DNA of 64,000 nt. Source: Dermabacter indicis (lineage in GTDB: Bacteria > Actinomycetota > Actinomycetes > Actinomycetales > Dermabacteraceae). Positions 1 to 64,000 of the stretch are shown here, in pieces. The DNA is taken from NCBI GenBank assembly GCA_001403775.1, contig CYUG01000011.1, positions 209,051 through 273,050 on the forward strand, written 5' to 3'. Every line of letters starts with the position of its first letter. Positions within the stretch are counted from its first letter, which is position 1. The notes beneath the pieces were generated by a model. That model searched no databases, was not told where the DNA came from, and saw nothing but the letters and a program-made list of their open reading frames with translations. The position numbers were made by a program, and so were the translations under genes.

Positions 1-1424
1 TCGGCAAGCTTTCGCGCGCTCGGCATAAGGCCCGGGTTCTCACGCGACCCGTCCCCCTCGAAGACTGTGTCGACGGCCTGGGGAACAACCTGGTCGGAAA
101 GTGCCGATCGCACGCCGTTCACGCCTTCCTCGCTCATTTGGGTGAGCCCGCCGCACATGTCGTCGAGAGCCGAGACACGCGGGTCTCCGCTAAGGCGAGG
201 ATCAGCGCTAAAGGCCTGTTCGAGTTCCGTGCAGCTCGCGGCGAGTGTGCTCAGCGATTCCGCGAATCCCGGCTTGCCATCTCGGCCCGTGTCGAATGCT
301 TGATCGATGCCGTGCTGAAGCCCCTGGGTGAGCCCGTCTTGGGCTTGGGGAAGACCAGAAGCGTACTGCTCGAGGCCATCCGCCAGCTGCTGCGCGCCCT
401 CGGCAAGGCCGGGATTTTCCGCACTCCCGTCACCGTTGACTCCCGACGCGAGTTTCTCGGAACCTTGCCGAAGCCCGGGCTTCGCGTCGGTACCGTTGAT
501 TCCCTCGGAGAGTTCGGCAACACCTCCGGAAACCTTATGTGCGCCATCGGAAAGCGCACCGAGGCTGGTCGAGAGGTCGTGCGCGCCACCGGCGAGCCCG
601 TCCGTTCCGGAGGCAAGTGTGCCCGTGCCATCCGCGAGTTTGCGTGCACCGTCGGAGAGTTCCTTCGTACCCTGATCAAGCCCGCGCACGCCATCGGCGA
701 GTTTCCCCGCGCCGTCGTCCAGCGAGACCACGCCGCCATTCAGTTCGTCAATTCCCGTGGCGAGCTTGCCGGCGCCGTCGTCGAGGCCTTTCGCGCCGTC
801 GGCGAGTTCGTGGGCACCGTCGGACAGTTCACCTGCGCCATCGGCGGACTTGGTGAAGCCGTCTTTGAGGCTGTTGAAGCCCACGTACATTCCCTCGAGG
901 TACTGCTTTGCCATCGTCCCGTTGAACTCGCTCGCAACGACCTGGGTAACAGCCTGGCCCACCATCGAGTCGAGCATGCCCGAGGAGTCATTCGTGTTGA
1001 CGATCACGGTGGCCTGGCGAGCATCGGTCTTGCCCATGGTTCCCAGGTTGGTGCTGAAGTCCTTGGGGATCACGACGACCGCGGAATAGGTGCCGTCCTC
1101 GAGTCCGGCTTCGGCGTCTTCCTGCGTCGTGAGTCGCCAATCAAAACCCGTGGTATCGAGGTTTGCCGAGCTGTCGTCGGAATCATCTCCCTCCATGGTG
1201 CCCGGCTGCGTGAGCGCCCCCGCGAGAAGCCTTCCGAAGGGGACGGTTTGCGTTTGCCCGTCCACCTCCATTTCTGTCCCCTCATCGAGGTTGACCACGG
1301 CTGCGGGCACGTTTTCGAAGCCCGACGCGCGGTCTTTGAGCGCCCATATGCCAACGCCCGCCACGAGGAGCGGCAAGAGCACAACGACGAGAAGGGCTTT
1401 CGGGAAGCGAGCGAGGGTTTTCAT
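1..1424 (-). CDS. YhgE/Pip-family membrane protein (3' part outside window)
   Basis: The reading frame stays open from an ATG at 1424 to the left edge, so the C-terminal part is missing. The product starts with one hydrophobic segment (about residues 9-27) followed by an extracytoplasmic stretch. Beyond roughly residue 160 comes a long series of seven-residue repeats of the type A-x-x-L-x-D-G (for example ELSDGAHELADGAKGLDDG), the hallmark of YhgE/Pip (phage infection protein) family members, which are related to ABC-2 type permeases. The expected C-terminal membrane bundle would lie outside the window. The ATG overlaps the stop of the MMPL gene (ATGA, 1421-1424), so the two are probably translationally coupled and belong to one export unit under the TetR regulator at 4273. 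The substrate is unknown; family knowledge points to envelope export. Confidence 0.85.
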   Translation of the reverse strand, partial: MKTLARFPKALLVVVLLPLLVAGVGIWALKDRASGFENVPAAVVNLDEGTEMEVDGQTQTVPFGRLLAGALTQPGTMEGDDSDDSSANLDTTGFDWRLTTQEDAEAGLEDGTYSAVVVIPKDFSTNLGTMGKTDARQATVIVNTNDSSGMLDSMVGQAVTQVVASEFNGTMAKQYLEGMYVGFNSLKDGFTKSADGAGELSDGAHELADGAKGLDDGAGKLATGIDELNGGVVSLDDGAGKLADGVRGLDQGTKELSDGARKLADGTGTLASGTDGLAGGAHDLSTSLGALSDGAHKVSGGVAELSEGINGTDAKPGLRQGSEKLASGVNGDGSAENPGLAEGAQQLADGLEQYASGLPQAQDGLTQGLQHGIDQAFDTGRDGKPGFAESLSTLAASCTELEQAFSADPRLSGDPRVSALDDMCGGLTQMSEEGVNGVRSALSDQVVPQAVDTVFEGDGSRENPGLMPSARKLA

Positions 1425-4171
1425 GCGTATGCCTCCGCATCCGTGTGTAGTGGCAGGGGATCGGTGTGGTCGGTGACGAGGTGTGCGAGGGGAAGGACCT
1501 CGACGCGCGCGGGGTCCCGCAGACGTTCGGCAAGGCCCTCAGTCAGGGCGTCCACGCCGATGACGATTGTTGCTCCGTGTGAGGCAAGCAGTTCGAGTCG
1601 GTCAAGCGCCGTGTCGCCGGCTTCGAGAAGTTCGGAAAGGGATTCGATGACGAGAATCCGCGTGTCGCGTTCTCGCACGAGCGCCTGGCCACATGTGCTA
1701 CCGCGGCCTTCGGGGTAGCACTCGACATGTGTTTGCGCCGCTCCCGTCTCGCCAGGAACCTGGCGGTCGTGCACGAAGAGCGTGCCTGAGGAGGGCTCAA
1801 GGCGCGCCGCGAGGAGCGAGAGGACGCTTGCGCGCGCGTCCGCGTCTTCGCATGCAAGAAGCGTGATGGACCCGGGGGCGAGAGCCCCGGAGAGTGGGCC
1901 GAGCGTTCCGCGGCCGCTCACTCGCGGGATTTCGACGTCGCGAAGCCGCAGCGCGCTGGCGCCGTTCGCCGCCGTCCATTCGCGGTGCTCGAGGGCAATT
2001 CCTAGCCCTTCGCCTTCGACATCGAGGTGGGGGAGGAGACGGTCAAGTGCGGCCGGAAAGCGCCAGGCGTGATCGCCGAGGAGGGCGAGAACGGCTGGCA
2101 CGAGCGTCATGCGCACAACGAAAGCATCCACGAAAACGCCGACGGCGAGGGAAAGAGCGATCGGCTGAATCATGTACATCGATCCGGGCACGAAGCCCGC
2201 GAAGATGAAGATCATGATCGCCGCGGCGGCAATGACGACGGGAGCCGATGCCGTGAAGCCCTTGATGATGGCCTGACGGGCATCGCGAGTGTGCATGTAC
2301 TCTTCGCGCATGCGCGTCACGAGGAAGACCTCGTAGTCCATGGCGAGGCCGAAGAGCACTCCGAGCGTCATGATTGGCAGGAAGGCAATCACGGGTCCCG
2401 TCGCCTTCGCCTGAAGGAGGTCTGCGCCCCACCCGTAGGTGAACGCCATGGAGGTCACTCCGAAAGCAGCACCTGCGGAAAGAAGGAACCCGACAGCGGC
2501 TTTCAGCGGTACCCAGATGCTTCGGAACACCATCGCGAGAAGCACGAGGGAAAGCCCCACGACGAAAACCGTGAAGGGGAGCAGCGCCTTGTCGAGGCGG
2601 TCGGCGATGTCGATCGCGACGGCGGTGGCTCCCGTGATCTTGATGTCGGAGATGCCGAGGTCTTTCTCCCACGTGGGTGCATCGGTGCGTAGCGTGTCCA
2701 CGACGTTCTTGGTGAGCTCTGAGGTGGGGCCTTCGGTGGGTCGAAGGACCACGACACCCATGTCGGCTCCCATATTGGGCGTGGCGATTTGAACGCTGTC
2801 CACGCCGTCGATCGCGAGGATGTCGCGCTCGAGTTCGTCCATGACGCCGAGCGGATCCTTCGTGTTGATGATGTCGGCGGTCAGCATGATTGTGGCGTTG
2901 TGGCCCGCGCCGAATTTCTCGGTCACGATGTCGTAGGCGTCGCGACCGTACGAGCCCGGATCCTCCGTGCCTTGGTCGGGGAGCGCAAGTTCGAGGTCTT
3001 TGAACGGAATGGCCACCGCGCCGAGCCCCACCGTGACCACGATGATCGTCACGAGAGGGAAGCGAATGGCGGCGCGCACCCAGCGTTCAAGCAGGGGAGT
3101 GCGGGCAGCGCGGGTAGAGGGGTCCGACGCTTGCTGGGTGGTGCGTTGACGCTGGCGTTTGGGGCGGATTTTCTCGCCAAAGAGCCCAAGGATTGCGGGC
3201 AGGAGCGTGAGCGCGGCGAGCACGTTGCACGCGACCGCCACTGCGGACACAACGCCCATGACGGTGATGAAGGGGATGCCGGTGATGAACAGCCCCACGA
3301 GGGCGATCACGACGGTGAGGCCCGCGAAGATGACGGCGCTACCGCTCGTGGCGGTTGCGCGTGCGATGGATTCGTAAGGATCGAGGCCGCTTCGAAGCTG
3401 GTCGAGGTGCCGCGAGACGATGAAGAGCGAGTAGTCGATGCCCACGGCGAGGCCGAGCATGAGGGCGAGAGTCGGGGTTGCCGAGGAGATCGTGAAGATG
3501 CTCGTGCCCATGAACATGACGATCATCGAGACGATGATGCCCGTAATCGCGGTGACGATGGGAATGAAGGCGGAGCGCACTGCGCGGAATACGATGCTGA
3601 GCACAATGAGGGCGGCGATCACGCCGAGTACCTCCATGATGCTCATCCCCATTTCGGGGGTCATCGTGACCTGACCACCGATGTAGGCGTGGAGGCCATT
3701 GCTCGTGTGAGTTGTGTCGTCAACGATGTCCGTGAGCCCGTTCAAGGTTTCTTTGGGGACGGCGTCGAGCTCGGGGTCGAGCTGGATGTTCGCGATGATC
3801 GCGGTGCCGTCCTCGCTTTTTTCGCCCGGCATGTCCTTGTCGAACGGATTTGTTGCGGTTTCGACGCCTTCGACCTCGCGGGCGCGGTCCATCGCTTTGA
3901 TGATCTGGTTCTCGTGGGCGGTGATGGGGGAGCCATCTTCGCTGACGAAAATCATCTGGCCACCCGTGCCACCGAGCTGCGGGAAGCGCGTCGCGAGGGA
4001 GTCGAGGCCTTCTTGAGATTCGGTTCCGGGGATGCTGAAGGCGTCGTCAAGGCCTTTCCCGAGGGTGATCGCGCCGGCGGCGGCGAGGAGGATGATCGCG
4101 AACCACGTGCCGAGAACTTTCCAGGGCGAGCGTGCGGCGCTGAGGCCGAGGCGGTACAGGGTCGATGACAC
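1421..4171 (-). CDS. MMPL/RND-family transporter with C-terminal ABC-ATPase-like domain
   Basis: This 916-residue membrane protein starts at a GTG preceded by GAGGAG. Residues about 1-730 have the MMPL layout: one N-terminal helix, a large outside loop, a bundle of helices near 180-340, then the same pattern again (helix near 380, loop, helices near 590-720). MMPL proteins use ion gradients to export lipids or drugs. Unusually, about 190 residues follow the last helix. From residue 741 they read like an ABC ATP-binding domain: LRLRDVEI, APGSITLL at the place before Walker A, SVLSLLAARLEPSSGTL after it, and a hydrophobic strand ending in an acidic residue (RILVIES) at the Walker B place. The Walker A lysine is absent (ACEDADARAS), so the tail probably does not hydrolyse ATP. 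The gene is divergent from tetR, and its stop overlaps the YhgE start. Confidence is high for MMPL, moderate for the tail. Confidence 0.9.
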   Translation of the reverse strand: MSSTLYRLGLSAARSPWKVLGTWFAIILLAAAGAITLGKGLDDAFSIPGTESQEGLDSLATRFPQLGGTGGQMIFVSEDGSPITAHENQIIKAMDRAREVEGVETATNPFDKDMPGEKSEDGTAIIANIQLDPELDAVPKETLNGLTDIVDDTTHTSNGLHAYIGGQVTMTPEMGMSIMEVLGVIAALIVLSIVFRAVRSAFIPIVTAITGIIVSMIVMFMGTSIFTISSATPTLALMLGLAVGIDYSLFIVSRHLDQLRSGLDPYESIARATATSGSAVIFAGLTVVIALVGLFITGIPFITVMGVVSAVAVACNVLAALTLLPAILGLFGEKIRPKRQRQRTTQQASDPSTRAARTPLLERWVRAAIRFPLVTIIVVTVGLGAVAIPFKDLELALPDQGTEDPGSYGRDAYDIVTEKFGAGHNATIMLTADIINTKDPLGVMDELERDILAIDGVDSVQIATPNMGADMGVVVLRPTEGPTSELTKNVVDTLRTDAPTWEKDLGISDIKITGATAVAIDIADRLDKALLPFTVFVVGLSLVLLAMVFRSIWVPLKAAVGFLLSAGAAFGVTSMAFTYGWGADLLQAKATGPVIAFLPIMTLGVLFGLAMDYEVFLVTRMREEYMHTRDARQAIIKGFTASAPVVIAAAAIMIFIFAGFVPGSMYMIQPIALSLAVGVFVDAFVVRMTLVPAVLALLGDHAWRFPAALDRLLPHLDVEGEGLGIALEHREWTAANGASALRLRDVEIPRVSGRGTLGPLSGALAPGSITLLACEDADARASVLSLLAARLEPSSGTLFVHDRQVPGETGAAQTHVECYPEGRGSTCGQALVRERDTRILVIESLSELLEAGDTALDRLELLASHGATIVIGVDALTEGLAERLRDPARVEVLPLAHLVTDHTDPLPLHTDAEAYA

Positions 4172-4188
4172 GAATGCTCCTCGCTACT

Positions 4189-4241
4189 CTCGAGACACTG
4201 AATACACTTTCGTATCGAGTTCGATACTAAAATGTCTCGAG
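4189..4241. promoter_or_regulatory. Probable TetR operator region between divergent MMPL and tetR genes
   Basis: The 101-base gap between the two divergent starts holds two nested inverted repeats. The inner one is GTATCGA-gt-TCGATAC (4212-4227), perfect over 7 bp per arm. The outer pair is CTCGAGACA (4189-4197) and TGTCTCGAG (4233-4241), perfect over 9 bp. TetR-type regulators usually bind palindromes in exactly this position and repress both themselves and the neighbouring exporter. Binding of the adjacent TetR protein is inferred from position only. Confidence 0.6.
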
Positions 4242-4272
4242 TAGGACCCGTAAGGCCATCAGGAGCAATATC

Positions 4273-4941
4273 GTGGACGTCACAGCCTCGGAGGGCGCGC
4301 AGCAGGCGCGATCCAAGGAGAACACTCGCCGAAGGCTCGTCGACGCCTCCATCGACGTTTTCACGCAGAAGGGCGTTGAGGGGGCCACGGTCGATGACCT
4401 CACTCGGGCCGCGGGCTTCACGCGCGGCGCTTTCTATTCAAACTTTTCCTCGAAAGACGAGGTCTTTTGGGAGGCCTTCACCGAGGTCACGACGCGGGCG
4501 CTAGCGGCCACGCAGCCCTTCCCGAATGCCGAAGACCAGGGGAACGGCGCCCCTGAAAGCGCCGGCGAACCAGACCTTCTCGAGTCCCTCGAATCACTTC
4601 GTCCGCTCGGCCTTGCCTGGTACCTCATGCACACCGAGGCCGTGTCACTCTCCCTTCAAAACATCGACGCTCGTACGCACCTCGGGCGCGAGCGTGATCG
4701 CCTCATCACAGGGATTGCGCAGATCTTCGAAGAGCTTTCGGCGAGATACCCGATCACCCTCACCGTTCCGGCAGAAACACTTGCGGAAACACTTCTCGGG
4801 GTCTATCTCAACCGCATGGTCGCTGAACTCGCCACGGGGGAGAGGCTCGAGGAAGACACCTCCCGCATTCTCGAAGCGATCCTCGACGCCTTCGTTGAAG
4901 GATGTGACACACACGCTCCCGCAATGCCTTGGAAGCAATGA
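4273..4941 (+). CDS. TetR/AcrR-family transcriptional regulator
   Basis: A 222-residue regulator starting at GTG 4273, preceded by AGGAG. The N-terminal third has the TetR helix-turn-helix signature: RRRLVDASIDVFTQKGVEGA, then VDDLTRAAGFTRGAFYSNF and SSKDEVFWEAF, at about residues 20-70. The rest is a helical ligand-binding and dimer domain of the usual length. The gene faces away from the MMPL/YhgE genes across a shared 101-base promoter region with two palindromes, so it very likely controls those exporters and itself. The ligand cannot be deduced. Family assignment is secure; target assignment is from context. Confidence 0.93.
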   Translation: MDVTASEGAQQARSKENTRRRLVDASIDVFTQKGVEGATVDDLTRAAGFTRGAFYSNFSSKDEVFWEAFTEVTTRALAATQPFPNAEDQGNGAPESAGEPDLLESLESLRPLGLAWYLMHTEAVSLSLQNIDARTHLGRERDRLITGIAQIFEELSARYPITLTVPAETLAETLLGVYLNRMVAELATGERLEEDTSRILEAILDAFVEGCDTHAPAMPWKQ

Positions 4942-4970
4942 GGAGGGCGAAGCGGCTCTAAGGGAGGCGC

Positions 4971-5208
4971 ATGGGAGAAAACGCCACGGACTCACCACAC
5001 ACCAAGTCGAGCAGCAAGGCCGCGTACGCGACGCGAGGAAATTCGCATTACGACCTTCGGCAAGTGGCTCAACTACACGGCTTTCGGGTTCCTCTACAAG
5101 GTCATCGTGCAGTACCTCGCGATTCCTGTGACAGCTTTCGTGATCGCAGAGCTCAAGAAGGCGGAACCGAGCTACCAGGAAGCCCTTGCCCAGTCCCGGA
5201 TTGCATAG
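4971..5208 (+). pseudogene. Small ORF interrupted by a frameshift (unknown family)
   Basis: A plausible start ATG at 4971 follows GGGAGG and opens with MGENATDSPHTKSSSKAAYA, but that frame soon turns into low-complexity Arg/His-rich sequence. One base over, with no upstream start codon, lies a convincing protein end at about 5038-5208: ITTFGKWLNYTAFGFLYKVI, then VQYLAIPVTAFVIAELKKAE and PSYQEALAQSRIA before a TAG at 5206-5208. The join would need a +1 shift near 5035. The simplest reading is a single small protein of about 78 residues with a hydrophobic central segment, broken by an indel (true decay or a sequencing error). A programmed shift is less likely because no slippery run is visible. 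I do not recognise the family. Confidence 0.45.
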
Positions 5209-5255
5209 AGGCTGTGGGGGTTTCCGCAAGTGGATTGCATAGGGCTTGTGGGGGT
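5198..5255. repeat. Two-copy imperfect 24-bp direct repeat, period 34
   Basis: Copy 1 is at 5198-5221 and copy 2 at 5232-5255. Both begin GGATTGCATAG and end TGTGGGGGT, with differences only in the middle. The first copy carries the TAG stop of the broken small ORF. The block lies downstream of tetR in a non-coding stretch and looks like a local duplication. Confidence 0.7.
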
Positions 5256-5404
5256 AAAGCCTCCACTCCTCACATATCGCCGATAATGTACGTTATGTAA
5301 AGTGGGCGCGGGGAACGGCCACACTTTCGATCCGACGGCTGCCCCTCCACCGTCGGACCCCTCCCCGAACACGAACCCGGACTAAAGCCGACAAAGCTGA
5401 GTTC
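5256..5404. other. Non-coding gap before trhO with a near-palindrome and a hairpin
   Basis: No gene is seen here. A 14-base near-palindrome, ATAATGTACGTTAT (5283-5296), has one mismatched pair and sits in an unusually AT-rich patch. A hairpin with 8-bp arms, TCCGACGG (5331-5338) and CCGTCGGA (5350-5357), lies 48 bases beyond the trhO stop and could end trhO transcription, although no U-run follows on either strand. Confidence 0.4.
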
Positions 5405-6286
5405 CTACGCCCCGCATTCCCCGCACGATGGCGCGAGGCCTTTCTCCGTACACGAGTCACACCGCAGAAACTGCCTGCGGCACGACGGGTTCACGCAATT
5501 GACGTAGACGGGAGTCTTCTCACCGCACGCAACGCACGAGCCGAGCGATTCCGCACCCTCACCGAATTCCATGTGCATGCGTCCGTCGAACACGTAGAGC
5601 GAGCCATCCCAGAGACCCGAATTGCCGTACTTTTCGCCGTAGCGAACGATGCCGCCGTCGAGCTGGTACACGTCCGTGAAACCACGGTTTTTCATGAGCA
5701 CGGTGAGAACCTCGCAACGAATGCCACCCGTGCAGTACGTGACAACCGGCCGATTCTTGAGGTCGTCATACATGCCAGATTCAAGCTCGCCGACGAAGTC
5801 CCTCGTCGTTTCGGTCTCGGGCACGATCGCCCCGCGAAAACGCCCGATTTCCGCCTCCATGCGATTGCGCCCATCAAAGAACACCACGTCCTCACCGCGC
5901 GACTCCACGAGCCGGTGCAGGTCCTCGGGGCTGAGGTGCTCTCCCCCGCCAATCACGCCTTCGGCCCCAACTTTGATTTCCTCCGGGACGGTAAAAGTCA
6001 CGAGCTCGTCCCGAACCTTCACCGAGAGCTTCGGAAAGTCCTCGCCCGTGCCGTCCGACCATTTGATATCGGCATCGCGGAAAGGAGCGTAGGCGCGCGT
6101 ACGCTTGACGTACTGCTTGACTGCCCCGATCTCGCCGCCAACGGTGGCGTTGATGCCGTCTTTCGAGACGATCACGCGCCCCTTGAGACCCAGCGAATCT
6201 GCGAGGGCGAACTGCCAGAGTTTCACTGCCTCCGGATCAGCGAGCGGAGTGAAAACATAGAAGAGAACGATTTTGTGAACGGCCAC
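5405..6286 (-). CDS. trhO: tRNA uridine(34) hydroxylase, rhodanese-like (TrhO/YceA)
   Basis: A 293-residue protein with the full TrhO/YceA layout: an N-terminal acylphosphatase-like part (about 1-100), a central rhodanese domain with its active-site cysteine in [12 protein letters not shown] (Cys185), and a C-terminal metal-binding part with paired cysteines (251/254, 264/269, 276/279, 288/291). Characterised family members help make 5-hydroxyuridine at position 34 of certain tRNAs in an oxygen-dependent way. The start is a GTG at 6286. The gene is divergent from the PAC2 gene and stands alone. The assignment is firm from the motif order and length. Confidence 0.93.
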
Positions 6287-6370
6287 GTCACAAGTCTAGT
6301 CGTCCGAGGAATAACTCTCCGACGACCGGACGTTCAATGGAGCATAAGACGTGCACACTAGGAGGTTTTC

Positions 6371-7327
6371 GTGCTCGATCCCACCACGCTCTTCAGCTAT
6401 GAGCGCGATGTTGACTCGCGTTCTCTCCACGCGAGCACGCTCGTCGTGACCCTCGGCTCGTTTGTGGACTCCGGGCGTGTCCAGGAGAAACTCGACGAGT
6501 TCATTACGGACAACTACCCGAACCGACTCGTAGGAACGTTCGATTCCGATCAGGTCATCGACTACACGGCGGTGCGTCCGCCAATCTCACTCGAACAGGA
6601 CCACCTCACCGGTTATTCCTCCCCTTCGCTCACGCTTCGAGAAGTCACTCCCGAAGGCGAAAAACCTTTCCTGCTTTTGAGCGGCCCCGAGCCGAACTTC
6701 CAGTGGGAACGCGTCGCGCATGCCGTGCGCATCATCGTCGAGCAACTCGGCGTCACGCGCACCCTCGTCGCCACGAGCTTCCCTGGCGCGACCCCGCACA
6801 CGAGGCCCGTCGCCGTGAGTCGCTACGCGGGCGATCCCGAGGACCTTGTTCTCGCGAACCCGTTTCCTGGAACGATTGAGATGCGGGCCTCTTTCCCTGC
6901 CCTGCTCATCGTGCGGATGGCCGAGGCAGGGCACCCGATCATCGGGCTCGCCGCTCATGTGCCCTCCTACGCGCACGAAGTCGAGTACTACCCCGCACTC
7001 CCGGCACTCTTTACGGCGATCGATATCGAAGGTGGGCCCGCTTTCACCCCCACGAAGGAACTCGACGAGAAAATCGCCGAGGTTCGCGAGGCTCTCGACC
7101 AGAGCGCGGCCGAAAATGAGCAACTGGCCTCCCTCATTAAAGGCTTTGAGGAGAACTACTCGCGCATGGACGGCATGGTGCAGCACCTCTCCCCCGGGAG
7201 CGAAGCTCCCCTGCCGGGCGCCGAGAACCTCACCGACGAGGTCGAGGACTTCCTCAAGGAGATGTCAGATGAGCCGGAAAACACGGATGGGCACAACGGT
7301 GACGGTGGCCCGGATTCGGTAGGCTAA
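6371..7327 (+). CDS. PAC2-family protein
   Basis: This 318-residue protein starts at a GTG behind AGGAGG. It belongs to the PAC2 (proteasome assembly chaperone 2-like) family common in actinobacteria, recognisable from a VVTLGSFVDSG segment near residue 26, SGPEPNFQWERVAHAV in the middle, and GLAAHVPSYAHEVEYYPA in the second half, followed by a charged helical C-terminus. The bacterial function is not settled; the name comes from eukaryotic proteasome chaperones. Five bases separate its stop from the downstream ParA-like gene, so the two are almost certainly co-transcribed. Confidence 0.85.
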   Translation: MLDPTTLFSYERDVDSRSLHASTLVVTLGSFVDSGRVQEKLDEFITDNYPNRLVGTFDSDQVIDYTAVRPPISLEQDHLTGYSSPSLTLREVTPEGEKPFLLLSGPEPNFQWERVAHAVRIIVEQLGVTRTLVATSFPGATPHTRPVAVSRYAGDPEDLVLANPFPGTIEMRASFPALLIVRMAEAGHPIIGLAAHVPSYAHEVEYYPALPALFTAIDIEGGPAFTPTKELDEKIAEVREALDQSAAENEQLASLIKGFEENYSRMDGMVQHLSPGSEAPLPGAENLTDEVEDFLKEMSDEPENTDGHNGDGGPDSVG

Positions 7328-7332
7328 ATCCC

Positions 7333-8142
7333 GTGTTTGTCGTCAGCGTTTATTCACTCAAAGGTGGCGTCGGAAAAACTTCCGTCACCCTCGGCCTCGC
7401 GTCCGCTGCCCTCAACCAGGGCGTGAACGCACTCGTTCTTGACCTCGACCCCCAGGGCGATACGACTCTCGGGCTTCTTGGTCACCCCGGTGGAGAGCCG
7501 GATATCGCTGAAGTCATTGCCTCGGGGCGCACCGAGACCGTGGATCGGGCAATCGTGCAAACGCCTTGGGCGCAGCACGATGACGGTACGGCCTCCGCGT
7601 CGAGCCACCTCGACATTATCCCCGGCAGCCACCGCTCTTCGCGCTTGGACTCCCCCGCGCTCGCCCGTCGCGGCGTCCGGCGCCTCCGCGAGGCACTCGA
7701 TAAGCGATCATTTCACTACGACATCGTTCTTATTGACTGTCCACCGTCGCTCAATGGACTCACGCAGATGGCTCTCGCGGCGTCGGACCGCTCGATCGTC
7801 ATTTCCGAGCCAGGTTTCTTCGCGGTTTCCGCGGCCGATCGCGCGCTCAAACTCGCCGAAGAACTCCAGGAGACCGGCATCGCCCCACGTCTGCAGCCGC
7901 TTGGCATTCTCGTGAACCGCTATCGCCCCCGCAGCGTCGAGCATCAGTTTCGCCTCAACGAAATGCGCGAACTCTTCGGCGATCGCGTTCTCGAGCCGGT
8001 TCTTGAAGAGCGAGTTGGCCTCCAGCAGGCACAGGGCGGCGCAATCCCGCTTCACGAGTACGAAGGCTCGAGCGCAAAGCGGCTCACGCAGGACTTTGAT
8101 CGCCTGCTCTCCACGATCATGGACTCTCGCCAGAACTCCTAA
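7333..8142 (+). CDS. ParA/Soj-like P-loop ATPase without a ParB partner
   Basis: A 269-residue P-loop ATPase of the ParA/MinD superfamily. The deviant Walker A motif KGGVGKTS is at residues 10-17, followed by LDLDPQGDTT and a Walker B strand IVLIDCPPSL near residue 138. It lacks any N-terminal DNA-binding extension. No parB or parS-like clustered palindromes are nearby, so it is an orphan ParA, more probably positioning a cell structure or working with the upstream PAC2 protein than segregating this chromosome. The start is a GTG five bases after the PAC2 stop. Two hairpins follow the stop. A second ParA-type gene lies at 16976-17845. Confidence 0.88.
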   Translation: MFVVSVYSLKGGVGKTSVTLGLASAALNQGVNALVLDLDPQGDTTLGLLGHPGGEPDIAEVIASGRTETVDRAIVQTPWAQHDDGTASASSHLDIIPGSHRSSRLDSPALARRGVRRLREALDKRSFHYDIVLIDCPPSLNGLTQMALAASDRSIVISEPGFFAVSAADRALKLAEELQETGIAPRLQPLGILVNRYRPRSVEHQFRLNEMRELFGDRVLEPVLEERVGLQQAQGGAIPLHEYEGSSAKRLTQDFDRLLSTIMDSRQNS

Positions 8143-8157
8143 AATCGCCCGGGTGGA

Positions 8158-8249
8158 GAGTGGCCCCCACCGGTGGCCACTCCCCCGCATAAAAAACTCA
8201 CGCCCCTCTCGCATGTCAATAATCCCGACATGACACGCGAGAGGGGCGT
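8158..8249. terminator. Tandem hairpins between convergent parA-like and ftsR genes
   Basis: Hairpin 1 has arms GAGTGGCC (8158-8165) and GGCCACTC (8175-8182). Hairpin 2 is stronger: 13-bp arms, ACGCCCCTCTCGC (8200-8212) with GCGAGAGGGGCGT (8237-8249), plus an inner ATGTC/GACAT stem. An A-run at 8191-8196, just before hairpin 2, supplies a U-run on the minus strand, which suits termination of ftsR. The element probably works in both directions. Confidence 0.75.
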
Positions 8250-8301
8250 CAGTTCACTATGAAGATGTGGCGTGCGTAGCGTTACGCCGGAAGAACTGTC
8301 C

Positions 8302-8880
8302 TCAGCCGGCCTTACGCGCACGGCGAGCGGCGAGCTCATCTCGGAGAGCCTCGGCGGCATCGTGCTGCGGATCAACGCTTGGAAGAATGGCAAGTTCAGT
8401 TTCAACCTCGCGGGCGACACGGCCAACGGCGATACCGAACACACCCTGGCCACCGGAGACGAGGTCGTAAACGTCCTCTGCACTCGTGCATTCGTACACC
8501 GAAGCGCCATCGCTCATGAGAGTGATCTGCGCGAGGTCTTCGACGCCGCGCGCACGCATCGCGTCGACAGCAACGCGGATCTGCTGGAGCGATACTCCGG
8601 TATCGAGGAGACGCTTGACGACTTTGAGGACGAGGATGTCGCGGAAACCGTACAGACGCTGCGAGCCTGAGCCGGTAGCGGAGCGAACGCTCGGCTCCAC
8701 GAGGCCCGTGCGCGCCCAGTAGTCGAGCTGACGGTACGTGATGCCCGCTGCTTTGCAGGCTGCCGGACCGCGGTAGCCGAGTTCGCCGGGGGTATCGACG
8801 AGATCGTCGAAGAGAACGCCCTGGGCTTCTGTCGCCGGGACGGTGCTCTGCGCACCGAAGGTGCTTTCGCGCTTGCTCAC
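8302..8880 (-). CDS. ftsR: MerR-family regulator of the FtsR type
   Basis: This 192-residue regulator begins at GTG 8880, chosen because TGGAGG lies five bases upstream; longer frames lack a ribosome site. Residues about 28-90 hold a MerR winged helix: YRGPAACKAAGITYRQLDYW, then ARTGLVEPS and RLYGFRDILVLKVVKRLLD with GVSLQQIR. The C-terminal half resembles the Rv1828/FtsR group and not metal-sensing MerR proteins. In Corynebacterium, FtsR activates ftsZ expression. As in mycobacteria the gene follows the FHA protein gene garA (125 bases apart here). The binding target in this organism is inferred. Confidence 0.85.
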   Translation of the reverse strand: MSKRESTFGAQSTVPATEAQGVLFDDLVDTPGELGYRGPAACKAAGITYRQLDYWARTGLVEPSVRSATGSGSQRLYGFRDILVLKVVKRLLDTGVSLQQIRVAVDAMRARGVEDLAQITLMSDGASVYECTSAEDVYDLVSGGQGVFGIAVGRVAREVETELAILPSVDPQHDAAEALRDELAARRARKAG

Positions 8881-9005
8881 GTGTGCCTCCAGATGGACTT
8901 TCGTGTCGGGGAAGGGAGAAAGTCTCGACGACAGAATACCCACCCCGACCCCCATCCGGGATTAAACGCGCCGAAATGTGGCGAGAATTTTTTGGGTGCC
9001 GCGCC

Positions 9006-9437
9006 TCACGAAAGGGTGAAGAAGGTGAAGCGGTACTTGCCGATCTGGATCTCGTCACCGTTGTTCAACCGCGCTTCGTCGGTGAGTTCGCGGTTGACAT
9101 AGGTGCCGTTGAGGGAGCCCATGTCGAGAACAAGGAAGCCACCTTCGCCTCGCACGAACGTGGCGTGCTTGCGCGAGACCGTGACATCGTCAAGGAAAAT
9201 TTCGGACTTCGGATTGCGTCCCGCGACCGTGCTCTCCGAATCAAGAAGGAAGCGCGCACCCATATTGGGTCCTTTGCGCACGATCAAAAGGGCGGTGCCG
9301 GCGGGGAGCGCTTCGACGGCCTGGCGATCCTGTTGGGAAAGCCCGTGCTCGGCATCTTCGGTGAACTCAACTTTGCCGTCAATAGGCGAAAGTTTCGTGG
9401 TCTGCTCGGGACTCGAGTCAAACTTGTGTTCATTCAT
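9006..9437 (-). CDS. garA: FHA-domain metabolic regulator GarA/OdhI
   Basis: A 143-residue protein with a flexible N-terminus and a C-terminal FHA domain: GPNMGARFLL, AGRNPKSEIFLDDVTVSRKH and SLNGTYVNR carry the phosphothreonine-binding Arg, Ser, His and Asn positions. GarA/OdhI proteins are phosphorylated by Ser/Thr kinases on an N-terminal Thr pair; the phosphorylated tail folds onto the FHA domain and switches off inhibition of 2-oxoglutarate-using enzymes. Here the pair is Thr13-Thr14 in PEQTTKLS, a variant of the usual ETT motif. The start ATG 9437 is preferred over an upstream in-frame codon because the length then matches the family. It lies directly upstream of ftsR. Confidence 0.92.
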   Translation of the reverse strand: MNEHKFDSSPEQTTKLSPIDGKVEFTEDAEHGLSQQDRQAVEALPAGTALLIVRKGPNMGARFLLDSESTVAGRNPKSEIFLDDVTVSRKHATFVRGEGGFLVLDMGSLNGTYVNRELTDEARLNNGDEIQIGKYRFTFFTLS

Positions 9438-9645
9438 GACACAGACCTTCTTTCCGCTGACCGGCATGAGAGTTCAATGCTTCCGCCTCTATTTTGACAC
9501 GACGTTTTGCACATACCTTCATTTTTTGGCCGATCACTGCGAACCCTTTAGTTCCTCTTGACTAACCCGGGGCGTGGCAAGCCTCACCCTCCTGAATTCG
9601 CTCTCCGCCTTACACCTCCGCTATAGTGGGTGAGGTCAAAAACCG

Positions 9646-9719
9646 CGGGCTGTGGCGCAGTTTGGTAGCGCACACGACTGGGGGTCGTGGGGTCGCAGGT
9701 TCAAATCCTGTCAGCCCGA
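9646..9719 (+). tRNA. tRNA-Pro(GGG)
   Basis: A 74-base cloverleaf. The acceptor stem is CGGGCTG with CAGCCCG and discriminator A; the D-arm is GGCGCAGTTTGGTAGCGC; the anticodon stem CACGA/TCGTG encloses loop CTGGGGG, giving anticodon GGG; the T-loop is GTTCAAATC. CCA is not encoded. A TATAGT hexamer at 9622-9627 could serve as its -10 box. Confidence 0.97.
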
Positions 9720-9730
9720 CGCGGATAAAT

Positions 9731-9769
9731 GGGCGAGGCATCGAAGAGGTGCCTCGCCCCTTTCTTTAT
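9731..9769 (+). terminator. Rho-independent terminator of tRNA-Pro
   Basis: Perfect 10-bp stem GGGCGAGGCA (9731-9740) and TGCCTCGCCC (9750-9759) with a 9-base loop, followed by CTTTCTTTAT. It starts 12 bases after the tRNA end. Confidence 0.9.
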
Positions 9770-9830
9770 ATTGCCCCTTATGTCACTGCCCTATAGTCGG
9801 GGGGTGAATGAGCCTTGGGAGGTTGCTGCG

Positions 9831-12221
9831 ATGTCTACATTTTTCGGTCACGTGTCCTTTGACGGAGACATGAAGGCTTGGCCCGAAGGAGCGAGCAACA
9901 GCAATCTCGCGCTCGAAGGGTATGTGATCCCGGTCGGCTCGCCGGAAGCACTGTCGGGGACCGCGGGGTCCGACGTTTGCTCGCGCCTCATCGAGGCGGA
10001 AGGCATCTCCTCCCTCGCTTCACTCGATGGCGAGTTCGCGGTAGCTTTCCTGGACTCAGATTCTTCCCTTGTGCTCGCACGGGACCAGCTTGGCCTTCGA
10101 CCTCTCTACTACGCCAAGACCGAAGAGGGCATGGCTTTCGCCTCGTCGATCGCGAGTGTCATTTCGCGCGCCGGACTTCGGCGTGAGCCCAATCTCGATG
10201 TGGTGCGCCGCTATCTCCTCGGCGAGGATCATCGCGGGTCTGAAACCTTCTTCGCGGGGGTTTCCCGTGTCCTTCCCGGCGAGGTGGTGCGCTTCTCGCG
10301 AGGCGAGGTCGAACGCTCATCGCTCGCGCACGAGGCGAGCGAGGTTTTCTCTATTTCCTCGAATCCGCGCCGCGCCGACCACACGTGCGTCGACGAGTTC
10401 CGCACACGACTCGGGGAAGCAGTGACGCGTCGTGCCACGGAGAAGGGCGCTCTCCTCGTCACTTCGGTCGACCCGATCGGGGCGAGCTCCCTCGAAAGTG
10501 CCTCGCGCGCCGCACGCGCGAACCTGGACTCCCTTACGCTCGCCGCTTCCACGGGTGGCCCCGAGCTCGACACGGCGTGCGAAGCCGACGCGAAGGCCAC
10601 TCCTCAGGGGTTGAAGGGCGATCTTCCCCGCATGCTTCGCACGTTCGAGGAGCCACCGACGTCGCTTACCTCCTATTTCACGTGGCTAGCGATTCGCGCA
10701 TGTGCAAAGAACGGCTCAACCCTCGCACTTGATTCCTACGGTGCGCGTGCACTTCGGGCGCCCGAGAAGGATCGTCGCTCGCTGGTGTCGCGCGTGCTGG
10801 ACTCCGCTCGCCTTCGCGAGAAGGCCTCCACCGATGCCCTTCTCGGTTCCGCCTTGCGCGAGCACAAAGCTGAACAACGGGTCGCAGTCGAGCCTGTTCC
10901 CGAATACGAGGGCCCGCTCGCCTCGCTCGGCACTGCGGGCTGCGTCGAAGCGGAGCAACGAGCCAAGGCTGCGCGTTCGTTCGGCAACGCCATCGCGGTT
11001 CGATCCCCGTTCACCGATCGCGAGCTCCTTCGTTTCTACACTTCGCTCGACGACACCGCTTTCGGCAAGGGAGGCTCTCCCTCCCTCATCGAAGCTGCAC
11101 TTGATCACCGGTCCTTCGAGGATTCAGTCCAGACTTCGCACGAGCGCGAAACCGCATGGTTCAAGCGCATCAAGGGCACCTACTTCTCGCTGTTTTCCTC
11201 GCAAACATTCGGCACGCGAGGCTGGTTCGACCAGGCGGAGATCCTCAAGGCATACGACGCCCACATCAATGGCCGCGCGGGGCTCAGCGCGGGCCAGCTG
11301 TGGCGTTTCGCATGCGCCGAGCTGTGGGCGCGTGTGTTCTTCGATTCGGCGGATCTGAGCGAGCAAGAAGCTGGTGAGGATGCCGATCACTTTGCGGGCG
11401 ACAACGGTCAGTCGCTTCCGCCGGATCCCCACACGCCGCTCACGGCGAACGCGGGAAAGCAACTCGATCTCGAGCTCGAGGGTGACATTCTGGCCCGCCG
11501 CTACCCCATTCAGACCGAGAAGTTCTCGAAGGACTCGCGCATGGATGACGAGATTGCCGGGTATGTTGAGCGCTTCTTCGCCGAGCTCGATGCTCGTGGC
11601 ACCGATGAGGATCGCCACGCGACCGAGGGGCGCCCATGGAACTTCACGGTTTCTGAGAAGATCATCGCGATCATGCAGGGCCGCTCATGGTTCGTGTGGG
11701 AAATCAAGCCGTCCTTCGCCGCGAAGCTACTCTCGAAGTTCGTCACGCGCACCCCCGCGGGCATCGGCCTCGGAGACCCGGTGACGATGCAGCTCGCGAT
11801 TAACGAGGCGGGCCTTGGGCGCATCACTTATGCCGCAGCTCTGGGCGCTCTCGGCAAACTGCGAGGCAAGCGGGGCGTCTTCTACGAACTCGCGGGGGCG
11901 GATGTGCGGGCGATCGACGGCCCGACCGAATACTCCGTGTATCCGTCGAATGTTTCGGCAAAGCTCCCCCCGAAAGATCCAGATCGCGTCGCGGAGCATC
12001 TCGTGAAGGTGATCCGTGAGGTCGTGCCCGAGCGCTTCGCCGCGACCTTCGACGGCGTCGTGGTCATGGATGCGAACGACATTGGGCGCAATGTGCTCGG
12101 CCTTTCCGCCTCGCGGGACCGCGAGCATTATGAAGCGCAGTTTGCCGATAATCCGCTCGGCCAGGGGTCCCAGCAAACGCCCATGGCGGTCGTGTTCGAG
12201 CGTCCCACGAGCGAGCGCTAA
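9831..12221 (+). CDS. Fusion of degenerate asparagine-synthetase-like domain and CofE-like (PF01996) domain
   Basis: The product has 796 residues. ATG 9831 was chosen because GGGAGG lies eight bases upstream; longer frames run into the tRNA terminator. Residues 1-507 follow class-II glutamine amidotransferase/asparagine synthetase order: LARDQLGLRPLYYAK (82-96), FAGVSRVLPGE (141-151), a PP-loop place (209-221), RSPFTDRELLRF (391-402) and a final Trp-rich helix. Key residues are gone: no Cys2 nucleophile (Met-Ser-Thr), the SGGxDS loop reads SVDPIGASS, and the GDGxDE loop reads DSYGARA. Residues 548-793 match the F420-0:gamma-glutamyl ligase-like family: RYPIQTEKF, SEKIIAIMQGR, FVTRTPAGIGLGDPVTMQLA, GKRGVFYELAG, AIDGPTEYSVYP and DANDIGRNVLG. 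The second half may therefore still be a ligase while the first serves as a scaffold. No F420 genes are in the window. The substrate is unknown. The gene ends 8 bases from a convergent Nudix gene. Confidence 0.85.
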   Translation: MSTFFGHVSFDGDMKAWPEGASNSNLALEGYVIPVGSPEALSGTAGSDVCSRLIEAEGISSLASLDGEFAVAFLDSDSSLVLARDQLGLRPLYYAKTEEGMAFASSIASVISRAGLRREPNLDVVRRYLLGEDHRGSETFFAGVSRVLPGEVVRFSRGEVERSSLAHEASEVFSISSNPRRADHTCVDEFRTRLGEAVTRRATEKGALLVTSVDPIGASSLESASRAARANLDSLTLAASTGGPELDTACEADAKATPQGLKGDLPRMLRTFEEPPTSLTSYFTWLAIRACAKNGSTLALDSYGARALRAPEKDRRSLVSRVLDSARLREKASTDALLGSALREHKAEQRVAVEPVPEYEGPLASLGTAGCVEAEQRAKAARSFGNAIAVRSPFTDRELLRFYTSLDDTAFGKGGSPSLIEAALDHRSFEDSVQTSHERETAWFKRIKGTYFSLFSSQTFGTRGWFDQAEILKAYDAHINGRAGLSAGQLWRFACAELWARVFFDSADLSEQEAGEDADHFAGDNGQSLPPDPHTPLTANAGKQLDLELEGDILARRYPIQTEKFSKDSRMDDEIAGYVERFFAELDARGTDEDRHATEGRPWNFTVSEKIIAIMQGRSWFVWEIKPSFAAKLLSKFVTRTPAGIGLGDPVTMQLAINEAGLGRITYAAALGALGKLRGKRGVFYELAGADVRAIDGPTEYSVYPSNVSAKLPPKDPDRVAEHLVKVIREVVPERFAATFDGVVVMDANDIGRNVLGLSASRDREHYEAQFADNPLGQGSQQTPMAVVFERPTSER

Positions 12222-12229
12222 GAGAGGTC

Positions 12230-12715
12230 CTACCGCTCAAATTTCGCCACGTGCTCGCCACTGTCGACTTGCGCGAGCGCGTGGCAAAATCCTTCTGTGA
12301 AGCGGCTATTGAGCTCCGGCGGCTCACCGATGGGGAACCACGCGGCTTGCAGGTTTTCGCCATCCGCTGGGTGCGGGTCGCCCTCCACGTGGATCGCGAC
12401 GAACGCGAGATCGAGATAGCTCGCCACGTCACCATTGGGGTGGGTCACCGGGCCGACGCATCCCACATTCGAGAGAAACTCAATCTCGCACGCGCATCCC
12501 GTTTCCTCAAGAACCTCGCGAGCACCCGCACGGGCGGGAGCTTCACCGGGATCGATGATCCCGGTGACCGGAGTCCACGCGCGGTTATCCGCCCGCTGGA
12601 CGAAGAGGCAGTGTGTGCGGTCCTTGTTCAGCACGAACACCGTCACGCCTGAGAGCCACAGGTGGTCGTGACCAATTTTCTCGCGCAGGGCGATCACAAA
12701 GTCGGGCGCGGGCAT
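12230..12715 (-). CDS. Nudix hydrolase
   Basis: A 161-residue protein with a complete Nudix box: G-IIDPG-E-APARAGA-REVLEETG, at about residues 52-74, following the G-x5-E-x7-REUxEExGU rule. The metal-binding glutamates are present, so it should be active on a nucleoside diphosphate linked to another group; the exact substrate cannot be read from sequence. It lies 11 bases downstream of the Cmk-Der gene and probably shares its transcript. The stop is 8 bases from the stop of the convergent fusion gene, leaving no room for a separate terminator. Confidence 0.92.
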   Translation of the reverse strand: MPAPDFVIALREKIGHDHLWLSGVTVFVLNKDRTHCLFVQRADNRAWTPVTGIIDPGEAPARAGAREVLEETGCACEIEFLSNVGCVGPVTHPNGDVASYLDLAFVAIHVEGDPHPADGENLQAAWFPIGEPPELNSRFTEGFCHALAQVDSGEHVAKFER

Positions 12716-12726
12716 GGTGCCCCTCC

Positions 12727-14898
12727 TTACCTGTTTTTCCTCTTTTCGCGGACGCGCACGCTGATCTCCACGGGCGAACCGTCAAAGGAGAAGTCCTCGC
12801 GCAAGCGTCGCTCGATAAAGCGGCGATAGCCGTGCTCGAGAAAGCCCGAAGCGAAGATGACGAAGCGCGGCGGCCGCGTGCGGGCCTGGGTCGCAAAGAG
12901 GATGCGCGGCTGTTTTCCGCCACGAAGCGGATGCGGGTGGGCGGCCACGAGCGTTCCAAGGAAAGCGTTGAGTCGTGCCGTAGGAATACGTGTATCCCAC
13001 GACTCAAGGGCGAGGTCGAGCGCCGTAACGAGCTTATCGGTGTGGCGACCCGTGCGCGCAGAGATGTTCACTCGCGGCGCCCATCGCACGTGTGAGAGGT
13101 CCTTTTCGATCTCCCACTCGAGTTGCGCGCGGCGCTCTTCGCTAAGAAGATCCCACTTGTTGAAGGCGAGCACGAGGGCGCGACCCGACTCGAGGACCAT
13201 GTCGATAATCTTGAGGTCTTGAGTCGAGATCGGTTCCGTGGCCTCGAGGAGAACGACGGCGACTTCAGCGCGATCGAGGGCTGCCTGGGTGCGGATCGAG
13301 GCGAAGAAGTCGGCGCCTTCGCTTTGGCGGATACGACGGCGGATTCCGGCAGTGTCCACAAACGTCCACTCACGCCCGTCGAGTTCGATGACTTCGTCGA
13401 CGGGGTCACGCGTTGTGCCCGCGGTCGAGTCCACGACAACGCGGTTCTCGCGCGCGAGCTTATTGAGCAAGGAACTCTTACCCACGTTCGGTCGGCCGAT
13501 GAGGGCCACGCGCCGTGGCCCGCTCGGTTTGGCGCGCGTCTGCCCCTCCTCGGGGAGGATCTCAAGAACACGGTCGAGCACGTCACCGGAGCCGCGTCCA
13601 TGGAGTGCGGAAACAGGATGGGGCTCACCAAGACCGAGATTCCACAGAGCCGCTGCCTCGAGTTCGCCGCGCTGATCGTCAACCTTATTCGCGACGAGCA
13701 GCACGGGTTTCTTGGAGCGGCGCAGCACCTTCACGAGTTGCTCGTCAGTGTGAGTGATGCCCACGTTGGCGTCGACAACAAACATCACAGCATCGGCGAG
13801 GCCGATCGCGAGCTCGGCCTGTTCGGCGACGCGGTAGGCAACTCCCTCGACCTTATCTTCCCAGCCGCCAGTGTCGACGAGCATGAAGTCGCGCCCCGCC
13901 CAGTTGGCCTCATAGAACACGCGGTCACGCGTCACACCGGGAGTGTCCTCCACAACCGCCTCGCGGTGGCCGAGGATGCGGTTCACGAGCGTGGACTTGC
14001 CGACGTTCGGTCGGCCGATCACGGCAAGCACCGGAAGCATGCGCTCATCCTCGGCGCTCTCGATCGGCGCGTAATCGTCAGTGAGGAGGCGCTGATCGTC
14101 ATCGTTGAGGCCATAATCCTCAAGGCCCGCGCGCAGCGAGGCCGTACGCGCCTCGTCATCGAGGGCATCGGGGCTTGCATCATCGCGTACGTCTTCGACT
14201 TCAGGTTGGTCGTCGACGAGTTCGATACCGGGAACCAGTTCGAGAACCGCGTTGATGACCTCTTCGATGCCGAGGTCAGTCGTGTCGATCAGGTCGACGC
14301 CTTCCGCGGCCTGCGTGAATTCTGAAACGGTCGAGTCGTCGGCGTCGCGTCGAAGGACCTGGTCGCGCATGCGCTCGCGTACTTCTTCTGACTGCTCGAG
14401 CCCGAGCTGCCCGGCACGGCGTCTCAGGCGCGCCTCGGCGCTCGCGGTGAGAAGCACGCGCACATCAGCATCCGGCGCCACAACCGTCGTGATGTCGCGG
14501 CCCTCAGCGACGCAGAAACCCTTCTCGTTCGCCGTCTGGAAGAAAACCGCGCGTTGGCGCTCCTGAAGAATCGCGCGCACATCGGTGTTGGTCGCGACGC
14601 GGCTCACACACGTCGAGATCTCCTCGGTGCGGATCTGCGAAGAAATCTCTGTGCCCTCGACGAAGATGTAAGGCTCGTCGGGGTCGGTCGACATCACGAG
14701 ATCGAATTCCGCCACGTGCGCCGTGACGGCCTCTTTGTCGTCGAGGTCAACGCCCTCGTTGAGGCAGGACCACGCGGCCGCGCGGTACATCGCGCCCGTA
14801 TCGAGATAGCCGCCCTCGAGGGCACGTGCCACCTCTTTCGACACCGTGGACTTCCCCGAACCTGCGGGGCCATCGATCGCGATGGTGACGCCGTTCAT
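12727..14898 (-). CDS. cmk-der: Bifunctional cytidylate kinase / GTPase Der
   Basis: The product has 723 residues from ATG 14898 (GGGAGG upstream; the longer frame is rejected). Residues 1-226 are cytidylate kinase: P-loop GPAGSGKST (10-18), LDTGAMYRA and [10 protein letters not shown]. This half phosphorylates CMP and dCMP. An acidic linker (about 227-287) leads to Der, which has two GTPase domains, each with GRPNVGKS followed by [21 protein letters not shown] or DTAGI, and NKVD/NKWD, and ends in a KH-like domain with LRGGKQPRI. Der acts in large-subunit ribosome assembly. The same fusion is known from other actinobacteria. The gene lies in the conserved tyrA-cmk/der order, 72 bases after tyrA. 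Confidence 0.97.
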
Positions 14899-14970
14899 GC
14901 CTATACCTCCCCTGTCGATGGTCAACTTCTAAGCCTAGTCGCGGGTTGCTCATGCGCGGGCTCCTCACCT

Positions 14971-16104
14971 CTACTCGGTGCCCGCGCGTGCCCAACCTCT
15001 CTTTTCGAGCATCGCGGTGAGCCGCTTTTCGTCGGCGCGCGTGACGCTCACATGAGCGAGGCCCACCGGCTGCCCGAGCGAGTGCTCGAGGCGCAGATCT
15101 TCAAGATTGATGCGCTCCTCCCCCATGTCGGTGAGGAGCTTTGCGAGCTGGCCCGGCTCATCGGGCACGAGAACTGCGAGCCGACAGAAGTTTTCCGCAC
15201 CGCCGCCGTGTTTGCCTGGGATACGAGAAACGCCATCGTTACCCGAAGCAATTGCCCTGGCGATCCTCGCGCGCGAGCCAGGCTTTGGGTCTGCGTCGTG
15301 GAGAACCTCGAATGCCTGCGTGAGAGCGGCGAGATCCTCGCCGAGCCCGCGGAGAATGGGGGCGATACGCCCCGCGTTCGCCGAGAGAATCTCGACCCAC
15401 AGTCGAGGATCACTCGCGGCGATGCGGGTAGTGTCGCGAAGTCCCTGGCCCGAAAGTCCCAGGGCGGATTCGCTCGCATGTGTAAGCCGGCCCGCAAGGA
15501 GGCTCGAGACGATCTGCGGGACGTGCGAAACGTAGGCGACGGCCTCATCGTGCGCTTCGGGGTCGATGTCGACCACGGCAGCGCCGATCTCAATCCCCAG
15601 CAGTTTTGCGAGAGCATAGCTTCGAGAAGAGGTGGCAGGCGTCGGAACCACAACGAAGGCCCTCCCCCGAAAAAGGTCGCCTCGAGCAGCAACCACCCCG
15701 GCGATCTCGCGTCCGGCCATGGGGTGGGTGCCCACGTAACGTGAAGCATCAAGCCCGCGTTCAGCAGCCCGAGCGAGAACTTCCTCAGCGATGCGCTGCT
15801 TCACACTCGCCACGTCGAGCACGCACGCCGCTGGAAACTCCTCCAATGCCTCCACCACGACGCGTGCGGCGACATCGGGAGGAGTGGCGACGACAACGAT
15901 CTGCGGCAAGTCGCCGGGCTGCTGCTCCCGCCCGACGCCAAGTTCACACGCGAGACGCATGGTTCCCGGAGACGAATCGCGCACGAGAACATCGAGCCCC
16001 GCATGAGAGAGTGCCATTCCAAGTGACCCGCCGATGAGCCCCGCACCGATCACGAGGATCGGCCCTTCGAGGGCGACGGCTTCGCGCTCCGCAACGGCAC
16101 TCAC
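14971..16104 (-). CDS. tyrA: Prephenate dehydrogenase with ACT domain
   Basis: A 377-residue enzyme. An N-terminal Rossmann fold carries GAGLIGGSLGMAL (about 20-32). The catalytic core has VGTHPMAGRE, whose His and Arg handle prephenate, and the helical dimer domain has LSGQGLRDTTRIAASDPRLW. The last 80 residues form an ACT domain (LAVLVPDEPGQLAKLLTDMG) that usually senses tyrosine. It converts prephenate and NAD+ to 4-hydroxyphenylpyruvate, the committed step to tyrosine. The GTG start overlaps the rluB stop (GTGA), so the genes are coupled. Confidence 0.95.
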   Translation of the reverse strand: MSAVAEREAVALEGPILVIGAGLIGGSLGMALSHAGLDVLVRDSSPGTMRLACELGVGREQQPGDLPQIVVVATPPDVAARVVVEALEEFPAACVLDVASVKQRIAEEVLARAAERGLDASRYVGTHPMAGREIAGVVAARGDLFRGRAFVVVPTPATSSRSYALAKLLGIEIGAAVVDIDPEAHDEAVAYVSHVPQIVSSLLAGRLTHASESALGLSGQGLRDTTRIAASDPRLWVEILSANAGRIAPILRGLGEDLAALTQAFEVLHDADPKPGSRARIARAIASGNDGVSRIPGKHGGGAENFCRLAVLVPDEPGQLAKLLTDMGEERINLEDLRLEHSLGQPVGLAHVSVTRADEKRLTAMLEKRGWARAGTE

Positions 16105-16979
16105 AGCCCCACCTCCGCCATGAGTGTGCCGAGTTCTTTGGCCGTCAGTTCACGCGTGGCGCCAGGAGCGAGATCGGCAAGAACAACCGGACCGATCCGG
16201 GTGCGAACGAGACTCGTCAGTTCGTATCCGAGCGCAGAGAACATGCGCCGAACGATACGGTTGCGCCCTTCGTGGAGCATGACCTCCACGATCGCTTCCT
16301 TCCCGTCGTGCGCGACGAGGCTCGCGCGGTCAGCCTTCGCGGGGCCGTCCTCAAGCTCGAGCCCCGAGCGCAGCTTCGCGAGAATCGACCGCGGGAACGC
16401 GCCTCGGCAGCCAAAGCGGCACACGTATGTTTTCGACACCTCAAAACTCGGGTGCGTAAGTCGATGAGTGAGTTCGCCGTCGTTGCTGAGGAGCAAAAGC
16501 CCTTCGGTCTCGTAGTCGAGCCGACCCACGTGGTAGAGCCGCACGGGATAGCGCGCAGCAAACTCCTCGAGGGTGCGGCGCCCCTGCGGGTCCTCCATCG
16601 CGCTCATGACTTTGCGCGGTTTATTGAGAGCGATCGTGAGTTTCTCCTCGTCGAGCTGCACGCGGCGCCCGTCGACGTGAATCACCGCCGCACGAGGGTC
16701 GACGCGCACGCCCTGTTCCTGGACGATTTCTCCGCCGACCGCAACGCGCCCCTGGGCGATGAGCGCCTCGCACGCGCGACGCGAGCCGAAGCCAGCCTGC
16801 GCAAGCACTTTTTGCAGGCGCTCTCCTTCCCGGGGAGCATGATCCGACGATGCCTGTGAAGCACCGTTTTTGCTCGTGCGCGGCGCGCCGTCGGAATCCC
16901 GGAGTCGAACTTTCTTCGGCGCGGTGAAGTCGCTCTTACGTCGCTTCGGTCCGCGCCCGCGCCCTCGCGCGGGCGTCAA
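16101..16979 (-). CDS. rluB: 23S rRNA pseudouridine synthase (RluB/RsuA family)
   Basis: 292 residues. A basic low-complexity N-terminus (about 1-50) is followed by an S4 RNA-binding domain (ERLQKVLAQAGFGSRRACEA, then ALIAQGRVAV) and the synthase core with catalytic Asp in VGRLDYETEGLLLLSNDGEL and RMFSALGYELTSLVR. It isomerises a uridine in large-subunit rRNA. The start is a TTG that overlaps the parA stop (TTGA, 16976-16979). In most actinobacteria scpA and scpB lie between parA and rluB; here they are absent. The weak start codon suggests translation depends on parA. Confidence 0.93.
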   Translation of the reverse strand: MTPARGRGRGPKRRKSDFTAPKKVRLRDSDGAPRTSKNGASQASSDHAPREGERLQKVLAQAGFGSRRACEALIAQGRVAVGGEIVQEQGVRVDPRAAVIHVDGRRVQLDEEKLTIALNKPRKVMSAMEDPQGRRTLEEFAARYPVRLYHVGRLDYETEGLLLLSNDGELTHRLTHPSFEVSKTYVCRFGCRGAFPRSILAKLRSGLELEDGPAKADRASLVAHDGKEAIVEVMLHEGRNRIVRRMFSALGYELTSLVRTRIGPVVLADLAPGATRELTAKELGTLMAEVGL

Positions 16980-17845
16980 GCTGCTGCCCCGCGCGCGATG
17001 AGCTCGCGCGCAAGCTGGCGATAGGCATCAGCGCCCTTGTTGTTCGAAGCAAAAGTCGTGATCGGTTCCGCGGCCACCGAGGCATCCGGAAACTTCACGG
17101 TGCGGTTAATCGCGGTGTGGAAGACCTTGTCGGGGAACGCCTCGACCACGCGGCTCACGACCTCGCGCGCGTGGAGTGTGCGCGGATCAAACATCGTGAT
17201 GAGGATGCCGTCCATCTCGAGTCGCGGGTTGATGCGGTCCTGCACCTTTTCGATGGTTTCCACGAGCAACGCAACGCCGCGAAGTGCGAAGTACTCCGCG
17301 CCGAGGGGAATGATCACGCCGTCGCTTGCGGCGAGGGCATTCACCGTGAGCAGGCCGAGCGAGGGCTGGCAGTCAATGAGAATGACGTCATACTCCCCTA
17401 CGACGGGACGCAGCACGCGCGCGAGGGCCATTTCGCGCGCGACTTCGTTGACGAGCTGAACCTCGGCCGCCGAGAGGTCGATATTTGCCGGGAGAATTTC
17501 CATGTTCTCCGTGGTCGTCGGCTGGATTGCCTCACGGATGTCGTGGTCACGCTCGAGCAGCAGGTTATACACCGTGAGATCGAGCTCGTAGCTATTGATG
17601 CCCGTGCCCGCGCTCAGGGCGCCCTGCGGGTCGAGGTCCACGAGAAGCACCTTGCGACCAAACTCGGCGAGCGCTGCGCCGAGATTGATGACCGAGGTCG
17701 TCTTTCCCACGCCACCCTTCTGGTTCACCATGGAGATGATGCGCGCGGGACCGTGCGAGTCGAGAGCCTTCGGCTCGGGAAAGTCCGGAAGCGGGCGCCC
17801 CGTGGGGCCGTAGTTCAGCTTCAGATCAAGCTCGCTCTTTGTCAC
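16976..17845 (-). CDS. ParA-family ATPase of the xerD-parA-rluB cluster
   Basis: A 289-residue ParA/Soj-type ATPase. About 35 leading residues (TGRPLPDFPEPKALDSHGPA) precede the deviant Walker A NQKGGVGKTT. Then come LVDLDPQGALSAGTG and a Walker B strand in ILIDCQPSLGLL. This is the paralogue normally found beside scpAB (the mycobacterial Rv1708 type) and not the oriC-linked parA. It follows xerD and overlaps rluB. With scpAB missing and no parB in the window, its partner is unknown. Confidence 0.92.
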   Translation of the reverse strand: MTKSELDLKLNYGPTGRPLPDFPEPKALDSHGPARIISMVNQKGGVGKTTSVINLGAALAEFGRKVLLVDLDPQGALSAGTGINSYELDLTVYNLLLERDHDIREAIQPTTTENMEILPANIDLSAAEVQLVNEVAREMALARVLRPVVGEYDVILIDCQPSLGLLTVNALAASDGVIIPLGAEYFALRGVALLVETIEKVQDRINPRLEMDGILITMFDPRTLHAREVVSRVVEAFPDKVFHTAINRTVKFPDASVAAEPITTFASNNKGADAYRQLARELIARGAAA

Positions 17846-17882
17846 GTGTACCTGTCCCTACGTCGTTGATGTTCACGGGTTT

Positions 17883-17905
17883 TCGCGCGCGATCAGTGCG
17901 CGCGA
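17883..17905. other. Hairpin in the xerD-parA gap
   Basis: Perfect 8-bp arms TCGCGCGC (17883-17890) and GCGCGCGA (17898-17905) with a 7-base loop, in the 115-base space between xerD and parA. On the minus strand it is followed by A-rich rather than U-rich sequence, so it is more likely an mRNA-stabilising or attenuating structure than an intrinsic terminator. Confidence 0.45.
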
Positions 17906-17960
17906 CCCATGGGGAATATCCTAACCGGCAGCCCTGAACACGCCCGCCACGCGCACGGCT

Positions 17961-18908
17961 TCACAACGCTCGCGGGTGCGAGCTCGCGTGGATCTCACGA
18001 AGGGCCTGCGCGCCGAGATGCGTGTAGCGCTGGGTTGTCGTAATCGAAGCGTGGCCGAGCAGTTCCTGGACCGTACGAACGTCGGCCCCGCCCTCGAGCA
18101 GATGGGTCGCGTAGCTGTGGCGCAGGGTGTGGGGGCTCACGTGCGAGGTGATTCTCGCGTCACTAGCAGCAGTCGTCACGATGGCGAAGGCGGCTTGGCG
18201 CGTGAGTCTCGTACCCCGATTGCCCAAGAAGATCGCGGGGCTCCCGCTTCCCTTCTCGAGGAACGCGGGTCGCGCGCGCGTCAAGTACGCGTCAAGCGCG
18301 TCAAGCGCGTAGCGCCCAAGCGGCACGAGCCGCTCCTTATTCCCCTTGCCTCGCACGAGCACGATCGCCTCGCTCTGCATGGTGTCGTCGACGTCAAGCG
18401 CGAGGGCCTCGCTTATGCGGCATCCGGTCCCGTAGAGCAGTTCCACGAGGGCACGATTGCGAAGGGCACGCTCGGTTGCGAGGGCACCGGTGAACGGTCC
18501 CGACGCCGCCTGGATAAGCGCGGAAACCTCCGCGATGCTGAGAGCATCCGGCAAGCGCAAGGGGCGGGATGCCTCCCGCACGAGTGCTGACGGATCGCCA
18601 TCGTGCGCTTCTCCCTCTTCATCGAGGAACCGGTGAAAGGCGCGGATTGACGCGAGGGCTCTCGCGGCGGAGGACGCGGCTAAGGGCGCCGTCCCCGAGC
18701 CACCTTCGCGCAAGGCGCCGATATATTCCGAAATCATGGGGGTCTCAACGTCCCGCACATCGATCTCTTGAGTGTCGAGGTACGCAAGGTACCGATCGAG
18801 ATCTCGGCGATAGGCAGCTACCGTATTCGGGCTCAGCCCACGCTCGACGCGAATGTGAGTGAGGAAGGCAGCTACGAGTTGCGAAGCGCTTGCGGCGCGC
18901 CGGTGCAT
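17961..18908 (-). CDS. xerD: Site-specific tyrosine recombinase XerD
   Basis: A 315-residue tyrosine recombinase. The N-terminal SAM-like domain (FLTHIRVERGLSPNTVAAYR) binds DNA. The catalytic domain shows the Arg in YGTGCRISEALAL, the His-x-x-Arg in HTLRHSYATHLLEGGA, and the second His and the Tyr nucleophile in GHASITTTQRYTHL. With XerC (not in the window) it resolves chromosome dimers at dif. The position ahead of parA and rluB is the conserved actinobacterial order. It lies nine bases downstream of ctaB, so it may be read from the ctaB promoter. Confidence 0.95.
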   Translation of the reverse strand: MHRRAASASQLVAAFLTHIRVERGLSPNTVAAYRRDLDRYLAYLDTQEIDVRDVETPMISEYIGALREGGSGTAPLAASSAARALASIRAFHRFLDEEGEAHDGDPSALVREASRPLRLPDALSIAEVSALIQAASGPFTGALATERALRNRALVELLYGTGCRISEALALDVDDTMQSEAIVLVRGKGNKERLVPLGRYALDALDAYLTRARPAFLEKGSGSPAIFLGNRGTRLTRQAAFAIVTTAASDARITSHVSPHTLRHSYATHLLEGGADVRTVQELLGHASITTTQRYTHLGAQALREIHASSHPRAL

Positions 18909-18917
18909 GCGATCTCG

Positions 18918-19877
18918 CTAGAGCGCCACGAAGGGATCGATCGCAAGCGCGACGAACACGAGCGTGAGATAGGTGATCGACGCGTGGAATACCCCCATGG
19001 GGTTGAGCTGCTTACCTTCCGCACCCCGGCGCACACGAACCGCGTAGCGCACGACCAGGAAGAGGAACCAGCCACCGAACACGATCGAACTCACGGTATA
19101 GACGATTCCCGTGGGCGCGAGAGGAATGATCGCGAACGAGCTCGCAAGCATGAGAACCGTGTGGAACACCATCTGGTTCGCCACGTTTTTTCGCGAGCTG
19201 ACGACGGGGAGCATCGGAACTTCGGCACGCGCGTAGTCCTGCGTGAACCGCTCTGCGAGCGGCCAGTAATGCGGGGGCGTCCAGAAGAAGATCACGAGGA
19301 AGAGGAAGAAGGCTGTCCACGACACACCGCCCGTGACGGCGGACCAGCCAATGAGCACGGGCATGCACCCGGCGACGCCACCCCACACGATGTTCTGGCT
19401 CGTGCGACGCTTGAGGATCATCGTGTAGAACACGACGTACAGAAGAATTGCGCCGAGTGCGAGGAGGGCCGAAGGGAGGTTCACGAAGGTCCACAGATAC
19501 GCCACCGAAAGGACACTCAACACGAGACCGAACGTGAGCGCCGCCTGCGGGGACACTTCTCCCGTGACGAGCGGGCGATTCTTCGTGCGCTTCATCTTCG
19601 CGTCGATATCGCGATCGAGGTACATGTTGAGCACGTTCGCGCCGCCGGCAGCGAGGTACCCGCCCACCATCGTGTTCAGGATGAGCAGCCACGAGGGGAA
19701 GCCACCTGCCGCGAGGAACATCGTGGGGATGGTCGTGATCAGCAGAAGCTCGATAATGCGGGGCTTCGTCAGCGCAACGTACGCGAGGACCGTTCGGCGA
19801 AGCGAGGGCTCCTGCGACTTCCCACGCTGCGCCGTCGCTTCGTGGGAAAGGGTTGTCGTGCCGGGGCTTTGATTCAC
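18918..19877 (-). CDS. ctaB: Protoheme IX farnesyltransferase
   Basis: A 319-residue polytopic membrane enzyme of the UbiA family with about nine hydrophobic segments. The first Asp-rich motif is NVLNMYLDRDIDAKMKRTKN (near residue 85) and a second polar signature is WTPPHYWPLAERFTQDYARA (near 208). It transfers farnesyl to heme B to make heme O for cytochrome oxidase. The GTG start is preceded by GAGGAA. It stands back to back with tkt, a common actinobacterial arrangement; ctaA and oxidase subunits are not in the window. Confidence 0.95.
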   Translation of the reverse strand: MNQSPGTTTLSHEATAQRGKSQEPSLRRTVLAYVALTKPRIIELLLITTIPTMFLAAGGFPSWLLILNTMVGGYLAAGGANVLNMYLDRDIDAKMKRTKNRPLVTGEVSPQAALTFGLVLSVLSVAYLWTFVNLPSALLALGAILLYVVFYTMILKRRTSQNIVWGGVAGCMPVLIGWSAVTGGVSWTAFFLFLVIFFWTPPHYWPLAERFTQDYARAEVPMLPVVSSRKNVANQMVFHTVLMLASSFAIIPLAPTGIVYTVSSIVFGGWFLFLVVRYAVRVRRGAEGKQLNPMGVFHASITYLTLVFVALAIDPFVAL

Positions 19878-20240
19878 TCGCGTTCCTCGATTGCGTGGAG
19901 AAGACTGTGGAGGCCGGGAAAAGTGGGAAAAGGCCTAACGTCCCTCCACGATAACCGGCACGACGCGTCCGGGGCCAGGAACTTGCGGGTAAGTCACGCC
20001 ACTAGAAACTCGGTTCCGACGTCTCCCGGGCAAGCGTCGGAACCGTGACTTCCAAAGATCCCGGTGCCCGCACCGTCGGCGCACCCCGGATCCCCGAACC
20101 TCCCTGCGTTTCCTGAGACAGCAGTCACCTTTCGCCCAAATTTGCGCGTTACTATCGACACGATTTTGGCCCCTCGCGCCGAAATGGTGATTCGCCATCG
20201 GCGCTCGAGATGGATCAACCGATGGAAGGGAAAAACTTTC
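19878..20240. other. 363-base divergent ctaB/tkt intergenic region with a long structured element
   Basis: No gene is seen. The main feature is a perfect 11-bp stem CGGTTCCGACG (20011-20021) with CGTCGGAACCG (20035-20045) and a 13-base loop, flanked by a second complementary pair AAGTCA (19991-19996) and TGACTT (20046-20051). The structure spans 19991-20051 and has no U-run on either strand. A TACTAT hexamer at 20150-20155 is a candidate -10 box for tkt, giving a leader of about 80 bases. Confidence 0.6.
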
Positions 20241-22340
20241 GTGAGTAGCAATTTCGTAGCCCCCGAGGGCTGGAGCGATCTCGACAAGCGCGCTATCGAC
20301 AACGCGCGCATCCTCGCCGCCGATGCCGTGCAGAAGGTCGGTAACGGGCACCCGGGCACTGCCGTGAGTCTCTCCCCCGCCGCGTACCTCCTGTACCAGG
20401 ACATCATGAACCACGACCCGAAGGACCCGGAGTGGTTCGGTCGTGACCGCTTCATCCTTTCGTGCGGGCACACGAGCCTCACGCAGTACCTGCAACTCTT
20501 CCTCGGCGGTTTCGGCATCGAGGTCGAGGACCTTCAGGCCCTTCGCACCGAAGGTTCCAAGACCCCGGGGCACCCCGAAAACTTCCACACCGCCGGTGTC
20601 GAGATGACAACGGGCCCGCTCGGCCAGGGCATTGCGTCGTCCGTGGGCTTCGCGATGGCGCAGCGCCGCGTGCGCGGCCTCCTCGACCCGACCGCCCCTG
20701 CCGGCGAAAGCCCGTTTGACACGTTCACCTACGTTCTCGCTTCCGACGGTGATCTGCAGGAAGGCGTGAGCAACGAGGCCAGCTCGATCGCGGGCACCCA
20801 ACAGCTCGGCAACCTCATCGTCATCTGGGACGACAACGAGATTTCGATCGAGGGCGACACGAACATCGCGTTCACCGAGGACACGGCCGCGCGCTATCAG
20901 GCGCTCGGCTGGGACGTGCGCACCGTTGACTGGACGAACGGTGGCAACGACTACGTTGAGAACCTGAAGGAACTCAAGGACGCGATCGTCGCGGGCCAGC
21001 ACGTCACCGACAAGCCGACCTTCATTCAGCTTCGCACCGTGATCGCATGGCCCACCCCGGGCAAGTCGGGCGACCACGCCGCTCACGGTTCGGCATTCGG
21101 CGATCAGCCGGTCGCGGGTCTCAAGGACATCCTCGGCTTCGATACCGAGAAGACCTTCGAAATTGACGAGGACGCCCTCGCTCATGCGCGCAAGCTCATC
21201 GAACGCGGTGCCGGGAAACACCGCGAGTGGGATGCGAAACTCGACGAGTGGCGAGGTGCCAACCCGGATGCCGCGGCGCTCTACGACCGCCTGACCGCTC
21301 GCGAACTTCCCGAAGACCTCGACGCGGCGCTCCCGGTGTTCGAGGCGGACGCCAAGGGCATCGCCACCCGCGCCGCTTCGGGCAAAGTTCTCGGTGCCCT
21401 CGCCTCGGTCATGCCCGAGCTATGGGGCGGTTCCGCTGACCTCGCCGGCTCGAACAATACGACCATGAAGGGTGAGCCGTCGTTCATCCCCGAAGCCAAC
21501 CAGACCAAGGACTTCGCTGGCAACCCTTACGGACGCACCCTCCACTTCGGTATCCGCGAGCACGCCATGGGCGCGATTTTGAGCGGTATTTCGCTCTTCG
21601 GCCTTACACGCCCCTATGGCGGCACGTTCTTCCAGTTCGCCGACTACATGCGCGGTTCTGTGCGCCTCGCTTCGCTGTGCAAGACCCCGGCAACCTACGT
21701 GTGGACCCACGACTCGATCGGCCTCGGCGAAGACGGCCCGACCCACCAGCCCGTTGAGCACCTCGCCGCGTACCGCGCGATCCCGAACCTTTCGGTCGTG
21801 CGTCCGGCCGACGCGAACGAGACGGCCCAGGCATGGAAGGCCATCCTCAAGCGCGACGAGGGTCCAGCGGGCCTCATCCTTACGCGTCAGGGCGTTCCCA
21901 CGTTCGATCGCGACGAGTACGCAGCCGCGGAGAACCTCGACAAGGGTGCCTACGTCATGAAAGACGCCTCGAACGGTGAGCCCGAGGTCATCCTCATCGC
22001 CACCGGCTCCGAGGTCCAACATGCTGCCGGCGCACAGAAGCTTCTCGAGGAAGAGGGCATCCCCACGCGACTCGTGTCGATGCCGTGCGTGGAGTGGTTC
22101 GACGAGCAAAGTGAGGAGTACCGCGAATCGGTTCTCCCGAGCTCGGTCAAGGCGCGCGTAAGCGTCGAGGCGGGTATCGCGATGCCCTGGTACCGCTTCC
22201 TTGGCGAGGCTGGCCGCGCGGTTTCGCTCGAGCACTACGGCGAGTCCGCCTCGGGTGCGCTCCTGTTCGAGAAGTACGGCTTCACCGCCGAAAACGTTGC
22301 GGCGAAAGCGAAGGAGTCCCTCGCCGCAGCTCCCAAGTAA
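20241..22340 (+). CDS. tkt: Transketolase
   Basis: A 699-residue thiamine-diphosphate enzyme. The start is GTG 20241, preceded by GGAAGGG; this gives the normal length (the longer frame adds 59 unlikely residues). Motifs are GNGHPGTAVSLSPAAYLLYQ near residue 34, GPLGQGIASSVGFAMAQ, the ThDP/Mg motif SDGDLQEGVSNEA...WDDNEI, and the pyrimidine-domain part GIREHAMGAILSGISLFG with THDSIGLGEDGPTHQPVEHL. It moves two-carbon units between sugar phosphates and supplies erythrose-4-phosphate for the shikimate genes nearby. It heads the tkt-tal-zwf-opcA/pgl run. Confidence 0.97.
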   Translation: MSSNFVAPEGWSDLDKRAIDNARILAADAVQKVGNGHPGTAVSLSPAAYLLYQDIMNHDPKDPEWFGRDRFILSCGHTSLTQYLQLFLGGFGIEVEDLQALRTEGSKTPGHPENFHTAGVEMTTGPLGQGIASSVGFAMAQRRVRGLLDPTAPAGESPFDTFTYVLASDGDLQEGVSNEASSIAGTQQLGNLIVIWDDNEISIEGDTNIAFTEDTAARYQALGWDVRTVDWTNGGNDYVENLKELKDAIVAGQHVTDKPTFIQLRTVIAWPTPGKSGDHAAHGSAFGDQPVAGLKDILGFDTEKTFEIDEDALAHARKLIERGAGKHREWDAKLDEWRGANPDAAALYDRLTARELPEDLDAALPVFEADAKGIATRAASGKVLGALASVMPELWGGSADLAGSNNTTMKGEPSFIPEANQTKDFAGNPYGRTLHFGIREHAMGAILSGISLFGLTRPYGGTFFQFADYMRGSVRLASLCKTPATYVWTHDSIGLGEDGPTHQPVEHLAAYRAIPNLSVVRPADANETAQAWKAILKRDEGPAGLILTRQGVPTFDRDEYAAAENLDKGAYVMKDASNGEPEVILIATGSEVQHAAGAQKLLEEEGIPTRLVSMPCVEWFDEQSEEYRESVLPSSVKARVSVEAGIAMPWYRFLGEAGRAVSLEHYGESASGALLFEKYGFTAENVAAKAKESLAAAPK

Positions 22341-22392
22341 GAACAGTCCATCGGAATATCGCGCAAGCAACCTCTTAACGAAAGGTTTTGCC

Positions 22393-23496
22393 ATGACCGA
22401 ATTGACCCAGAAGCTGAGCGACCTCGGCGTCTCGCTGTGGCTCGACGATCTCTCCCGCTCCCTCATTGAGAGCGGAGACCTCGAAAAGCTCATGAGCGAG
22501 CGCAACATCGTAGGCGTGACCACCAACCCCGCAATTTTCAAGGCGGCCATCGCCGGAAAATCGGACTACGACGCCGCCATCGCCGACGCCGCCTCGCGCG
22601 GCCTCGACGTTGACGGCATCATCACCGAGCTCACGACCGCGGATGTGCGCAGTGCGTGCGACGTGTTCAAACCGACCTATGACAAGTCGAATGGCTTCGA
22701 CGGGCGCGTGTCCATCGAGGTCGACCCCCGACTCGCTCACGAGGAAGAGAAGACCGTCGACCAGGCTAAGGCGCTTCACTCCCTCGTGGACCGCGAGAAC
22801 GTCATGATCAAGATTCCCGCGACCGACGAAGGTCTCCCGGCCATTACGCGCACGATCGCCGAGGGCATCAGCGTCAACGTCACGCTGATCTTCTCGCTCA
22901 AGCGCTACCGCCAGGTGATCGACGCCTACCTCGCGGGCCTTGAAAAGGCCGCAGAGAACGGCGTAGACCTCTCGCGCATCCACTCGGTTGCCTCTTTCTT
23001 CGTGTCCCGCGTGGACAGCGAAGTCGATAAGCGACTCGAGGCCATCGGCGGCGAGGCCCTCGAGCTTCGCGGCAAGGCTGGTCTCGCCAACGCGCAGGCT
23101 GCCTTCGCCGAATACCTCGATTACGTTGGCTCCGAACGCTTCGCCGCGCTCAAGGCGAAGGGGGCGAATCCTCAGCGTGCGCTGTGGGCATCCACGGGCG
23201 TCAAGAACGATGCCTACCCCGACACGATGTATGTCGACCGTCTCGTGGCTGACCCCGTCGTGAACACGGTCCCGGGCAAGACACTCGAGGCTGTCGCCGA
23301 CCATGCACGTGTCGAAGGCCCCCTCACCGAAAGTGACTTTGCCGAAGCGCGTGACGCACTCGAGAAGATCAGTGCCGCCGGCATCGATCTTGACGATGTT
23401 TTTGCCGTTCTCGAACGCGAAGGTGTCGAAAAGTTCGAGACCGCCTGGGAGGAACTCCTCTCGGCCGTCCGCGACGCCGCCGCGTCCGCAAAATAA
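22393..23496 (+). CDS. tal: Transaldolase
   Basis: A 367-residue aldolase-fold enzyme of the longer actinobacterial type. VGVTTNPAIFKAAI lies near residue 40, the Schiff-base lysine is in NVMIKIPATDEGLPAI, and VNVTLIFSLKRYRQVIDAYL follows. It exchanges dihydroxyacetone units between sedoheptulose-7-phosphate and glyceraldehyde-3-phosphate. ATG 22393 follows CGAAAGG and lies 52 bases after the tkt stop. A strong hairpin follows the stop. Confidence 0.96.
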   Translation: MTELTQKLSDLGVSLWLDDLSRSLIESGDLEKLMSERNIVGVTTNPAIFKAAIAGKSDYDAAIADAASRGLDVDGIITELTTADVRSACDVFKPTYDKSNGFDGRVSIEVDPRLAHEEEKTVDQAKALHSLVDRENVMIKIPATDEGLPAITRTIAEGISVNVTLIFSLKRYRQVIDAYLAGLEKAAENGVDLSRIHSVASFFVSRVDSEVDKRLEAIGGEALELRGKAGLANAQAAFAEYLDYVGSERFAALKAKGANPQRALWASTGVKNDAYPDTMYVDRLVADPVVNTVPGKTLEAVADHARVEGPLTESDFAEARDALEKISAAGIDLDDVFAVLEREGVEKFETAWEELLSAVRDAAASAK

Positions 23497-23510
23497 ACAT
23501 CGAAGCCTCT

Positions 23511-23547
23511 CGTGCCCGCGCTCCCGCAAGAAGGGGGCGCGGGCACG
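23511..23547 (+). other. Strong hairpin between tal and zwf
   Basis: The 11-bp perfect arms CGTGCCCGCGC (23511-23521) and GCGCGGGCACG (23537-23547) extend inwards by four more pairs, leaving a seven-base loop. It begins 15 bases after the tal stop. No U-run follows, so it may be a partial terminator or an RNA stabiliser that sets the tal:zwf ratio. Confidence 0.6.
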
Positions 23548-23584
23548 GGTGCGACACACACCTATCCCTACACAAAGGACCACT

Positions 23585-25123
23585 GTGAGGCAGAACGAAG
23601 CTGCACCCGGCAACCCCTTGCGCGATTCGCGTGACCGTCGCCTCCCCCTCATCGCCGGACCGTGCTCGGTCGTGATGTTCGGCGTGACTGGCGACCTCGC
23701 GCGCAAGAAGCTCCTCCCCGCCATCTATGACCTCCACAACCGCGGCCTTCTCCCCCCTGCCTTCGGCCTCGTGGGCTTCGGTAGGCGCGAATGGAGTCAC
23801 GATGACTTCGCGGAGTACATGCGCGAAAGCGTAGAAAAATACGCGCGTACCCCGTTTAACGAACACGCCTTCGAGCAGCTCAGGGGCGGGCTCCGTTTCG
23901 TCACCGGTGCCTTCGATGACACGGAGGCTTTCGAGGAGCTCACGCGAGTGGTAAGCGAACTCGACGAATCCCGGGGAACGGGCGGCAACCACGCCTTCTA
24001 TCTCTCCATTCCCCCGAGCGCCTTCCCCCAGGTTGCCGAGCAGCTCGCACAATCGGGGCTCAATACACCCTCGGAAAACTCCTGGCGACGCGTCGTCATC
24101 GAAAAGCCGTTCGGGCACGATCTTGAAAGCGCACGCGAACTCAACGACATCGTCGAGAAGGTCTTCAAGCCCGAAGAAATCTTCCGCATCGACCACTATC
24201 TCGGCAAGGAAACGGTCCAGAATCTCCTCGCCTTCCGGTTCGCGAACCAGATGTTCGAGCCCGTGTGGAACTCGCGCTACGTCGACCACGTGCAGATCAC
24301 GATGGCCGAAGACATCGGCATCGGCACTCGCGCCGGTTACTACGACGGCATCGGCACCGCGCGCGACGTCGTCCAGAATCACTTGCTTCAGCTGCTTGCC
24401 CTCACGGCGATGGAAGAGCCCATCACGTTCGATGCCGCCGAGCTCCGCAGCGAAAAAGAGAAGGTTCTCGCTGCGATCGAGCTCCCCGAGGATCTCGCTG
24501 AAGGCACGGCGCGCGGTCAGTACGTGGGTGGATGGCAAGGCGGCGAACAGGTCAATGGCTACCTCGAAGAGGACGGAATCTCGCCAGATTCGACGACCGA
24601 AACTTTCGCCGCGATCAAACTCATGGTGAACACGCGTCGCTGGGCGGGCGTGCCGTTCTACCTCCGTGCGGGCAAGCGGCTCGGCCGCCGCGTCACCGAG
24701 ATCGCGATCGTCTATAAGCAGGTTCCGTTCTTGCCATTCCGTGACACCGATACGGTGGATCTCGGCCAGAACGCGGTTGTCATCCGCGTGCAGCCAGACG
24801 AGGGCGTGACAATGCGTTTCGGTTCGAAGGTGCCGGGCACGCAAATGGAAGTGCGCGATGTCAACATGGACTTCGCGTATGGTTCGACCTTCACCGAGGA
24901 ATCTCCCGAGGCGTATGAGCGGCTCATCCTTGATGTTCTGCGCGGCGCTCCCCCGCTGTTCCCGCGACAGAAAGAAGTCGAGCTCTCATGGCAGATCCTC
25001 GACCCGATCCTCGAGTTCTGGGACGAGCACATGCCGCCCGCCCCGTACCGTTCCGGCACGTGGGGCCCGCAGACCGCACACGACATGATGGCCCGCGACG
25101 GCCGCACCTGGAGGCGTCCATGA
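23585..25123 (+). CDS. zwf: Glucose-6-phosphate 1-dehydrogenase
   Basis: 512 residues from GTG 23585 (AAAGGA upstream; the track-length frame would reach back into tal). The coenzyme-binding motif is FGVTGDLARKKLLP (32-45). The substrate and catalytic signature RIDHYLGKE has Asp203, His204 and Lys208. It oxidises glucose-6-phosphate to 6-phosphogluconolactone with NADP+. Its TGA overlaps the ATG of the opcA-pgl fusion (25120-25123), so enzyme, assembly factor and the next enzyme are made together. Confidence 0.97.
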   Translation: MRQNEAAPGNPLRDSRDRRLPLIAGPCSVVMFGVTGDLARKKLLPAIYDLHNRGLLPPAFGLVGFGRREWSHDDFAEYMRESVEKYARTPFNEHAFEQLRGGLRFVTGAFDDTEAFEELTRVVSELDESRGTGGNHAFYLSIPPSAFPQVAEQLAQSGLNTPSENSWRRVVIEKPFGHDLESARELNDIVEKVFKPEEIFRIDHYLGKETVQNLLAFRFANQMFEPVWNSRYVDHVQITMAEDIGIGTRAGYYDGIGTARDVVQNHLLQLLALTAMEEPITFDAAELRSEKEKVLAAIELPEDLAEGTARGQYVGGWQGGEQVNGYLEEDGISPDSTTETFAAIKLMVNTRRWAGVPFYLRAGKRLGRRVTEIAIVYKQVPFLPFRDTDTVDLGQNAVVIRVQPDEGVTMRFGSKVPGTQMEVRDVNMDFAYGSTFTEESPEAYERLILDVLRGAPPLFPRQKEVELSWQILDPILEFWDEHMPPAPYRSGTWGPQTAHDMMARDGRTWRRP

Positions 25124-26817
25124 TTTCCACACTTGAAAACACGACCGCGTCGCAGATCAGCGCGAAGCTTCGCGACTTGCGCGAGGAGGAGGGACTCATC
25201 TCTCTCAATCGCGTGGCCACCCTCGTGATCGTGACGCATACCGGTTCGCTCGATGACCCGATTCAAGCGGCCGTGCGAGCGAGCCAGGAGCACCCCGCAC
25301 GCATCATCGTGATCGTGACCGAACACGGCTCGAGACGCGATGCCCTTGACGCGGAGATCCGCGTGGGGACCGACGCAGGCGCGGGTGAGGTCATCATTTT
25401 GCGGGCCCACGGACGCGTGAACGCAGGCCTCGACACCCTCATCACCCCGCTTTTGCTTCCCGATGCCCCCATCGTCACGTGGTGGCCGTACACGCCCCCG
25501 GCGTCGCCTTCGCAGGATCCGCTCGGCGCGATCGCGCAGCGACGCATTACCGACGTTTACCAGTGTGAGAGCCCGAAGTCTTCGCTTTTGCGTCTTGCAC
25601 GAGGCTATAAGAGCGGCGATTCCGATCTCTCGTGGTCGCGCATTACGAACTGGCGTGGCCTCGTGGCTACCGCGTACGACTACCCGCCCGCTGGCACGCC
25701 CACGGCCATCACGATTGAGGGGATCGAAGACAACCCGTCCTCGCTTCTCATGCAGGCGTGGCTCCAGAACTCGCTCGGCGAGGATGTGCCGGTAGAGTTC
25801 AAAGCGGTTGAGGCTGATCATGGCTTGAGCGCGGTGACGCTCCATCGCGAAGACGGCGATATTCGCCTCATGCGCTCAAGCCAGGAAGGCGTCACGATGA
25901 GTCTTCCGGGTAATAATGACGACCAGTTCGTGACGATGCCGAAACGCACGATGTATGACCTCCTGAGCGAGGAATTGCGGCGTCTCGATCCCGATGATGT
26001 CTATGGTGATGTGCTCTCGACGGCGTTCCCCCTCACCGGCAACCCGAGCAGTTTCGCCATTGGCAAACCAGAACCGACCGATGTTTTCAACGCCGACATG
26101 GACGCCGTTGTGAAAGCCGTGGCGAAGGACGCCGTCGCGCGTATTTCCCAGGCGATCGAGGAGCGCGGAATCGCGCACCTCGTGCTCACGGGCGGGCGCG
26201 CGGGTACGGCGACAGCCGAGCGCATCGCGATCTCTCTCGAATTCGCCGAAGTGGACACGTCGAAACTCCACGTGTGGTGGGGCGATGAGCGATTCGTTGC
26301 CGCAAAGTCTTCTGACCGTAATGATCGTCCCGTCATTTCGGCGCTCACGACGGGCGCGGGCATCCCCGTGTACAACGTGCACACGATTCCCGGTTCGGAC
26401 GCCGGCATGAACCTCGACGAGGCTGCCGCGTGGTACGGGCAGCAGCTCACGATTCAGGGTGGCGACGCGGCGTTCACGACACAGGGCGAAGCGTACTTCG
26501 ACGTCCTTCTGCTCGGTGTTGGCCCTGATGGCCACGTGGCCTCACTGTTCCCGGAGCACCGCGATGCGCGTGCGACCTCGGCCTACGCCGTTCCCGTGCG
26601 CAATTCCCCGAAGCCCCCCTCGGAGCGCATCTCACTTTCGTGGCCCGTGCTCAACAGCTCGCGCCACGTGTCGTTCCTCGTCGCGGGCTTCGATAAAGCT
26701 CAAGCAGTGAAAACTGCGCACACGAAGATCGATGCGGAAAAGTGCCCGGCCTCCGCCGTGCGCGGCACCGAATCAACGACGTGGTTCCTCGACAAGGAAG
26801 CTGCGCACTTCCTGTAG
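25120..26817 (+). CDS. opcA-pgl: Fused OpcA (G6PDH assembly protein) and 6-phosphogluconolactonase
   Basis: A single 565-residue frame. Residues 1-305 are OpcA: TLVIVTHTGSLDDPIQAA, HPARIIVIV, PDAPIVTWWPYTPP and DLSWSRITNWRGLVATAYD. Residues about 320-565 are 6-phosphogluconolactonase: HLVLTGGRAGTATAE, KLHVWWGDERFVAAKSSDRN, GVGPDGHVASLFPEH and RISLSWPVLN. In most actinobacteria these are two adjacent genes; here no stop or frameshift separates them. OpcA is needed for full G6PDH activity, and Pgl hydrolyses the lactone G6PDH makes, so the fusion could hold the two steps together. The ATG overlaps the zwf stop by 4 bases. Confidence 0.95.
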   Translation: MISTLENTTASQISAKLRDLREEEGLISLNRVATLVIVTHTGSLDDPIQAAVRASQEHPARIIVIVTEHGSRRDALDAEIRVGTDAGAGEVIILRAHGRVNAGLDTLITPLLLPDAPIVTWWPYTPPASPSQDPLGAIAQRRITDVYQCESPKSSLLRLARGYKSGDSDLSWSRITNWRGLVATAYDYPPAGTPTAITIEGIEDNPSSLLMQAWLQNSLGEDVPVEFKAVEADHGLSAVTLHREDGDIRLMRSSQEGVTMSLPGNNDDQFVTMPKRTMYDLLSEELRRLDPDDVYGDVLSTAFPLTGNPSSFAIGKPEPTDVFNADMDAVVKAVAKDAVARISQAIEERGIAHLVLTGGRAGTATAERIAISLEFAEVDTSKLHVWWGDERFVAAKSSDRNDRPVISALTTGAGIPVYNVHTIPGSDAGMNLDEAAAWYGQQLTIQGGDAAFTTQGEAYFDVLLLGVGPDGHVASLFPEHRDARATSAYAVPVRNSPKPPSERISLSWPVLNSSRHVSFLVAGFDKAQAVKTAHTKIDAEKCPASAVRGTESTTWFLDKEAAHFL

Positions 26818-26824
26818 GCCATGA

Positions 26825-26848
26825 GGGGCCCCTCCTCGGCAGGGCCCC
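26825..26848 (+). other. Hairpin between opcA-pgl and aroD
   Basis: Arms GGGGCCC (26825-26831) and GGGCCCC (26842-26848) start 8 bases after the opcA-pgl stop. No U-run follows, so it may reduce but not stop read-through into aroD. Confidence 0.45.
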
Positions 26849-26869
26849 AGAGAAGTAGGTGAAGACCCC

Positions 26870-27646
26870 ATGACAACGGGCGTGATGATCGGCAGCGTTC
26901 CGCTAGGTGCGGAGAACAAAACAGCGATCATTGCGCCCGTTCTCGGGTCCACGCTCGATGATGTCAGGGACGGTGCTCATGCGGCGAGCGAAGCTCCCGT
27001 GGATATCCTCGAGGTGCGCCTCGATCACGTTCTTGCGGCTTCCAACGCCACCCGCACTCAGGCTGATGAATGTATTCACGCGACGCTTCAGGCCGTGCGT
27101 GAGAGCGCTCCCTCGCTCCCCCTCCTCGCGACGATCCGCACCGCACGCGAGGGTGGCGAATGGAGTGTTTCTGACGACGTCTACGCTGAACTCCTCGGCT
27201 CGATCGTCGGCTCGGGCCTCGCCCATGCCATCGACCTCGAAGTGGCGAGGCACCCCGCCGCGATGAGCGCGGTGCTCGAAGCCTCCGAGAAATCGGGCCT
27301 TCCCGTTGTTCTCTCACGCCACTATTTCGACGCCACGCCCCCGCGCGAGTCGATGCTCGCGATGCTGGAATACATGGCAACTCTCGCGCCCGCCAATCGC
27401 GCCGTCGCGAAGCTCGCTGTCATGCCTCACACACCCGAAGACGTCCTCGCGCTCCTTGGCGCCAGCGTCAAAGCGCGAAATACGCTTGAACACGCCCTCA
27501 TCACAATCGCGATGGGTCGCCTTGGTAAGGTCAGTCGGCTTGCCGGCGGAGTTTTTGGTTCCGACGCGAGCTTTGCCACCGTCGGATCCGAATCTGCCCC
27601 GGGCCAGATGAGCGCTCACACACTCGCGGCCCTCCTCGAGCGCTAG
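26870..27646 (+). CDS. aroD: 3-Dehydroquinate dehydratase, type I
   Basis: A 258-residue class I aldolase-type dehydroquinase. VDILEVRLDHV (substrate-binding Glu and Arg) is near residue 44, the general-base His is in VVLSRHYFDAT, the Schiff-base Lys is in RAVAKLAVMP, and the closing signature is GKVSRLAGGVFGSDASFATV. It dehydrates 3-dehydroquinate in the shikimate pathway. Many actinobacteria use the unrelated type II enzyme (aroQ), so the type I choice is notable. It sits 52 bases downstream of the pentose-phosphate genes, on the same strand. Confidence 0.93.
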   Translation: MTTGVMIGSVPLGAENKTAIIAPVLGSTLDDVRDGAHAASEAPVDILEVRLDHVLAASNATRTQADECIHATLQAVRESAPSLPLLATIRTAREGGEWSVSDDVYAELLGSIVGSGLAHAIDLEVARHPAAMSAVLEASEKSGLPVVLSRHYFDATPPRESMLAMLEYMATLAPANRAVAKLAVMPHTPEDVLALLGASVKARNTLEHALITIAMGRLGKVSRLAGGVFGSDASFATVGSESAPGQMSAHTLAALLER

Positions 27647-27661
27647 TGCTTTCGGACGCCA

Positions 27662-27744
27662 CGGGCGGCCCCTCGTAAAACCGAGCAGCTCCCTCTAAAA
27701 ACCTGGCAGCCCCTCTAAGAACCGGGCGGCCGCCCTCTTAAAAT
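27662..27744. repeat. Four-copy degenerate tandem repeat, about 21 bp
   Basis: Four units at 27662-27681, 27682-27702, 27703-27722 and 27723-27744 share the pattern CGGGCGGCC-CCTCTAAAAAC with point changes and one- or two-base length shifts. The array begins 16 bases after the aroD stop, in the gap between convergent aroD and secG. Nothing else is seen in 27647-27839. Confidence 0.75.
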
Positions 27745-27839
27745 CGGAGTCAATCCTCGTCAAGGGTGGGGGTGGGAGATGAGGGGCTGGGTCGACGCGA
27801 GTGGGCGCCTGAAAACGAGCGCGAGACACCCGATGACGC

Positions 27840-28082
27840 TTAGATAAAGCGTTCAAGCACCGCGATGCCGATCGCACTGCCGAGCCACACCACACCAACG
27901 ATGGTCGTGATGATGTTGAGATTGCGTTCGGCCACACCCGAGGATCCCGCACCGGTCGAGATGCCACCGCCGAACATGTCGGAGAGACCGCCGCCACGCC
28001 CCTTGTGCATGAGGATGAACATCATGAGCAGAAGACTCGTGATCGCAAGAAGAACGAAGAGTGCGATCTTCAGAATTTCCAT
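27840..28082 (-). CDS. secG: Preprotein translocase subunit SecG
   Basis: An 80-residue protein with two membrane helices (ILKIALFVLLAITSLLLMMF and IITTIVGVVWLGSAIGIAVL) joined by a Gly-rich loop, LMHKGRGGGLSDMFGGG, the family hallmark. It belongs to the SecYEG channel. Placement downstream of tpiA is the usual actinobacterial order; here a terminator-like hairpin separates the two. Confidence 0.95.
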   Translation of the reverse strand: MEILKIALFVLLAITSLLLMMFILMHKGRGGGLSDMFGGGISTGAGSSGVAERNLNIITTIVGVVWLGSAIGIAVLERFI

Positions 28083-28123
28083 GACCGGGAGAATCCTTCG
28101 ATTGAAAAACGGGCAACGACGTT

Positions 28124-28167
28124 AACAATACGCTACGCGGCCCAACCGATGGCCGAGCCGCGTAGCG
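28124..28167 (-). terminator. Terminator downstream of tpiA
   Basis: Perfect 11-bp stem CGCTACGCGGC (28131-28141) and GCCGCGTAGCG (28157-28167) with a 15-base loop. Read on the minus strand it is followed by TATTGTTAAC. It probably ends the gap-pgk-tpiA message before secG. Confidence 0.7.
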
Positions 28168-28190
28168 CAGGAGTCAGTTCGTGAGCGAAA

Positions 28191-28973
28191 TCAAGCAGCC
28201 ACGTTGTAGGTGGCGATCTTCGCGAACTCATCAGCCTTGAGCGACGCACCGCCCACGAGGGCGCCGTCGACATCGGCCTGCTGCATGAGGTCCACAATCG
28301 AGGAGGACTTCACCGAGCCACCATAGAGCACGCGCACGGCGTCGGCAACCTCGTCGCCGAACTTCGTGGCGAGCAGGTCGCGGATCTCGTGGCACACTTC
28401 CTGGGCGTCCTCGCTCGTGGCGACTTCGCCGGTGCCGATGGCCCACACGGGCTCGTACGCGATAACGACCTTCTTGACCTCATCAGCCGAGAGCCCTTCG
28501 AGACCGCCCTCGACCTGGGCCAGGGTGTACTCGACGTGCTTGCCGGCCTTGCGCTCTTCGAGGGGTTCACCCACGCAGAGGATGGGCGAAAGCTCGTTGG
28601 CGAGAGCAGCCTTAACCTTGGCGTTCGTGATCTGCTCCGTCTCGCCGTGGTACTGGCGGCGCTCCGAGTGGCCAACGGCCGCGTAGGTCGCGCCGAGAGC
28701 CTTGAGCATCGTGCCCGAGACTTCGCCCGTGTACGCGCCCGACTCGTGCTCCGAGATGTCCTGGCCACCGAAGGCGATACCGGAATCCGCGCCATCGAGA
28801 ACCGTCTGCACCGTGCGGATATCCACGAAAGGAGGAAGGACGGCGACCTCAACAGCATCGGTCTTGTGACCGGCTTCCTTGAGGTTCTCAACGAGATCCT
28901 CAAGAAGTGCCTGCGCCTCGATGTAGGTGAGGTTCATCTTCCAGTTACCTGCGATAAGCGGTGTACGAGTCAT
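28191..28973 (-). CDS. tpiA: Triosephosphate isomerase
   Basis: A 260-residue TIM barrel. Lys12 is in AGNWKMN, the catalytic His in [14 protein letters not shown], and the catalytic Glu in [13 protein letters not shown]; the phosphate loop is [13 protein letters not shown] 28973 is preferred over GTG 28979 because GAGGAG lies eight bases ahead of the ATG but only two ahead of the GTG. It interconverts glyceraldehyde-3-phosphate and dihydroxyacetone phosphate. The start is two bases after the pgk stop. Confidence 0.96.
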
Positions 28974-28975
28974 AA

Positions 28976-30172
<1,197 letters not shown>

Positions 30173-30243
30173 GGTCACATCCTTATGAAAGGTGCGGGGC
30201 GGCAATTGCTCACCCCGTGTGGGCGACAAAGCCCGGGTGAACG

Positions 30244-30283
30244 AAGGGCCCGCGCCCACAGCCATGCCGTGACGCGGACCCTT
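30244..30283 (-). other. Hairpin between gap and pgk
   Basis: AAGGGCCCGCG (30244-30254) pairs with CGCGGACCCTT (30273-30283) apart from one mismatched position. It lies in the 145-base gap between gap and pgk. No proper U-run follows, so an mRNA-processing or partial attenuation role fits better than full termination. Confidence 0.45.
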
Positions 30284-30317
30284 CATTGAGGTACTCAAAA
30301 TTGAGCGATGGTGAGAA

Positions 30318-31415
<1,098 letters not shown>

Positions 31416-31459
31416 TTAACTCTATCAACGTTGTGACGCGAGGCTCACAGGAAGCTGGG

Positions 31460-31481
31460 CGAAAAGACACGCCTTGAGGCG
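31460..31481 (-). terminator. Short terminator downstream of whiA
   Basis: On the minus strand, CGCCT-CA-AGGCG (31470-31481) is followed by TGTCTTTTCG. It lies just after the whiA stop and separates the uvrA-to-whiA genes from gap. The two-base loop makes the hairpin short, so confidence is limited. Confidence 0.5.
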
Positions 31482-31487
31482 GCTTTT

Positions 31488-32471
31488 TTATTCTCCATCT
31501 AACATTTCGGGACCAAGGTTCGCCTCGGTTCCCGGAATGCCGCGCTCCTCCGCAGTCTTGTCGGCGAGCGCAAGAAGACGGCGGATCCTCCCCGCGACCG
31601 CGTCCTTCGTCATGGGGGGATCGGCGAGTTGCCCGAGCTCTTCGAGGCTCGCTTGCCGATGCTCAATGCGCAATTGGCCGGCAGCTCGCAAGTGGTCGGG
31701 AATGTCGTCGCCGAGGATCTCCAGTGCTCGTTCCACGCGAGCTCCCGCAGCAACCGCGGCTCGCGCCGATCGCCGCAAATTAGCGTCGTCAAAGTTCGCG
31801 AGGCGATTCGCGGTAGCGCGCACTTCGCGCTTTGAGCGCTTGTCGTTCCACAGCGCCGCGGTCTTCTCCGCGCCCATGAGCCTGAGCATCTGCCCAATCG
31901 CCTCACCGTCGCGGATGACAACGCGATCGGTTCCGCGGACTTCTTTCGACTTCGCCTGGATCCCGAGTCGCCTTGCCGACCCGACCATGGCGAGCGCCAC
32001 TTCGGAGCCGGGGCACGTGAGTTCAAGTGCCGCGCTGCGGCCCGGTTCGGTGAGGCTCCCGTGCGCGAGGAACGCCCCGCGCCACGCGGCAGCCTGGTCC
32101 TCGGTGCTACCGCCCACGACGAGAGGCGGGAGACCGCGCACTGGACGCGAGCGCGAATCGAGCAAACCGGTCTGCTTCGCGAACATCGCTCCATCGGAAA
32201 GAACGCGCACGATGTAGCGAGTCGAGCGTCGGATCCCCGAGGCCGCGAGCACGGTGACCTCGCTTGCGTGGCCGTAGAGATCGGCCACGGAGGTCTTGAG
32301 CCTTCGCGCACTCGCCGACTGGTCGAGCTCGGCCTCGATCGACACGCGGCCACCCACGAGGTGGAGCCCACCGGCGAAGCGCAAAAGGGTCGCCACCTCG
32401 GCTTTGCGCGCGCTCACACGCGTCACTTCGAGATGGGAGAGCTCCTCCTTGACATCGGCAGTCAGGGCCAT
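31488..32471 (-). CDS. whiA: Sporulation/cell-division regulator WhiA
   Basis: A 327-residue protein. The N-terminal part resembles LAGLIDADG homing endonucleases ([40 protein letters not shown]) and the C-terminal part is a helix-turn-helix ([31 protein letters not shown]). WhiA binds DNA and coordinates growth and division in actinobacteria. ATG 32471 follows AAGGA and is one base from the yvcK stop. Confidence 0.95.
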
Positions 32472-32472
32472 T

Positions 32473-33489
32473 TCAGTCCTTCCGTGGGTAGTTGAAAACG
32501 CCATTAAACACGTCGCGATATGCGGTCGCGAGTCGAAGCGGGTCGTGAGTGGGTTTCCCGGCGCCCGTCGAGACCATGCGCATCAGCACGTCGATACCGC
32601 GCTCATGCGCCGCGCGGATGAGCGCTTCCCCACCGTCGGGTTCGGCGGAGGGGTCGGCAACGAGGGCGTCAAAACTGAGATCGGGCGCGGCATCACACAC
32701 GATGGTTAAGAGGTCAACGCTGGTGAGTCCGACGGTTTCCGAGCGTCCCGCCGCGAGGTTCATCGTAAGTACTTTGCGCGCCTTGGTGTGGGTGATCGCC
32801 TCGCGCAGCTCGGGGATTTTCACGTGCGGGAGCACGGATGTGTACCAGCTGCCGGGACCGATGACGAGCCATTCGGCTTCGTTAATCGAGTCGAGCACCT
32901 CGCGGGCAATTTCGGGCTCCGGCGGGATGATGCGCACTGCCTCAACGTGGCCGGTCGTTGCCGCGACGTTCGCTTGGCCGCGGATTGTGCGGGTTCCCTC
33001 CCCCGGCAGCGAGACGAGAGCCTCGATGTCGAGGGGTTCGAGGGCCATGGGCAGCACGCGGCCCGACGTTCCCAGCAGCTCGCCGACGTAGTCGAGGGCG
33101 GCAATGGGGTCGTCGAGAAGCTGCCAGAGCGCAACGATCAGGAGATTACCGAGCGAGTGTCCGTTAAGTTCGCCGTCGGAAGTGAAACGGTGCTGGACGA
33201 CGTCGCGCCATGTTACGCCCCACTCCGAGTCTTCGCACAGGGCTGAAAGTGCCATGCGGAGATCGCCGGGAGGGAGAATCGGCATCTCGGCACGCAGACG
33301 GCCTGAAGAGCCCCCGTTATCGGCAACCGTGACGACGGCGGTCAGGTCACGCGTGAGGTGCCGAAGCGCATTGAGGCTTGCCGAGAGTCCGTGCCCGCCG
33401 CCAAAAGCCACGACTTTTGGCCCGCGCGTGCGGCTGCGCAAAGGCGTGGGCATGAGCGAGGACGTACGCCTCGGGACATTGGCACTCAT
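32473..33489 (-). CDS. yvcK: Gluconeogenesis factor YvcK-family protein
   Basis: A 338-residue protein of the CofD/YvcK fold: [20 protein letters not shown] near residue 25, [29 protein letters not shown] and [16 protein letters not shown]. In Bacillus and Mycobacterium the homologue (CuvA) binds UDP-sugars and links carbon source to wall synthesis. A conserved partner of rapZ and whiA, it lies five bases after rapZ. Confidence 0.93.
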
Positions 33490-33494
33490 GGTGG

Positions 33495-34418
33495 CTACTC
33501 TCGGCCGAGGTCACGGTGGCGCACGCGCACGGGATAGCCGAGCTTACGCAGCTCGTCGCCAACGATTTCCGCAATGGCGACAGAGCGATGCTTGCCGCCG
33601 GTGCAGCCGATTGCTACGGCGGCAAACTGCTTGTTCTCTTCGCGGTAACCGCGAAGGACGGGAGCGAGCATGTCAACGTAACGTGCAATGAATTCCTGGG
33701 CATTTGCCTGCTGAAGCACGTAGTCAGCGACCTCTTTGTCCACGCCGCGCTTGTCGCGAAGCTCCGGAACCCAGTACGGGTTAGGCAAGAAGCGAACGTC
33801 GGCGACGTAGTCGGATTCGATGGGGATTCCGTACTTGAAACCGAAGCTCATGACGTTCACGGTCACGGTGTGGTCATCGCCCTTGCCAAACTCCCTGCGC
33901 ATACGCATCGACAGCTGATGGACGTTGAGCGGCGAGGTGTCGATGACGATGTCGGCCATACGGCGAAGCGGAGCGAGCTGCTCGCGTTCGCGGCGGATTC
34001 CCTCGAGCACGCCTTCCTCTCCCTGAAGCGGGTGGGGGCGGCGTACCGAATCGAAACGGCGCACGAGGGTGTCCTGATCGGCGCTCAAGAACACGAGGCG
34101 CGTACGCACCTCTTGCTCGCGCAGGTCTTGAATGACCTCGGGGAGGTCGTTAAAGAAGGGGCCCGAGCGCGGGTCGGTCACGACGGCAAAACGATTGGCG
34201 CGCCCCACGGCCTGCGACTGAAGATCGAAAAGCGTGCGGATCAACTGCGGGGCAATGTTGTAGACGACGTACCAACCCATGTCCTCGAGGGCGTGGGCGG
34301 CAGTTTCGCGGCCTGCGCCCGCGAGTCCCGTGATAATAACGATTTCCGGGGACACGCCGCTGGGGTCCGACGCCTGCCCGACCTCGGCGCTGCTCACGTC
34401 TTTCGCGTTCTCACTCAA
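33495..34418 (-). CDS. rapZ: RapZ-family nucleotide-binding protein
   Basis: A 307-residue P-loop protein. The N-terminal motif is [20 protein letters not shown], where the usual Lys-Ser is Arg-Glu, so nucleotide binding may be altered. The C-terminal domain has [38 protein letters not shown] and [15 protein letters not shown]. In E. coli RapZ senses glucosamine-6-phosphate through small RNAs; the actinobacterial role is less clear. The start overlaps the uvrC end by 8 bases. Confidence 0.92.
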
Positions 34419-36327
34419 GAATCTCTCCCGTCGTCACATTTACCGCTGGTGCCCGCTCTTCGGATTGTAGTGCGGCGTGGATGGTTGCCGCGAGTGAGCT
34501 GCCGATACCGGGAACACTCTCGAGATCTTCCGGGCGCGCCTTACGAATGGCGTCGACGGTCGTGAATCGGTCGAGGAGCGCCCGACTGCGGCTCGGCCCG
34601 AGTCCCGGTATTTCGTCGAGTACGCTCTCCTGCATCGAGCGTCCGCGCTTTGAGCGGTGGAAGGTGATCGCAAAGCGGTGTGCTTCATCGCGAAGGCGCT
34701 GAATGAGAAAGAGCGCCTCCGAGGTGCGCGGGAGGATAAGCGGGTAGTCGTCGCCCGGCACCCACACTTCTTCGAGGCGCTTGGCGATGCCGATGAGGGC
34801 GATGTCGGTGATGCCCATGTCGTCCATGACCCGCTTTGCAGCATTGACCTGCGGGAGGCCACCGTCGACGATGATGAGATTCGGCGGGTAGGCGAAGCGC
34901 GTTGCGGAGGGATCGATAGCCTCGCCGCTCGTGCGTGCAGCTTTTTGTTCGAGGTGGTGGCGGAGTCGGCGCCGCATGACGTCCTCCATGCTCGCCGTAT
35001 CGTCCCTCGCGGCTTCTCCCGAGATCGAGAACCGGCGGTACTCGCTCTTGCGTGGGAGGCCGTCCTCGAACACGACCATCGAGCCCACGACGTTCGTGCC
35101 TTGCGAGTGGGAGATGTCGAAGCATTCGATGCGCAAAGGAGCATCGTCCATCCCGAGCGCTTCTCCGAGCTCTTCGAGCGCCTTCGATCGCGAGGTGAGG
35201 TCCCCGGTGCGGCGGAGTTTCCCGAGACGCATCGCTTCCTTCGCGTTGGCGCTCACGGTTTCGAGAAGCGCTTTCTTTTCCCCACGTGCAGGAACGCGAA
35301 TGTCGATGCTTTGGCGTCCGAGGAGCGCGCGGATTTCTTCGGGCCGGGACGGCATGTGCGTCACGAGGATCTCGTGGGGTGGCTTCGTATCGGTGCCTTC
35401 GTACAGCTGCGTGAGGGCCCGCTCCATCAGCTCCGCGGGCCCGGAATCGTCGAGCAGCTCGGCGACCCACCCACGCTGGCCGCGAATGCGCCCGCCGCGC
35501 ACGTGAAACACTTGAACGCTCGCCTCGAGTTCATCGAGTTCGAGGGCCACGAGATCGGCGTCGGTCGCGTCGGAGAGCACGACGGAGTTCTTCTCCATGA
35601 CTTTTTCGAGCGCGGCAAGATCGTCGCGGTACCGGGCTGCGGCCTCGTAGTCCATTTCGGCCGCGGCTGCCTTCATTTTTGCCCGACGATCCCTCACGAA
35701 CGCACCGGTATTGCCGTCCATGAACGCGACGAAGTTCTCCGCGAGTTCGCGGTGCTCTTCAACGCTGACGTTGCCGACGCACGGAGCGGCGCACTTCCCA
35801 ATAAATCCGAGGAGGCACGGCCTGCCGGACTTCTCCGCGCGGTTGTAAACGCCCTGCGTGCAGGTCCGCACAGGGAACACCCGCAAGAGAAGATCAAGCG
35901 TTTCGCGAATCGCCCACACGTGGGCGTACGGACCGAAAGAACGATCGGATTTATGGCGTTCCTTGCGGGTGATCATCGCACGGGGGACCTTGTTGCCCAT
36001 CGTGACAACGAGGAAGGGATAGGACTTATCGTCGCGGAACTTCACATTGAAACGTGGCTCGAATTCCTTGATCCACGTGTACTCGAGCGTGAGCGCCTCG
36101 ACATCGCTTGTCACGACCGTCCATTGCACCTGGCTCGCGGTCGTCACCATTTTTTGGGTGCGCGGGTGCAAATGCGTGATGTCCTGAAAGTAGCTGCTCA
36201 GGCGCTGGCGAAGGTTCTTCGCCTTCCCCACGTAGATGACCCTCGAGTCAGGATCAAGAAATCGATAGACACCGGGATCCGTCGGAATAGACCCCGGCGC
36301 CGGACGGTACGTCGCCGGGTCGGCCAT
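34411..36327 (-). CDS. uvrC: Excinuclease ABC subunit C
   Basis: A 638-residue nuclease. The N-terminal GIY-YIG domain reads [20 protein letters not shown] (3' incision). A UVR motif ([19 protein letters not shown]) lies near residue 210 for UvrB contact. The RNase H-like 5' nuclease half has [20 protein letters not shown], and the tail ends in paired helix-hairpin-helix segments ([32 protein letters not shown]). The start shares a TAATG with the uvrA stop. Confidence 0.97.
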
Positions 36328-39167
36328 TACAAAAGCTCCCTGAGGAACTGCCCCGTGAACGACTCTTCGACCTTGGCAACCTGCTCCGGGGTACCAGTTG
36401 CGAGGACGCGGCCGCCGCCGCTACCGCCCTCGGGGCCGAGGTCAATAAGGTAGTCGGCACTCTTGATGACATCGAGGTTGTGCTCGATCACGACGACAGA
36501 GTTGCCCTTATCCACGAGGCCCTGGAGCACCGCGAGGAGCTTCTTGATGTCTTCGAAGTGGAGGCCCGTGGTCGGCTCGTCGAGCACGTAAATCGTGCGG
36601 CCCTTCGAACGCTTATGGAGTTCGGCAGCGAGCTTGACGCGCTGTGCCTCGCCTCCCGAAAGCGTCGTCGCGGACTGCCCGAGGCGCACGTAGCCGAGTC
36701 CCACTTCCACGAGAGTCGCGAGTTGACGGTGAATGGCGGGAACCGCCTCGAAGAATTCGACGGCTTCCGCGATCGGCATGTCGAGAACCTCGGCAACGTT
36801 CTTGCCCTTGAAGTGCACCTGGAGGGTCTCCGAGTTGTAGCGCGCCCCGTGGCACACCTCGCACTTGACATAGACGTCAGGGAGGAAGTTCATTTCGATC
36901 TTAATCGTGCCATCACCGGCGCAGTTCTCGCAGCGTCCGCCTTTCACGTTGAAGGAGAAACGCCCTGCCTTGTAGCCGCGGACTTTCGCCTCGGCTGTCT
37001 GCGCGAAGAGTGTGCGGATACGATCCCACACGCCCGTGTACGTCGCGGGGTTCGAGCGCGGCGTGCGGCCGATCGGGGACTGATCGACGTGCACGACCTT
37101 GTCGAGGTTCTCGAGACCCTCGACACGGGTGTGGCGCCCGGGAACGACGCGTGCTCGGTTGAGGTTCTTCGCGAGTACGCGATAGAGAATGTCGTTCACA
37201 AGGGTTGACTTGCCCGAGCCCGACACACCCGTCACAGCGGTGAGCAGCCCGAGCGGCACCGTAACGTTGACACCCCGAAGGTTGTTCTCGCGTGCATTCA
37301 CGACCTTGAGAACGCGATCGCGATCAATCTTGCGCCGCGTCTTCGGCACCTCGATCGCGCGTTCGCCGCTCAGGTACTGGCCAGTGATCGAGCGCGGCTC
37401 CTCTAACAGCCCCTCGTATGCACCCGAATACACGACCTCGCCGCCGAACTCGCCTGCTTTCGGACCGATGTCCACGATCCAATCGGCCGTGCGCAGCGTG
37501 TCCTCGTCGTGCTCGACAACGATGAGCGTATTGCCGAGATCGCGAAGCCGCACGAGTGTATGGATGAGGCGCTGATTGTCGCGCTGGTGCAGGCCAATCG
37601 ACGGCTCATCGAGAACGTAGAGCACACCCACGAGCCCCGAACCGATCTGCGTGGCAAGTCGAATACGCTGAGCCTCACCACCCGAGAGCGTACCCGCGGC
37701 GCGCGAAAGGTTCAGGTAGTTGAGGCCCACGTCCACGAGAAACCCAAGGCGCGAGTGGATCTCACGAAGGATTTCCTCGGCAATCGTCAGATCGCGCTCG
37801 GAGAACTCAACGCCCGCGAGAAATTCCTTCGCTTCGCCAATCGGGAGATCGGAAAACTCCGCGATGGACTTGCCACCGACGGTGATCGAGAGAACCTCCG
37901 GCCGCAGCCTCCGACCATGGCACACGGGGCACGGCGCGTTGCGCATGAACTGCTCATAGCGCTCGCGGGCCCAATCGGATTCGGTATCTTCGTGCCGCCG
38001 CTCGAGGTAGTGCATGACGCCCTCGAAGCCGGTCGAATACCGGCGCTCGCGCCCGAAACGGTTTCGGTAGCGCACGTGAACCTTGAAGTCATGGCCGTGC
38101 AAAAGCGCATCCCGCGCTTCGGGTGCGAGGTCTTTCCACGGCGTATCCATCGAGAACCCAAGCTCGCTCGCTAGGGCGCTCATGACCTGCTGGTGGTGAT
38201 CGGCACTCCCGAGCGTCCACGGCGCGATTGCGCCCTCCGCGAGAGTCGCCGACTCATCGGGAACGACAAGATCGGGATCGATCTCGAGCCGGGTCCCGAT
38301 GCCCGCGCATTCGGGGCACGCACCGTAAGGGGCGTTGAACGAGAAGGACCGAGGCTCGATTTCCTCAAGCTCGAGAGGATGCTCGTTTGGGCATGCGCGC
38401 TTCTCGGAGAAGCGGCGCGTGCGCTCCGGCGATCCCTCGTCCTCGTCAACGAAGTCGGCGACAACGATGCCACCGGAGAGCCGCGTCGCCGTCTCGACCG
38501 AGTCGGTAAATCGCGTGCGTGAACCATCTTTGACGGCGAGGCGATCGACGATGACCTCAATCGTGTGCTTCTTCGTTTTCGCAAGGGAGATCTCACCCGA
38601 AAGACGCGTCACCTCGCCATCGATGCGGGCGCGTGAGAAACCCTGCGCTTGAAGCGAGCTCAAAAGGTCGGAGTGTTCACCCTTGCGCCCCTTCACGACG
38701 GGCGCGAGGAGCTGGAAGCGCGTGCCTTCCGGGTACGCGAGGAGGGCGTCAACCATCTGTTCCGCGCTCTGCGAGGAAATTTCCGCGCCACACTTCGGGC
38801 AGTGCTGAATACCCGTACGCGCATACAGCAGGCGCAGGTAGTCGTGAATCTCCGTGATCGTCCCCACGGTCGAACGCGGGTTGCGGTTGGTCGACTTCTG
38901 ATCGATCGACACGGCAGGCGAAAGCCCCTCGATGAACTCCACCTTCGGCTTGTCCATCTGCCCGAGAAATTGCCGCGCATAGCTCGAGAGCGATTCGACG
39001 TATCGTCGCTGCCCCTCCGCGAAAATCGTGTCAAACGCAAGGGAGGACTTCCCCGAACCGGAAAGACCCGAGAACACCACGAGCGCATTGCGGGGGATCT
39101 CGATATCAACGTTCTTGAGGTTATGTTCGCGCGCGCCGCGCACAATCAATGCTTCACTCACTCTCAC
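36327..39167 (-). CDS. uvrA: Excinuclease ABC subunit A
   Basis: A 946-residue ABC-type damage sensor. The first P-loop is [15 protein letters not shown] with the following UvrA signature [19 protein letters not shown]. Zinc-finger cysteines are CPKCGAE and ACPECAGIG, and the second half has [26 protein letters not shown], two SGGEAQR signatures and [13 protein letters not shown]. It recruits UvrB to lesions. A GTG start is used. No clear LexA-type palindrome is visible in the 44 bases before it. Confidence 0.98.
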
Positions 39168-39211
39168 GATTCTAGGAGCCGGTTCTGAAAAGCGAAGATC
39201 GGCGCCGTAGC

Positions 39212-39904
39212 ATGGTGAGCATGAGCACCCTCAAGAAGAAGTACACGGGAAGCGTGACGACCGGCGGGCCAAGCGATGTGCGAACCCTCGGCTCGCTTGT
39301 TATTCGCAAGGCCTCCGTCGGACCGCTCGACAATAATGCCTACCTCCTTACGTGCCGAGTCTCCGGGGCTCAGCTGCTCATCGACGCGGCGGCCGACGCA
39401 CCGCGCCTCATGCGCCTCATTCGCGAGGGCTCCCCCACCTCCCGGCTCGATTCGATCCTCACCACGCACTCGCACCACGACCATGTGGGCGCGCTCGCGC
39501 AACTGCGCGCCGCGACGCAAGCAAAAACCTTCGCGGGTGCGAAAGATGCCCCGGAAATCCCAACCCCCACGGATGAGCCGCTCTCGAACGGCGACACGAT
39601 CAGGGTGGGCGTCAACGACCTTGAAATCGTGGGGCTGCGCGGCCACACACCCGGTTCGATCGCCGTGATCTATTGGGGGCAGGCCGACGGCACCCACGTC
39701 TTCACCGGCGACTCACTTTTTCCCGGCGGTGTTGGCGCCACGCAGGGGGATTCGGAACGCTTCACGTCGCTCCTGGACGACGTTGAGCACCGCCTCTTCG
39801 ATGTGCTTCCCGATGAGACTTGGGTGTACCCGGGCCACGGCGAAGACACGACGATCGGCGCCGAGCGCCCGCACCTTGCGAAATGGCGCGAGCGCGGTTG
39901 GTAA
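39212..39904 (+). CDS. MBL-fold metallo-hydrolase (glyoxalase-II-like)
   Basis: A 230-residue metallo-beta-lactamase-fold protein. The metal-binding motif [11 protein letters not shown] is followed by [24 protein letters not shown] and [12 protein letters not shown], giving all metal ligands. Such short family members are often glyoxalase II-like thioester hydrolases; the substrate is not certain. The start could be 39212 or ATG 39221; neither has a clear Shine-Dalgarno sequence. It is divergent from uvrA and convergent with the PEBP gene (9 bases between stops). Confidence 0.88.
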
Positions 39905-39913
39905 AACGAGGGC

Positions 39914-40387
39914 TCAGTTCCCCTCGGCCGTGAACTGGAAACGGCCCGTCACGCTCACCGAATCAAGTTGGTGGGCGAAGATTGCGAAACGCACCTGCGC
40001 CTGCGTAGCCCCCTCGGGGACCTCGAGATTTTCGCACGAGAGCGCGTGCACCGTGTGAATGTAGCGGTGAACGCGGCCCTCGGGCGGGCACGGCCCGCCG
40101 TAGCCCTCGTACCCGTAGTCGTTCACCCATTCGCGTGCGCCGACAGGAAGGTTTTCGCCTTCCCCGATCTCCGTGGTGCTCGCGGGGACGTCGAAAGCGA
40201 TCCAGTGCCAAAAACCCGAGCCGGTAGGCGCATCCGGATCGAAGAGGGTCAGCGCGAACGAGCGTGTTCCCTCGGGCGCCTCCGACCACGCGAGAGCGGG
40301 ATGGACGTTTTCGCCGTGCGCAGACTGCTCGGCGTAACGAACGGGAATAGCCTCGCCCTCGACGAAGGCGTCGGTACGAATGAGCAT
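39914..40387 (-). CDS. YbhB/YbcL-family (PEBP-like) protein
   Basis: A 157-residue protein with the bacterial PEBP signatures: LTLFDPDAPTGSGFWHWIAF and YGGPCPPEGRVHRYIHTVHAL, which form the anion-binding pocket. The biological role in bacteria is unsettled. ATG 40387 has GGAG nine bases ahead; the longer frame is rejected. It lies 97 bases downstream of uvrB on the same strand. Confidence 0.92.
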   Translation of the reverse strand: MLIRTDAFVEGEAIPVRYAEQSAHGENVHPALAWSEAPEGTRSFALTLFDPDAPTGSGFWHWIAFDVPASTTEIGEGENLPVGAREWVNDYGYEGYGGPCPPEGRVHRYIHTVHALSCENLEVPEGATQAQVRFAIFAHQLDSVSVTGRFQFTAEGN

Positions 40388-40484
40388 GGCGGTCTCTCCT
40401 TGCATGCGATCGTAAAACAGGTGTGCCGAGCGGCGCTGCACGGAGTGATCCGGCTATGGTACTCGCTTATGCCTTCATCGCGAC

Positions 40485-42584
40485 CTAAGCACCCGTGAAC
40501 TGTCGCAATTCCTTCTTGAGCTCCGTCACTTCGTCACGAATACGGGCGGCGACCTCGAACTGAAGGCTCTCCGCTGCCGCGTGCATGTTCGCCGTGAGTT
40601 CCTCGATCATCTCGCGCAACGCCTTCTCAGGGGTATCCCCCAGGTCAAGGGCGCGATTGCCGGTCGTGCCACCCCGCTCAGGCGAGCTCGAACCCTTCGT
40701 CCGCTCCTTGCCTTTGCGGTAGTCGGTCGCGAGGAGCGATTCAGTGTCAATGTCCTCGCGCGCGAGCATATCTGTGACATCCGCAATTTTCTTGCGCAGA
40801 GGCTGCGGATCGATCCCATGTTCCTCGTTGTACGCGATCTGGATCTCACGACGGCGATTCGTTTCGTCGATCGCTTCGCGCATCGAATCGGTGATCGTAT
40901 CGGCGTACATGTGCACCTGGCCCGAGACGTTACGGGCGGCGCGGCCAATGGTCTGAATGAGCGACGTGCGCGAGCGAAGGAAGCCCTCCTTATCGGCATC
41001 GAGGATCGCCACGAGAGACACCTCCGGAAGGTCAAGGCCCTCACGCAACAGGTTGATGCCCACGAGAACATCGAACTCGCCCTGGCGGAGCTCGCGAAGA
41101 AGCTCGACGCGTCGAAGCGTATCCACATCGGAGTGCAGGTATTGCACCCGCACGCCGTTTTCGAGCAGGAAGTCGGTGAGGTCTTCCGCCATGCGCTTCG
41201 TGAGCGTCGTCACGAGCACACGTTCGTTTTTCTCCACCCGCTTCTCAATTTCGGCGCGGAGATCATCGATCTGCCCTCGCACGGGCTTGACGATCACTTC
41301 GGGGTCCACGAGCCCCGTGGGGCGAATGATCTGCTCAACGTAGCCGTTGGCACGCTCGAGCTCGTACTCGGCAGGAGTCGCGGAAAGATACACGGTTTGG
41401 CCCGTGCGCTCAATGAACTCATCAAAACGCAGCGGCCTGTTGTCGAGCGCCGAGGGAAGGCGGAAGCCAAAATCCACGAGCGTACGCTTACGCGAACGAT
41501 CACCCTCAAACATTGCCCCGATCTGAGGCACGGTCACGTGCGACTCATCGATGATCAGAACAAAATCCTCGGGGAAGTAATCGAGGAGCGTGTTCGGAGG
41601 CGTGCCGGGACCGCGACCGTCAAAGTGGCGCGAGTAGTTTTCAACGCCATTCGTTGTTCCGGTCTGCCGCAGCATCTCGATGTCGCGAGTCGTGCGCATG
41701 CGCAGGCGCTGCGCTTCGAGAAGCTTATTCTCCCCCTCGAGCTCCTCAAGGCGCTCGGCCAGCTCCTCTTCGATCTGCTTGATAGCCCTATGAAGACGCT
41801 CAGGTCCCGCGACGTAGTGGGATGCCGGGAAGATATGCATCTGGTCTTCTTCGCGAATCACTTCGCCGGTCACCGGGTGGAGCGTGTACAGCGCATCGAT
41901 TTCGTCACCGAAGAACTCGATCCTGATCGCGAGTTCTTCGTACATGGGAATGATCTCGACCGTATCGCCGCGCACGCGGAACGTCCCGCGCACGAACGCG
42001 ACGTCATTGCGGTCGTACTGCATATCGATGAACTGACGGAGCAGAGCATCGCGCTCGATGTGCTGCCCCGCCTTCAAGAGCACCATGCGGTCCACGTACT
42101 CTTGCGGCGTACCGAGGCCATAGATGCAGCTCACCGAACTCACCACGACCACATCACGACGAGTCAAAAGCGAATTCGTCGCGCTGTGGCGAAGCCGCTC
42201 AACCTCGGCGTTGATCGACGAATCCTTCTCGATGTACGTATCCGACTGGGGAACGTACGCCTCGGGCTGGTAGTAGTCGTAGTAGCTCACGAAGTACTCA
42301 ACGGCATTATTCGGCAGCAGTTCGCGAAACTCACTCGCGAGCTGAGCCGCAAGAGTCTTGTTGTGCGCCATCACGAGGGTCGGGCGCTGGAGCTTCTCGA
42401 TGAGCCACGCCGCCGTCGCACTCTTACCGGTACCGGTCGCACCGAGGAGAACGACGTCCTGCTCGCCCGCGTTGATGCGCGCTGCGAGTTCCTCGATGGC
42501 TTTTGGCTGGTCTCCGGCCGGCTGATACTCCGAGACAACTTCGAAGGGCTTGACCGCGCGGGTGAGTTCAGTGACGGGACGCAT
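40485..42584 (-). CDS. uvrB: Excinuclease ABC subunit B
   Basis: A 699-residue helicase-like repair protein. Walker A is [20 protein letters not shown], the beta-hairpin is [20 protein letters not shown], the DEAD-like box is IIDESH, and motif VI region is [22 protein letters not shown]-terminal UVR domain ([20 protein letters not shown]) contacts UvrC. It verifies damage and loads UvrC. It follows coaE by 23 bases, as in mycobacteria, so the two are probably co-transcribed. Confidence 0.98.
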
Positions 42585-42607
42585 ACGTTAAGCCTAGCGC
42601 CCGCACA

Positions 42608-43282
42608 CTACTCGGTGGCGTGGGACCTCTCACTCATGAGGCCACATGCGTGGGCGAGGGCGGCGTCGGCACGCTTCTCAAGCTCGGCGGGTGCGCCCTC
42701 ATTGTCGATGAACACCTCACCTCGAGCGCGGCGCTCCTCATCGCTCACTTGCGCTCGGATCACACCCTTGACGTACTCGCGCGTTTTACCGCGCTCGCGG
42801 ACGACTCGAGCAATGCGCTCCTCCTCAGGCGTAAGCACGACGACAATCACGTCGTAGTGCTCGTCATGCCCCATTTCGAGAAGCAGGGGTGAATCGTGAA
42901 CAACGAGCGCCGGCCCGCCGTCGGCCGCCTCCCGTGCAAACCCCTCTTCGAGCCGCGCCACCTCCGCCCACAGGTGGCGATGCACGATGCTCTCGAGATC
43001 GGCGCGCGCCACGGGGTCGCTAAACACGAGGGTCGCGAGGGCGCCACGGTTTGCGGTCCCGGTGGCCGAATCACGATATTCCTCGCCGAAACGCTCCATC
43101 GCCTCCTCTAGCCCATCCCCAGGCCGATCAAGGACGGCGCGCGAGAGCGCGTCGATATCGATCACGTGGTGTCCTTTTCGCGCCCACATTCTTCCGACGG
43201 TGGACTTGCCCGAACCGATTCCACCCGTAAGGCCGATGCGACGCACCCCGGAAGGGGCATCGGGAACGCGAACGTGTGTCAT
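42608..43282 (-). CDS. coaE: Dephospho-CoA kinase
   Basis: A 224-residue kinase with P-loop IGLTGGIGSGKSTVGRMWA, substrate part IDIDALSRAVLDRPGDGL and the lid-region VVVVLTPEEERIARVVRERG. It adds the 3' phosphate in the last step of coenzyme A synthesis. It precedes uvrB. coaBC, an earlier step of the same pathway, is at the right edge of the window. Confidence 0.95.
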   Translation of the reverse strand: MTHVRVPDAPSGVRRIGLTGGIGSGKSTVGRMWARKGHHVIDIDALSRAVLDRPGDGLEEAMERFGEEYRDSATGTANRGALATLVFSDPVARADLESIVHRHLWAEVARLEEGFAREAADGGPALVVHDSPLLLEMGHDEHYDVIVVVLTPEEERIARVVRERGKTREYVKGVIRAQVSDEERRARGEVFIDNEGAPAELEKRADAALAHACGLMSERSHATE

Positions 43283-43349
43283 GTGAGTTCACTCCTAGCC
43301 GTGGGAGAGTTGAGCAACAACTGTCTTCAGGCCGTCGGGCCCTCTCCCC

Positions 43350-43364
43350 TAGATTAGTGGAGTG
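43350..43364 (+). promoter_or_regulatory. -10 box directly at the TRIC-gene start (probable leaderless message)
   Basis: A TAGATT hexamer (43350-43355) ends six bases before the GTG start codon at 43362. That spacing would place transcription start on or next to the first codon. The only purine run, GGAG, is too close to act as a ribosome site. Confidence 0.45.
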
Positions 43365-44168
43365 AACACCACGCCCGACCACTTTCTCCTCACAAATCAG
43401 CTGCTTATCGCGATCGACCTCATCGGCGTGTTTGTCATGGGGATCGTCGGTGGCGCCCTCGCTCGCCGTCTTCACTTCGATGCCGTCGGTTACGCAGTTC
43501 TCGGTGTCATTTCAGGCCTCGGCGGTGGCATTATCCGCGACCTCATCCTCGACTACGGCATCCCCGCGGCGTTCGCGAACCCCCTCTACCTCACGGTGAG
43601 CCTCACGGGGTCCGCGATCGCGTACGTCGCGTCGTCCGAGGGCCCCATGTGGCGGCACACGACGACCGTCCTCGATTGCATCGCCCTCGGTCTTTGGGCA
43701 GCGATCGGCACCGCAAAATCGATGCTCGTGGGTCTTTCCCCGCTCCCCGCGGTCATGCTCGGTGTGACGACCGGCATCGGCGGCGGTGTCATCCGCGACA
43801 TCGCGGTGGGGCGTATCCCCGTGGTATTCGGTGGCGGCCCGCTCTACGCGACCGCCGCGCTGCTGACGTCCGTACTCACGTGGCTCGTCTACTACTTTGA
43901 CCTTCCCGCCTGGACCGTGCTCATCGCCGCCTCCTGCGGAACACTGCTCGCCATCTTCGCGCAGTGGAAGCAGTGGAGCCTCCCCACGAAGGCTCCCGAC
44001 CTCACCGTGACCATGAGTCCGAGCCAGCTGCGTGCATTCGCCCGGCGCGTACGTAAGGCCGAACGGCGCCGAGTCGCGATCGAAACGGGCGCGATCCCCG
44101 TCGTGAACCTCGACAACGACGACCTTGCGCGCGACATTCTCGAGAACCCTCCCGAGGTGGAACCGTAG
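43362..44168 (+). CDS. TRIC-type/UPF0126 membrane protein
   Basis: 268 residues with about seven hydrophobic segments forming two internally similar halves. Each carries a glycine-rich motif: GVISGLGGGIIRDLILDYGI (near residue 49) and GVTTGIGGGVIRDIAVGRIP (near 130), the hallmark of the UPF0126/TRIC family. Bacterial members are reported as cation channels or glycine transporters. A charged cytoplasmic tail of about 60 residues follows. It is divergent from coaE. Confidence 0.88.
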   Translation: MNTTPDHFLLTNQLLIAIDLIGVFVMGIVGGALARRLHFDAVGYAVLGVISGLGGGIIRDLILDYGIPAAFANPLYLTVSLTGSAIAYVASSEGPMWRHTTTVLDCIALGLWAAIGTAKSMLVGLSPLPAVMLGVTTGIGGGVIRDIAVGRIPVVFGGGPLYATAALLTSVLTWLVYYFDLPAWTVLIAASCGTLLAIFAQWKQWSLPTKAPDLTVTMSPSQLRAFARRVRKAERRRVAIETGAIPVVNLDNDDLARDILENPPEVEP

Positions 44169-44204
44169 GAGCAAGCGCGCGTTGACGCCGCCGCTGGATC
44201 CCCC

Positions 44205-45302
44205 TTACACGCTGATCGCGCGGTAGCTTTCCTTGAGCACATCTTCGCTCGGTCCTTCGAGGCGAATGGGCTCGCCCACGCCCTCGAGGATCACGAAACG
44301 CAGTATCGCCCCGCGGGCTTTTTTGTCGCGCGCCATCGCCTCGCGTAGCGGGGCAAATTGACCTTCACGGTAGTGCGTGGGAAGTGCGAGCGACTCAAGG
44401 ATCGTGCGGTGGCGCTCGAGAAGTTCGCGGCTCAGGTGACCGGACCTGTGGGCAAGCTCAGCCGCGAACACCATCCCGACGGCAACCGCGTCACCGTGAC
44501 GCCACGTGTAATGCTCGTGGCGTTCGATTGCGTGCCCCAGTGTGTGGCCATAATTGAGAATCTCGCGGCGGCCCTTTTCGGTGAGATCCTCACTCACCAC
44601 GTGCGCCTTGAGACGGATCGCGCGAGTCAAAACTTCTGCGAATTCCGGTGAACGCGTATCAAGGACCCGCTGCGGATCAGTCTCGATGATCTCGAGAATG
44701 CGCTCATCCGCGATGAAACCCGCCTTAACGACCTCCGCGAGACCCGCCGCCACGTCGTGCGCGGGCAAACCTTCGAGCGCATTGAGGTCGGCAATCACCG
44801 CGAGTGGCGTGTGGAAGGCCCCCACGAGATTTTTCCCTTCGGCAGTGTTGATGCCGGTTTTCCCGCCAACGGCAGCATCGACCATGCCCGCGACGGTTGT
44901 CGGCACGTGGATCACTCCAATTCCACGCAACCACGTTGCCGCGGCGAAGCCAGCGAGATCGGTTGCGGCGCCGCCGCCAACCCCGATGATGAGATCGCTC
45001 CTCGTGAAGTCGTTGGTTCCAAGAACGCGCCAGAGTTCGGCGAGGGTGTCAATGCTCTTGGCCTGCTCCGCATCGGGAATCGCAACCGTGAAAGCTGTGC
45101 GACCGTCGGAATTAAGAGCCGCGGCAAGCGCCCGTGCCCGACCTTCCACCGGTTCCTGATGCACGATAAGTACGCGCAGCGCCCGCTCGGGAACCGCCGA
45201 GAGAATCGCGTCGTCAATTTCTCGGCCAATCGTCACGTCATAGGAGACCGCACCCGAGCCGACCGACAAACGCGTCACAGCTGAGGAGTGGTGAGTAGTC
45301 AC
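44205..45302 (-). CDS. aroB: 3-Dehydroquinate synthase
   Basis: A 365-residue enzyme. NAD-binding GVGGGAATDLAGFAAATWLR, active-site VPTTVAGMVDAAVGGKTGIN and the metal ligands in GLAEVVKAGFI, LNYGHTLGHAIERH and WRHGDAVAVGMV are all intact. It converts DAHP to 3-dehydroquinate, the first ring-forming step of the shikimate route. It follows aroK by 30 bases in the aroC-aroK-aroB operon. Confidence 0.97.
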   Translation of the reverse strand: MTTHHSSAVTRLSVGSGAVSYDVTIGREIDDAILSAVPERALRVLIVHQEPVEGRARALAAALNSDGRTAFTVAIPDAEQAKSIDTLAELWRVLGTNDFTRSDLIIGVGGGAATDLAGFAAATWLRGIGVIHVPTTVAGMVDAAVGGKTGINTAEGKNLVGAFHTPLAVIADLNALEGLPAHDVAAGLAEVVKAGFIADERILEIIETDPQRVLDTRSPEFAEVLTRAIRLKAHVVSEDLTEKGRREILNYGHTLGHAIERHEHYTWRHGDAVAVGMVFAAELAHRSGHLSRELLERHRTILESLALPTHYREGQFAPLREAMARDKKARGAILRFVILEGVGEPIRLEGPSEDVLKESYRAISV

Positions 45303-45332
45303 GAGTGTCGTCCTTTCGATCTTCGGTTCCGG

Positions 45333-45899
45333 TTAGCGCTTGCACAGCTCACGCACGAGAATGCTCGCTAGTTCCTCGGGCAAAGCGCCGTTGGTGTCGA
45401 GAGCCCACGTCGCGACTTGGGCAAAAAGTGGTTCGCGTTCGTTCGCGACCACTGTCCATTTCTCGAGCGGGTCCGTCCCCGCAAGGACCGGTCGGCCTTC
45501 TCCACCGCCGATGCGCTCCTTCGCCTGCGCTCGGCTAAGCTCGAGCCGCACGACCGGTGCGCGGCGAAGGCGCTCGCGCGTGGCAGGTGCCGTCACCGCT
45601 CCGCCTCCGAGGGAAAGCACACCGCCGTGGTTGGCGAGGAGCTTGGCAATGACGCGCTCCTCAAGCGTGCGGAAAAGGTGCTCCCCGTCGATCGCGAAAA
45701 TTTCGGGGATCTCGAGACCCCTTTCCCGTGCGATCTCGTCATCAGAGTCGAGGAACTCGACATCGAGAGCTTCCGCGACGAGGCGACCAACCGTGCTTTT
45801 CCCCGAACCCATGGGGCCCACGAGCACGAGTCTCGGACCTGATTCACGCAGCACCGGCTCACGTAGCCGCGTCAGCCGCGAGACATGGGGCGGCGCCAT
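45333..45899 (-). CDS. aroK: Shikimate kinase
   Basis: A 188-residue P-loop kinase: LVLVGPMGSGKSTVGRLVAE, shikimate-binding FLDSDDEIARERG and LSLGGGAVTAP, with the lid Arg in GEGRPVLAG. It phosphorylates shikimate. The start is ATG 45899, which shares one base with the aroC stop; GTG 45902 one codon upstream is equally possible. About 20 residues precede the P-loop. Confidence 0.96.
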   Translation of the reverse strand: MAPPHVSRLTRLREPVLRESGPRLVLVGPMGSGKSTVGRLVAEALDVEFLDSDDEIARERGLEIPEIFAIDGEHLFRTLEERVIAKLLANHGGVLSLGGGAVTAPATRERLRRAPVVRLELSRAQAKERIGGGEGRPVLAGTDPLEKWTVVANEREPLFAQVATWALDTNGALPEELASILVRELCKR

Positions 45900-47128
45900 C
45901 ACACAGTACCCGCGCCGTACGCCTCGGCGTGTTCGCGGATTTCCTCAACGCGAGGGGCAATTTCACCGACGCTATCGCCGCCGACTTTCTCGAGGAGCGC
46001 TTCCGCAAGGGTAATCGCGACCATGGCCTCGGCAATGACTGCCGCAGGTGCGACGGCGCACACGTCGGAACGCTGATGATTCGCCGTGGCCTCGCCGCCC
46101 GTCGCCGTGTCGATTGTGCGCAGCGCCCGAGGAACAGTCGAGATGGGCTTGAGCGCCCCTCGCACGGCGATAAGCTCACCATTCGAAATTCCGCCCTCGG
46201 TGCCCCCGGCCCGATTCGAGGCACGGTGAGTGCTCGCGGGCCCGTGTCCCCCAAGGAGGATCTCATCGTGCGCGAGGCTGCCTCGTCGCCCTGCATTGGC
46301 GAAGCCCTCCCCGATTTCCACGCCTTTCATCGCCTGGATGCTCATGACGGCCTGGGCAAGGCGTCCATCGAGCTTACGATTCCACTGCGTATGGGAGCCG
46401 AGGCCCGTGGGAACACCGTACGCAAGTACCTCAACGATGCCGCCGAGGGTATCGCCGTCCTTCTTCGCGGCATCAACCTCGGCAACCATCGCCTCCGAGG
46501 TTTTGGCGTGGAAGCAGCGTAATGGATCGTGATCGAGCGCGGCGCCATCGGCTGGCGTCGGAAGCCCGGCACCCTCGGGGACCTTGGCGCCGCCCACCTG
46601 AAGAGTGTGTGACACGAGAGTAATGCCGGCGGCTTGCTCGAGGAGCGCCTCGCACAGCGCACCAATGACCACGCGAGCCGCGGTTTCGCGCGCGCTCGCC
46701 CGTTCTAGGACATTACGGGCATCGCTGTGCCCGAACTTCGCCATGCCAGCGAGGTCCGCGTGACCGGGGCGCGGTCGCGTCAAAGGCTTATTGCGGGCGA
46801 TCTCGCGTTCATCGCCCGTGCCCGCATCGATGAGGAGATCCTCGCGCGCAACGGGATCAGCGCTCATGACCTTCTCCCACTTCGGCCACTCAGAGTTCTT
46901 GATCTCCACGGCAATGGGCGAGCCGAGAGTGACACCGTGACGCACACCCGAGAGAATCCGGATCTCATCCTGTTCAAACTTCTGGCGGGCACCACGGCCG
47001 TAGCCGAGACGGCGCCGCGCAAGGGCGGTTCGCAGTATGTCGTGCGTGACCTCGACCCCGGCGGGGAAACCGTCGATCATTGCCACGAGCGAGGGGCCGT
47101 GCGACTCCCCCGCGGTCATCCAATTCAC
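45899..47128 (-). CDS. aroC: Chorismate synthase
   Basis: About 409 residues. The N-terminus NWMTAGESHGPSLVAMIDGF, the core RPRPGHADLAGMAKFGHSDA and the signatures ERASARETAARVVIGAL and TNHQRSDVCAV-type region identify it. It makes chorismate using reduced FMN. Two adjacent GTG codons (47131, 47128) behind AAAGGG are the likely starts, matching the family N-terminus; the longer frame is rejected. It heads the aro operon, 135 bases from rpsA, with the rpsA terminator in between. Confidence 0.95.
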   Translation of the reverse strand: MNWMTAGESHGPSLVAMIDGFPAGVEVTHDILRTALARRRLGYGRGARQKFEQDEIRILSGVRHGVTLGSPIAVEIKNSEWPKWEKVMSADPVAREDLLIDAGTGDEREIARNKPLTRPRPGHADLAGMAKFGHSDARNVLERASARETAARVVIGALCEALLEQAAGITLVSHTLQVGGAKVPEGAGLPTPADGAALDHDPLRCFHAKTSEAMVAEVDAAKKDGDTLGGIVEVLAYGVPTGLGSHTQWNRKLDGRLAQAVMSIQAMKGVEIGEGFANAGRRGSLAHDEILLGGHGPASTHRASNRAGGTEGGISNGELIAVRGALKPISTVPRALRTIDTATGGEATANHQRSDVCAVAPAAVIAEAMVAITLAEALLEKVGGDSVGEIAPRVEEIREHAEAYGAGTV

Positions 47129-47200
47129 CACAGATGCCCTTTCGCGTATACGACATGGCACGGGCTCCGTGCCCGACGCCGATGCCATTCAGGTTAAACG

Positions 47201-47235
47201 CGAAAGCGCCCCTCGCCAAACGAGGAGCGCTTTCG
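47201..47235 (-). terminator. Terminator downstream of rpsA
   Basis: CGAAAGCGCCCCTCG (47201-47215) pairs with CGAGGAGCGCTTTCG (47221-47235) at 14 of 15 positions around a CCAAA loop. On the minus strand it is followed by CGTTTAACC, a short U-run. It lies 28 bases beyond the rpsA stop. Confidence 0.85.
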
Positions 47236-47263
47236 TGAGATCGCTAAGCGATCAAGGTGTTCA

Positions 47264-48727
47264 TCAGTTGTTGCCGGTGAGCTTCTCGCGAAGTGCCGCG
47301 AGAGCCTCATCGGAAGCGAGGGTGCCCTCGTCGCTCGAGGAGGACTGGAACGAGGTCGGTGCGGCCTCGCTCGCGGCCGGAGCGGCTGCCTGAGCTTCGG
47401 CATCGGCCTTCGCAGCCTCGGCCACCTGAGCCTTGTGCTGGGTCCAGCGTTCGTAGGCACGTGCGTAGTCGGCCTCCCAAGCCTCGCGCTGAGCCTCGTA
47501 GCCCTCGAGCCACTCGTTGGTCTCGGGATCGAAGCCCTCGGGGTACTTGTACTCGCCGTTCTCGTCGTACTCCGCAGCCATGCCGTAGAGCGCGGGATCG
47601 AACGTCGAGTCGTCGCCCTCGGGGTCGACGCCCTCGTTAGCCTGCTTGAGCGAAAGCGAGATACGGCGGCGCTCAAGGTCGATGTCGATGACCTTGACGA
47701 AGACCTCCTGGTCAACGCTCACAACCTGCTCGGGCAGATCAACGTGGCGCTGCGCGAGCTCGGAGATGTGCACGAGGCCCTCGATGCCGTCCTCAACACG
47801 CACGAATGCACCGAACGGCACGAGCTTCGTGACCTTGCCCGGCACGACCTGACCGATGGCGTGCGTGCGGGCGAAGAGCTGCCACGGATCTTCCTGGGTG
47901 GCCTTCAGCGAGAGCGACACGCGCTCGCGATCCATCTCAACCGAGAGAACCTCGACCTTGACGGGCTGGCCAACCTCGACAACCTCGCTCGGGTGGTCGA
48001 TGTGCTTCCAGGAAAGCTCGGAGACGTGGACGAGACCGTCAACGCCGCCGAGGTCCACGAATGCACCGAAGTTAACGATCGAGGACACGTGACCCTCGCG
48101 AACCTGGCCCTTCTGGAGGGTCTGGAGGAAGTCGGTGCGGACCGAAGCCTGGGTCTCTTCGAGGTAGGCGCGGCGCGAAAGAACGACGTTGTTGCGGTTC
48201 TTATCGAGTTCGATGATCTTCGCTTCGAGCTCCTGGCCGATGTACGGCTGGAGGTCACGCACGCGGCGCATCTCGACGAGCGATGCGGGGAGGAAGCCAC
48301 GCAGGCCGATGTCAACGATGAGGCCGCCCTTGACAACCTCGATGACGGTACCGGTGACAACGCCCTCGTTTTCCTTGATGCCCTCGATCGAACCCCAGGC
48401 ACGCTCGTACTGCGCGCGCTTCTTCGAGAGGATCAGGCGGCCTTCCTTGTCCTCCTTCTGGAGAACGAGCGCCTCGACCTCGTCGCCAACCTCGACAACC
48501 TCATCGGGGTCAACGTCGTGCTTGATCGAGAGTTCGCGCGAGGGGATAACACCCTCGGTCTTGTAGCCGATGTCAAGAAGAACTTCGTCCCGGTCAACCT
48601 TGACGACGGTGCCCTCGACGATGTCGCCATCGTTGAAGTACTTGATGGTCGAATCGATAGCGGCGAGAAGCTCTTCCTCGCTACCGATATCGTTGATGGC
48701 GATCTGAGGTGCGTTGTTCGTGGTCAT
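47264..48727 (-). CDS. rpsA: 30S ribosomal protein S1
   Basis: 487 residues with four S1 RNA-binding domains, for example [60 protein letters not shown] and [20 protein letters not shown], then a long acidic and Ala-rich tail. Four domains is the actinobacterial form (six in E. coli). S1 helps mRNA binding on the 30S subunit. ATG 48727 is preferred over an in-frame upstream codon by family N-terminus. A good promoter lies at 48803-48832. Confidence 0.96.
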
Positions 48728-48802
48728 GTAGTAAATGGCTCCGTCGGGACAGGTAGTAGTTGGTACAGAAACACGTGTGAGCGAAGTGCACACACCTGGT
48801 CT

Positions 48803-48832
48803 AGCCTACCGGTCGACGCGTCCACGGGTCAA
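48803..48832 (-). promoter_or_regulatory. Promoter of rpsA
   Basis: On the minus strand, TTGACC (48832-48827) and TAGGCT (48808-48803) are separated by 18 bases, a good sigma-70-type match, with a T-run just upstream of the -35 that may act as an UP element. The predicted leader is about 70 bases. Confidence 0.65.
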
Positions 48833-49192
48833 CGAAAAAAGCACCGAAAGCCCCGCTCTCGACGCCGAGGTGATCAATCCAACATTTCACTTCCACATAT
48901 TCCATCTAGCCTCGCGACTCAGGGGTGCCTGAGGACCCCTAAGAGATGCTTCGGAGGTATGGAAATCCGAGCCATCACTGGATCACCTCGAGGTTGTGGG
49001 GGTTGGAGCGCCCAGGGATCACCCGTTTTGGGTGAATCGTCGCGAGTTCACTCGGTTCGCAAAAGCCGGTGCGATTGCCCGAGCAGCAGCATGCGTGGTT
49101 CCCACCATCACGCCCCGCAACTTCCCTGCCATCGCTTGAGGCTTTTCCCCCTCACCCTCGACGCACTCCGGGTCGTGAGGGTCAACCTGAGC
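48833..49192. other. polA-rpsA intergenic region with three small hairpins
   Basis: No gene is supported here. Hairpins are AGGGGT/ACCCCT (48921-48940), TCACCC/GGGTGA around GTTTT (49019-49035) and CCCTCAC/GTGAGGG (49149-49181); the last lies 12 bases beyond the polA stop and may aid its termination, although no U-run follows on the minus strand. Confidence 0.5.
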
Positions 49193-51877
49193 TTAGTGGG
49201 CCGCTTCGAGCCACGTCTGGCCGACGCCGACCGAGACGTCCATGGGCACGGCGAGTTCATACGCACCTTCCATGCCCTCACGCACGATGTCTCGCACGAG
49301 ATCGAGCTCGCCGGGGGCAACGTCGACGATGAGTTCGTCGTGCACCTGGAGGACGAGACGCGAGACTGCGCCGGTTTTCTTGAGGGCGTGATCAACCCGG
49401 AGCATCGCGAGCTTGATGATGTCCGCGGCACTGCCCTGAATCGGCGAATTGAGCGCGACGCGCTCCGCGTTCTCGCGGCGTTGCCGGCTGTCGCTCGTGA
49501 GCTCGGGCAAGTAGCGCCGACGCCCGAGCAGCGTTTCGGTGTAGCCAAGGGAACGTGCCTTTTCTACGCTTTCGTGGAGGTAGGTTTGAACGCCGCCGAA
49601 GCGCTCGAAGTACTGCTCACGGAGCGCCTTCGCTTCACCTTGGGGGATGTGAAGCTGACGCGAAAGTCCGAACGCGGAGAGGCCATAGGCGAGGCCGTAG
49701 CTCACGGCCTTCGTCTTGGAGCGCTCCTCGCTCGTCACCTCATCCACGGGCGTGCCGAACACTTGCGAGGCCACGAAATTGTGGAGGTCTTCGCCGTCGC
49801 GGAAGGCCTGGATGAGGCCTTCGTCGCCGGAAAGGTGCGCCATGATGCGCATTTCGATCTGCGAATAATCGGCGGTGAGAAGCGTTTCGAAGCCTTTGCT
49901 CGCGTGGAAGGCGCCGCGAATTTGCCGCCCCGCCTCGGTGCGCGCGGGGATGTTCTGAAGGTTTGGGTTCGAGGAGGCGAGGCGTCCCGTCGCCGCGACA
50001 TTTTGCGAGAGCGTCGTGTGGATGCGCCCCTCGGCCGTGACGGACTTTCGCAGCGTCTCGATGATCTGGCGCAGCTTCGTCACGTCGCGGTGCTCGAGGA
50101 GCGCCTGGAGGAACGGATGGCCCGTTTTGACGTAGAGATCGGTGAGGGATTCAGCGTCGGTCGAGTGCCCTGTTTTGGTCTTGCGCGTGGGAGGCATTCC
50201 GAGTCGGTCGAACAGCACAGTTTGAAGCTGCTTCGGCGAACCGAGGTTGATCTCTTCGCCGCCGATCTCGGCAAAGGCGCGCGCCGCGACCTCCGACTGC
50301 CGCTCCTCGTGCATGGCATCGAGCCGGTCAAGCTCGCTCGCGTCCACGGCGATACCCGCCGCCTCCATTTCGGTCAGCACACGCGAAAGCGGAAGTTCGA
50401 GGTCATCGTGGATGGGACGAGTTTCGTGCTCGGCCATGTCCTTCACGAGAATGGGAGTCAGACGGCACTCGGCCCGCGCGCGGCCCAGAAGATCCTCGTG
50501 AAGTGCCTCGGGAGTTGGTTTCTTCTCGAGCTTCGGGAACTCCTCGTGAAGGTGTCGCATCGCGAGACCGGCCACATCCGCGGGGCGCTGCCCGGGCCTA
50601 CACAAGAACTCGGCAAGCGAGAGATCAACCTCGAGGCCGCGAAGCGTGAAGCCCGCGCCGCGCAACACGTGCGCGAGATGCTTCGAATCGACCGTCCACT
50701 TCGGAATCACCGAATTACGCAGCCACCTCGCAAGCTCACGCCGGTCGTCGTCGTTCATCGACGACTCAGCGATATCCAGGCTCGCACTGTCGGTGGCAAT
50801 CACGAGGCCACGGAATTCGGAAACACCGTAAGCCCAGGTACCGTCGGCCTCAAGAGCGCCCCCGAGCGCGGCGTGTTCGGCAAGGAGCCCACCGAGTTGC
50901 CCCGCCTCCACCTGGAGCACGGGGAGGGTCGGGTTCGCAACGATCGGCTGGGCATCATCGGCTTCGGCGGCGTCGTCCGGGAGGAGACCCGCGGGGATAT
51001 CCCGACGGATGCCCGGGCCAAACGCGAGTTCGTCAAAACATTCGTTGAGCGCGACCCGGTCGCCGCGGCCAAGCGCGTAAGCGTCAAAGTCACGCGGCAG
51101 GTCGAGATCGCGCACGGCTTCATTCATGCGACGATTGCGCACCACGTCTTCGACGTGATCGCGAAGCGACTGACCTGCCTTGCCCTTGATCTCCTCTCGG
51201 TGCGCGAGAATCCCGTCAAGCGAGCCGTAGAGACCAATCCACTTGGCGGCAGTTTTTGGTCCCACACCGGGCACACCGGGGAGGTTATCGGCGCTCTCCC
51301 CCACGAGTGCCGCGAGGTCCGGGTACAGCTTCGGAGGGACGAGATACTTTTCCTCGACCGCCTCGGGTGTCATGCGGCGAAGTTCCGTCACGCCCTTCAC
51401 GGGTTGCAAAAGTGTGATCGCTTCATCAACGAGCTGGATCGCGTCGCGATCGCTCGTCACAAGGAGCGGCTCCACGCCGGCGTCCTTCGCGTACGTCGCG
51501 ATCGTGGCAACAATGTCGTCCGCTTCGTAGTCCTCGACACTGAAGTGCGCGACGCCCATCGCATTGAGCACCTGCTGAATCAGCGAGATCTGCCCCTTGA
51601 AAGCCTCGGGGGTCGCGTCGCGCCCGCCCTTGTATTCGCTGTAAATGCGGTCGCGGAATGTTCCACCGGGAAGATCGAACGCGACCGCCATATGCGTGGG
51701 CTTCTCATTTTTCACGATGTTGAAAATCATGCGGCAGAAGCCGTACACGGCGTTCGTGGCCTGACCCGCGCTATTCACGAAAGACTCCGGAGGCAGGGCA
51801 AAGAAGGCACGGAAGGCCATCGCATGGCCATCGATCACAACGATGCGCTTCTCGAGTGCGTTTTCGATCTCGCTCAT
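49193..51877 (-). CDS. polA: DNA polymerase I
   Basis: An 894-residue enzyme. The 5' nuclease domain (1-300) has VVIDGHAMAFRAFFAL, YEADDIVATIA and VPGVGPKTAAKW. The middle domain lacks the acidic residues of the 3'-5' exonuclease, so proofreading is probably absent. The polymerase domain has motif A DYSQIEMR, the O-helix RSKTKAVSYGLAYG with Tyr at the position that is Phe in E. coli, and motif C LQVHDELIVD. It acts in repair and Okazaki fragment processing. It is divergent from the thioesterase gene. Confidence 0.97.
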   Translation of the reverse strand: MSEIENALEKRIVVIDGHAMAFRAFFALPPESFVNSAGQATNAVYGFCRMIFNIVKNEKPTHMAVAFDLPGGTFRDRIYSEYKGGRDATPEAFKGQISLIQQVLNAMGVAHFSVEDYEADDIVATIATYAKDAGVEPLLVTSDRDAIQLVDEAITLLQPVKGVTELRRMTPEAVEEKYLVPPKLYPDLAALVGESADNLPGVPGVGPKTAAKWIGLYGSLDGILAHREEIKGKAGQSLRDHVEDVVRNRRMNEAVRDLDLPRDFDAYALGRGDRVALNECFDELAFGPGIRRDIPAGLLPDDAAEADDAQPIVANPTLPVLQVEAGQLGGLLAEHAALGGALEADGTWAYGVSEFRGLVIATDSASLDIAESSMNDDDRRELARWLRNSVIPKWTVDSKHLAHVLRGAGFTLRGLEVDLSLAEFLCRPGQRPADVAGLAMRHLHEEFPKLEKKPTPEALHEDLLGRARAECRLTPILVKDMAEHETRPIHDDLELPLSRVLTEMEAAGIAVDASELDRLDAMHEERQSEVAARAFAEIGGEEINLGSPKQLQTVLFDRLGMPPTRKTKTGHSTDAESLTDLYVKTGHPFLQALLEHRDVTKLRQIIETLRKSVTAEGRIHTTLSQNVAATGRLASSNPNLQNIPARTEAGRQIRGAFHASKGFETLLTADYSQIEMRIMAHLSGDEGLIQAFRDGEDLHNFVASQVFGTPVDEVTSEERSKTKAVSYGLAYGLSAFGLSRQLHIPQGEAKALREQYFERFGGVQTYLHESVEKARSLGYTETLLGRRRYLPELTSDSRQRRENAERVALNSPIQGSAADIIKLAMLRVDHALKKTGAVSRLVLQVHDELIVDVAPGELDLVRDIVREGMEGAYELAVPMDVSVGVGQTWLEAAH

Positions 51878-51902
51878 GCTTCAAGTGTGTCACGCTAGGC
51901 CC

Positions 51903-52367
51903 ATGGACACGAACGCATTAAGGTCAGCCGGAACACACAACACCATGGAAAAGGCACGTGCCCTTCTCACCGGCACCCTATGCGAACGCATGGGCATGAC
52001 GGTTCTCGCCCTGTCCCCCGACGAAAGTCGGCTGAGCATGCCCGTCGAACCAAATCGGCAACCCCACGGTCTCCTGCACGGTGGGGCCACGATTGCACTC
52101 GCCGAAACCGCGATTTCGCTCGCCGCGCAGGTTCATGCGGAAAACATCCACGGTGAAGGCGCAGCAGCCGTCGGAACCTCGTTCAGTGCCACCCACCACG
52201 CACCCGCTCGAGACGGTCGCGTGCACGTCACCGCACGCGCCGAGCACCTCGGTCGCACAAGCGCCCACTACATCGCCCATGTACGCCGCGAGGACGGCAC
52301 TCTCGTGAGTACCGTCCTCGGGACGACGCGGCTTCTGCCGCCGCGTTCGGAAAACTCTTCGAACTAG
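51903..52367 (+). CDS. PaaI-type hotdog thioesterase
   Basis: A 154-residue hotdog-fold protein. QPHGLLHGGATIALAETAIS contains the conserved HGG and the catalytic acid in the following helix, typical of PaaI/YbgC-like acyl-CoA thioesterases; substrates might be aromatic or hydroxybenzoyl-CoA thioesters. The start is taken as ATG 51903; ATG 51945 is an alternative. Its TAG at 52365-52367 shares the palindrome CTAG with the stop of the convergent PdtaR gene. Confidence 0.88.
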   Translation: MDTNALRSAGTHNTMEKARALLTGTLCERMGMTVLALSPDESRLSMPVEPNRQPHGLLHGGATIALAETAISLAAQVHAENIHGEGAAAVGTSFSATHHAPARDGRVHVTARAEHLGRTSAHYIAHVRREDGTLVSTVLGTTRLLPPRSENSSN

Positions 52368-53002
52368 TCTTTCTGCGGGCCGAGCTGGTCGATAACCGCA
52401 TCAGCGACCTCACGCATCGTGAGGCGGCGATCCATCGACGTCTTCTGGATCCAGCGGAACGCATCCGGCTCGCTCAGGTTCATGTTGGTCTGCAACAGGC
52501 CCTTCGCGCGATCCACGCGCTTACGAGTTTCGAAGCGCTCCTCAAGGTCCCGGATCTCCTCGTTGAGCGACGTGATCTGCTGGTAGCGCGAAAGCGCAAT
52601 CTCAATGGCAGGAAGAAGATCGTTCGGGGTGAACGGCTTCACCACGAACGCCATAGCGCCGGCATCTCGCGCACGCTCCACGAGCTCCTTCTGCGAGAAT
52701 GCCGTAAGCATCACCACGGGAGCGAGGTGCTCCTTACCGATCGCCTCTGCTGCGGACACGCCGTCCATCTGCGGCATTTTCACGTCCATCACGACGATGT
52801 CGGGGCGAAGCTCGCGCACCTTCTCCACAGCGCTTGCGCCATCGCCCACAGCGGCGACAACCTCGTACCCCGCTTCGGTAAGCGTCTCAACGATATCCAT
52901 GCGAATGAGGCTTTCGTCCTCAGCCACAACAGCCGTGCGCGCCACGAAACCGGAATCCTGTTCCTTCTCGGTGGTCTCTTCCACAGCTTCGTTTTCGTTC
53001 AT
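52364..53002 (-). CDS. pdtaR: ANTAR-domain response regulator (PdtaR type)
   Basis: A 212-residue regulator. The receiver domain has the acidic pair in VVAEDESLIRMDIVETL, the phospho-acceptor Asp in DIVVMDVKMPQMDGV and the Lys in AFVVKPFTPNDLL. A coiled coil leads to the C-terminal ANTAR RNA-binding domain (RVDRAKGLLQTNMNLSEPDA, FRWIQKTSMDRRLTM). Such proteins bind paired hairpins in leader RNAs to prevent termination. The partner kinase PdtaS is not adjacent. ATG 53002 was chosen over an in-frame TTG three codons upstream. Confidence 0.93.
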   Translation of the reverse strand: MNENEAVEETTEKEQDSGFVARTAVVAEDESLIRMDIVETLTEAGYEVVAAVGDGASAVEKVRELRPDIVVMDVKMPQMDGVSAAEAIGKEHLAPVVMLTAFSQKELVERARDAGAMAFVVKPFTPNDLLPAIEIALSRYQQITSLNEEIRDLEERFETRKRVDRAKGLLQTNMNLSEPDAFRWIQKTSMDRRLTMREVADAVIDQLGPQKD

Positions 53003-53209
53003 GGCATCCAATCTTTCGCCCGTTTCTTTAGGGATGTGTGGCTATTGTGCTCCACCTCCATAGTGCAGCACATTGGCCCGCTACGCGGAATCGGTGCACG
53101 TCCACCACGATAATAGTCACGTGCAAAGTGCGGTCGCCTCACCTGCGCCGGTTAGGCAAGCGCGACGTCGTTGGTTATTCTATAGGGCGTGCCTTGTAAA
53201 GGGCACAGG

Positions 53210-53291
53210 GCCGGGTTGGCGGAATTGGTAGACGCGGCGCACTCAAAATGCGTTGTCTTCGGACGTACGGGTTCGAGTCCCGTACCCGGTA
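53210..53291 (+). tRNA. tRNA-Leu(CAA)
   Basis: An 82-base class II tRNA. Acceptor GCCGGGT pairs with ACCCGGT (one G-U), discriminator A. The anticodon stem GCGCA/TGCGT encloses CTCAAAA, anticodon CAA. A short variable arm and T-loop GTTCGAGTC follow. A TATAGG hexamer about 28 bases upstream is a possible -10 box. Confidence 0.97.
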
Positions 53292-53296
53292 CAGCA

Positions 53297-53328
53297 AAAG
53301 GGTGGGGAGCCATGGTTCCCCACCCTTT
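53297..53328. terminator. Bidirectional terminator between tRNA-Leu and pyk
   Basis: Perfect 12-bp stem AAAGGGTGGGGA (53297-53308) and TCCCCACCCTTT (53317-53328) around an 8-base loop. Terminal A/T pairs give a short U-run in both directions, serving tRNA-Leu on the plus strand and pyk on the minus strand. Confidence 0.85.
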
Positions 53329-53350
53329 CCTATGCGCGAGATTCCGCGGC

Positions 53351-54829
53351 TCAGGCCTCCGGAATTTCCTTGCCCTTCGCAATACGATCGGCCTCAACAC
53401 GCGCGGCCTCGGTGCCGTCGAGGTCACCGATGCGGTGCACGCGCAGCGTGTTGGTCGAACCATGAACACCCGGGGGCGAACCGGCAGCGATGATCACGAG
53501 GTCGCCGGGCTGAAGGCCCTTCTTCTCACGCAGAAGTTCGTCCACAACCTTGACCATCTGGTCCGTGTCGGTCTGCATCTCCACGTGGTGCGCCTCGATG
53601 CCCCAGCTGAGCGAGAGCTGGTGCTGAACCTTCTCGTACGGCGTGAGCGCCAAAAGAGGAATGGTGGGGCGCAGACGCGAGAGACGGCGAGCAGTGTCAC
53701 CCGACTCGGTGAAGGTCACGAGGTACTGCGCCGAGAGCTGATCGCCAATCTCAGCGGCAGCGCGGGTAATTGCACCACCGCGGGTGTGCGGGATGGTACC
53801 GAGCTCGGAGATGCGATCCGCACCGTTCTCCTCGGTGTTCGTGACGATGCGCGCCATCGTGCGCACGGCCTCGAACGGGAAGGCGCCGACGGAGGTCTCG
53901 CCCGAAAGCATGACCGCGTCTGCACCATCGAGGATGGCGTTCGCACAGTCGGAAGCCTCCGCGCGCGTGGGGCGCGGATTCGTGATCATCGACTCGAGGA
54001 CCTGGGTCGCAACGATGACCGGCTTCGCATTGCGGCGCGCAAGTTCGATCGTGCGCTTCTGCACGAGCGGAACCTGCTCGAGGGGAAGCTCAACGCCGAG
54101 GTCACCGCGGGCCACCATGATGCCGTCGAAGGCACCAACGATGCCGCGCAGGGCGCGCACGGCCTGAGGCTTCTCGATCTTGGCCACCACGGGGAGGCGA
54201 ATGCCTTCTTCGTCCATCACGTGGTGGACGTCTTCGATGTCGTGCGCATCGCGCACAAAGCTGAGGGCGATGAGGTCCGCGCCGAGGTGGAGGCCCCAGC
54301 GGAGGTCGGCGATGTCTTTCTCGCTCATCGCGGGAACCGAGACCGCAACGCCGGGGAGGTTAATGCCCTTGTTGTTCGAGACGGGGCCGGGAACCTCGAC
54401 CACGGTCTTGACATCAGTATCGGTGACTTCAACCACGCGAACGCCAACCTTGCCGTCGTCAATGAGGAGTGTGTCGCCGGGGCGGCAGTCGCCGGGCAGC
54501 CCCTTGAAGGTCGTGCTCACACGCTCTTTGGTGCCGAGGATGTCGTCGGTCGTGATCGTGAAGATGTCGCCAACCGCGAGTTCGTGGGGGCCGTCCTCGA
54601 ACTTGCCGAGGCGGATCTTCGGGCCCTGGAGGTCCACGAGGACGGCAACGTTCTTACCGAGATCCTCAGAAGCCTTGCGAATGTTGGCGTACACCGCTTC
54701 GTGATCGGCGTAGGTGCCGTGGCTGAGGTTCATGCGGGCGACGTTCATGCCCGACTCGATAAGCGTGCGGATCTGCTCGTACGAGTTCGTTGCAGGTCCC
54801 AATGTGCACACAATTTTTGCTTTACGCAT
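53351..54829 (-). CDS. pyk: Pyruvate kinase
   Basis: 492 residues from ATG 54829 (the longer frame is rejected; MRKAKIVCTLGPA is the family start). Catalytic Lys and Mg ligands lie in VVAKIEKPQAVRAL and GIMVARGDLGVELPLEQVP, and the nucleotide part is PRPTRAEASDCANAILDGAD. The C-terminal domain includes PPGVHGSTNTLRVHRIGD. It makes pyruvate and ATP from PEP, competing with the shikimate route for PEP. Confidence 0.97.
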   Translation of the reverse strand: MRKAKIVCTLGPATNSYEQIRTLIESGMNVARMNLSHGTYADHEAVYANIRKASEDLGKNVAVLVDLQGPKIRLGKFEDGPHELAVGDIFTITTDDILGTKERVSTTFKGLPGDCRPGDTLLIDDGKVGVRVVEVTDTDVKTVVEVPGPVSNNKGINLPGVAVSVPAMSEKDIADLRWGLHLGADLIALSFVRDAHDIEDVHHVMDEEGIRLPVVAKIEKPQAVRALRGIVGAFDGIMVARGDLGVELPLEQVPLVQKRTIELARRNAKPVIVATQVLESMITNPRPTRAEASDCANAILDGADAVMLSGETSVGAFPFEAVRTMARIVTNTEENGADRISELGTIPHTRGGAITRAAAEIGDQLSAQYLVTFTESGDTARRLSRLRPTIPLLALTPYEKVQHQLSLSWGIEAHHVEMQTDTDQMVKVVDELLREKKGLQPGDLVIIAAGSPPGVHGSTNTLRVHRIGDLDGTEAARVEADRIAKGKEIPEA

Positions 54830-54971
54830 GTCTACCCATCTGTAGCTATGAGAGGCGGGACCCACGTGCGCCGTGTGCTCGGGTGCGAGCGCACGAGGTG
54901 CGCGGGTCGCATCGCCGAGATCCACCTATCACCCTACAATTAAGTAATCGGGACCACTCCCAGATTGACCC

Positions 54972-55907
54972 CTATTTCGCTGGGTTTTTCAGTTTATCTC
55001 CCTGCTCACAGGCTTCTGTCGGCTCAGTGTCGCCATTTACGGCTTCCGGCCGGGGGCGCGGGTCGCCATTCACGGTGTCGTAGGCGCCGCGAGCCTCACC
55101 CTTGGCCCTCGCTCGTATCGTCAGCCACACGAACACCCCGAGCGCAATAAGCCCCGTGATGATGTAAATAACCATGTGGATGCGAAGCCCGAAGACCATC
55201 GTCGACGGTTCGGTGCGCATGGTCTCCATGAGGGTGCGGCCCGTGGAATACGCGATGATGTACAAGACAAAGATGCGGCCGCCCGCGATCCTGAATCGCT
55301 TCGCGATGAGAAGCACGATCACGCACGCCGCGAGATTCCAGAGCGCTTCGTAGAGGAAAGTCGGCTGGTAGGTACCCGGAACGCAACCGAGGATCGTTCT
55401 TCCGTTGGTTTCGCACGAAATGTCGAGAGCCCACGGCAAAGTACTTGGCTCGCCGTACAGCTCTTGGTTCGCCCAGTTGCCGAGGCGGCCAATGGCCTGA
55501 GCGACGAAAAGTGTGGGGGCGATCGAATCGGCGAGGGCAAGGAATTGCACGCCCTTACGCCAGGTCATGAAGAACGCCGCGAGGCCGCCACCGGCGACCG
55601 CTCCCCAGATCCCGAGTCCGCCTTCCCACATGCGCAGAGCACTGAGGGGGTCCTTGCCGGGCCCGAAGTAATCCGGAATATTGACGCCCACGTGATACAT
55701 GCGCGCACCGATGATGCCCGCAATGATCGTCACGAAGGCGATGTCGAAGAAGTCGTCGCGGTCGCCGCCTCGCTCACTCCAGCGCTTGAGCGACCACCAG
55801 TAGGCAATCGCGATGCCCGTAAGGATAAACAGCGCATAGAAGTGGACGGTGACGGGGCCAATACTGAATGAGCTGACGGGCGGGCTAGGGATCGTCGCAG
55901 AAATCAT
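54972..55907 (-). CDS. lgt: Phosphatidylglycerol-prolipoprotein diacylglyceryl transferase
   Basis: A 311-residue membrane enzyme with seven predicted helices. Signatures are ISATIPSPPVSSFSIGPVTV near the start, the GGLGIWGAVAGGGLAAFF helix and the Lgt motif QAIGRLGNWANQELYGEPST, then PTFLYEALWN. It transfers diacylglycerol to the lipobox cysteine of prolipoproteins. A hydrophilic C-terminal tail of about 40 residues is common in actinobacteria. The ATG overlaps the trpA stop (ATGA), the known trpA-lgt coupling. Confidence 0.96.
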   Translation of the reverse strand: MISATIPSPPVSSFSIGPVTVHFYALFILTGIAIAYWWSLKRWSERGGDRDDFFDIAFVTIIAGIIGARMYHVGVNIPDYFGPGKDPLSALRMWEGGLGIWGAVAGGGLAAFFMTWRKGVQFLALADSIAPTLFVAQAIGRLGNWANQELYGEPSTLPWALDISCETNGRTILGCVPGTYQPTFLYEALWNLAACVIVLLIAKRFRIAGGRIFVLYIIAYSTGRTLMETMRTEPSTMVFGLRIHMVIYIITGLIALGVFVWLTIRARAKGEARGAYDTVNGDPRPRPEAVNGDTEPTEACEQGDKLKNPAK

Positions 55908-56710
55908 GCGCGTGCCTCCTCAATTCCTGTGCGCAGTTCGCGTGCGAGGGCTTCGATGCCTCGGAGCCCTTCCGACGGTGTCTGGGCCTCGAGGAGTCTT
56001 CTCACGAAGGCGCTCCCCACAATCACTCCATCGGCGTAGGCGCCGACTTCCGCGGCCTGGTCGCCGTTCGAAACGCCGAGGCCTACGCATACCCGCTCGG
56101 CTCCCACTGCTCGCGTGCGCTCGACGAGAGTTTTCGCGGCGTCACCCACGCTCGAGCGCAGTCCCGTGACTCCCATGGTGGAGGCGGCGTACACAAATCC
56201 CGTGCTCGATTCGGTCACGAGGCTCAGGCGCTCTTCGGGTGAACTCGGCGCGGCGAGAAAGATCCGCTCGACGTCGTATTTTTGAGAGGCATCGATCCAT
56301 TCGCCTCCGGAATCGGGCGTGAGATCCGGGGTGATCACGCCCGCGCCTCCCGCGGCAGCGAGGTCGCGCGCAAAAGCGTCGGGGCCGTACTTGAGGATCG
56401 GGTTGAAGTAGCTCATGACGAGAAGCGCAGCGTCAAGATCCCTCAGCGAGTCGATTGCTCGCACGACATCGGCGGGACGTGTGCCCTGCGACAACGCGAT
56501 GTCGGCGGCCTCTTGGATGACGGGGCCGTCCATGACCGGGTCCGTGTAGGGGATCCCGAACTCGATCGCGTCGACACCCGAACCGACGAGGGCGCGAACC
56601 GCGTCAATGCTCCCCTCAAAACTCGGGAATCCCACGGGGATATACGCGATGAGGGCGGCGCGCCCCTCCCCCTTGGCGCGGTCGATGACCTCTGCTGATA
56701 GATGCCGCAT
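55904..56710 (-). CDS. trpA: Tryptophan synthase alpha chain
   Basis: A 268-residue TIM barrel. The catalytic Glu lies in VGFPSFEGSIDAVRALVGSG and the catalytic Asp in FGIPYTDPVMDGPVIQEA; phosphate binding is GLGVSNGDQAAEVGAYADGV. It cleaves indole-glycerol phosphate and passes indole to TrpB. ATG 56710 is one base after the trpB stop; the longer frame is rejected. Confidence 0.97.
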   Translation of the reverse strand: MRHLSAEVIDRAKGEGRAALIAYIPVGFPSFEGSIDAVRALVGSGVDAIEFGIPYTDPVMDGPVIQEAADIALSQGTRPADVVRAIDSLRDLDAALLVMSYFNPILKYGPDAFARDLAAAGGAGVITPDLTPDSGGEWIDASQKYDVERIFLAAPSSPEERLSLVTESSTGFVYAASTMGVTGLRSSVGDAAKTLVERTRAVGAERVCVGLGVSNGDQAAEVGAYADGVIVGSAFVRRLLEAQTPSEGLRGIEALARELRTGIEEARA

Positions 56711-56711
56711 G

Positions 56712-57983
56712 TCAGTTCCCTTCCTCGCGATTGAGCACCGTGCGGATTCGCTCTTTGATGTGCTCGAGATCCGCGCGCTTGTCGTCACCGATGAGACCAA
56801 ACCACGTCGAGGCGGTCGTGACGTCTTTATCGCCGCGGCCCGAGAGATTCGCGATGATCACTGCCCCGTCCCCGAGCTCGCGCCCGAGGCTAAGAGCGCC
56901 GGCAAGGGCATGTGCGGATTCAAGGGCGGGCATGATGCCTTCTGTCATGGAGAGCAGCGCAAAGGCTTCCATCGCTTCGGCGTCATTGATTGCTCGGTAC
57001 TCCGCGCGGCCTGTGTCGGCGAGATAGGAGTGTTCGGGTCCCACGCTCGGGTAGTCGAGGCCAGCACTCACGGAGTGGGACTCGATGGTTTGGCCATCCT
57101 CATCTTGCATGACAAACGAGCGTGCGCCGTGAAGAACTCCTGGGCTGCCCGCGCCAATCGTCGCGGAGTGCTCGCCCGAATCGATACCCGAGCCGCCTGC
57201 CTCGCAGCCAACAATCCGCACCGCGGAGTCTTCAAGGAACGCGTGGAAAAGCCCCATCGCATTTGAGCCCCCACCCACGCACGCAACAATCGCGTCGGGC
57301 AGTCGACCCGCTTGGGAGAGAATTTGTTCGCGCGCCTCACGCCCGATCATCGCGTGGAACTGGCGCACCATGGTGGGGTAAGGGTGCGGGCCCGTCACGG
57401 TCCCGAGCAGGTAGTGGGTGGTTTCCACATTCGTCACCCAATCGCGGAAGGCTTCATTGATCGCGTCCTTGAGCGTGCGTGAGCCGTGGGTCACGGGTAT
57501 GACCTCCGCACCGAGGAGGCGCATGCGCGCAACGTTGAGGGCCTGGCGCTCTGTATCGACCTCGCCCATGTAGATGCGGCATTCAAGCCCGAGCAGCGCC
57601 GCGGCGGTCGCGGTCGCGACACCGTGTTGGCCCGCACCGGTCTCGGCGATCACACGAGTCTTACCCATGCGCTTGGTCAGCAGCGCCTGCGCGAGCACGT
57701 TGTTGATCTTGTGGCTGCCCGTGTGGTTGAGGTCTTCGCGCTTGAGGAAGATTTGCGCGCCTCCTGCGAGGGCGGAAAAGCGCGGGACCTCGGTGAGGAG
57801 CGAAGGGCGGCCCGTGTACTCGCGATTGAGGCGTTCGAGTTCGCGTGCGAATGCCGGATCTGCTTCGGCTTCGTGCCAGGCGTCCGTCAGTTCGTCAAGC
57901 GCGGGCACGAGCGCCTCGGGGAGAAACCTCCCTCCGAATTCACCGAAGAACGGTCCGTCCTCGGGGGTAAAGGTGTCGGTCAT
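56712..57983 (-). CDS. trpB: Tryptophan synthase beta chain
   Basis: A 423-residue PLP enzyme. The Schiff-base Lys is in [20 protein letters not shown], the ammonium-binding catalytic Glu in [13 protein letters not shown], and the phosphate loop is [14 protein letters not shown]. It condenses indole with serine. It lies 30 bases after trpC and directly before trpA. Confidence 0.98.
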
Positions 57984-58013
57984 GTTCGGTCCTCCTTCTT
58001 TCCGCAGGCTGCG

Positions 58014-58817
58014 TCAGCGCTGCGCGCGGCCTCGTCGCTCAACACTTCTGAAGTCACGTGCGGCCTCGGCAGGTTCCGCGTGGCGCACGAGTGCCTCGCC
58101 CACGAGAACCGCATCCGCGCCCGCACGTGCGTAGGCCCTGACATCGGCGAGTGTGGCGACGGCGGACTCCCCCACGGCGAGGCGATTGCCCGGGATCGCT
58201 CCGAGGAGGGAGCACGCATAATCGAGGTCGACCTCGAGAGTCTTGAGATTGCGGGCATTCACTCCGATCAGTTCGGCCTCGCTCGCAAGTGCCCGGTCCA
58301 CTTCCGCCGGCGTATGCGCTTCGACGAGCACACGCATGCCGAGGGAGCGCGCGAGAGCGTAGAGATGCTGGAGATGGGCGTCGCTCAAAGCCGCGACAAT
58401 CAGGAGCACCACGTCGGCACCGTGCGCTCGCGCCTCATAGATTTGATAGTCCTCGACCATGAAATCCTTGCGCAACACCGGAATGCCTACCCGTGAGCGG
58501 ACGGCGTCGAGATCCGCGAGGGATCCCGCGAATCTCCGCTCTTCCGTGAGCACACTGATCGCCGTGGCACCGCCACCTTCATACGCGCGCGCGAGAGCTG
58601 CGGGATCGGGGATGTCGGCAAGGGCACCCTTCGAAGGCGACGAGCGCTTGACCTCGGCGAACAGCCCAAGTGTCGTGCGGGAGCGGAGGCGCTCAACGAC
58701 GTCGATCGCGGGCGTCGCTTCCCGAGCGAGACGTTCAATATCGGCCGCGCCAACGTCGGATTTACGCCGTGCAAGACCCTCACGTACCCCGGCGATGATC
58801 TCCTCAAGTACGCTCAC
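58014..58817 (-). CDS. trpC: Indole-3-glycerol-phosphate synthase
   Basis: A 267-residue TIM barrel. Substrate-binding and catalytic residues are in LFAEVKRSSPSKGAL, VLRKDFMVEDYQIYEARAHG, VEAHTPAEVDRAL and IGVNARNLKTLEVDL, with VGESAV and VGEALVRH at the phosphate site. The GTG start has GAGGAGG ahead. A terminator-like hairpin lies about 43 bases upstream, so expression may be set by read-through. Confidence 0.97.
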   Translation of the reverse strand: MSVLEEIIAGVREGLARRKSDVGAADIERLAREATPAIDVVERLRSRTTLGLFAEVKRSSPSKGALADIPDPAALARAYEGGGATAISVLTEERRFAGSLADLDAVRSRVGIPVLRKDFMVEDYQIYEARAHGADVVLLIVAALSDAHLQHLYALARSLGMRVLVEAHTPAEVDRALASEAELIGVNARNLKTLEVDLDYACSLLGAIPGNRLAVGESAVATLADVRAYARAGADAVLVGEALVRHAEPAEAARDFRSVERRGRAQR

Positions 58818-58852
58818 GCGCCGCCCTCCTCACTGTCTCAGGCACGAGTTGA

Positions 58853-58896
58853 GAACAAAACGCCCTGTACGAAGAGGATGTCCTTCGCACAGGGCG
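58853..58896 (-). terminator. Terminator or attenuator ahead of trpC
   Basis: CGCCCTGT (58861-58868) pairs with ACAGGGCG (58889-58896), continuing after one mismatch as CGAAG/CTTCG around an 8-base loop. On the minus strand the stem is followed by TTTTGTTCTC. It lies between the small membrane gene and trpC, inside the trp operon. Confidence 0.7.
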
Positions 58897-58909
58897 GTGG
58901 GCGCCCACG

Positions 58910-59137
58910 CTAGCGCTTGGCCTTCTGGCCGAAACCTGCGGTGCGAAGAATGAAACCGACCACGATGGCAAGAACCATGGACCCGACGCCGACGAGCAGA
59001 AGAATGCTTTGACCGGTGACCATGCCGAGGGCGAAAAGAATCGCACCAAGCAGTACGAGGACCGAGAAGGTCCAGGCGGCAACGGTCTTGCCTTCATTCT
59101 GCGGCGGGGCGGGGGGAACGAGATAGGTCTTCGGCAT
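58910..59137 (-). CDS. Small trp-operon membrane protein, HGxxPAAW-like variant
   Basis: A 75-residue protein with two hydrophobic helices (SVLVLLGAILFALGMVTGQS and ILLLVGVGSMVLAIVVGFIL). Small two-helix proteins with an HGxxPAAW motif are found in this exact place in actinobacterial trp operons. Here the matching segment is NEGKTVAAWT, so His and Pro are replaced. The function is unknown. Position makes the relationship likely despite the altered motif. Confidence 0.7.
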   Translation of the reverse strand: MPKTYLVPPAPPQNEGKTVAAWTFSVLVLLGAILFALGMVTGQSILLLVGVGSMVLAIVVGFILRTAGFGQKAKR

Positions 59138-59240
59138 TCTTCACTCCGGTAAAAATTGACTCTGGGGCATCGTGGCGAATTATTTTCATCATTCCGCGAC
59201 AATCATTGTGCCACGTTTCCCCGCGGGTTTCTTCGCGCGC

Positions 59241-59864
59241 TCACCACTCGCGAGGCTCTTCGCTCGGGTCTTCTCCGAGGCTCAACATGTCCCAGGCCTC
59301 GGCATCGGTGTGCGCTGTTGCTCGGGCGCCCCGCGCGGATTGGCTTGGCGCATGGCGGGTGTAGCGGGTGCGGCTCGCCTCCCCTCCCCCGTGCATTCGA
59401 GTGCGCGACACGAGGAGTCCCCCGACGAGAGTCACAATCACCCCGCACAGAATCGAAACCCATACGGGCCACGCGGCAGACACGTCGACGGGAGCATTCA
59501 CACTGCCCGTAGCCTCGAGGGCGGTGCTCGAGGCAGCACGCGCAGGATCAAGGGCGACGAGTAGTCCTCCCGCGACAATGCCGATGCCCGCGAGCGACGA
59601 CACGAGCGCGCATGCAAGGGCAAGACCTCGCCGTGCAAGGGCGAGAGCAGCCGCGGCTGCGAGAGCCACGAGAGCGCACGCGAGCGAAAGCGGCGAAGCT
59701 TTCGCTCCCGCGATACTCAGCTCTGCGATGTTACCCGCAAGCCCCACGGCCTCGCCCTCAATCCACGTTGGTTGGGTGAGCACGGCGGCCACCGCCCCGG
59801 CCGCCACAAGCGTGAGCAGGAACGGGGTACGGGATCGGGAAGATTCCGACGCTTGTCTGGCCAT
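59241..59864 (-). CDS. Trp biosynthesis-associated membrane protein
   Basis: A 207-residue protein with about four hydrophobic segments (FLLTLVAAGAVAAVLTQPTW, LSLACALVALAAAAALALA, LALACALVSSLAGIGIVAGG, WPVWVSILCGVIVTLVGGLL) and a hydrophilic tail. It matches the layout of the Trp_oprn_chp family, which sits beside trpE in actinobacteria; the QPTW and AAWPVW segments are typical. Its function is unknown; transport or scaffolding is a guess. The start overlaps the trpE stop. Confidence 0.82.
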   Translation of the reverse strand: MARQASESSRSRTPFLLTLVAAGAVAAVLTQPTWIEGEAVGLAGNIAELSIAGAKASPLSLACALVALAAAAALALARRGLALACALVSSLAGIGIVAGGLLVALDPARAASSTALEATGSVNAPVDVSAAWPVWVSILCGVIVTLVGGLLVSRTRMHGGGEASRTRYTRHAPSQSARGARATAHTDAEAWDMLSLGEDPSEEPREW

Positions 59865-61438
59865 CACTGCTTCCTCAACGTTTCGGCGCTTGCCACGGCA
59901 CGTTCGGCAGCGGCCGCTTTGGAGAGCGATTCTCTGTGCTCCATGGTGGGGATCGAATCCGCGACGACACCGCCTCCAGCCTGGACGTGTGCGCGGCCGT
60001 CTTTCATGACTGTCGTGCGAATAGCGATGGCCATGTCAAGGTCGCCAGCGAAATCCAGATACCCGACGGTGCCGCCGTAGATTCCCCGCGACACGGGTTC
60101 GAGCTCGTCAATGATCTGCATCGCACGCGGCTTTGGTGCTCCCGTGAGAGTGCCCGCGGGGAAAGTCGCGGTGAGTGCGTCGAAGGCGGTCATCCCGTCC
60201 TTCAGAGTGCCCGTGACCGACGAGATCATGTGCATGATGTGGGAGTACTTCACGACGTCCATGAAGTCGCGCACGATGACGCTTCCTGGCTCGCACACCT
60301 TTTGTAGGTCGTTGCGGCCGAGGTCGACGAGCATGAGGTGTTCGGACCGATCCTTGGGGTCGGCGAGGAGTTCGTTCTTGATGCGCTCGTCTTCTTCGGT
60401 ATCGACTCCGCGCGGGCGAGATCCTGCGATCGGGTGCGTGCTCGCGCTTCGTCCGCGCACCGTCACGAGGGTTTCGGGGCTCGCCCCCACGACATCGATC
60501 GGCGTACCGTCGCCGTCGTGCGCGCGCACGAGAAACATGTACGGCGACGGGTTGAGCCTTCGAAGAACGCGGTACACGTCGAGCGGGTCCGCGCTCGTCT
60601 CTTGCGCGTGGCGTTGGGACGGCACTACCTGGAAGATCTCGCCGTCGATGATGTTGTCGATCGCCCTCTCGACAGACTTTTCAAACGCGTCCTGACTCGT
60701 GCGCGCCGTGCTCGAGGGCGTTTCCACGCCCGAGTACACGACAGGGTTCGTGTCGATACTCGCGCGAAGCGATGCCCTCATGGCCTCGATCCGCGAGAGT
60801 GCCGCGTCGTAGGCCTGTTCGGCGCCGGCTTGCTCGCCGTTGAGGTTCAGCGCATTCGCGACGAGCAGGACGGTTGAGTCTCTGTGGTCGTAGACCGCGA
60901 CGTCTTCGGCGAGAAGCATGCACAGCTCTGGCGTGCCGATTTCGTCTGCCGGTTTGTGCGGCAGCTTTTCGAGGCGGCGCACCGCGTCGTAGCTCACGAA
61001 GCCGACGAGCCCGCCCGTGAACGGCGGAAGTTCATCGATGCGCGACGACCTAAACGCCGCTGCCGTCGCCTTGAGCGCCTCGAGCGGGTCGCCGGAAGTG
61101 GGAACGCCTGCAGGAACGTCCCCGAACCAGCGAGCTTCGCCGCTTTTCTCGGTGAGCGAGGCACGCGCCTTCACCCCAACGATCGACCAACGCGATTGCT
61201 CACCCTGACCGGACGATTCAAGAAGTAAGCTTCCCGCTGGGCCCGAAGGCGCCGTGAGCTTCCGATACAGGGAGATCGGCGTGTCCTGATCGGCAAGGAG
61301 CCGGATCACGACGGGAACGATGCGTTGCGTTCGAGCGAGGTCAAGGAAGGTTCCACGATCAGGCCATACTTCGCCGAGCTTTGCGCTTTCAAGGCCGCGC
61401 ACCGTTTCGGGGTAAATAACGCGCTCCAAAATGCGCAC
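59864..61438 (-). CDS. trpE: Anthranilate synthase component I
   Basis: About 524 residues. The N-terminal domain keeps the Trp-binding motif in GSLLLESSGQGEQSRWSIVG, so feedback inhibition is expected. The chorismate-binding core has FQVVPSQRHAQE, PIAGSRPRGVDTEEDER, LMLVDLGRNDLQKVCEPGSV and TLTGAPKPRAMQIIDELEP. It makes anthranilate from chorismate with TrpG, which is not in the window. The start is uncertain: GTG 61438 (chosen), TTG 61429, or an upstream codon overlapping metK. Confidence 0.95.
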   Translation of the reverse strand: MRILERVIYPETVRGLESAKLGEVWPDRGTFLDLARTQRIVPVVIRLLADQDTPISLYRKLTAPSGPAGSLLLESSGQGEQSRWSIVGVKARASLTEKSGEARWFGDVPAGVPTSGDPLEALKATAAAFRSSRIDELPPFTGGLVGFVSYDAVRRLEKLPHKPADEIGTPELCMLLAEDVAVYDHRDSTVLLVANALNLNGEQAGAEQAYDAALSRIEAMRASLRASIDTNPVVYSGVETPSSTARTSQDAFEKSVERAIDNIIDGEIFQVVPSQRHAQETSADPLDVYRVLRRLNPSPYMFLVRAHDGDGTPIDVVGASPETLVTVRGRSASTHPIAGSRPRGVDTEEDERIKNELLADPKDRSEHLMLVDLGRNDLQKVCEPGSVIVRDFMDVVKYSHIMHMISSVTGTLKDGMTAFDALTATFPAGTLTGAPKPRAMQIIDELEPVSRGIYGGTVGYLDFAGDLDMAIAIRTTVMKDGRAHVQAGGGVVADSIPTMEHRESLSKAAAAERAVASAETLRKQ

Positions 61439-61479
61439 TCCTTCCTCGTCGTCGCGAGAATGCTCCGGGGCGTCGAGCG

Positions 61480-62685
61480 TTAAAGCGCTCGCGTGAGATC
61501 TTCTGCCCGATTGGTCTTTTCCCACTCGAACTCTGGGAGGGGGCGACCAAAGTGGCCGAATACCGAGGTCTGCCGGTAGATCGGGCGCAAGAGATCAAGC
61601 TCCTCGACGATCGCTTGTGGGCGAAGGTCGAAGACCTTTTCAATCGCACGCGCGAGTTGGTGCTCGGGCACTCTCCCGGTTCCGAAGGTCTCAACGTAGA
61701 GTCCCACGGGGGCGGCGCGCCCGATCGCGTAGGCAACCTGGATCTCGCACCTTTCGGCCAGGCCCGCAGCGACGACGTTCTTTGCCACCCAGCGAAGGGC
61801 GTACGCAGCGCTACGGTCCACCTTCGATGGGTCCTTGCCTGAGAAGGCACCGCCACCGTGCCGAGCCATGCCTCCGTAGGTGTCGACGATGATCTTTCGG
61901 CCGGTCAGTCCGGCATCACCTTTGGGACCTCCCACAACGAAGCGGCCGGTGGGGTTGATATGGCGCTTGACGTCATCGATCGCGAGGCCAAGCGAGGCAA
62001 GCTCCTCGAGGACCGGCTGGATGACGACGCGAGAGATGGCCTCGGTGAGCTGCCCGGAGACGTCGACATCTTCGGCGTGCTGGCTCGATACCACAACCGC
62101 GTTGACGCTACGAGCGACGAAATCGTCGTCGTACCCGATGGTGACCTGTGATTTTCCATCGGGGCGAAGGTACGGAAGCACGCCGTCGCGGCGCGCGTTC
62201 GAAAGATTCTGAGCGAGCTTGTGGGCCGCATAGATCGGAAGCGGCATGAGATCCTTCGTATCCGTGCACGCGTACCCGAACATCAAGCCCTGATCGCCTG
62301 CGCCGAGCTGGAAGCCCTGTTCAATACTTCCGCCCTTGAACTCTTCCGAGTGATCTACGCCAAGCGCGATGTCGGCCGATTGAGAACCGATCGACACCTC
62401 GATGCCGCATGAATCCGCGTCGAAACCCTTTTCGGAGGAGTCGTAGCCGATCGAGCGGATCACGTCTCGCACAATCGAGTTCACGTCGCTGTAGCCCTCG
62501 GTCCGTACCTCTCCGGCAACGTGCACGAGACCGGTCGTGACGAGCGTTTCGACCGCCACGCGGGAGTTGAGATCCTGCGCGATCATGTCGTCAAGAATCG
62601 CATCGGAAATCTGGTCACAAATTTTATCGGGGTGCCCCTCCGTTACCGATTCGGAGGTGAAGTACCGCAAGTCATTGAGTGTCAT
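61480..62685 (-). CDS. metK: S-adenosylmethionine synthetase
   Basis: A 401-residue enzyme: [20 protein letters not shown] at the start, [16 protein letters not shown] (ATP-binding hexapeptide region) near residue 126, and the second signature [19 protein letters not shown]. It makes S-adenosylmethionine from methionine and ATP. It lies 52 bases after coaBC and about 40 before trpE. No SAM riboswitch-like structure is seen ahead of it. Confidence 0.98.
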
Positions 62686-62737
62686 GTGCTGCCTTTTCGA
62701 CGATAGATGAAGAGAAGAACGTGGTTCGAGGCTGCCG

Positions 62738-64000
62738 TTAGCCGTGCTCGTGCCCGAGGAGCGCGGCGACCTGATCGAGCATCGCGTGAGAGACCTCGTC
62801 CTTGGAACCCGCGGCCTCGCCCACGACCTCGCCGCTCGCGTCCAGGAACGTGAGAGCGTTGCGGTCGGACCCGAAGCCGTTTTCGCTCACGTCGTTGAAG
62901 GCAAGGAGATCTGCGCCCTTCGCTTGAGCCTTACGCTTTGCATGCACGAGAGCGCTCGCGTGCTCGTCGCCGGTTTCGGCAGCGAACCCACAGATGACGT
63001 GCGGAGGCTTCCCGTGAACGCGTCGCTCCACGAGAGCGCGGAGGATATCCTCGGTTTCCGTGAGGTGAAGGGTGAGACCCGATTCGCCCGCGCGCTTCTT
63101 AATCTTGCTCCCCGATGTTTCACGCGTGAAATCAGAGACGGCGGCGGCCATGATGAGCGCGTCGGCTTCGTCCTCAAGTTCACGCACCACCGAGGCAAGG
63201 TCAGCGGCGGATTCCACGCGCACGGTCGCGACGCCCGCGGGCGGCACAATGCTCGAACCAGCGAGCACGAGCGTCACCCGAGCACCGCGCACGAGTGCCG
63301 CACGCGCGAGCGCCGCCCCTTGCTTGCCGCTCGAATGATTCGTGAGCACTCGCACCGGGTCGAGCGCTTCGCGCGTTCCACCCGCGGTGATCACGACGTG
63401 CGTGCCTTCGAGATCACGTTCGCGCTCCCCCGCGGCGAGAACTGACTCGGTGAACTGCACGATGGCCTCGGATTCGGGAAGCCGCCCCACACCGGTATCC
63501 GCACCGGTGAGCCGACCGCTCGCGGGGTCAATAACGTGCACGCCGCGCGAGCGGAGTACATCCACGTTCTCTCGCGTCGCTGGGTGTTCCCACATTTCGG
63601 TGTGCATCGCGGGCGCAAGAATAACGGGGGCGCGCGTCACGAGGAGCGACGCCGAAAGCAAATCATCCGCTCGGCCCATGCGTGCTCGAGCCATGAAGTC
63701 GGCCGTCGCAGGGACCACGAGGATGGCGTCGGCTTCCTTCCCGAGCCGCACGTGCGCAACCGAATCCACATCCTCGAAAACCGAGGTTCGCACGGGGTTG
63801 TGGCTGAGCGCCTCCCATGTTGCGGCGCCCACGAACTCGAGCGAGCAGGGCGTGGGAATCACGCGCACGTCGGCACCGCGTTCGACAAGGCCTCTCACGA
63901 CATGAGCGGCCTTATACGCAGCGATGCCCGCACACACTCCTACGATGATGCGTAGCCCCTCGAGCGGGCGATGCGGGACGGAGGAGCGCGATGCGGGCAT
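62738..64000 (-). CDS. coaBC: Phosphopantothenoylcysteine decarboxylase/synthetase (start at window edge)
   Basis: 420 residues are readable; the ATG is the last codon in the window, so an upstream start cannot be excluded. The CoaC flavin half has [40 protein letters not shown] and [18 protein letters not shown]. The CoaB half has [34 protein letters not shown] and the KIKKRAG lysine motif. It makes 4'-phosphopantetheine in CoA synthesis. The order coaBC-metK is conserved in actinobacteria. Confidence 0.95.

Follow-up and report, generated by a model that had tools for sequence, protein, structure and literature searches.

A fused AsnB-like/CofE-like protein of Dermabacter and its relatives as a probable non-homologous replacement for MurT-GatD

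The fusion gene and its boundaries

Within the window, that is, the whole 64,000-nucleotide stretch of Dermabacter DNA analyzed here, a single uninterrupted reading frame joins an AsnB-like half to a CofE-like half (Table 1). Of three further Dermabacter genomes that were searched, two encode full-length homologues (77% and 69% identity), and the third, G002, lacks the gene. The fusion is also encoded as one frame in many further relatives. The reading of the locus as one gene, as opposed to two genes joined by a frameshift artefact, is thereby confirmed. An alternative in-frame ATG is located 5' at position 9729; the alignment of relatives favors a start near 9831. No match was obtained in the plasmid search, and the phage search returned two records, the first being bacterial DNA and the second showing 34% identity.

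Table 1. Features of the fusion gene and its flank in the window
Feature	Position	Strand	Basis
AsnB-like/CofE-like fusion gene, 796 aa	9831..12221	+	frame, homologues, alignment
Residues 1-505, AsnB-fold pseudo-enzyme half lacking Cys2, the PP-loop and the DGQGxDE motif	9831..11345	+	Pfam, alignment, fold match
PP-loop relic SVDPIGASS (residues 212-220); SGGLDSS in intact relatives	10464..10490	+	alignment A1
DGQGADE relic DSYGARA (residues 301-307)	10731..10751	+	alignment A1
Residues 431-505, end of AsnB half, more constrained (dN/dS 0.05-0.12)	11121..11345	+	
Linker, residues 506-539; residues 509-533 with pLDDT <50 in the model	11346..11447	+	
Residues 540-796, CofE-fold ligase half (dN/dS 0.04-0.05)	11448..12218	+	
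AIDGPT; D696 invariant in 25/25 rows of A3, proposed metal ligand	11910..11927	+	
MDAND; D747 invariant in 25/25 rows of A3, metal role inferred	12066..12080	+	
ADNPLGQG motif; N774, P775 and G777 invariant in 25/25 rows of A3	12144..12167	+	alignment
NUDIX gene, also flanking murT-gatD in Dermabacter G002 (58% identity)	12230..12715	-	
cmk-der gene, second gene of the flank common with G002, 80% identical	12727..14925	-	

The CofE-like half

Residues 548-796 matched only PF01996 in the Pfam scan (E = 0.0018; 18.2 bits against a cut-off of 25 bits), and the TIGR01916 score of the C-terminal half was 12.5 bits against a cut-off of 180.65. Each of the 19 sequences in the C-terminal alignment matched PF01996 with an E-value no higher than 1 (best, 1.9e-5), and one of two distant TPR-fused relatives exceeded its cut-off, with 34.5 bits. 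A PDB search with the 25-row profile A3 matched solved CofE chains (E = 6e-7), and the same kind of search with alignment A2 gave no match. Foldseek linked the C-terminal half to CofE with an E-value of 2.1e-7, and the predicted structure matched that of A. fulgidus CofE (VIA Z 13.1, rmsd 3.7, 184 aligned residues). D747 was aligned with the Asp of an IITDTN stretch in the solved chains; D696 and D747 may be metal-binding aspartates of the CofE-like half, which is under strong selection (Table 1). The C-terminal half is a distant CofE homologue, and its modeled fold would make it an amide-bond enzyme. The earlier note had described a well-conserved CofE/PF01996-like domain; the fold and the distant homology hold, but "well-conserved" was too strong for 18.2 of 25 bits.

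CofD (TIGR01819) exceeded its cut-off in none of 35 Dermabacteraceae genomes, and 12 of 21 other genomes were positive. F420 is therefore an unlikely substrate, and a substrate independent of F420, which had been raised as a possibility, becomes probable. Gene names such as "F420 ligase" mislead for such proteins.

The AsnB-like half

Residues 1-507 matched GATase_7 (6e-13) and Asn_synthase (1e-4) in Pfam, and the predicted N-terminal half (model residues 2-506) matched E. coli AsnB (1ct9_B) with a Z-score of 25.2 and an rmsd of 3.6 over 381 aligned residues. The score for the AsnB equivalog TIGR01536 was below its cut-off (72.8 against 267.1 bits). The catalytic Cys2, the PP-loop and the acidic GxGxDE motif are all absent from the Dermabacter protein in alignment A1, in agreement with the claim that this half is inactivated, and dN/dS over residues 1-430 was 0.16-0.31.

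The same note had seen in the pairing, in essence, a dead synthetase and a ligase, and this was not supported: Cys2, SGGLDSS and DGQGADE are all kept in 10 of the 19 rows of A1 and all lost in the other nine, and a larger set of 27 relatives comprises 17 with intact and 10 with decayed AsnB halves. Because the motifs are intact in so many relatives, the AsnB half was once a second complete enzyme that was later lost in Dermabacter. Decay occurred approximately four separate times among the 27 relatives. An inactivated AsnB half characterizes Dermabacter and certain other lineages, not the fusion as such. In the tree, L053, a separate AsnB of genome G008, fell within the group of fused and adjacent AsnB sequences, and the fused half of G008 is decayed; the AU test rejected a single clade uniting all 23 rows of fused or adjacent AsnB (P = 1.2e-5).

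Mutual exclusion with MurT

The fusion proved widespread among relatives, a question that the first description of the locus had raised. We compared its distribution with that of MurT, which together with GatD amidates D-Glu2 of the wall precursor lipid II at its alpha-carboxyl. MurT was scored by MurT_C (PF08353) alone, so that a diverged MurT could be missed, since some MurT proteins of family f19 score only 24-38 bits; Corynebacterium glutamicum, the control, was positive for MurT_C. Among 396 genomes of the order, the fusion-type gene (called at E up to 1e-20, weaker matches lying outside the call) occurred in 55 and MurT_C in 138, and no genome had both (Fisher's test, P = 7.5e-12). MurT_C had no match in 258 genomes, 55 of which carry the fusion-type gene; the remaining 203 have neither, so MurT loss alone is common. 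Of the 27 genomes of the phylum census, eight (G000, G318, G333, G399, G271, G369, G293 and G350) were covered by a MurT search, and none of these eight has MurT_C.

In the Dermabacteraceae, the gene was absent from 10 of 35 genomes; MurT_C was present in 0/25 genomes with the gene and 9/10 without it (Fisher's test, P = 1.4e-7), and G022, probably B. nesterenkovii, had neither. Only three independent pairs on supported branches were available in this family (sign test, P = 0.25). For the relatives of G271 (99 genomes), MurT_C was detected in none of the 20 genomes with a strong match (E of 1e-74 or better), and in all genomes without a strong match from the same families (f44, 12/12; f96, 4/4; f59, 8/8). 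In this set 50 genomes matched A3 at E up to 0.001, and the 30 weak partial matches (E from 8e-8 to 8e-4), which we took for ordinary CofE, were left out of the exclusion count; 29 of these 30 genomes have MurT_C. Both states occur within seven families, never together (three pairs in f1 and one each in f6, f17, f19, f44, f96 and f59; hand count, sign test, P = 0.004). MurT_C is likewise missing where f19 genomes have solo cofE-like genes and where the AsnB half of the fusion is dead, and thus the ligase half seems to suffice. No Mur ligase match was present in the fusion protein in the Pfam scan, and G000 had no PF08353 match.

Occupation of the murT-gatD slot

The neighbors of the gene vary by family (dapA, guaA, sigma-70, eno-divIC, an ABC transporter, SAM synthetase or lysC-asd), and they became informative only when set against murT loci. 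On comparing loci of four families, we found the murT-gatD slot occupied by a fusion-type gene in five neighborhoods. Either murT-gatD or the gene lies between HAD and dapA-rnj-ftsK neighbors in Brachybacterium, between sigma-70 (with a 4-bp overlap in several cases) and a gyrB-type gene in f19, and between an M3 peptidase gene and pdxT-yebC in f6, where the exact slot was seen at one of three murT loci. In f17 both lie at the guaA/PIG-L side, with murT 1.8-2.8 kb from guaA (2/3 loci) and the fusion 57-99 bases from it. In Dermabacter the slot is beside NUDIX-cmk-der, a single common flank only; GatD accompanies murT at the G002 locus, and none was seen beside the window gene. Families f44, f96 and f59 showed no flank common to the gene and murT loci, and among the loci compared no murT counterpart was seen for the lysC-asd surroundings of the gene in G010, G018 and G008. 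In f44, asnB-cofE is located between yggT and divIVA, downstream of sepF-proC.

Proposed function and its alternatives

Because the gene excludes MurT_C and occupies the murT-gatD slot, we consider the protein to be probably a non-homologous replacement for MurT-GatD, one that would convert the D-Glu2 alpha-carboxyl of the peptidoglycan stem peptide into an amide. The earlier list of candidate substrates included a wall precursor. The strongest clue, the exclusion of murT-gatD together with the slot swap, lay beyond the sequence alone on which the note was based. We infer the substrate carboxyl, the nucleotide, the amine and the order of steps. The wall chemistry of carriers bears on the amine. 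Intrasporangium calvum (G661), which carries an intact fusion and no MurT_C match, has glycine on the D-Glu2 alpha-carboxyl, a triglycine bridge and LL-A2pm. Two other species go against glycine: for the non-pathogenic B. faecium (G028), which also carries an intact fusion, only meso-A2pm, Ala and Glu are reported, and Gly is reported for B. nesterenkovii, from which the gene is absent if this species is G022. Micrococcus luteus has Gly at D-Glu2 as well.

The CofE-like half would be the core enzyme. Using a nucleoside triphosphate and metal, it would turn the D-Glu2 alpha-carboxyl into an acyl phosphate, the mechanism that has been proposed for CofE, and an amine would then attack. The amine may be an amino acid, a choice that we favor tentatively because CofE joins an amino acid, and glycine addition is the predicted and preferred chemistry because I. 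calvum bears glycine at this carboxyl. An intact AsnB half would be a second enzyme, amidating the newly introduced carboxyl at the expense of glutamine; the Dermabacter half is dead, which would leave the ligase to work alone. Such an unrecognized actinobacterial route, in which a CofE-fold ligase adds an amino acid (glycine) to D-Glu2 and the fused AsnB amidates it, is conceivable, although we place it somewhat short of even chances.

A sub-reading within the proposed replacement of MurT-GatD is that the product is the same: D-Glu2, once activated by the CofE-like half, would react with ammonia to give D-isoglutamine. Glutamine would have been the ammonia source for proteins with an AsnB half, and members lacking this half would rely on free ammonia. 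Like MurT plus GatD, the fusion pairs a ligase with a glutamine amidotransferase; the exclusion and slot swap fit equally well, B. faecium is reported without Gly, and at pH 8.5 ammonia can serve as a substrate of MurT-GatD, according to PMC6085368. However, a glutaminase would need less than what intact AsnB halves have retained, namely the PP-loop and DGQGxDE besides Cys2, and the three motifs are kept or lost jointly across the 19 rows of A1; together with the glycine of I. calvum and the statement in PMC10861534 that CofE joins an amino acid, this makes D-isoglutamine formation rather unlikely.

The remaining alternatives lie outside a replacement of MurT-GatD. A builder of the interpeptide bridge, which would add the D-Glu of A4gamma peptidoglycan with MurT lost indirectly, was our first wall hypothesis; gamma-glutamyl ligase chemistry fits in principle, and PMC6090031 describes the Dermabacteraceae as A4gamma. 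It was dropped upon finding the intact fusion in I. calvum, whose bridge is triglycine, and it is improbable also in that the 10 Dermabacteraceae genomes without the gene go against it and it gives no reason for the exclusion of MurT. Glutamylation of some other acceptor, whether a small molecule or a wall polymer (F420, folate or a teichoic-acid-like polymer), likewise leaves this exclusion without explanation and, for F420, conflicts with the absence of CofD over its cut-off from the 35 genomes; despite the CofE homology and the S. pyogenes gene qimC, annotated as F420-0:gamma-glutamyl ligase and placed in a wall-modification operon in PMC13059722, it is very improbable. Finally, the exclusion might be a lineage effect with no functional link, as both traits are clumped by family, 203 genomes have neither gene and the independent Dermabacteraceae pairs are too few for significance; the two states inside seven families and the shared slot in five neighborhoods render this the least credible reading of all.

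If the proposed replacement of MurT-GatD is confirmed, bacteria have another way to carry out this step of wall building, based on a fold that is not known in that role, and the glycine substitution of D-Glu2 in classical wall chemotypes gains a candidate enzyme. A related enzyme could then explain B-type peptidoglycan, in which the bridge starts at the same D-Glu2 alpha-carboxyl. Among the matches listed from the open-licence PMC literature, we found no description of an AsnB-CofE-like fusion or of such a link to MurT. According to PMC6085368, several Gram-positive pathogens cannot live without MurT-GatD, and the system is "universally present in the Actinobacteria"; the 258 of 396 genomes of the order without MurT_C speak against this universality.

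Comparison with known systems

The fusion resembles MurT-GatD in its genomic slot in relatives, its mutually exclusive distribution, the probable target carboxyl and the layout of a ligase with a glutamine amidotransferase. Unlike MurT-GatD, it matches neither Mur ligases nor class I GATases and has a CofE fold instead, and its amidotransferase half is of the class II AsnB type and dispensable. The C-terminal half shares with CofE and the FbiB N-domain the fold, a distant homology and the aligned conserved Asp, whereas it falls under the family cut-offs, has its own motifs (IDGPT, DAND and DNPLGQG), is in many relatives joined to AsnB or encoded beside it, and occurs in Dermabacteraceae without CofD over its cut-off. 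Another comparison is with Lactococcus AsnH and the D-Asp ligase, which likewise combine an amino-acid ligase with an AsnB-type amidotransferase on peptidoglycan; that ligase, unlike the fusion, is an ATP-grasp enzyme and acts on the bridge. The wall amidotransferases AsnB1 and LtsA have the AsnB fold, with which wall amidation is thus known, and amidate meso-A2pm, as described in PMC4632607. The fusion has the same fold, with motifs intact in many fused relatives; unlike AsnB1 and LtsA, the CofE-linked AsnBs form their own group, are dead in Dermabacter and remain intact in I. calvum too, a species with LL-A2pm.

Structure of the two halves

The earlier note had described the fusion gene as one continuous frame standing alone. 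The frame was confirmed to be uninterrupted, and the isolation of the gene was borne out by orientation, as both flanking genes lie on the opposite strand. The host genome (2.23 Mb) shares the full-length fusion with two of the three other Dermabacter genomes (77% and 69% identity); only an AsnB match was obtained in the remaining one, G002. The coordinates of the features discussed here are collected in the table.

Coordinates of the fusion gene and of related features
Sequence	Positions	Strand	Feature
Window	9831-12221	+	Fusion, 796 aa
Window	32770-33084	-	Weak CofD-like match (20.6 bits against a cut-off of 257.45), presumably a YvcK-type gene
L050 (genome G026, probably B. avium)	5976-8725		AsnB and CofE-like halves in different frames
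L053 (genome G008, Devriesea agamarum)	4760-6697		Separate AsnB of the fusion group

Residues 1–507 matched GATase_7 and, weakly, Asn_synthase in Pfam. The CofE/PF01996-like domain claimed for the C-terminal half was recovered at residues 548–796, but below the Pfam threshold. In the full-length predicted model (mean pLDDT 75.6), residues 2–506 aligned with E. coli AsnB (Z 25.2, rmsd 3.6, 381 aligned residues). The C-terminal half predicted alone (mean pLDDT 84.6) aligned with A. fulgidus CofE (Z 13.1, rmsd 3.7, 184 aligned residues, 22% identity) and matched CofE by Foldseek (E 2.1e-7). A 25-row profile of CofE-like domains matched CofE chains at E 6e-7, with D747 aligned to the Asp of their IITDTN stretch. 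Fifteen positions were invariant in 25/25 rows, including D696, D747, N774, P775, G777, T783 and P784; we infer that D696 and D747 are metal-binding aspartates.

Spread of the fusion and decay of the AsnB half

The CofE-like domain was found in 25 of 35 Dermabacteraceae genomes, within a frame of 804–983 aa in 23 of them; the remaining two show a frame break between the halves (G026, either a frameshift or a natural split) and a cut at a contig end (G029). The fusion also occurs in Gleimia, in an Actinomycetaceae MAG and, within the same order, in families f6 and f17; f96, which lies outside the class, has it too. In all seven genomes of genus g184 (family f44), the genes are separate, with asnB directly 5΄ of cofE; the order at one such locus (L086) is sepF-proC-yggT-asnB-cofE-divIVA. 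A faecal sequence from a phage collection (L140, MT835656.1, ‘Bacteriophage sp.’, unverified) carries the fusion; it matches L020 of the Brachybacterium-group genome G033 over 4297 bases at 98.7% identity and looks like bacterial DNA.

The AsnB half in the window had been described as dead. Of 19 aligned halves, 9 have lost Cys2, the PP-loop and the DGQGADE motif, and the other 10 keep all three. When mapped onto a tree of the CofE-like domains (33 rows, of which 32 were counted, without the truncated G029; some forks are poorly supported), decay requires four changes, with Dermabacter (decayed) as the sister of Gleimia (intact). An additional decayed half, L179 of f17, lies outside that tree. 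The fusion is old, and decay of its AsnB half is secondary. In Dermabacter, dN/dS was 0.04–0.05 for the CofE-like half, 0.16–0.31 for residues 1–430 and 0.05–0.12 for residues 431–505 (Nei–Gojobori, three pairs; rough values, as dS was mostly >1). From the latter two ranges, the dead half is under relaxed selection yet not free of it.

In a tree of 36 AsnBs, one branch (SH-aLRT 100) set apart 24 rows, 17 fused, 6 adjoining cofE and 1 separate, from 12 others. The separate copy is that of G008, whose fused half is decayed; AsnB activity may have moved in trans there. No AsnB exceeded the TIGR01536 cut-off in the Dermabacter genomes G000 (that of the window), G001 and G003.

Mutual exclusion with MurT

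CofD (TIGR01819) exceeded its cut-off in 0/35 Dermabacteraceae genomes and in 12/21 other genomes in the same search; a role of the fusion in F420 synthesis is unlikely in this family. MurT, scored by MurT_C (PF08353), was found in 0/25 Dermabacteraceae genomes with the CofE-like gene and in 9/10 without it (Fisher 1.4e-7). G022, probably B. nesterenkovii, is the only one of the 35 that lacks both. In a sample of 396 genomes of the order, the CofE-like gene (E up to 1e-20) occurred in 55, MurT_C in 138 and both in none, compared with ∼19 expected by chance (55 × 138/396; Fisher 7.5e-12). Neither was present in 203, some of which may hold further D-Glu2 systems.

Among 99 relatives of genome G271, 20 had a strong CofE-like match, and MurT_C was present in 0/20 of these; in the same families, genomes without a strong match had it in 12/12 (f44), 4/4 (f96, where several genomes are 74–97% complete) and 8/8 (f59) cases. 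A further 30 genomes of this sample had weak partial matches only, which we took for ordinary CofE, and MurT_C was present in 29. A third layout, in which TPR repeats are fused to a distant CofE-like domain, occurs in two f59 genomes without MurT_C (G350 and G293; loci L097 and L100).

On the Cmk-Der tree of Dermabacteraceae, the gene changed state five times and MurT_C four times. In none of the three independent pairs on supported branches did the two go the same way (sign test p 0.25); with one contrast each from f6, f17, f19, f44, f96 and f59, a tally by hand gave 9/9 opposite (p 0.004).

A genomic slot shared with murT-gatD

The Dermabacter G002 locus reads cmk-der, NUDIX, murT, gatD, and the fusion in the window lies beside the same NUDIX (58% identical) and cmk-der (80% identical) genes; the opposite flank is not common to the two loci. 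In Brachybacterium, G023 and G016 have HAD, murT, gatD, thyX, dapA, rnj, ftsK. Most examined CofE-bearing loci of that genus have the fusion followed by dapA, rnj, ftsK, a side also common to G012, and L045 has HAD, fusion, thyX, dapA. The fusion lies elsewhere, near lysC-asd, in G010, G018 and G008.

In f19, either murT-gatD or a solo cofE-like gene comes after a sigma-70 gene, with a gyrB-type gene beyond; the overlap with the sigma-70 gene is 4 bp for murT (L252, L253, L254) and cofE (L083, L084, L088) alike, and small gaps occur in L261, L186 and L195. In f6, the fusion lies between an M3 peptidase gene and pdxT-yebC, a position taken by murT-gatD in L255; the peptidase-gatD distance is 4.8 kb in L256, and only yebC is nearby in L257. 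In f17, the fusion starts 57–99 bases after guaA at five measured loci (L178, L179, L181, L185, L194), murT lies 1.8 kb (L259) or 2.8 kb (L246) from guaA, and L259 and L258 have common genes on the far side. No common flank was found between murT and CofE-like loci in f44, f96 and f59.

The replacing part seems to be the CofE-like half, since the murT-gatD position is also taken by solo cofE-like genes and by fusions whose AsnB half is dead. Slot sharing could reflect either replacement in situ or an ancestral tandem from which one system or the other was lost; no genome with both systems was seen among those searched.

Proposed function

MurT–GatD is described as amidating the α-carboxyl of lipid II D-Glu2 (PMC3266927, PMC6085368), and CofE as activating a carboxylate with GTP to an acyl phosphate that is attacked by the amine of glutamate (PMC10861534, PMC8498797). 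Read jointly, this target and this chemistry would most simply have the CofE-like half form an amide there, on the α-carboxyl of D-Glu2. We favour an amino acid as the amine joined, since an intact AsnB half is itself still a complete synthetase; a second, dispensable amidation by the intact half fits better than mere ammonia supply.

I. calvum (G661) has an intact fusion (L181) and no MurT_C match, and its wall bears glycine on the D-Glu2 α-carboxyl (PMC3035309). B. vulturis (G027) has an intact fusion (L043), and its wall contains Gly (PMC6090031). B. faecium (G028) carries the fusion, but Gly is not among the reported components of its murein (PMC3035206). Gly is present in the wall of B. 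nesterenkovii (PMC10581053), which, if it is G022, has neither the CofE-like gene nor MurT_C.

Among the matches listed from the open-licence literature, neither the AsnB–CofE architecture nor a replacement of MurT–GatD was described, and a search of that literature for MurT–GatD together with a glutamyl ligase or F420 found no paper. One paper calls murT-gatD universal in Actinobacteria (PMC6085368). The target reaction and the protein families are already known; their use here appears to be new.
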